Below are positions 1 to 21,611 of a DNA stretch of 21,611 nucleotides, piece after piece. The notes beneath the pieces were generated by a model, which did no database searches, had not been told where the DNA came from, and saw only the letters and a program-made list of their open reading frames with translations. The stretch is taken from positions 1-21,611 of IMG/VR virus record IMGVR_UViG_3300024346_000594; one strand, written 5' to 3'. Numbering within the stretch: the first letter of the stretch is position 1; every line of letters starts with the position of its first letter. The position numbers and the translations under genes were made by a program. Source of the DNA: a virus.

Positions 1-413
1 GCGCCGGCGGAGTTGGTAATACATCATCTATAACAGGAACATCAACCTACTATGCTGGCGGTGGCGGTGGCGGTTCTGAAAATGCAACTGTTGGCCAAGG
101 CGGTGTTGGTGGCGGCGGCGCTGGCGGCTTAAATGTTGCCGCTGGAGTTAACGGCACTATAAATACTGGTGGTGGAGGTGGAGGTGGTGCAGCAGGTGCA
201 TATACCACGGCGGCATATAATTCATCAGGTGGCTCTGGTATTGTGGTTATCGCCTATGCAGATACATATGTAGATATTAGTGCATTTGCAGCTGGTCTTG
301 TAGTTAATGGAACGACTACAACCGGATCAAATATTCCAGCAGCAGATACCAACTCACGAGCTGGGTACAAAGTTTATAAATTTACATCAGGTACAGGTAC
401 AATTCAATGGTAA
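1..413 (+). CDS. C-terminal part of glycine-rich tail protein (partial)
   Basis: Open from the window edge, codons starting at position 3, to TAA at 411-413; about 136 residues are visible and the start lies outside. The first half is a glycine-rich stretch (runs such as YYAGGGGGGSE and TGGGGGGGAAG) followed by SSGGSGIVVIAY. The pattern of Gly-rich loops then SGIVVI-type beta strand is familiar from glycine-rich tips of phage tail fibres and adhesins. The last 55 or so residues (from ADTYVDISAF) form a small non-glycine C-terminal segment ending in TGTIQW. It opens the tail-fibre gene cluster, and its stop overlaps the ATG of the next small gene (ATGGTAA). A role in the virion tail or in receptor binding is inferred from composition and neighbours; the exact receptor role is unknown. 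Confidence 0.8.
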   Translation, partial: AGGVGNTSSITGTSTYYAGGGGGGSENATVGQGGVGGGGAGGLNVAAGVNGTINTGGGGGGGAAGAYTTAAYNSSGGSGIVVIAYADTYVDISAFAAGLVVNGTTTTGSNIPAADTNSRAGYKVYKFTSGTGTIQW

Positions 414-532
414 GTTGGATTCTTGATAAACAAACTTGTGAATGGAATCCCCTGTAGCATATCCTAGCGATAATAAAAATGTATACTTGGAACGAGTCTA
501 CTATGGCTTGGATAGAAATTAATAGGAAATAA
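407..532 (+). pseudogene. small tail-associated protein, reading frame broken twice
   Basis: Starting at ATG 407, which overlaps the preceding stop, the frame reads MVSWILDKQTCEWNP and then hits TAG at 455. Moving to the -1 frame at the C-run 449-452 gives PVAYPSDNK. Returning to the first frame at the A-run 475-479 gives MYTWNESTMAWIEINRK, stop TAA 530-532. Joined, these form about 41 residues that match, from memory, a short conserved phage tail motif of the kind W-x-L-(D/N)-x-x-T-C-x-W-x-x-P-V-x-Y-P-x-D-x-K-x-Y-x-W-x-E-x-x-x-x-W-x-E. The intact protein would need one extra C and one fewer A. This could be a decayed gene, two compensating homopolymer sequencing errors, or less likely recoding. 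The AGGAAA ribosome site of the next gene sits inside its 3' end. Confidence 0.55.
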
Positions 533-534
533 AG

Positions 535-3006
535 ATGACTACAAAAGTTAGACAAAGTACTGTACAGCAGGATAATATACAAATTGACTGGTTGTCTGAC
601 GTAGATACATCAACAGTAGCTCCCACGGACGGTCAGGCTTTAGTATATAACTTAGCTACATTAAAATGGAAACCCGGTACTGTTGCAGCTGGTGGTGGTA
701 GTGGAACTGTAACATCAGTTGCTGCCCTAACAATAACTACAACTGGTACAGATATTACTTCAACTGTAGCAACCGGTACTAGTACACCAGTTATTACACT
801 AAATATACCTACTGCATCAGCTAGTAATAGAGGTGTATTAAGCACAGCAGATTGGACAACTTTTAATAATAAGTTGTCTGCTACTAATGTAGCATACGTA
901 GGTACTACTAGTATTTCTCTTAGTAGAGCTAGCTTAGCTCAGACCTTAACTGGTATAAGCATTGATGGTACTGCAGGGAGCTTAGTTAATGCCTTAACTA
1001 TAGGTACAGGATTAAGTGGTACTTCTTATAATGGTTCCTCAGCTGTAACTATTGCAGTTACAAATCCAGTTCCTAGTCAGGCAAGTAATTCAGGTAAATA
1101 TTTAACTACTGATGGATCAACACTAAGTTGGGCTACAATATCGGGTAGTGGTACTGTAACCTCCATTACAGCAGGAACTGGTTTAACCGGCGGTGTAATA
1201 ACTAGTACAGGTACAATAGCCCTAGCTACAACAGCAGTAACTGCTGGATCTTATACAAATACAAATCTTACCGTTGATGCTTATGGCAGAATTACTGCAG
1301 CCTCTAGTGGAAGCGGAGGCTCAGGCGGTAGTGGAACTGTAACATCAATTGCTGCTCTAACAATAACCACAACTGGTACAGATATTACTTCAACTGTAGC
1401 AACCGGTACTAGTACACCAGTTATTACACTAAATATACCTACTGCATCAGCTAGTAATAGAGGTGTATTAAGCACAGCAGATTGGACAACTTTTAATAAT
1501 AAGTTGTCTACTACTGATGTAGCATACGTAGGTACTACTAGTATTTCTCTTAGTAGAACCAGTGCTGCTCAGACCTTAACTGGTATAAGCATTGATGGTA
1601 CTGCAGCTATTGCAACAACAGCAAATGCCCTAAATACCGCAAATTCTTATACAGTTACTGGGTTGACAATTAATAGCACTGGTGTTATAGCTCTTGAAAG
1701 TGGTGGTGATATAGTATTATGGCGTACTGGTGGAACAACTGGTGCAATCTTCTTTACTGGAAAAGCTAATAATCGTTATCTTTTCTACGATGGTACAGAT
1801 TTTCGTTTTGCTGCTGCTGGTGACTTATACGTTAATAACGCAAAAGTACTAACTACTGCTGCTACAATAGGTATAGCAAGTGGTGGTACTGGTCAAGTAA
1901 CTCAGCAACTGGCTATAAATGCCCTAGCAGGTGGTACTACAAGTGGTTACTATCTACGAGGTAATGGTACTAATGTTATACTGGCTGCAATTGTAGCTGG
2001 TGATGTACCTACCCTAAATCAGAACACTTCAGGATACTCAGCTGGTTTAGCTGGTGGTAATAGTACTACACTCCTAGGTTCTATACCGTATCAAAGTGCG
2101 GCAAACTCTACATCGCAACTACCACCTAATACTACTGCAACTAAAAAATTCTTAACGCAAACAGGTGATGGTACAAACGGAGCTATACCAGCTTGGAATA
2201 CACTAACTTCAGCGGATATACCGTCGTACTATATTGGTACAACTACACTAGCTTTTAATAGAATAAGCGCTCAGCAGACCTTAACAGGAATTAGTATAGA
2301 CGGTAGTGCAGGCAGTGTTGCTAATCTCTTAACTATTGGTACAGGATTAACTGGTACTTCTTATAATGGTTCCTCAGCTGTAACAATTGCAGTTACAAAT
2401 CCAGTCCCTACGCAAACAGGTAATTCAGGTAAATACCTAACAACTGATGGATCAACACTAAGTTGGGCTACAGTAGCTAGTGGAGGAGGTAGCGGAACAG
2501 TTACCTCTATTATAGCAGGTACTGGATTAAGTGGTGGTACAATAACTAGCACTGGTACTATTGCTCTTGCAAATACAGCAGTAACTGCTGGATCATATAC
2601 TAACTCAAATATTACTGTTGATGCTCAGGGTAGAATTACAGCAGCAAGTACGGGTACTGGAGGCGGAGGTGGATCAAGCACTCAAGTTGCTAATATGTAT
2701 CAAGCTGGGCCCCTAGTAGTCTATAATGGTACCTTACGCTGGTATGCGCCTTTTGCCTTAAATATAAGTACAGTAATTGGTAGACTAATTACTGCTGCTG
2801 ATTCTGCAGTAAATATTACGGTATTAAAAAATGGTACAAGTGCTGGTACTATAACTTTTGCTGCTAGTGCTCTAACATCTACGTCTTATACTACTGGAAT
2901 TGCTATGGCCGCAGGCGACTACATAACTATAAATATTACACAGATTGGCTCAACCTCTTATCCAGGTAGCAATCTTTATCTTCAATTGCTGTATGTTGCA
3001 GTTTAA
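535..3006 (+). CDS. repeat-containing tail fibre protein
   Basis: An 823-residue protein, almost free of Cys and rich in Gly, Thr, Ser and Ala, as expected for a beta-structured fibre. AGGAAA at 524-529 precedes ATG 535. The N-terminus contains LSDVDTSTVAPTDGQALVY, a segment often found at the base of aquatic phage fibres, probably the attachment part. The shaft holds two near-identical units of 93 residues (residues about 55-147 and 265-357), each carrying the common ASNRGVLSTADWTTFNNKL motif. A second duplicated unit (about 154-260 and 599-710) contains SSAVTIAVTNPVP and GKYLTTDGSTLSWAT. The last 110 residues, after a GGGGGSS linker, lose the repeats and look like a separate beta-sandwich tip that could contact the receptor. 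Function is inferred from architecture; no enzymatic motif was seen. Confidence 0.8.
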   Translation: MTTKVRQSTVQQDNIQIDWLSDVDTSTVAPTDGQALVYNLATLKWKPGTVAAGGGSGTVTSVAALTITTTGTDITSTVATGTSTPVITLNIPTASASNRGVLSTADWTTFNNKLSATNVAYVGTTSISLSRASLAQTLTGISIDGTAGSLVNALTIGTGLSGTSYNGSSAVTIAVTNPVPSQASNSGKYLTTDGSTLSWATISGSGTVTSITAGTGLTGGVITSTGTIALATTAVTAGSYTNTNLTVDAYGRITAASSGSGGSGGSGTVTSIAALTITTTGTDITSTVATGTSTPVITLNIPTASASNRGVLSTADWTTFNNKLSTTDVAYVGTTSISLSRTSAAQTLTGISIDGTAAIATTANALNTANSYTVTGLTINSTGVIALESGGDIVLWRTGGTTGAIFFTGKANNRYLFYDGTDFRFAAAGDLYVNNAKVLTTAATIGIASGGTGQVTQQLAINALAGGTTSGYYLRGNGTNVILAAIVAGDVPTLNQNTSGYSAGLAGGNSTTLLGSIPYQSAANSTSQLPPNTTATKKFLTQTGDGTNGAIPAWNTLTSADIPSYYIGTTTLAFNRISAQQTLTGISIDGSAGSVANLLTIGTGLTGTSYNGSSAVTIAVTNPVPTQTGNSGKYLTTDGSTLSWATVASGGGSGTVTSIIAGTGLSGGTITSTGTIALANTAVTAGSYTNSNITVDAQGRITAASTGTGGGGGSSTQVANMYQAGPLVVYNGTLRWYAPFALNISTVIGRLITAADSAVNITVLKNGTSAGTITFAASALTSTSYTTGIAMAAGDYITINITQIGSTSYPGSNLYLQLLYVAV
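698..976 (+). repeat. 279-bp direct repeat, copy 1
   Basis: In-frame direct repeat inside the fibre gene; its partner is at 1328-1606, exactly 630 bases downstream. The two copies differ at only about a dozen and a half scattered positions, with a central stretch of over 120 bases identical. Differences are transitions and clustered substitutions, not restricted to A positions. Confidence 0.95.
994..1310 (+). repeat. second intragenic fibre repeat, copy 1
   Basis: Encodes the module beginning LTIGTGLSGTSYNGSS and ending around GRITAASSG. It is matched by a diverged copy at about 2329-2660. Boundaries are approximate because the linker lengths differ. Confidence 0.85.
1328..1606 (+). repeat. 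279-bp direct repeat, copy 2
   Basis: Second copy of the unit at 698-976, same length and same reading frame, encoding the same 93-residue fibre module with a few substitutions, for example SRTSAAQ instead of SRASLAQ. Confidence 0.95.
2329..2660 (+). repeat. second intragenic fibre repeat, copy 2
   Basis: Partner of 994-1310, encoding LTIGTGLTGTSYNGSS to GRITAASTG. It is more diverged than the 279-bp pair and has a three-residue Gly-rich linker insertion in the middle. Confidence 0.85.
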
Positions 3007-3029
3007 CAAATCTTAGGAGCTAATTTTAA

Positions 3030-4823
3030 ATGGCTATTATTAGAACAAATAAGTACTTATATCAAGTACCGTCGTTAACAGAAGACCCAACACCTGGCTC
3101 AAGTAATATGTACTTTCAGTTGGATGCTTTTGATAAGACGACACTAGCTTATCAGATGGATTCAGCCTTATTGTTAAATCCTGCTAGCTACTTACCAATA
3201 ACTTTTGGTAATTCTGCATCAAACGTAACTGAAACTCCAGGTGCATTAGGCGGTATCCTAATGCTTAAAGGTGAGGTAACTCACTGTAGACATACTCAGT
3301 ATAATACGCAAAGTGTGGTTGGTGATAATATTGATCAAGCTCCTTGGGCAAGCATGGACCCTACGCGTCCAATTGTACAAAGTAGATCAGATACGCAGGG
3401 TAGTAATACTCATATGATGCTGAGTTATAATTTTATACCTGGTACAGCTGCTAATACAACCTACTACGTTCGAAGAGTAGGTACTGGTGATTACAGCTCA
3501 TCTCCGCCCTTAACCAGCTCAAATGTTACAGCTGCTCACTGCGTATTCCCTCTATTCCTAAATACATCTACTGGAAATATTGTTTTATATGACGCTGCGC
3601 ATACAACAGCAGGTCCAGGCACTGCACAAGGTGCTGCATTTACAGGCACATTTGGTACATTTACTTTTCAGTTTGTAGGAAATGTACAAGGTACTAAGTC
3701 AATGCAGTTTGTAGGTACAGGTAACGATGGTTACGCAGTATTTATGCATATGGATGTCGGTAATGACTACACTCAGAACTTCTATAGGTACAATGATTCA
3801 AATAATACAGCGACTCTACTAGTTAGTCATACAGCGTCTCCTGCTGCTAACGCCGCTGCTAATGGACATGCTGGTGGGACTAAAGTTGCAGGCACAGGAG
3901 GTAATTTCTGTGTTAAATTTGCATCTAGAACTTTTACAAATCCTAATACTAGTAAGCCTGCTTTTTACACACCTTACTTTGATTCTAATGCAAAGTATTG
4001 CCCACAGTATTTCGAATGGGATAAATCTGGATCAACATTTACAAGAAATACAAATACTACTGTTGCCTATGCAACAGGTACTCAAGCCACCTACTGGACA
4101 CATGATCTTGTAAGTGTAGCAACTGCATCAACTATCTATAATATGGAACGTGCATACGTAAATGAGTCGTTTACATCTGGTGGCACAAGATACGTTACCC
4201 TAATGTATTTACATGGTGCAGGCGGTGTTCTTGATGCAGCCCCCTTACAACGTACTTTTGTTACCTATAGTGTTGATTCTGCAAATTACACAGCCCTAAG
4301 CTACCATAGCAGCGTTGTTATTCCACAGACTCCAAAAAATATTGTATGGTTAAATGATGATCGTACATTAATGGGCGTATTTGCACATACCTCATTCTAT
4401 ATCTACAATTTTAGTAGTGGATGGAATTTAACAGCTACATTCCCCTACCAGTTCAATGCAGTAGGACGTGATAGCCTAGGACGTATCTGGGCACAGGATA
4501 GTGGACCATTTAACTATGGTCGTGTACACTTACTATCTGGCTCAGTACCTACAACAGTATCAGTAGTACCTGCACAGAGTACTTATACATATGCTGGAAC
4601 TACGATTAATAGCACTATTGCCCTAAATGCCTACGATGCAACAGGTGCAAGAATGGTAGCTAATGTTACCCTGACTGCTGGCAGTACTGCCCTAAAATTC
4701 GTAAGTGACGGTAATCAGGTTAGTACAATTACTGTAGCTACTAGTGCATCTGTAGATACAACTGTAAATATTGCCGTAATCGGTGCAGGTTCAACAAGTA
4801 TTACTACTTCTGTAGTATTTTAA
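3030..4823 (+). CDS. large putative tail or virion surface protein, paralogue A
   Basis: 597 residues with TAGGAG upstream of ATG 3030. Aromatic- and Thr/Ser/Asn-rich with no membrane segment. It is clearly paralogous to the 641-residue product at 5084-7009. Shared blocks are the N-terminal MAII-type start with EDP-PG-NM and DKTTLAYQ, a QFVG...DGYAVF and NDYTQNFY region, a QRTFV-YSV block, PKNIVWLNDxRT, a VGRDxxGRIWA motif, and the C-terminus. The central repeating strands with G-R-I-W resemble beta-propeller blades, which is an inference. The last 90 residues (from TTVSVVPAQSTYTYAGTT) look like a bacterial Ig-like domain of the kind common at the ends of phage surface proteins. Receptor binding or tail decoration is likely from context; no named family is claimed. 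Confidence 0.7.
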   Translation: MAIIRTNKYLYQVPSLTEDPTPGSSNMYFQLDAFDKTTLAYQMDSALLLNPASYLPITFGNSASNVTETPGALGGILMLKGEVTHCRHTQYNTQSVVGDNIDQAPWASMDPTRPIVQSRSDTQGSNTHMMLSYNFIPGTAANTTYYVRRVGTGDYSSSPPLTSSNVTAAHCVFPLFLNTSTGNIVLYDAAHTTAGPGTAQGAAFTGTFGTFTFQFVGNVQGTKSMQFVGTGNDGYAVFMHMDVGNDYTQNFYRYNDSNNTATLLVSHTASPAANAAANGHAGGTKVAGTGGNFCVKFASRTFTNPNTSKPAFYTPYFDSNAKYCPQYFEWDKSGSTFTRNTNTTVAYATGTQATYWTHDLVSVATASTIYNMERAYVNESFTSGGTRYVTLMYLHGAGGVLDAAPLQRTFVTYSVDSANYTALSYHSSVVIPQTPKNIVWLNDDRTLMGVFAHTSFYIYNFSSGWNLTATFPYQFNAVGRDSLGRIWAQDSGPFNYGRVHLLSGSVPTTVSVVPAQSTYTYAGTTINSTIALNAYDATGARMVANVTLTAGSTALKFVSDGNQVSTITVATSASVDTTVNIAVIGAGSTSITTSVVF

Positions 4824-4837
4824 TTAGTGAGATAATA

Positions 4838-5071
4838 ATGGAATTTAAAGATATTACAAAAGGTACAGAACCAAATACTACGGCCTTACGATTAGGATAC
4901 GAGGGTGGAACCCTCCAAGTCTCAACAGTTACAATTATTGATGAGGTTGAAACTGTAACCTTATCAATGATTCAGCCATGGAAATGTAATCCAGATGGTA
5001 CAAGGTCTGACTTTCTAAATGCTGAAGATGCCTTTGCTTGGGCTGAGTCAGTAAAAGACTCTATATTATAA
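4838..5071 (+). CDS. small hypothetical protein between the two paralogues
   Basis: 77 residues, beginning MEFKDITKGTEPNTTALRLG and ending in a predicted acidic helix (FLNAEDAFAWAESVKDSIL). The middle has alternating hydrophobic residues (LQVSTVTIIDEVETVTLSMI) typical of beta strands, so a small alpha/beta fold is likely. A GTGAGA element lies a few bases before ATG 4838. It sits 14 bases after paralogue A and 12 bases before paralogue B, so the three are surely co-transcribed. A role as chaperone or accessory of the flanking tail proteins is possible but unproven. I do not recognise the family. Confidence 0.7.
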   Translation: MEFKDITKGTEPNTTALRLGYEGGTLQVSTVTIIDEVETVTLSMIQPWKCNPDGTRSDFLNAEDAFAWAESVKDSIL

Positions 5072-5083
5072 AAGGATACTATC

Positions 5084-7009
5084 GTGGCAATTATTAAAAC
5101 AATTAAAAATGCTTATTGGCTTACGGCTATACTATATGAGGATCCGATTCCTGGGGCTACAAATATGTTTATACAACATGATGCCTACGATAAAACAACT
5201 TTAGCCTATCAGTTTGATGTAGCAATGAATTGGAATACTCGAGGTACTTATAGTTCTATGGCTTCAGAGGACGGTGCTAATCATAGTGGGTTTGGTGTTT
5301 CTGCTACTATGGTTAACTATAATTCTGCAACGTTAGCTTCTGTTCCATCTTATGGTGCTCAACAAGCTGCTATTAATATTTTAACCGGTGTATTACAACT
5401 TAATGGTGAAACTACTCATGTAAGGCATCAGGTAGTTAACGTAACGGCCGGTGACTATAGACAAAATTTAGACGTTGCACCATTTGCATCAATGGATTCA
5501 ACTAGAAGACCTAAGCCTACTAATTACTTTACTGATGGTACTAATAACATAGTAATGGGAGTATACCATCATAATGGAACTGCAGGTGGCCAAGCGTCCT
5601 ATATTCCTAGATATTGGCTAAAAATTAATACAAGCTCTCAGGATTTAGTAAACAGTAATTTTGTAAATGCTAATACATTTCTACCTCTTACATTGGGCGG
5701 TGTAACTGGCGGCTATCAAGTCTGGCCATTATACAGAAATCCTGCTACTAATAATATAGTATGGGGTGGTCAGACTGGTATATTAAATGTTATACCATAC
5801 TCAATGCGCGGACTTATTCAGGGACCTGCATTTAGCTCTGCGCCAACATTTATCTCTCCTGTAACTTCTTTTATAGCAAGTTACAGTAGCCAATTTGTTG
5901 GAGTAAGCTCCGCAGACGGCTTTGCTATATTCTTAGAAAATTCAGCATTAAATGACTATACACAGAATTTCTATAAACTTGTAGATACAGTAACACAAAC
6001 GGTAACTAATACAGTATTAACAGCCGTATCAGCTGTCCCAGTCGCGGCAGGTAGTAGTGCTGGCGGAGTACCATCTGGTAGAGGGTTAAGCTTTGGGGGT
6101 AACTTACCTAAGTATGCTAGTAGTACGTTTGCCGAAACAGGGTCAGTCTCAGGGTTCTACCTACCCTTTTTAGATAATAACGGTACTTACCAACCGTTTT
6201 ACTATCAGTGGAATCGTAGTACTGATGCATTTACAAGAAATAGTAACGTAACCGTAACATATGCTACCGGAACTTTTGCTTCCTACTTTGGTGTAGATAC
6301 TCAGAGTCAGACTGCTACTGGTAATGCATTTGGTATGAATAGGTTCCTGTGGAATGAAACATTTACCTATAGTGGTACTAGATATCTAATGTTTGGACAA
6401 CTAAATGGTGCTGGTGGTACATATGACAGTACGCCTACACAGAGAACTTTTGTTTGCTATAGTGTTAATGCCGGAGACCCTAAACTGCTAACCTATCACA
6501 GCTCACTAGTTGTTCCACTTACACCTAAAAATATTGTCTGGTTAAATGATGCACGTACAACCGTTGGTATTATTACACATACTAACTTCTACATCTATGC
6601 ATTCAATGGTACAACTTGGACACAAACAGTTAACCTGCCCTATCAAATGAGTGCAGTAGGTAGGGATAATACTGGACGTATCTGGGCAACAGACGTAGGT
6701 CCACTAGGTCAAGGTAGATTGCACCTAATTTCTCCTACTACTCCAGTAAGTATTACAGTAACACCAGCAAGCACAAACTACTCGTATGCAGGAAGCACAA
6801 TCACATCAAGTGTTGCAGTAAATGCATACGATAGTACAGGCACCAGAATAGCAGTAGCTGTTAAACTAGTTATTAGTGGTGCGTCCATGACATTTGCTAG
6901 CAGTAACCTAACCACTACTATAACAACTAGCGCAAGTGCTGATACAACAGTACCTATTTATATAACAAATGGTGGTGTAAGCAATATTATTGCTAGTGCT
7001 GCTATTTAA
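5084..7009 (+). CDS. large putative tail or virion surface protein, paralogue B
   Basis: 641 residues, starting at GTG 5084 with AAAGGA at 5071-5076; the GTG gives MAII, matching the paralogue at 3030 and so supporting this start. It shares the full domain order of paralogue A: N-terminal EDPIPGATNM and DKTTLAYQFD, the NDYTQNFYK block, ATGTFASYF, QRTFVCYSV, PKNIVWLNDARTTVGI, VGRDNTGRIWATD, and a final Ig-like segment of about 90 residues. It is longer mainly through insertions in the first third (for example around SYGAQQAAINILTGVLQLNG). Likely a virion surface or receptor-contact protein; the pair probably arose by tandem duplication. Confidence 0.7.
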   Translation: MAIIKTIKNAYWLTAILYEDPIPGATNMFIQHDAYDKTTLAYQFDVAMNWNTRGTYSSMASEDGANHSGFGVSATMVNYNSATLASVPSYGAQQAAINILTGVLQLNGETTHVRHQVVNVTAGDYRQNLDVAPFASMDSTRRPKPTNYFTDGTNNIVMGVYHHNGTAGGQASYIPRYWLKINTSSQDLVNSNFVNANTFLPLTLGGVTGGYQVWPLYRNPATNNIVWGGQTGILNVIPYSMRGLIQGPAFSSAPTFISPVTSFIASYSSQFVGVSSADGFAIFLENSALNDYTQNFYKLVDTVTQTVTNTVLTAVSAVPVAAGSSAGGVPSGRGLSFGGNLPKYASSTFAETGSVSGFYLPFLDNNGTYQPFYYQWNRSTDAFTRNSNVTVTYATGTFASYFGVDTQSQTATGNAFGMNRFLWNETFTYSGTRYLMFGQLNGAGGTYDSTPTQRTFVCYSVNAGDPKLLTYHSSLVVPLTPKNIVWLNDARTTVGIITHTNFYIYAFNGTTWTQTVNLPYQMSAVGRDNTGRIWATDVGPLGQGRLHLISPTTPVSITVTPASTNYSYAGSTITSSVAVNAYDSTGTRIAVAVKLVISGASMTFASSNLTTTITTSASADTTVPIYITNGGVSNIIASAAI

Positions 7010-7024
7010 CTATGGACACAAACT

Positions 7025-9916
7025 ATGTCATACTTATTAAGCGGACTTGATTTAGTAGTTAACAATACTACTAGTATTACAGTTAATACTAGTCAAACTA
7101 CTATACAAGGTGACATAGCTCCCCAAGATAATGTAATTGCTGTAAACAGTACAGTTACTAGATTCGCTACTCCTGATAACCTTGCTGTAGCCTTAATTAA
7201 ATCAACTTCTACGGCTGCAAGCTTAATTAATGTAACAGCAAAAGCACTAAATACTACTGAAGTACCTATATCAGCAACTGTTGAAGGTAACGGGTTAAAA
7301 AACTTAATTACTAATTACTATGAGGGTATTACATATACTCCACAACTATTAACCTGTGTAGGAGTTAATGATACAAGTACTACTATTGGGGATTTAAGTA
7401 GTAATAATTTTATTTTTACTAATAATAATACTGCTACTGTGTCTAATTTAACACCTTTTTTAAGCTCCCGTGCCTATAGTAGCATATTGTTTAATGGTAC
7501 TAGTCAATCATTAACAACTACAGTTGCCGCTAGTAGTTCACTAGATTTAGCTACTGGTGCTGGTAATTGGACAATAGAGGGTTGGTTTTATACTACTAGT
7601 ATTGTTGGTAGTAAATCAATAGTTTGGAAAACTGCTGCAGGAAATCCATCATACGCTCTGTGGATTAGCGCTACAACACCGCAATGGATCGTAGGCGATG
7701 GTGCGAGTAGTGGCACATCATTCAATTTAGCAGCAATAACAGCAAATACTTGGTATCATTTTGCCCTAGTAAGAAATGGCAATACCCTAACTCCGTATAT
7801 GAATGGTGTTAGTCAAACAGGGGGAACTATAGTTTCTGCTATGGGCAATGGCGGTGCAAGTACAACGTTATATATTGGTGCTGCCTCTGATGGTAGATAT
7901 TTTCCTGGATACATATCTAATGTTCGTATAGTTAAAGGTTCAGCATTATACCTAGGCAACTTTTTGCCACCAACAACAAACTTTTCAGCAGCTTCAATTA
8001 CTAATATAACAACAAAAGTTAGTGCTAGTACTACTTATACTAAATTAATTTATGAACCTTTAAATATTAACTTATATAATAGCTTAAAGTATACTAGTCC
8101 CACAGGACAAACCGAAGTATACGATCCAGATTTAGTAGGTAACTCCAGAATAAATAGCTATGTAGTAAGTAATCTTTCTAATAAAAGTATTGTGTCTGAT
8201 ACTAAAATAGTGAACATAGCTCTATCTCCTGAATTTTATGTTAATGGGCCCGATGCTCCAATTGTTTTAAGTACTGAGGGTCGGGGTACTACTACTACTA
8301 CTACTCTTACTACTACCTTAATAACTCCAGTACAGGGTGGGGGTAGTTTTAATGGTACTAATCAATATCTAAGTATACCAAGTACTACATTGTTTGCCAT
8401 GGGAACAAACAACTTCACTATTGAAGGTTGGGTGTACATGACTTCTTATACTAACAGTGTTGCTGGCGGCGGATTGTTTGGTACTGCTGGAGGATCTCCA
8501 GCAACCAGCGGATATTACTTAAATCTTGGACAAAATATTAATACCCTTAGAATTACCAGTAATGCTAGTGGTGCATGGCAGGATGACATAACTGTTACTA
8601 CGGGAAATGGAGTTCCGTTAAATACATGGACACATCTTGCTATGGTTAGAAATGGTAACTCGCTTGTGCTATATAAAAATGGTGTTAGCGTGGCCAGCAG
8701 AACAGACATTACTACTTGGAATTATTCTTCTCTATCAAATAACGGATATATTGGATACGCTAATGACGGTTCTGGAACCGTAAGATATTTCACAGGATAT
8801 ATGAGTAATATTCGTGTAGTACAAGGTGTAGCAGTGTACACAGGCAACTTTACAGTACCTACTAAACCCCTGACAAAAGAACAAAATGCCGGTACTAATA
8901 TTCAGGCAATATTAGGTACACAAACTACTTTATTAACCTTACAAAATCTAGAAACATTAGTTGATAACTCAAGTTTAGCTAATACTATTAGTAATAATAA
9001 TGCAGTTACAATAGCTTCAGCTTATAGCCCAACATGGACGCCTTATTTAGCTCCACTATCTACTGGCGGATTTAAGTTTACTGGTGGTGCTAGTGAATAT
9101 TTTACTCTGCCCGCTTTAAATACAGTATTTCAATTTGGTACAGGTGACTTTACTATTGAACTATGGGTATATATAACTAAAAACCAAACTGGATATATAT
9201 ATGATACTAGACCTACAACTACACAAGGAGCCTATGCTACCTTATATTATAGTAGCGTTGCTGGATGGATTAGTTATGATACCGATGCATCTAGTAGACT
9301 AACTGCTCTGGTATCACTAAATACATGGTACCACGTGGCAGTGTGTCGAATTAGTGGTATATCTAAACTATATCTTAATGGAACACAGTCAGGGTCGTCA
9401 TATACTAGCAGTAGTTCGTATTTAACTAGCAGTTCTCTGACACATATAGGTGCATCTACTTATACAACAGGTGCTGCTCCTTTTGCAGGACAGATATCTA
9501 ATTTACGTGTAGTTAAGGGACTTGCAGTATATACTGGAAACTTTACTGTACCAACAAGCCCACTAACAAATACACAAACTTCTAGTACTAATATAAGCCC
9601 TATTCTAGGCGGTTATACCAGTTTAATAATTGCGCAAGATAGTACTATATTAGACCGTTCACTCTATAGTAATATTCTTACTAGTAGTGTTAGTAGTGTA
9701 ACACCTTCTGGGTTATACGGTCCTGTTGTTGGCGTTAGTACTAATACTAGCACTATTGCTAATATTGCAGGAGCCTATGTATCCACACCCACAATTAACG
9801 AAACTAACATAGAATACATAAATTATCGAACTGACCCTAGGTCAGTAAATAAACGAGTTAAGAACCTAATAGTTGGTACAACAGGAGTGCTTGAAGAATT
9901 GCAGTCTTGGTCATAG
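7025..9916 (+). CDS. three-LamG-domain tail adhesin
   Basis: 963 residues, ATG 7025, 15 bases after the previous stop, with only a weak GGA ahead. Three concanavalin/LamG-like jelly-roll domains lie at about residues 155-313, 439-610 and 680-845. Each shows the classic order F-N-G-T-x-Q/E-x-L, F-T-I-E-x-W, NTW-x-H-x-A-x-V/C-R, Y-x-N-G and a closing S-N-x-R-V-V-x-G-x-A-x-Y-x-G-N-F. LamG domains bind sugars or other surface ligands, so host-surface recognition is the likely job. The N-terminal 90 residues and the region around TSPTGQTEVYD (about 356-410) are shared with the next gene. An (ACT)6 tract at 8288-8305 encodes a Thr run between domains 1 and 2. Confidence 0.85.
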   Translation: MSYLLSGLDLVVNNTTSITVNTSQTTIQGDIAPQDNVIAVNSTVTRFATPDNLAVALIKSTSTAASLINVTAKALNTTEVPISATVEGNGLKNLITNYYEGITYTPQLLTCVGVNDTSTTIGDLSSNNFIFTNNNTATVSNLTPFLSSRAYSSILFNGTSQSLTTTVAASSSLDLATGAGNWTIEGWFYTTSIVGSKSIVWKTAAGNPSYALWISATTPQWIVGDGASSGTSFNLAAITANTWYHFALVRNGNTLTPYMNGVSQTGGTIVSAMGNGGASTTLYIGAASDGRYFPGYISNVRIVKGSALYLGNFLPPTTNFSAASITNITTKVSASTTYTKLIYEPLNINLYNSLKYTSPTGQTEVYDPDLVGNSRINSYVVSNLSNKSIVSDTKIVNIALSPEFYVNGPDAPIVLSTEGRGTTTTTTLTTTLITPVQGGGSFNGTNQYLSIPSTTLFAMGTNNFTIEGWVYMTSYTNSVAGGGLFGTAGGSPATSGYYLNLGQNINTLRITSNASGAWQDDITVTTGNGVPLNTWTHLAMVRNGNSLVLYKNGVSVASRTDITTWNYSSLSNNGYIGYANDGSGTVRYFTGYMSNIRVVQGVAVYTGNFTVPTKPLTKEQNAGTNIQAILGTQTTLLTLQNLETLVDNSSLANTISNNNAVTIASAYSPTWTPYLAPLSTGGFKFTGGASEYFTLPALNTVFQFGTGDFTIELWVYITKNQTGYIYDTRPTTTQGAYATLYYSSVAGWISYDTDASSRLTALVSLNTWYHVAVCRISGISKLYLNGTQSGSSYTSSSSYLTSSSLTHIGASTYTTGAAPFAGQISNLRVVKGLAVYTGNFTVPTSPLTNTQTSSTNISPILGGYTSLIIAQDSTILDRSLYSNILTSSVSSVTPSGLYGPVVGVSTNTSTIANIAGAYVSTPTINETNIEYINYRTDPRSVNKRVKNLIVGTTGVLEELQSWS
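7121..7272 (+). repeat. 152-bp near-identical block shared with next gene, copy 1
   Basis: Matches 10040-10191 over 152 bases with five differences; the last 112 bases (from 7161) differ at a single position. It encodes residues about 33-83 of the three-LamG protein. The flanking coding sequence is much more diverged. Confidence 0.95.
8288..8305 (+). repeat. (ACT)6 trinucleotide tract
   Basis: Six tandem ACT codons followed by CTT and more ACT codons, giving a Thr-rich linker between LamG domains 1 and 2. Length changes would stay in frame. Confidence 0.95.
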
Positions 9917-9931
9917 AAAAGGAAATAAGTT

Positions 9932-12136
9932 ATGTCGTATCAATTAAGTAGACTTGATTTAGTTGTTAGTAATGCTACTACTCAGATTACAGTAAACACT
10001 AATCCGTCTACACAAAGTTATATTAATGGTGATATAGTTCCCCAAGATAATGTAATTGCTGTAAACAGTACACACAATAGATTCGCTACTCCTGATGACC
10101 TTGCTGTAGCCTTAATTAAATCAACTTCTACGGCTGCAAGCTTAATTAATGTAACAGCAAAAGCACTAAATACTACTGAAGTACCTATATCTCCTACATA
10201 TTTTAGTAACTTAAATAATACTTTAAAAATAAATTACGACGGTGAGTACTATGTAAAACTACTACTATTAAATAATAATAGTAGTACTATAGTAGACGGT
10301 AGCAATAATAATTATACTATAGTAAATACCAGTGACTCCGTATGGCCTGGAGTCAGCGGAATGGGTGGTAGCACTGGTGGCCCCTTTGGCACTGGTGCTA
10401 GTGGGTTTTTTAACGCCCTAGAAAGCGACTTCTTACGTATTAACAACCCTATATCTAGCCTACTAGGTGCAGAGGATTTTACCGTAGAATTTTTTATACG
10501 GGGGTCAACAGACTGGTCAACCGCACCTGTAATAATTGATACTGGTTCTAACCTAGGATTTCAATATTGGCAAGTATCTATTACTGCTACTGGTCAGGTA
10601 CAGTTTACATACATTAATGGACCAGGTAATGCTACAAATGTAGTAACTACTAGTACAATGGCCATAACTGTTTGGTACCACGTTGCCATAGTTAGAAATA
10701 ATACTGTACAAACACCTGGTAATAACTTTAATATATATATTAATGGTATATCTGGAGTTTCTGCCCTAATTGCAAATAACTGGGGCGATACTGGTACTAG
10801 TGCTAATACTATACTTATAGGTAAGAGCGCAAATAATACACGATATCTTCCTGCTAACCTATCTAATCTAAGAATAACACAGTCTGCAGTTTATACAGGT
10901 AATTTTACTCCGCCTATCTCTAACCTTCAGGTATCACAGGCAGCTTCAGCATATGTAGCAGCAATACCTGCAGGTAGAAAATTAAATACAAAGTACAGTA
11001 CTACTCTTAGTAAGTCAGCTGTTTATAATCCTACACAATTACCTTTATATAATAATTTAGCGTATACTAGTCCAACAGGTCAAACAGAGGTATATGATAA
11101 CAGTTTAATCATTAATAGTTACGTAAACTCTACTGCTAATAAAAATGTCATATCTTCTCAAGCTACTATAAACATAGCTAGTAGACCAGACTTCTATATT
11201 ACTGGCTCGGATGCTCCTAATATATCAGGGTATTCTTTAGGTGCCTCTGTCTTAGTTACTAATACTGGTGGAGCTTTTTTTAATGGCGCGGCGCAGTATT
11301 TGTTAATAACCGGAACTACATCGGGACCACTGGATCTAGCCGCAGGAGCAGGTAACTGGACCGTTGAATGTTGGTTCAATCCTGGCTCAGTTACTGGTCA
11401 GCAGTCTATATTTTGGAAAGGTGGTACCAGCGGTAGTGTAAATCCATCATATGCATTTTTCCTTAGCGGCACCGGCGGCCAGTTTATTGTTGGCGATGGC
11501 GGCGGTGGTGGTGCAGTTGTTAATGTTCCAGGCAGCACTTTTGCTATTAATACTTGGTATCATTTCGCATTAGTACGTAATGGAACTACTTTTACAGCGT
11601 GGATAAACGGCGTAGCATATTCAACTACTCTTGTCTTTACCATGAGCAATACCAGTAACAACAAATTAACCATAGGTAGTAGTACTGCTGACAACTCTAC
11701 TAGATATTTTAATGGTCAAATTAGTAATTTTCGTATAGTAAAAGGTGTAGCAGTATATACAGGTAACTTCACTCTACCTAATATTAGTTCTTTAACTGCT
11801 ACTCAGTCTGCTGGTACTAATATTAGTGCTATCTCAGGCACACAAACTAGTTTACTAACACTGCAAAACTCTACCTTACTAGATAATTCAACGTACTCTA
11901 ATGCTATTACTAATAATCTTGCTGGAGTTCAATCTTTACCCTATACTCCTCCACTACTATCTACTACTAGTTTATTTTATATAGGGGGAGCAGGCCAAAC
12001 TGTGTCAACCCCAAGCACTCCTGCATATATTATAAATACTACTAAGTACAATGACCCTACGCAAGTAGAGGGCTACTTTAGTAGCTTTATACCGCAGCAT
12101 ACTGGTGAAGAAGATAGAATACAAGCGTGGGTGTAA
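9932..12136 (+). CDS. two-LamG-domain tail adhesin
   Basis: 734 residues; AAGGAAA a dozen bases before ATG 9932. It has the same plan as the preceding gene with one LamG domain fewer: a common N-terminus (MSYxLSxLDLVVxN to LNTTEVPIS), LamG 1 at about residues 159-327, the TSPTGQTEVYD spacer, LamG 2 at about 447-615, and a C-terminal tail ending in IQAWV (compare LQSWS). LamG 2 has all the signature pieces: FFNGAAQYL, WTVECWF, NTWYHFALVRNG, ISNFRIVKGVAVYTGNF. Probably a second host-recognition protein that shares the docking N-terminus with its neighbour. It is the last gene of the tail block, followed by the hairpin region. Confidence 0.85.
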   Translation: MSYQLSRLDLVVSNATTQITVNTNPSTQSYINGDIVPQDNVIAVNSTHNRFATPDDLAVALIKSTSTAASLINVTAKALNTTEVPISPTYFSNLNNTLKINYDGEYYVKLLLLNNNSSTIVDGSNNNYTIVNTSDSVWPGVSGMGGSTGGPFGTGASGFFNALESDFLRINNPISSLLGAEDFTVEFFIRGSTDWSTAPVIIDTGSNLGFQYWQVSITATGQVQFTYINGPGNATNVVTTSTMAITVWYHVAIVRNNTVQTPGNNFNIYINGISGVSALIANNWGDTGTSANTILIGKSANNTRYLPANLSNLRITQSAVYTGNFTPPISNLQVSQAASAYVAAIPAGRKLNTKYSTTLSKSAVYNPTQLPLYNNLAYTSPTGQTEVYDNSLIINSYVNSTANKNVISSQATINIASRPDFYITGSDAPNISGYSLGASVLVTNTGGAFFNGAAQYLLITGTTSGPLDLAAGAGNWTVECWFNPGSVTGQQSIFWKGGTSGSVNPSYAFFLSGTGGQFIVGDGGGGGAVVNVPGSTFAINTWYHFALVRNGTTFTAWINGVAYSTTLVFTMSNTSNNKLTIGSSTADNSTRYFNGQISNFRIVKGVAVYTGNFTLPNISSLTATQSAGTNISAISGTQTSLLTLQNSTLLDNSTYSNAITNNLAGVQSLPYTPPLLSTTSLFYIGGAGQTVSTPSTPAYIINTTKYNDPTQVEGYFSSFIPQHTGEEDRIQAWV
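10040..10191 (+). repeat. 152-bp near-identical block, copy 2
   Basis: Partner of 7121-7272. The reading frame is conserved and it encodes the shared N-terminal docking segment of the two-LamG protein. Confidence 0.95.
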
Positions 12137-12175
12137 AACTATAATATACTACCATAGCATACACTTTTTAAAATC

Positions 12176-12249
12176 GCAATTTTTTAACAAATTGCTCTAC
12201 TAACTCTGAGTTAGTAGGATACTTAACTATGATAAGTATCCTACTAACT
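12176..12249. promoter_or_regulatory. tandem hairpins with two competing structures
   Basis: Three stem-loops lie between the tail and lysis blocks. The first is GCAATTT 12176-12182 with AAATTGC 12189-12195. Hairpin A pairs CTACTAACT 12197-12205 with AGTTAGTAG 12209-12217, loop CTG. Hairpin B is a perfect 17-bp stem, 12209-12225 with 12233-12249, loop ACTATGA. A and B use the same strand 12209-12217, so they exclude each other. A T5 run at 12257-12261 follows hairpin B by seven bases, which is too far for a textbook intrinsic terminator. Possible roles are attenuation, an RNase III processing site, mRNA stabilisation or control of the genes at 12295 onward. A TATAAT at 12140-12145 upstream has no convincing -35 partner. 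Confidence 0.7.
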
Positions 12250-12294
12250 TATAAACTTTTTATGGAAATAAAAAATGCAAATATTGGAGATACG

Positions 12295-12444
12295 ATGACA
12301 GACCAATTTACTACGTTACTGGCCCAAATCAGAGATTTAAATGAAAGTGTTATATCTATTAAAGATAAAGTAGTTTTAGATAGACAAGCAGCCGAGTTAG
12401 TAAGACAGGGTAGACCTGAAGAACCTAAGGAAGAAACAGAATGA
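12295..12444 (+). CDS. small coiled-coil hypothetical protein
   Basis: 49 residues beginning MTDQFTTLLAQIRDLNESVI. The start at 12295 is preferred over in-frame ATGs at 12229 and 12262 because GGAG at about 12284-12287 is well placed and because 12229 lies in the loop of a long hairpin. Heptad-like hydrophobics (F5, L8-L9, I12, L15, V19-I20, I22, V26) suggest a helix able to dimerise, followed by a charged tail ending PEEPKEETE. Its TGA overlaps the next ATG (ATGA), so translation is probably coupled. Function unknown. Confidence 0.6.
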   Translation: MTDQFTTLLAQIRDLNESVISIKDKVVLDRQAAELVRQGRPEEPKEETE

Positions 12445-12764
12445 GAGATATCCAAAAAGAATTAAGCGATCTTCAAGATATTATAAGTCTTGCTCAAGAA
12501 TCCCTAACTAAAGCCAGTAAATTAAAAACTGGTGACAGCGTTAGTTGGAATAGTAGTGGAGGTACTGCTCGCGGTAAGATTACTAAAATTATTACTTCAG
12601 GTTCAGAAAACGTTCCTGGTAGTAGTTTTAAAATTACAGGTACAGAGGATGACCCCGGTGCTCTTATTAGATTGTATCGAGAACAAGAGGGTAAGTATAA
12701 ACCAACTGATACTATTGTAGGTCACAAGGTAAAAACTTTAACAAAAATTCCATCACTAACATAA
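12441..12764 (+). CDS. Hva1/DUF2945 Tudor-like domain protein with N-terminal coiled coil
   Basis: 107 residues, ATG overlapping the previous TGA. Residues 1-26 (MRDIQKELSDLQDIISLAQE and on) form an amphipathic helix nearly repeated at the start of the next gene. Residues about 29-103 match the hypervirulence-associated Tudor-like fold (DUF2945): GDSVSWNSSGGTARGKITKI, then a short strand region, SFKITGTEDDPGALIRLY, and a closing KPTDTIVGHKVKTLTKI, equivalent to the family's H-K-P-x-x-L-x-x-I ending. The family is a small SH3/Tudor-like barrel of unsettled function. The N-terminal helix is an addition to the usual single-domain form. Family assignment is from memory of the motif order. Confidence 0.75.
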   Translation: MRDIQKELSDLQDIISLAQESLTKASKLKTGDSVSWNSSGGTARGKITKIITSGSENVPGSSFKITGTEDDPGALIRLYREQEGKYKPTDTIVGHKVKTLTKIPSLT

Positions 12765-12775
12765 TAGGAAATAAG

Positions 12776-13408
12776 ATGAGAGATATCCTAAAAGAATTAG
12801 ATGAATTACAAGATTTAGTAGATTTTGCACAAAATGGTCTAGTAAAAGAAACTAGAACCTATACTCCTACAGAGGGTATGGCATCCGCTGCTCGTCGTGC
12901 CCTAAAGTGGCGTGAAGAGGGACGTGCTGGCGGAACCTCAGTTGGGTTAGCTCGTGCCAATCAGTTAAAAAATAGAGAAAACTTAACTGAGCGAACAGTC
13001 TTACGTATGCACTCCTTTTTTAGTCGTCATGCTGTAGATAAGCAGGCAACCGGATTTTCAAGCGGAGAAGAGGGTTTTCCTAGTAAGGGTCGTGTAGCTT
13101 GGGATCTATGGGGTGGAGATGGGGGTGCAAGCTGGTCAGAGCAAAAACGTAATCAAATAATGAGAGATCGTCAAAGCAAAACATTTAAGCCTAGCATTAA
13201 GGGCTATATGTTAGAACATGAAGAGCATGCTCAAACTATTGAAGACTATGCTAACCAAAACATTAGCGAAGAGTTAGAAGCATTTGGACAATTTATGTAC
13301 CATGCTCAGCTACTAAGGAATGGTCATTTAGATATGTACTTAATGGACTTATACATGGTTGCTCAACCCTATCGCGATATACTAGTTGATATATTCGCAG
13401 AAGACTAA
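12776..13408 (+). CDS. conserved phage protein, shared N-terminal helix
   Basis: 210 residues; AGGAAA is directly upstream of ATG 12776. The first 24 residues (MRDILKELDELQDLVDFAQN) copy the N-terminus of the preceding protein, including near-identical DNA. Residues about 34-125 hold a motif familiar from many uncharacterised phage proteins: MASAARRALKWREEG, GGTSVGLARANQL, TVLRMHSFFSRHAVDK and GRVAWDLWGGDGGASW. It is positively charged in the first half and may touch nucleic acid or a structural partner. The C-terminal 60 residues are acidic and helical. It ends 10 bases before the endolysin start. The biochemical role is not known to me. Confidence 0.7.
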   Translation: MRDILKELDELQDLVDFAQNGLVKETRTYTPTEGMASAARRALKWREEGRAGGTSVGLARANQLKNRENLTERTVLRMHSFFSRHAVDKQATGFSSGEEGFPSKGRVAWDLWGGDGGASWSEQKRNQIMRDRQSKTFKPSIKGYMLEHEEHAQTIEDYANQNISEELEAFGQFMYHAQLLRNGHLDMYLMDLYMVAQPYRDILVDIFAED

Positions 13409-13418
13409 GGATAAAATA

Positions 13419-14033
13419 ATGCAGATAACTAGAGATCAATTAAATAGTGTTATACCAGGTAACCAGCACCTAGACAAATGGCTAGAATGTCTTAATACTA
13501 TTCTTCCAGAATATGAGATTGACTCGCCTGAGCGCGTAGCCGCATTTTTAGCTCAATGCGCTCATGAGTCTGGTGGATTTAAGGCGATTAAAGAAAACTT
13601 AAACTATAAGGCTGCTAGCCTTAGAAAAGTTTTTCCTAAATATTTTCCCACAGATGAACTAGCAGAACAATATGCACATAATCAAGAAGCTATTGCTAAT
13701 CGCGTGTATGGTAATCGTATGGGGAATGGCGATGAGCATTCTGGTGATGGCTATTCTTACTGCGGTAGAGGTCTTATTCAGCTAACTGGTCATGATAACT
13801 ATAAAGCTTTTGCTGATAGTTTATCTAGTAGCATGGAGGAGATCGTAGAATTTCTTCAAACATTTGAGGGTTGCGTACAGAGTGCTTGCTGGTTCTGGGA
13901 AACCAATGACTTAAACACTCTAGCTGACTCAGGCGATATTAAGGCAATGACTAAACGTATTAATGGTGGTTACATTGGACTAGAGGATCGTATTAAACAC
14001 TATGAGCATGCCCTGCATGTTTTAGGGGCATAA
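13419..14033 (+). CDS. endolysin, GH19 chitinase-like family
   Basis: 204 residues from ATG 13419, chosen because TAAGG at 13406-13410 is correctly spaced; an upstream in-frame ATG at 13386 lies inside the previous gene and adds residues not typical of the family. The GH19 lysozyme-like core is clear: AQCAHESGGF with the putative general acid Glu50, ENLNYKAASLRKVFPKYF, AIANRVYGNRMGNGDE with a second conserved acidic site near Glu106, SGDGYSYCGRGLIQLTG, and a C-terminal KRINGGYIGLEDR. Such enzymes cut the glycan strands of peptidoglycan at the end of infection. It has no signal peptide, so it needs a holin to reach the wall. It heads the lysis region. Confidence 0.92.
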   Translation: MQITRDQLNSVIPGNQHLDKWLECLNTILPEYEIDSPERVAAFLAQCAHESGGFKAIKENLNYKAASLRKVFPKYFPTDELAEQYAHNQEAIANRVYGNRMGNGDEHSGDGYSYCGRGLIQLTGHDNYKAFADSLSSSMEEIVEFLQTFEGCVQSACWFWETNDLNTLADSGDIKAMTKRINGGYIGLEDRIKHYEHALHVLGA

Positions 14034-14056
14034 TAAACACACTAAGGAGTGTAAAA

Positions 14057-14398
14057 ATGGCAGAACAAACACAAGAAAAAGGCGCATTTGTAGAGAAGCT
14101 ATTGTTTGCTCTATTACCTTTATTAGTTGGATCAGTTGGATATTTAATTTCATCGTTAAGTGCTATTCAACACGATGTAACTATTCTAAACCAAAAAGTA
14201 AGTCTAGTAGTGACCACGGATAACAAGCAAGCTAGCAATAGTGGTGCGGAATTAGCTCGTGAAAAACTTCGTCAAGATCTTGAAAAAGAAATCCAAAAGA
14301 ACCGTGATGCTATCATGGAAAACCGTCAGCACATTGCTGTTCTTGAAGATAGACAAGAGATGGGCTTAAAGAAAATTGGATCGATGAAAGAGAAGTAA
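14057..14398 (+). CDS. membrane-anchored coiled-coil protein, holin candidate
   Basis: 113 residues; strong AAGGAG at 14044-14049. One hydrophobic segment, residues about 14-36 (FALLPLLVGSVGYLISS), is followed by a long charged helix (about 65-105, AREKLRQDLEKEIQKNRDAI and on) with coiled-coil character. This plan, one N-terminal membrane helix and a cytoplasmic or periplasmic coil, occurs in some small lysis-associated phage proteins. Its position between endolysin and spanins supports a lysis role. A better holin candidate lies at 16606, so this could be an accessory, antiholin or regulator. Confidence 0.6.
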   Translation: MAEQTQEKGAFVEKLLFALLPLLVGSVGYLISSLSAIQHDVTILNQKVSLVVTTDNKQASNSGAELAREKLRQDLEKEIQKNRDAIMENRQHIAVLEDRQEMGLKKIGSMKEK

Positions 14399-14399
14399 T

Positions 14400-14843
14400 A
14401 TGTGGATAATTGATCTTATACCTACGTGGATACCTTACGCTGGTTTATTCTTAGGTGCATTAACCATATTAATTACCCCAATTTTAGCAAATGCCCTACC
14501 TGCTGCTTATAGTATACTAATACGATTAGTTGCCCAACTACTATGCGTATTTGGAGTATGGTATCATGGTTATAGCATTACTCAAGAGGCTTGGGAAGAT
14601 AGGGTAGATCAAGTTCAACTAGAGTTAGGAAAATTGCGTGCAGAATCACAAACTGAAAATATAAAATTAGTTGAAAAAGTAGTAATTAAGACTAAAATTG
14701 TAAGAGAGCGTGGTGATGACATAGTAAAATATGTTGATAGAGAAGTTGTAAAATATGACGTTAAATTTGCTCCTGGCGGTGAATGCGAAATACCTAAAGA
14801 GTTCATCAAAGCCCATAATGATGCCGTAGGAGCTGTAAAATGA
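14400..14843 (+). CDS. inner-membrane spanin (Rz-like)
   Basis: 147 residues; ATG 14400 follows the previous stop by one base. Two hydrophobic stretches, about 12-32 and 37-57, precede a periplasmic coiled coil (about 64-125). The C-terminal FAPGGECEIPKEFIKAHNDAV contains the C-x-I-P-x-x-F-(V/I)-x-x-H-(N/D)-x-A signature I associate with phage i-spanins. Unlike lambda Rz it appears to have two membrane segments instead of one. Its TGA overlaps the ATG of the o-spanin gene, the usual tight i/o spanin arrangement. The complex joins inner and outer membranes and disrupts the outer membrane after peptidoglycan is cut. Confidence 0.85.
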   Translation: MWIIDLIPTWIPYAGLFLGALTILITPILANALPAAYSILIRLVAQLLCVFGVWYHGYSITQEAWEDRVDQVQLELGKLRAESQTENIKLVEKVVIKTKIVRERGDDIVKYVDREVVKYDVKFAPGGECEIPKEFIKAHNDAVGAVK

Positions 14844-15106
14844 AATATTTAATACTATCCTGTTTACTACTAGGAGGCTGTACAACAGTAGTACCAGTAG
14901 TAGCTAACTTTCCAGAACCTCCTGGACAGGCTTCACTGTCTACCTGCGTAGACTTACAAAAGTTAGAGGAGTCTGCCAAATTAAGTGATATTAGTAAAAT
15001 AGTTGCTAATAACTATACTAAGTACTATGAATGTTCTATTAAAAATCAGACTTGGATAGAGTGGTATAAAACCCAAAAGAGATTATTTGAGCAAGTAAGT
15101 AAGTAA
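14840..15106 (+). CDS. outer-membrane lipoprotein spanin (Rz1-like)
   Basis: 88 residues, TAGGAG upstream and ATGA overlap with the i-spanin gene. The signal peptide MKYLILSCLLLGGC ends in a lipobox (LGGC, lipidated Cys14) followed by Thr, compatible with outer-membrane sorting. The mature part starts with a Pro-containing stretch (VVPVVANFPEPPG) typical of o-spanins, then a helical region with two cysteines (C36 and C65). Partner of the preceding protein in outer-membrane disruption. It is longer than lambda Rz1, and the gene overlaps its partner only at the stop and start codons. Confidence 0.85.
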   Translation: MKYLILSCLLLGGCTTVVPVVANFPEPPGQASLSTCVDLQKLEESAKLSDISKIVANNYTKYYECSIKNQTWIEWYKTQKRLFEQVSK

Positions 15107-15126
15107 TTAACCTTAAAGGGGTAAAT

Positions 15127-15675
15127 ATGGGAGACCAAACAGTACACCCTTCACGTTCTGAACGTGAAGCTAATTTAAAAGACAAAGCAGGCTGGGTAAT
15201 AACTATCTTAGCGGCTCTTTTAGCCGTAAACACGCTTATAGGTGGAAGTAATAGTAGTAAAGTATTAAATAATACTATAGCTATAAACGACACTTGGGCT
15301 TTTTATCAAGCAAAATCAATTAAACAAACAGCATACCTTATTGCAGCTGAAGAAGCCTCAGCTAGAAAAGACTATAAGACTGCTGAAAGATACTTAGAAA
15401 AAGTAGACTCTTATGAAAGTGACCCTGTTACTGGCGAAGGTAAAAAAGAGTTAATGGAAAAAGCAAAAACTTTGCAAGTTGCCAGAGATGACGCTAAAAT
15501 ACGTAATCCTTGGTTTACTTATGCAGGTAGCACTTTTCAAATAGCAATAGTACTATTAACAGCTAGTATACTGGCAGTTAGCACGTCACTATTTTGGGGA
15601 AGTATATTTACTGGGCTTATTGGCGCAGCATTGTTTTCTCAAGCTATCTGGATGTGGATTCCTGTAATTTTTTAA
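15127..15675 (+). CDS. DUF4337-like membrane protein
   Basis: 182 residues; AAAGGGG precedes ATG 15127. Membrane segments lie at about 20-40 (KAGWVITILAALLAVNTLIG) and two near the end (about 133-155 and 157-180). The central soluble part has NDTWAFYQAKSIKQTAYLIA, the W-x-(Y/F)-Y-Q-A-K-S-I-(R/K)-Q signature of the DUF4337 family, followed by charged helices. These proteins occur in bacteria and phages and have no established function. A 9-bp inverted repeat (15150-15168) lies in the first codons. The location just after the spanins suggests a membrane role late in infection, but this is inference. Confidence 0.75.
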   Translation: MGDQTVHPSRSEREANLKDKAGWVITILAALLAVNTLIGGSNSSKVLNNTIAINDTWAFYQAKSIKQTAYLIAAEEASARKDYKTAERYLEKVDSYESDPVTGEGKKELMEKAKTLQVARDDAKIRNPWFTYAGSTFQIAIVLLTASILAVSTSLFWGSIFTGLIGAALFSQAIWMWIPVIF

Positions 15676-15881
15676 TGTTTAAGCATAAATTGGTGATATT
15701 ATGTCTGGGTTTGTTATTATGTCAACTACCAGCATCTGCACCAATTAAAGAAAAGGTATTAGTTTGCATACGCTGGCAGTGGACAGGGCCCCCAGTTGAG
15801 GGTCGAGTAACTTGTATTGAATGGATATATAAAGACTGTTCTAATAGACTATATCCTGAAATATGTAAACTAGGCGGGTAA
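15675..15881 (+). CDS. small exported cysteine-rich protein
   Basis: 68 residues. ATG 15675 overlaps the A of the preceding TAA and gives a clean signal peptide (MFKHKLVILCLGLLLCQLPASA, cleavage expected after Ala22). The mature 46 residues have four cysteines (31, 47, 55, 64), enough for two disulfides in the periplasm, and a pattern C-x-R-W-x-W-x-G...V-x-C-x-E-W that I recall from other small exported phage proteins. The longer in-frame ORF upstream would put the signal peptide in the interior and is not credible. Function unknown. Confidence 0.7.
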   Translation: MFKHKLVILCLGLLLCQLPASAPIKEKVLVCIRWQWTGPPVEGRVTCIEWIYKDCSNRLYPEICKLGG

Positions 15882-15884
15882 CTT

Positions 15885-16502
15885 ATGATTGATCCAATTA
15901 GTATAAGTCTTGCATTTACTGCAGCACAAAGTGCAATTAGTGGCATTAAACAAGCTATTGCTATGGGCAAAGATGTTAATAGTATTATTGGACAAGTTGG
16001 TCACTTTTTTGAGTCAGCCGACCAAGTACACATGGCTAATATTAAAGCCAAACACGAGGCAATAGGAAAAACTGATGCACAGCTAGGCCGTCAAGCTCTT
16101 GAATTTGCTATGCGTAGTAATCAACTACGAGAAGATGAAAGAGCCTTAAAAGACATGATATACTGGCAATTAGGTAAGCCACAAATTTGGCAAGAAATGA
16201 TTGCCGAGCGTACCAGATTGTTAAAAGAAAAACGCGACGGAGAAGAAGCTGTAGCAAAAGCTAAGCAAGCTCATAAGGAGAAGATGGCCGAATATGGTAT
16301 GTTAGCAATGTACACATTTGCCGGCGGAATTGTTATTACTGCATTTGTTATGCTTGGGGTCCAATTTTACAGTATAGCTGAAGAACAAAAGGCTTTTGAG
16401 GCTGCACAGGCAAAAGCTTTAAAAATACGTCGTGAGCAACAGTTAGCTAGAGAGCAGGAGCAGAAAAAACAGTTAGAGACGGCAGCAAAAAGTGGAGGAT
16501 AG
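15885..16502 (+). CDS. conserved phage membrane and coiled-coil protein
   Basis: 205 residues, AGGCGG a few bases before ATG 15885. The N-terminal MIDPISISLAFTAAQSAISG helix opens a conserved type of phage protein that I recognise by pattern but not by function. Residues 55-130 are helical and charged (QALEFAMRSNQLREDERALK and on). One membrane segment, about 140-163 (MLAMYTFAGGIVITAFVML), separates them from a C-terminal Gln/Glu/Lys-rich coiled coil. It probably sits in the inner membrane with long helices on both sides. Located inside the lysis and membrane cluster. Confidence 0.65.
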   Translation: MIDPISISLAFTAAQSAISGIKQAIAMGKDVNSIIGQVGHFFESADQVHMANIKAKHEAIGKTDAQLGRQALEFAMRSNQLREDERALKDMIYWQLGKPQIWQEMIAERTRLLKEKRDGEEAVAKAKQAHKEKMAEYGMLAMYTFAGGIVITAFVMLGVQFYSIAEEQKAFEAAQAKALKIRREQQLAREQEQKKQLETAAKSGG

Positions 16503-16505
16503 TTT

Positions 16506-16622
16506 ATGCACTTTAATATAATTATTACATTTAATGATGCCTTATTTTTATTAGCTTGTATACCTTTAGTTATGATATTTTGGGTAATGTTTAAGGACTG
16601 GACAAATGACAGAAATAGATGA
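16506..16622 (+). CDS. 38-residue single-pass membrane protein
   Basis: Begins MHFNIIITFNDALFLLACIP, then a strongly hydrophobic run (LVMIFWVMF) and a short charged tail KDWTNDRNR. AGGA at 16496-16499 is well spaced from ATG 16506. It overlaps the following gene by 17 bases in another frame. One membrane helix (about 11-29) with a positive, hydrophilic C-terminus is compatible with a small holin or regulator. It is easily missed because of its size. Confidence 0.55.
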   Translation: MHFNIIITFNDALFLLACIPLVMIFWVMFKDWTNDRNR

Positions 16623-16959
16623 AAAAGAACATTGGATGAATTCTAAGTGGCGTCCCGCTATGGGATGGATGTACATGACTGTATGTACTTGTGATTTTGT
16701 ACTATTTCCTGTACTATGGAGCTTACTACAAGCACTAAGTCACGGAACAATTAGTAGTCAATGGCAGCCTATTACCTTACAAGGAGCAGGCTTATTTCAC
16801 GTTGCTATGGGTGCTGTTCTAGGTATTGCTGCCTTTGGACGCACACAAGAAAAAATAACTGGAACTAGTATAGCTACTAGTACTGCTAGCCCAGTTACCT
16901 CTATTACCCCTAGTAGAGTTGGTAAAGTCATTCCAAATCAAAATGACTCAATTTTATAA
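16606..16959 (+). CDS. holin-like protein (3TM/GTA-type family)
   Basis: 117 residues. Residues 14-44 carry KWRPAMGWMYMTVCTCDFVLF, the W-R-P-x-x-G-W-x-Y motif typical of the GTA-associated 3TM holin family, within the first membrane segment (about 18-44). A second segment lies at about 60-78 (LQGAGLFHVAMGAVLGIAAFG), ending GRTQEK as in that family. Only two clear segments are visible. The C-terminal 35 residues are Ser/Thr-rich and soluble. Predicted to permeabilise the inner membrane and release the endolysin encoded about 3 kb upstream. The start overlaps the 38-residue gene. Confidence 0.75.
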   Translation: MTEIDEKEHWMNSKWRPAMGWMYMTVCTCDFVLFPVLWSLLQALSHGTISSQWQPITLQGAGLFHVAMGAVLGIAAFGRTQEKITGTSIATSTASPVTSITPSRVGKVIPNQNDSIL

Positions 16960-16966
16960 GGATATT

Positions 16967-17161
16967 ATGAGTAAAGTATATTTAATCCTACTTTCACTAG
17001 TGTTTCTAGTAAGTTCTGGTGTAGCAAGTGCTAAGTTACCAGAAAAACCAGCAAACACAGCACAAACAACAAAATCTAAAAAACCTACTACCAAAAAAGC
17101 TAAAAAGTTACATAAAAAACATCAGGGAACAAAAATTCCTGATAGTAAGAAAAAGAAGTAA
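16967..17161 (+). CDS. small exported lysine-rich protein
   Basis: 64 residues. ATG 16967 is chosen over in-frame ATG 16919 because TAAGGA at 16957-16962 is correctly spaced and because this start places a signal peptide (MSKVYLILLSLVFLVSSGVASA) at the N-terminus, cleavage expected after residue 22. The mature 42 residues contain 16 lysines and only two acidic residues, with Pro/Thr/Lys repeats (KSKKPTTKKAKK) and a KKKK end. It is probably unstructured and strongly cationic in the periplasm, where it could bind lipopolysaccharide, peptidoglycan or DNA. It resembles acid-shock-type basic exported proteins in composition only. Function unknown. Confidence 0.65.
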   Translation: MSKVYLILLSLVFLVSSGVASAKLPEKPANTAQTTKSKKPTTKKAKKLHKKHQGTKIPDSKKKK

Positions 17162-17186
17162 TTTATTAACTATTTTTGGAGATAAT

Positions 17187-17858
17187 ATGGCTACTGGTAA
17201 AAAGATTCGAAGAAATGAAGGCGAAAGTTATACTGCTTCTTTTAAAGAAGTACAACCCTTAAACTTTATACAAGGAGAATATCTAGATGCTATACGGCAT
17301 AATGATATTATATTTGGAGTAGGTAGTGCGGGAACAGGAAAAACTTACGTAGCAGCTAGTTATGCTGCTTCAGAATTATTTCATCGTAGAGTAGATAAGA
17401 TAATACTAACAAGACCAAATGTTGAAACAGGTAGAGGTTTAGGCTTCTTACCTGGGACTTTGGAGGAGAAGTATGCACCTTATCTAGATCCTTTTGATAG
17501 TGTATTTGCTAGAGCTTTAGGTAAAGGATTTTATGAGTACGCGTTAAAAACTAAGACTATTGAACCAAGACCACTTGGTTTTATGAGAGGGGCGACATTT
17601 GATAATGCTATTGTATTAGTAGATGAGGCTCAGAATGCCACCGTTACTGAGATGAAAATGATTTTATCCAGAATCGGTAAAAATACTAAAATGATTTTTT
17701 CAGGAGACTCTGAACAAAGTGACATTGAAAATTCAGGATTAGATGATGCAGTGGACCGACTTGAGGGTATTCCTGGTATTGAAATAATTAGATTTTTAGA
17801 TGAGGATATAGTACGAAGTAAATTGTGTAAACAAATCATAATGGCTTATAGAAATTAA
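17187..17858 (+). CDS. phoH: PhoH-like P-loop ATPase
   Basis: 223 residues from ATG 17187 with TGGAGA just upstream; an earlier in-frame ATG overlaps the preceding gene and is rejected. PhoH features: Walker A GSAGTGKT at residues 46-53, TRPNVETGRGLGFLPGTLEEKYAPYLDP at about 75-102, Walker B IVLVDE at 142-147 followed by AQNAT, and a sensor-like SGDSEQSD near 173. PhoH is widespread in phages, especially marine ones, as an ATP-binding and proposed RNA-handling protein; its link to phosphate starvation in phage is not demonstrated. Last gene of the plus-strand block, closed by the terminator four bases downstream of its stop. Confidence 0.93.
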   Translation: MATGKKIRRNEGESYTASFKEVQPLNFIQGEYLDAIRHNDIIFGVGSAGTGKTYVAASYAASELFHRRVDKIILTRPNVETGRGLGFLPGTLEEKYAPYLDPFDSVFARALGKGFYEYALKTKTIEPRPLGFMRGATFDNAIVLVDEAQNATVTEMKMILSRIGKNTKMIFSGDSEQSDIENSGLDDAVDRLEGIPGIEIIRFLDEDIVRSKLCKQIIMAYRN

Positions 17859-17893
17859 AAAAGCCCCTAAATCGCAAGATTTAGGGGCTTTTT
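17857..17893. terminator. bidirectional intrinsic terminator between convergent genes
   Basis: An 11-bp perfect stem, GCCCCTAAATC (17863-17873) with GATTTAGGGGC (17878-17888), is capped by a GCAA tetraloop. It is flanked by A6 on the left (17857-17862) and T5 on the right (17889-17893), so it has a U tract in both directions. It ends PhoH transcription on the plus strand and the ribonucleotide reductase operon on the minus strand. Confidence 0.95.
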
Positions 17894-17895
17894 CT

Positions 17896-18069
17896 TTATT
17901 CTGCTACAGCTTCAGGGGCTGGAGCAGTATTTCCTGTTAACTCAGCAAACTCTTTAATCATTTTAGTGATTAAAGGTTGTGCTACTTTAAAAGGCATATC
18001 ACTTAGGGCTGCAATGATTGTATTCAATTCGTCCTGAGTAAAATTCATGCTATATTTTTGTGGTTCCAT
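17896..18069 (-). CDS. 57-residue hypothetical protein
   Basis: Minus-strand ORF, ATG at 18069-18067, TAA at 17898-17896. It reads MEPQKYSMNFTQDELNTIIA and on, ending APAPEAVAE. The body is two short amphipathic helices (TQDELNTIIAALSDMPF and QPLITKMIKEFAELT) with an Ala/Pro tail. It begins directly after the ribonucleotide reductase stop, so it is the last gene of that operon and probably translationally coupled. The F-T-x-x-E-L-x-x-I-x-x-A-L-x-x-x-P pattern is common among tiny phage proteins of unknown role. Confidence 0.65.
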   Translation of the reverse strand: MEPQKYSMNFTQDELNTIIAALSDMPFKVAQPLITKMIKEFAELTGNTAPAPEAVAE

Positions 18070-20034
18070 TTACTTAATTGGGCAAGCGCCAGTTGAGCAG
18101 TCTTCGGCTACAATTTCGTCAAAACTATTTGTATCCTCTAGACTAACGGGTTGAAGAAGTTTAACGTAGTCGTTATAATCTTGTTCACTTACTACTTCTT
18201 GTGGAAGATATAAGTACCCAAGATCTTTAGCTGTCATACTAGGGTCAGTACGATAAATAAAACTAACACCTACATAACAATCCCAGTTATTTAGCAGCCA
18301 CTTAATAATATCTTCTACTTCGCTTAAGTCATAGGAGATGGTTACAGAAGTGTTCTGCTGAGTCCAGCTGGTCTGGATTAATTTGTATTTTTCTAGTTGT
18401 TCTATTGCGGAGTCTAAGTTTACTTCTTTGCCATTCACTTTGTGAAAGGGAACGTCATCCCATCTTACTGGAAAAGTAATTAATACACCCGAGTCATCTG
18501 TTGGATGATTAATAACATTATAGTTAGCAGCTCGTAGTTTATCTACTACTGGATCATACTTACTAAACTGAACATTATTAAAAATGTACTTACCTAAAGG
18601 CTTGTGAATTCCCTCAGTAGTATCCATAATCTTTGAAAGAGTACCTGAGGGTTTAACACAAGTTATGTTTTTTGGACTAGGAAGATCAAGCTCATCAGCC
18701 ATGCCAATGGCAGCAGCGGTAGCAGTACGTTTGAGATATTCATAATCATAGCCGCCCATATCAGGGCGTTTGGCAATACCAGTAAGGCCAACTCCACAAA
18801 GACGAAGGAAATAATTATTTAGATGCCAACTCTCTTGAAGGATTCCGTCATTTAAATTAACGCAAGTTTGCCTGTAGTTTGCACGGGCGGCAAGCCTAAT
18901 AGCTTCGTGTAATCCTGCGGTATCCCCTTTAAATTTGCCGATATCGGTTTCAGTGAGATTACAGAAGGACTTATTTCCCAGTAGGATTTCGACACAGGGA
19001 TTGCATCCTGCAAACCATGGTGCTCTTCTAGTAGCTTCCACTGCATTAATGAACCCTGGCTCGGATCCTCCAGCGTCTTCCATAAGATCAAAGATTTTTC
19101 GTAAGTCAGCATATAGGGGTTTTTCCTTAAAAACTAAGCTATTGTTTGATTGCTGCCTATGCGAGTTACCGTGTAGCCACCAATCTTTTTTAGCTGTAGC
19201 AAATTCTTCCCACTCAGGTTGCCCATACTCAAAAAGAGCAATTTCAGCAGAGCGGCGGCTAGATAGGATAGTACCAAGCCAGTTAATAATATCCATGATA
19301 TCCATTCTTGTAAGAAGGCTATCAGATCTACCATTAAGAATTTTAGCAATAGCTAGGTAGGCAGTACTAATAGCACTATCGCCACTAGAAATCCAGCCAT
19401 ATCCTTTTAATCTTTCGCCAGCAGGACGTAGTTGACTGAAGTCTAAAACTAACTCTTTTGCAGGATACTTACCTGCCATTAGTTTACCTACTGACTTTGC
19501 CCAAGCTTCTGCTGAGTCACCAACTTGAATAGTCCACGTTTTAGTATCACTATCCCAAGTTTCTGTATTATGTTCGCTTCCGCCTTTTGCGGTACGAGTA
19601 CTGCGTACTACTCTAATATTTTTAATAGGTTTCGAAAAACCATTTAGTGTTCCAACTACGGGTTTAAACCCAACACCGCAACCTTGGAGAAGTAACCATA
19701 AACAATCTACTACATCGTATACTGTTTCAACTTCTGTGAAACTACAATTAAATTGTGAGGCTTCTCGTTTTTGTGCAACTGTTGTTCCACCAAGCCAAAG
19801 GGAACGACCACTCATAGAAACTTTACGATCTAACATTAGCTGTTCTAAATCATATAGTTCAGCAAACTCTAGGTCTGTTAATTCTCTACGGGCTGCTCGT
19901 TCCCATAACCATTGTTGGTGGTCTATTACTCTTGAAACTGTCTCCTGCCAAGTTTCAAAAGTTTTTCCGTCATCTGATAAAGGTCTGTTGTATGTTCTGC
20001 GTGTAATTACTTGTGCTCTTGTTGAGACCGTCAT
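18070..20034 (-). CDS. nrdJ: class II (adenosylcobalamin-dependent) ribonucleoside-triphosphate reductase
   Basis: 654 residues, ATG at 20034 preceded by AAGGGG, overlapping the previous stop by one base. It reduces ribonucleotides to deoxyribonucleotides using a cobalamin-generated thiyl radical. The monomeric RTPR pattern is visible: Cys97 in FNCSF (first active-site Cys), GCNPCVE with radical Cys347 and Glu349, Cys358 in SFCNLTE, PSGTLS near 475, and the C-terminal redox pair C646-x4-C651 in CSTGACPIK. The spacings of Cys347 to Cys358 and of the tail cysteines match the Lactobacillus leichmannii enzyme, while the total length is about 85 residues shorter. No intein or intron interruption is seen. 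Supplies DNA precursors, together with dUTPase upstream. Confidence 0.95.
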   Translation of the reverse strand: MTVSTRAQVITRRTYNRPLSDDGKTFETWQETVSRVIDHQQWLWERAARRELTDLEFAELYDLEQLMLDRKVSMSGRSLWLGGTTVAQKREASQFNCSFTEVETVYDVVDCLWLLLQGCGVGFKPVVGTLNGFSKPIKNIRVVRSTRTAKGGSEHNTETWDSDTKTWTIQVGDSAEAWAKSVGKLMAGKYPAKELVLDFSQLRPAGERLKGYGWISSGDSAISTAYLAIAKILNGRSDSLLTRMDIMDIINWLGTILSSRRSAEIALFEYGQPEWEEFATAKKDWWLHGNSHRQQSNNSLVFKEKPLYADLRKIFDLMEDAGGSEPGFINAVEATRRAPWFAGCNPCVEILLGNKSFCNLTETDIGKFKGDTAGLHEAIRLAARANYRQTCVNLNDGILQESWHLNNYFLRLCGVGLTGIAKRPDMGGYDYEYLKRTATAAAIGMADELDLPSPKNITCVKPSGTLSKIMDTTEGIHKPLGKYIFNNVQFSKYDPVVDKLRAANYNVINHPTDDSGVLITFPVRWDDVPFHKVNGKEVNLDSAIEQLEKYKLIQTSWTQQNTSVTISYDLSEVEDIIKWLLNNWDCYVGVSFIYRTDPSMTAKDLGYLYLPQEVVSEQDYNDYVKLLQPVSLEDTNSFDEIVAEDCSTGACPIK

Positions 20035-20213
20035 TATTCCCCTTCTAAAGTTTTTAACTTTTTAGTTAAAATAAATGAACCATCACCTGCATCTTCCCAA
20101 TTAAGAACGTCTCCTTCAACTAATTTTAGTTCTGCTAGGACTTCTTCAGGGAGTTGGATTAGTAAATCCTTTGTTTCTGGATCTTCTTCTACTATTACTG
20201 TATACTGGCTCAT
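20034..20213 (-). CDS. AbrB/MazE-like small protein
   Basis: 59 residues, ATG at 20213-20211 with GAAAGAAG upstream, TAA at 20036-20034 overlapping the nrdJ ATG. The sequence MSQYTVIVEEDPETKDLLIQ, then LPEEVLAELKLVEGDVLNWE and GDGSFILTKK, follows the swapped-hairpin AbrB/SpoVT pattern (I-x-L-P-x-E-V-L-x-x-L-x-L-x-x-G-D-x-L-x-W and a final strand). Such proteins bind DNA as dimers or act as antitoxins. No toxin gene is adjacent. It could be a small regulator of the nucleotide operon; this is inference. Confidence 0.75.
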   Translation of the reverse strand: MSQYTVIVEEDPETKDLLIQLPEEVLAELKLVEGDVLNWEDAGDGSFILTKKLKTLEGE

Positions 20214-20227
20214 TTACTTCTTTCTGA

Positions 20228-20482
20228 TTATAACTGATTTACTTCTAAAGTAAAATCTTCAATGTGTTTGTCGTTTTTATTATTAACAACTACTAATTCG
20301 ATTTCTTCTTCAGGGAATTGTTCCTGTTCAAAGAATTCACATAAGTCAAAAGCGGCTTCAGAACTAGGAGTATCATCACCCAGTCTAACGCTATTAACCA
20401 AAACTGCTATTAAATCTAAGTGATACTCATTTAGACCTTTAAGTGTAATACTTCCATCTTCTTTATATTTAAGTTTAATCAT
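20228..20482 (-). CDS. 84-residue acidic hypothetical protein
   Basis: Starts MIKLKYKEDGSITLKGLNEY. It is acidic, with an EEEIELVVVNNKNDKHIEDF strand-rich end and a helical middle (DLIAVLVNSVRL, SSEAAFDLCEFFEQE). AAAAGGAAAT lies before the ATG at 20482. Located between dUTPase and the AbrB-like gene in the same direction with 17- and 14-base gaps, so part of one operon. I do not recognise a family. Confidence 0.7.
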   Translation of the reverse strand: MIKLKYKEDGSITLKGLNEYHLDLIAVLVNSVRLGDDTPSSEAAFDLCEFFEQEQFPEEEIELVVVNNKNDKHIEDFTLEVNQL

Positions 20483-20499
20483 TTTATTTCCTTTTTAAA

Positions 20500-20931
20500 T
20501 TAACCAGTACTTCCAAATCCGCCACTACCTCTACTAGTATCGTCCCATGGCTCAGTAGCATTCCAATTTTGAAATTCTGCTAACATTACTGGTGCGATTA
20601 CAAGTTGAGCTATTCTAGTTGTATAACGAGAGATAAAGTAGGGGTCTTCACCATTATTTTGTAGTAATACCTTAATATTACCACGATAGTCTGAGTCAAT
20701 TACACCTACTGAGTGTGGTATAGATACATGAATCTTACCCTGCGATGATCGGTTAAATACTAAACCTACATAACCTTCTGGAATTTTAACAGCAATACCA
20801 GTATCTACTAATTTTGTTTCACCTGGATACAGCTGTATATCTTGATTAGAGAATAAGTCTGCACCTGCATCTGTAGGGTGTGCTCTAAAGGGTATTGCTC
20901 TAACGTCGTCTGTTTTAACTAATATCTTCAT
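20500..20931 (-). CDS. dut: dUTP diphosphatase (trimeric dUTPase)
   Basis: 143 residues with all five dUTPase motifs: I PTDAGADLFS (19-28), II RSSQGK (61-66), III SVGVIDSDYRGNIKV (74-88) with putative catalytic Asp79 and Tyr82, IV TRIAQLVI (105-112), V RGSGGFGSTG (134-143). It hydrolyses dUTP to dUMP and pyrophosphate, keeping uracil out of DNA and feeding thymidylate synthesis. Motif II ends in QGK instead of the more common LA-type sequence. The ATG at 20931 lies 17 bases inside the 3' end of the exonuclease gene, so the two are co-transcribed. Confidence 0.96.
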   Translation of the reverse strand: MKILVKTDDVRAIPFRAHPTDAGADLFSNQDIQLYPGETKLVDTGIAVKIPEGYVGLVFNRSSQGKIHVSIPHSVGVIDSDYRGNIKVLLQNNGEDPYFISRYTTRIAQLVIAPVMLAEFQNWNATEPWDDTSRGSGGFGSTG

Positions 20932-21611
20932 TTAAATAAAAGTCCATTACTTTGTTAATATTTTTACAATTTTCTTCACCAATTGCTTCTTCGCAATTGG
21001 TAACTAAATCCATTAATTTGTAGTTTAGCATTAAGCCTTCACTACCAAACTCATTAAGTGCGGCAATATATTTATACTTACTACTGATAGGCAAAGCTGA
21101 GATAATGTCATAAGCACTACCATAATCTTGGACAAGCTGAAGCGCACGTTTTGGCCCCACACCAGGAACGCCCATAACATTGTCGCCTGAGTCACCCATA
21201 AGGCATTTAAGAGAAATATACTCATCTTGCGTACACTCGTAATGCGTATCCCAGTTATCATGAGTTATCTCCTTACGAGTAACGTATGAGAAACGTGAAA
21301 CTCCAGGAGCTACTAGCAAGTCCCAATCTTTATCGGAGGACACTAACCATACTTGGTTAATATTGTAACGTTTGTGTTTTGATACTATATAGGCAGCAAT
21401 ATCGTCTGCCTCTACGTTTGGAAATCTAAGAACAGGAAATTTACCCTCATCTTCGTATCTTGAAAGTATAACTTGCACTTCCTCAAAGAATGCCTCAAAC
21501 TCGGCAGCTTCTTCTTCGGTTTGATTAGCGTACTTATCTTTGCGATTCTGCTTGTATAGAGGATAAAGAGCCTTGCGATATGAGCTAGCGCCCATATCAC
21601 CTGCAATTATA
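20915..21611 (-). CDS. 5'-3' exonuclease / flap endonuclease (partial, N-terminus outside)
   Basis: The reading frame stays open to the window edge (codons IIAGD before Met at 21595), so the true start is outside and that Met is internal. The remaining sequence follows the FEN/T4 RNase H/T5 exonuclease plan: GDMGASSYRKALYPLYKQNRK (helical-arch region), VEADDIAAYI with metal ligands Glu62, Asp64 and Asp65 (counted from the internal Met), SSDKDWDLL with Asp88 and Asp90, and CLMGDSGDNVMGVPGVGPKRA with Asp135, Asp138 and a helix-hairpin-helix DNA-binding segment. It removes RNA primers or processes flaps during phage DNA replication. First visible gene of the minus-strand operon. Confidence 0.92.
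   Translation of the reverse strand, partial: IIAGDMGASSYRKALYPLYKQNRKDKYANQTEEEAAEFEAFFEEVQVILSRYEDEGKFPVLRFPNVEADDIAAYIVSKHKRYNINQVWLVSSDKDWDLLVAPGVSRFSYVTRKEITHDNWDTHYECTQDEYISLKCLMGDSGDNVMGVPGVGPKRALQLVQDYGSAYDIISALPISSKYKYIAALNEFGSEGLMLNYKLMDLVTNCEEAIGEENCKNINKVMDFYLNEDIS

Follow-up and report, generated by a model that had tools for sequence, protein, structure and literature searches.

Tfa is a chaperone for tail fibres that is encoded beside the fibre gene, and the tail-fibre assembly proteins go by the family name Tfa / Caudo_TAP. Related arrangements have been described for individual phages. In Pam3, a glycine-rich domain forms the end of the fibre gp24, for which gp25 acts as chaperone (PMC9608196), and V22 gp27, encoded downstream of the fibre gene, is required for fibre binding (PMC7289586). 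Pam3 gp25 and V22 gp27 are, like Tfa and like the proteins of the PHROG family phrog_7759, small proteins encoded behind a fibre gene, and the glycine-rich end of the Pam3 fibre resembles the fibre genes upstream of phrog_7759. The likeness of phrog_7759 to Pam3 gp25, V22 gp27 and Tfa is one of place and partner only: the family matched no Pfam family of such chaperones and, by sequence or by fold, no solved structure.

Here we describe a copy of this gene in a 21,611-base environmental virus record (hereafter the window, meaning the whole stretch of DNA analysed). The window copy shares with phrog_7759 the C-terminal module and the glycine-rich fibre neighbour, but it lacks the N-terminal two thirds and the usual start, and it carries two frame changes. 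We consider it probable, at roughly 70 %, that positions 407-532 are a recently decayed remnant of a phrog_7759 gene. On this reading the locus is the remnant of an ordinary and widespread phage gene, and its family, of uncharacterised function, is already in PHROG.

Frame structure of the locus

Read straight from position 407, the frame gives MVSWILDKQTCEWNPL* and ends at a TAG (Table 1). Three pieces in frames 0, -1 and 0 join into a protein of 41 residues, and translation confirmed the frames and coordinates of this reading, which had been proposed in a preliminary description of the DNA. Runs of at least four identical bases occur exactly twice within 407-532, one of C4 and one of A5, and both are sites of the frame changes, in agreement with that description. 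A homopolymer run would be the simplest site for each change; the first may have occurred anywhere from the Asn codon at 446-448 to the Val codon at 454-456. The same description called the two shifts compensating. This term carries no functional meaning here, and the pair of changes restores no product because the TAG at 455-457 lies between them. The ATG of piece 1 overlaps the upstream stop and derives from CAA-TGG, with which the upstream gene ends; CAATGG is also present in the loci L180, L181, L222, L226 and L228.

Table 1. Features at and around the putative remnant, in window coordinates.
Feature	Position	Strand	Remarks
Glycine-rich tail-fibre-like gene, 3' part, 136 codons, open at contig start	3..413	+	ends ...GYKVYKFTSGTGTIQW*
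Putative deletion junction, upstream TAA stop abuts Ser-Trp codons of the module	411..415	+	sequence reading versus relatives
Putative remnant, piece 1, MVSWILDKQTCEWNP	407..451	+	frame 0; translation, profile test
C4 run, frame change to -1	449..452	+	
Putative remnant, piece 2, PVAYPSDNK	451..477	+	frame -1; matches intact relatives
TAG stop	455..457	+	straight reading ends after 16 residues
A5 run, return to first frame	475..479	+	
Putative remnant, piece 3, MYTWNESTMAWIEINRK and stop	479..532	+	frame of 407 again; coding 479-529
Intact 823-aa fibre-like repeat protein, next gene	535..3006	+	

Identity of the joined protein

The joined protein matches PHROG phrog_7759 with an E-value of 7e-9, at profile positions 83-122 of 125. 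A tblastn search against phage genomes, suggested earlier as a check, found similar genes in 28 phage records (E up to 10), the best at E 9e-8 and all below 60% identity. On a profile of 12 relatives, with the window's own sequence left out, the joined protein scored 66.4 bits, as high as intact members, versus 33.0 bits for the straight read-through; pieces 1 and 3 taken singly reached 21.2 and 20.5 bits. These relatives had been found via the joined protein or via gene order, which gives the profile test a slight circularity that the PHROG match does not share. When the 27-nt middle was shuffled 1000 times and the best of three frames was taken each time, the top score was 54.2 bits, and a score of at least 66.4 bits occurred in 0 of 1000 shuffles. 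The stretch spanning the first joint is present in intact relatives, with WNPPVAYPSD found in L198, L204, L210, L212 and L246.

The intact family

In 12 phage loci (L007-L018) and in L002 the family gene is a single frame of about 115-130 residues. The protein has the layout MAHFAKV...QTSYNT...RKNYAGIGYTYD..RDAFIPPKP-[module], and the C-terminal module, SWxLxxxTxxWxxPxxxPxDxxxYxWxExxxxW, forms its last third. Pelagibacter phage Greip gp58, Roseobacter phage CRP-143 gp40 and Prochlorococcus phage P-RSM4 PRSM4_050 are examples of phrog_7759. Intact full-length copies occupy the same slot elsewhere: L002, which was found via the window's 3030-4823 gene, has the family gene at 5017-5394, followed by a fibre-like gene and then by the homologue of 3030-4823.

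Scanning viral contigs with the full-length L002 protein yielded 489 loci with a relative, 80 of which were fetched; when close members in a small alignment served as the query, 186 loci were obtained, and 80 were fetched. The fetched loci L002-L277 (n = 276, some of them repeating one contig) hold 197 module matches in 191 loci, the window copy not counted. Not one of these 197 copies is frame-broken and not one stands alone, in a sample made up of the best tblastn matches, in which broken copies may be under-represented. Stops within the module alignments were seen only for L198 and L271, and in both the alignment overruns the gene's own final stop. At least 60 residues lie N-terminal to the module in 192 of the 197 copies; of the remaining five, L212, L262 and L263 are truncated where the contig ends, and L020 and L021 carry a different, short N-terminus. 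Each of the 17 named viral records searched contains a family member, with two or more matches in four of them, and an internal stop was found in 0 of 24 matches.

Measured against this family, the window copy keeps the place behind a glycine-rich fibre gene (3-413); it is not full-length with an N-terminal domain, and with its TAG and two frame changes it is not one open frame. The earlier designation as a small tail gene holds insofar as the family belongs to the phage tail region. It does not hold as to completeness, for the first two thirds of the protein and the usual start are absent.

Apart from the window, the module is mobile. It is duplicated in L134 and in L279 (353-805), and at L280 (446-1051) the family protein is doubled by fusion to 201 aa. 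On a different short N-terminus it occurs in proteins of 69-71 aa in L020, L021 and L278 (933-1148).

The missing 5' part

The upstream gene at 3-413 matches phrog_2295 with an E-value of 1.1e-15 and Gly_rich_2 (PF21722) with an E-value of 8.5e-5, the latter at 23.1 bits and thus just below the cut-off of 24.3. Its C-terminal 56 aa are 68-78% identical to ten IMG/VR loci. In nine of these (L180, L182, L202, L205, L206, L213, L222, L226 and L228, on 8 contigs, L180 and L226 being on one) a full-length family gene follows 6-11 nt past the end of the match. The tenth, L181, has two such fibre ends and a full-length family gene behind the second. Behind less similar fibre ends another fibre gene comes next instead, and the companion is therefore not needed behind every fibre gene.

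At the fibre end and gene start the DNA of L180, L222, L226 and L228 reads CAATGGTAGGAAATATGGCACATTTTGCA. In the window, CAATGGTA runs directly into AGTTGGATTCTTGAT, where the module begins with Ser-Trp. About 252 nt of L180 (2674-2925), with the usual start included, are absent from the window, as is the start region that normally carries a TAGGA-like element. A profile of 49 full-length members, applied to the window in six frames, matched only with its positions 81-119 and with no N-terminal part. Supply of the module front from elsewhere in the window was considered and rejected, since the full-length profile finds no second match; read-through of the upstream stop was likewise rejected, since translation in the upstream frame does not continue into the module.

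This data may suggest the following course of events. Normally, an intact phrog_7759 gene sits behind a tail-fibre gene of the glycine-rich kind. An ancestor of this phage may have lost ~252 nt, so that the fibre gene's stop came to abut the codons of the C-terminal tryptophan-hairpin module; the usual start codon would have gone with the deleted DNA, as would the first 80-odd residues of the protein. With a single-base frame change at each of the only two runs, nothing would be translatable past 16 residues, and the remnant most likely makes no product. The deletion presumably came before the frame changes, although the order of events is not established, as three pattern scans for close relatives that share the deletion junction or the joints gave 0 matches. 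The frame changes themselves are presumably real mutations that were fixed once function had been lost, and the survival of all 10 invariant residues suggests that the loss is recent.

Decay, sequencing error or slippage

The preliminary description had offered three readings, namely homopolymer sequencing error, a freshly decayed gene and, just possibly, expression by slippage. The freshly decayed gene is the best supported of these, and the 5' loss is not a product of homopolymer error. The whole window contains 294 runs of four or more, of which 264 lie inside 24 other ORFs, and the frame is intact at all of them. Hence, a genome-wide homopolymer error is rejected. If two events fell at random on 266 runs, the chance of hitting just this pair would be about 3e-5, and any sequencing error must therefore be local.

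In one form of local error, the 5' loss would be real and the consensus would be wrong at both frame changes, which lie close to the end of the contig. The window would then hold a 41-codon, module-only mini-gene whose ATG overlaps the upstream stop. The site is no more than 532 nt from the end of the contig, a region in which the consensus may be of poor quality, and homopolymers are the only places where the changes occur. In the joined protein, every one of the 10 columns invariant in alignment A1 is kept; under free decay, the chance that all 10 survive is 0.63, 0.10 and 0.01 after 2, 10 and 20 random substitutions, respectively. Two indels without visible missense decay appear a little odd for a decaying gene and would be expected from error or from a very recent event. 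The ATG at 407 moreover shares the frame of piece 1, as its equivalent in L180 shares that of the full gene, and the module is known on another short N-terminus in the 69-71-residue proteins mentioned above (L020, L021, L278). On the other hand, such errors would have struck at 0 of the 264 other runs, a module-only gene is found in 0 of the 197 other copies, and the usual start region is gone. Runs of four and five are also short for most types of error. We regard consensus error as unlikely, yet as an explanation to be reckoned with.

A mis-assembly of the whole stretch appears far less plausible. Sequences from two phage populations would have been joined into a chimera that lacks the 5' part, and both runs would be errors of the same weak region, which would suit the end of an environmental viral contig. 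However, the join preserves the normal order of fibre end, family gene and a further gene of fibre type, and a search of 350-600 found no direct repeat that could cause a mis-join. Programmed slippage, by which an intact shifty gene would yield the joined protein, fits the position of both joints at homopolymers and the family-like product, but can practically be dismissed: it needs two opposite shifts within 27 nt on short runs (4 and 5), the first joint AAT CCC CTG is no X XXY YYZ heptamer, no frame change is conserved at a slippery site, with 197 of 197 other copies in one frame even where runs lie near the joints (C4 in L200, A6 in L204 and L226), and the start region of the family is not left in the window.

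With decay as the preferred reading, positions 407-532 should be recorded in annotation as a remnant; neither a small gene nor a signal for frameshifting should be entered there.

Possible function of the intact family

The AlphaFold prediction with 49 members is a confident model (mean pLDDT 93.8, pTM 0.81), in which a predicted N-terminal strand-strand-helix-strand part is followed by C-terminal strand pairs. Compared with the PDB, the full-length family fold reached a best E-value of 2.0, with a Z of at least 2 in 0 of 73 chains, and no solved structure was clearly similar to the family by sequence. Among models of viral proteins, nine matched the fold with an E-value of at most 0.001, and no function is named for any of them. 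Pfam returned no family up to E 1 for the full-length L002 and L180 proteins and only a CXCXC repeat (E 0.043) for the L181 protein; no Pfam sequence match places the family in Tfa / Caudo_TAP. The literature search gave no mention of 'phrog_7759' and, by title or start of abstract, no paper on the family.

Among 90 distinct full-length members, namely those not found through the upstream gene, a glycine-rich fibre-type gene ends just upstream in 67 (64 with the stricter first signature), by a signature that was composed after viewing the upstream tails and loosened once. The first control ORFs for this signature include non-genes, hence a stricter control was restricted to ORFs of at least 250 aa, in which the signature was present in 61 of 69 upstream ORFs versus 19 of 67 others. 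Thus, phrog_7759 sits behind glycine-rich fibre genes far above chance.

By analogy with Pam3 gp25 and V22 gp27, phrog_7759 could be a fibre-assembly companion. Tentatively, we hypothesize further that it may represent an unrecognised and very widespread type of companion, probably an assembly chaperone or a tip cap for glycine-rich fibre ends, whose tryptophan-hairpin module moves and duplicates on its own, and that the phage described here was caught losing its family gene, perhaps after the fibre became independent; we hold this extended proposal to be a doubtful but real possibility. Hundreds of environmental phages carry the family, for which there is neither a Pfam model nor a solved structure, and this provides a testable lead.

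Other genes of the window

The 823-aa protein encoded next to the putative remnant contains a long internal repeat, SGTVTS..AALTITTTGTDITSTVATGTSTPVITLNIPTASASNRGVLSTADWTTFNNKL, which occurs twice and nearly identically. Two related large proteins are encoded at 3030-4823 and 5084-7009, both matching phrog_20698, with a 77-aa gene between them, and this order recurs in L002 and L005. Neighbouring proteins of LamG type (Laminin_G_3) follow at 7025-9916 (E 3.6e-54) and 9932-12136 (E 3.8e-31). On the minus strand, 17896-21611 holds what we take, from the translations, to be a block of nucleotide-metabolism-like genes, presumably with a ribonucleotide reductase-like gene at 18070-20034, a dUTPase-like gene at 20500-20931 and a nuclease-like gene at 20915-21595.

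Follow-up and report, generated by a model that had tools for sequence, protein, structure and literature searches.

A hairpin array between the tail genes and the lysis cassette of an uncultured tailed phage is probably a leaky intrinsic terminator

Among described systems, intrinsic (Rho-independent) terminators between phage operons resemble the hairpin array reported here in combining a stem-loop and U-tract between gene modules with compensatory changes, and clear GC-rich terminators stand at the other boundaries of this late operon; unlike them, the array stacks two or three hairpins, often AT-rich, has no promoter downstream and, in the copy that was our starting point, has a displaced U-tract. 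In phage T7, T-phi, downstream of gene 10, is a partial terminator that sets gene dose within the late operon by acting on the phage RNA polymerase. The array would likewise cut downstream expression by incomplete termination, whereas the strong sigma-70 sites here point to the host polymerase. Attenuators are built of mutually exclusive hairpins, and here too an upstream strand is able to pair with the 5' arm of the terminator-like stem; however, this alternative pairing is not conserved past the nearest relatives, and neither a leader peptide nor a ligand domain was recognised. PeSLs, the promoter/stem-loop mobile cassettes of T4-type phages, share with the array a conserved intergenic stem-loop between exchanged genes, but the array has one copy per record and no recognisable promoter, and its relatives are not T4-like. 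Template switching between inverted repeats is marked by loop inversion and arm homogenisation (PMC8604942, PMC8794818); both are seen at this locus, although the process accounts for sequence change and not for the hairpin's role. The array itself is without an Rfam match, while its kind is well known.

The array was found in a 21.6-kb virus record, analysed whole and called the window below, in which LamG tail proteins lie upstream of a leader and a lysis cassette downstream of it (Table 1), so that its placement between tail and lysis genes in the preliminary description holds. Past the leader, the gene order is a 49-aa protein, an Hva1_TUDOR protein, a conserved gene of unknown function, the GH19 endolysin, spanin-like and holin-like genes and phoH, followed by a bidirectional terminator facing nucleotide genes of opposite orientation. 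The leader had been assigned to the 12295 gene, which a seven-codon open reading frame in fact precedes. By tblastn, the product of the 12295 gene is homologous (69% over 39 aa) to a stretch past the first leader gene of relative L366, and no relative of the 12776 protein was found in bacterial and archaeal genomes. Whereas the window encodes the Hva1_TUDOR domain in a small gene of its own, L003 (250-984) and L004 carry it as a fusion with the MEIDCP-type gene.

Table 1. Features of the leader and its surroundings, in window coordinates.
Feature	Position	Strand	Basis
LamG-domain tail protein gene; stop codon abuts leader	9932..12136	+	Pfam Laminin_G_3; PHROG tail/baseplate families
Hairpin I region, degraded in window	12137..12171	+	alignment and pair counts
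Hairpin II, short, AT-rich (GCAATTTTTTAACAAATTGC)	12176..12195	+	fold, -5.4 kcal/mol
Third arm copy (CTACTAACT), could pair with 12209-12217, antiterminator-like strand; lineage-restricted	12197..12205	+	
Hairpin III (reported stem): 17 perfect bp, 19 with closing G-U and U-A; 7-nt loop ACUAUGA	12207..12251	+	
U-tract position, TATAAACTTTTT	12250..12261	+	alignments, stem-plus-tail listing
Seven-codon ORF MQILEIR*, overlaps ATG of 12295 gene (ATGA)	12275..12298	+	comparison with L366, L025, L151
First gene after leader, 49 aa	12295..12444	+	tblastn
Small protein with Hva1_TUDOR domain	12441..12764	+	Pfam PF11160, E 1.2e-8
Lysis-cassette conserved gene, unknown function	12776..13408	+	PHROG phrog_2859
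GH19 endolysin, next after 12776 gene	13386-14033		PHROG phrog_181 endolysin
Perfect 16-bp bidirectional terminator, end of lysis/phoH block; comparison case	17858..17893	.	inverted repeat, terminator scan

All coordinates in the preliminary description were reproduced, including those of the arm AGTTAGTAG at 12209-12217 and of its upstream copy. The perfect 17-bp stem joins 12209-12225 to 12233-12249 across a 7-nt loop and extends by two further pairs. A stem of this length had been called very unlikely by chance, and 60 dinucleotide shuffles of the window indeed yielded no perfect stem (loop of 3-12 nt) longer than 12 bp. The region 12140-12300 folds at -38.1 kcal/mol, compared to -16.2 +/- 3.0 kcal/mol in shuffles (z -7.2), with none of 200 shuffles as low. 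The hairpin said to lie just before the stem is present (hairpin II), as is the T5 run said to follow it, at 12257-12261, but the latter begins 5-7 nt past the stem.

An exact 17-mer search returned one relative, L025 (the same contig as L141), whose intergenic block is 88% identical to that of the window despite different flanking genes; eight further exact matches in other contigs were without the second arm and without shared context and thus look like chance. Similar blocks were found in L003/L145, L004/L148, L149 and L151; a covariance model of six sequences picked up L024 and L026 at the same place, and a second model added L365/L366, L371 (E 0.0006) and, marginally, L428 (E 0.017). The array was thus recovered in 11 distinct viral contigs of uncultured tailed phages, with one leader each. 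All 11 leaders have a tail-type gene on one side and the lysis cassette or its preceding gene on the other, while the gene right after the leader varies (MEIDCP-type gene, 12295 gene, 12776 homologue or GH19). When five larger relative records were searched for copies, four gave one credible place each and the fifth gave no such place. Among the loci searched that carry more remote relatives of the MEIDCP-type gene (L153 onward), the hairpin model produced no convincing hit, pattern scans with the downstream block returned, among the matches listed, known members only, the rest being mostly chance, and the phage genome collection yielded weak endolysin matches only. A search of the window against Rfam gave no match.

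Covariation among relatives, one of the checks proposed at the outset, was quantified in an 11-sequence alignment of hairpin III, in which 87.9% of cells are paired and 8 of 12 pairs have changed on both sides. Cells with both-side changes numbered 24, versus 9.0 +/- 2.2 in shuffles, and neither this count nor the covariation score was reached by any of 500 shuffles; when the register was slid, at most 47% of cells were paired. The exchanges include GGAT/ATCC in the window and L025, GGGT/AUCC, a G-U intermediate, in L366, GGGT/ACCC in L151, CAGGGATTGCTA/TAGCAATCCCTG in L024 and TGACGGACA/TGTCCGTCA in L371. Altogether, the comparison indicates that the hairpin array is real and under selection.

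The reported stem is part of a larger element (about 12137-12294), ordered as hairpin I, the small hairpin II, hairpin III, UUUAUAAA and the start of the next gene. Hairpin I is terminator-like in relatives, e.g., AAAAAAAGTTCTTGGTACAAGTATACCAAGAACTTTTTT in L149, and its helix is 86.6% paired across eight sequences, with three pairs changed on both sides; in the window it is broken by C-C, A-C and three inner mismatches, and its 5' arm is cut into by the stop codon of the tail gene and the junction with a different tail gene. As read by eye from the alignment, a small hairpin occupies the position of hairpin II in most relatives, rebuilt from different bases. Past hairpin III, nearly every one of the 11 members retains the motif ATAAA, some 15-30 nt ahead of the start codon.

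The 3' flank of hairpin III gives most relatives the anatomy of an intrinsic terminator, with a U-tract (UUUUAUAAA or (A)CUUUUUAUAAA) directly 3' of the stem. It is clearest in L024, L026, L371 and L428, in which a strong stem is followed immediately by AGUUUUUAU, ACUUUUAU, CUUUUUAU and UUUUUAU, respectively, placing 4-5 U directly after it. L025, L151 and L366 have UUUUAU after CCUACUA, where the window has AACUUAU: here, the first Us have been replaced by AC within the longer stem, and a second T5 comes after. The window stem is followed by UUAUAAAC, with 3 U in 8 the poorest U-tract of the set, and a U5 run from 5-7 nt on. The stem is GC-rich in L024, L026 and L371 and AT-rich in the window, L145, L148 and L149, in the last three of which hairpin III is weak (-6 to -7 kcal/mol). 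The transcript punctuation proposed in the preliminary description is thus supported by compensatory changes in 11 contigs at the boundary and classical terminator anatomy in several of them, and we regard hairpin III as probably an intrinsic, and likely partial (leaky), terminator that separates tail genes from the lysis cassette. Speaking against a terminator are the poor U-tract and AT-rich stem of the window, the weak hairpin III of L145, L148 and L149, and a conservation of ATAAA that exceeds a terminator's needs.

The leaky character is suggested by the distribution of promoters. Two relatives with near-complete records, G001 (128 kb) and G012 (124 kb), have between them six further late-operon boundaries that carry a GC-rich terminator and TTGAC(A/T)-N17-TATAAT, with p <= 0.005 against shuffles at each of these terminator-promoter sites, and such strong sigma-70 sites point to the host polymerase. 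This repeated boundary module, whose near-perfect sigma-70 promoter has a spacing of exactly 17 nt, occurs at 35967, 43762 and 68946 of G001 (L238-L244) and at 5218, 107302 and 114523 of G012 (L444-L450, reversed). At the array, by comparison, every leader scored at shuffle level for a sigma-70 promoter; even in L148, in which a TATAAT lies upstream of hairpin I, the best site scores as shuffles do. The forward strand of the window has no sigma-70 site of at least 11/12, and neither does the forward strand of G012 between 5280 and 55363, the positions of the nearest strong forward promoter upstream of its leader and of the next one, far past the lysis genes. A sigma-70-like promoter is therefore absent from leader and cassette alike, and the lysis genes are most simply supplied by read-through from the tail operon. 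Because a terminator stands here without a sigma-70 promoter, unlike at the other boundaries, a leaky terminator appears to be the best explanation, and in L024, L026 and L371, where a strong GC-rich stem is joined by no visible promoter, termination would have to be incomplete or overcome. On this reading of the sequences, RNA polymerase that had started at distant upstream promoters of the late operon would be partly released at the array, and the lysis genes would be expressed by read-through at a lower level; termination, its efficiency and a purpose of lowering lysis gene dose are what we infer.

The same boundary could be read as a regulatory switch, since the strand at 12197-12205 is present as described and forms a 9-bp hairpin with 12209-12217. 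Such an attenuator-like arrangement, in which this pairing competes with the terminator stem and the choice of fold regulates lysis expression, seems unlikely, as the relatives do not preserve the alternative pairing. It is complete (9/9) only in the window and L025, its closest relative, reaches 8/9 in L151 and, by eye, in L366, and falls to 4-5/9 in L145, L148 and L149; against shuffled flanks, only the window (p = 0.008) and L025 (p = 0.016) show a significant upstream-strand match, the other six of eight sequences tested being at chance, so the two competing folds of the preliminary description are not well supported. Pooled covariation for the alternative pairing lies slightly above shuffles, which reached it in 7/500 and 3/500 cases, but this signal is weak, being confounded by relatedness and reachable by related sequences without structure, and the constancy of the arm in the closest group leaves no coordinated change there. 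Folding energies of both conformers, another proposed check, are -25.7 kcal/mol for the long stem and -9.8 kcal/mol for the 9-bp hairpin, a deficit of about 16 kcal/mol; in the growing RNA, the small hairpin would nevertheless form first, to be displaced once the 3' arm is complete near 12249. Neither an Rfam match nor a leader peptide speaks for a switch, with no open reading frame of at least 50 aa found before hairpin III. A kinetic version, in which the early-formed hairpin at 12197-12217 holds back the terminator stem and, together with a phage or host factor, times the lysis genes in a small clade, we consider quite unlikely. The long stem might instead act after transcription, as an RNase III site or 3'-end protector splitting tail and lysis mRNAs. 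A 19-pair stem with flanking hairpins, and the retention of several hairpins in relatives even though hairpins I and II were rebuilt, would suit such a processing or stability element, to which we nonetheless give little credence: the 17-19 bp form is almost confined to the window phage, the stems of most relatives having 9-15 pairs and in part being interrupted by internal loops (as are the 9-10 bp stems of L145, L148 and L149), and the relatives retain a stem plus U-tract, which marks a terminator and not a double-strand cutter. The RNase III site suggested earlier is therefore not favoured, a duplex of about 20 bp not being conserved.

It is very unlikely that the near-invariant TTTATAAA 3' of hairpin III serves the lysis genes as a phage-specific late promoter, insulated by the hairpin. 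The retention of ATAAA in almost all 11 members and a cassette otherwise without a promoter would fit, but there is no -35 element, the leaders resemble shuffles for sigma-70 sites, and TATAAA is absent after the other late-operon terminators inspected. The relatives are also not T4-like as judged by gp23, a family without a match in G001 or in the fragments G002 and G003, and TATAAATA is not enriched upstream of G001 genes (1 versus 0.8 expected); G012 carries a phrog_12 portal and a protease/major-head protein. A T4-like late promoter or PeSL cassette was thus rejected on gp23, TATAAATA counts and leader sigma-70 scores, while the near-invariance of ATAAA after the stem makes some other type of promoter conceivable. 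In four other phage contigs (L192, L194, L224 and L228), a terminator is followed directly by TATAAATACTTTTTAGGAAAA before the start codon, which resembles a T4-type late promoter. That the palindrome has no function at all, having arisen by chance or through template switching in replication, is highly improbable. Compared to the window, L025 and L366 have the loop in inverted orientation, and the 3' arm of the window matches its 5' arm unlike in relatives, as such an origin would predict; template switching makes perfect arms, however, but leaves retention at this boundary unexplained, and the hairpin persists at the same place where little stem sequence is shared, with two-sided changes at most of its pairs and the U-tract mostly retained.

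The loop of hairpin III (12226-12232) reads ACTATGA in the window, is nearly the same in L151 and is the reverse complement, TCATAGT, within L025:4376-4540 and L366:2872-3029; a 38-nt piece of the window is the exact opposite strand of L025. Two changes in the window brought the 3' arm into full agreement with the 5' arm, which lengthened the stem and removed the first U-run. The longer stem of the window and the flipped loop of two relatives look like the products of template switching during replication. Separately, G012 (L448:2593-4401) has a gene for the SbcC-like subunit of a palindrome-specific endonuclease (phrog_77), which may be of interest beside long palindromes. Downstream of the array, a gene beginning MHNEDCPIEAQYKEV... 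follows the leader in L366, L025 and L151 and is missing from the window (12262-12300); its homologue in L025 has no Pfam or PHROG match, and the seven-codon open reading frame of the window is probably its remnant. As a terminator, the window copy would thus be an altered one, in which hairpin I was broken and hairpin III gained pairs and lost its first U-tract. Since the longer hairpin came at the cost of that tract, the window may terminate weakly or at the second U-run; its perfect stem is probably a derived state of a terminator, and possibly a less efficient one.

If the array is indeed a leaky terminator, these phages would keep the lysis genes below the tail genes by a terminator with no promoter after it, a simple control of lysis dose. 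The locus is also a clean natural case of reshaping by template switching, through loop inversion and arm correction, in which the role of the hairpin was seemingly kept.
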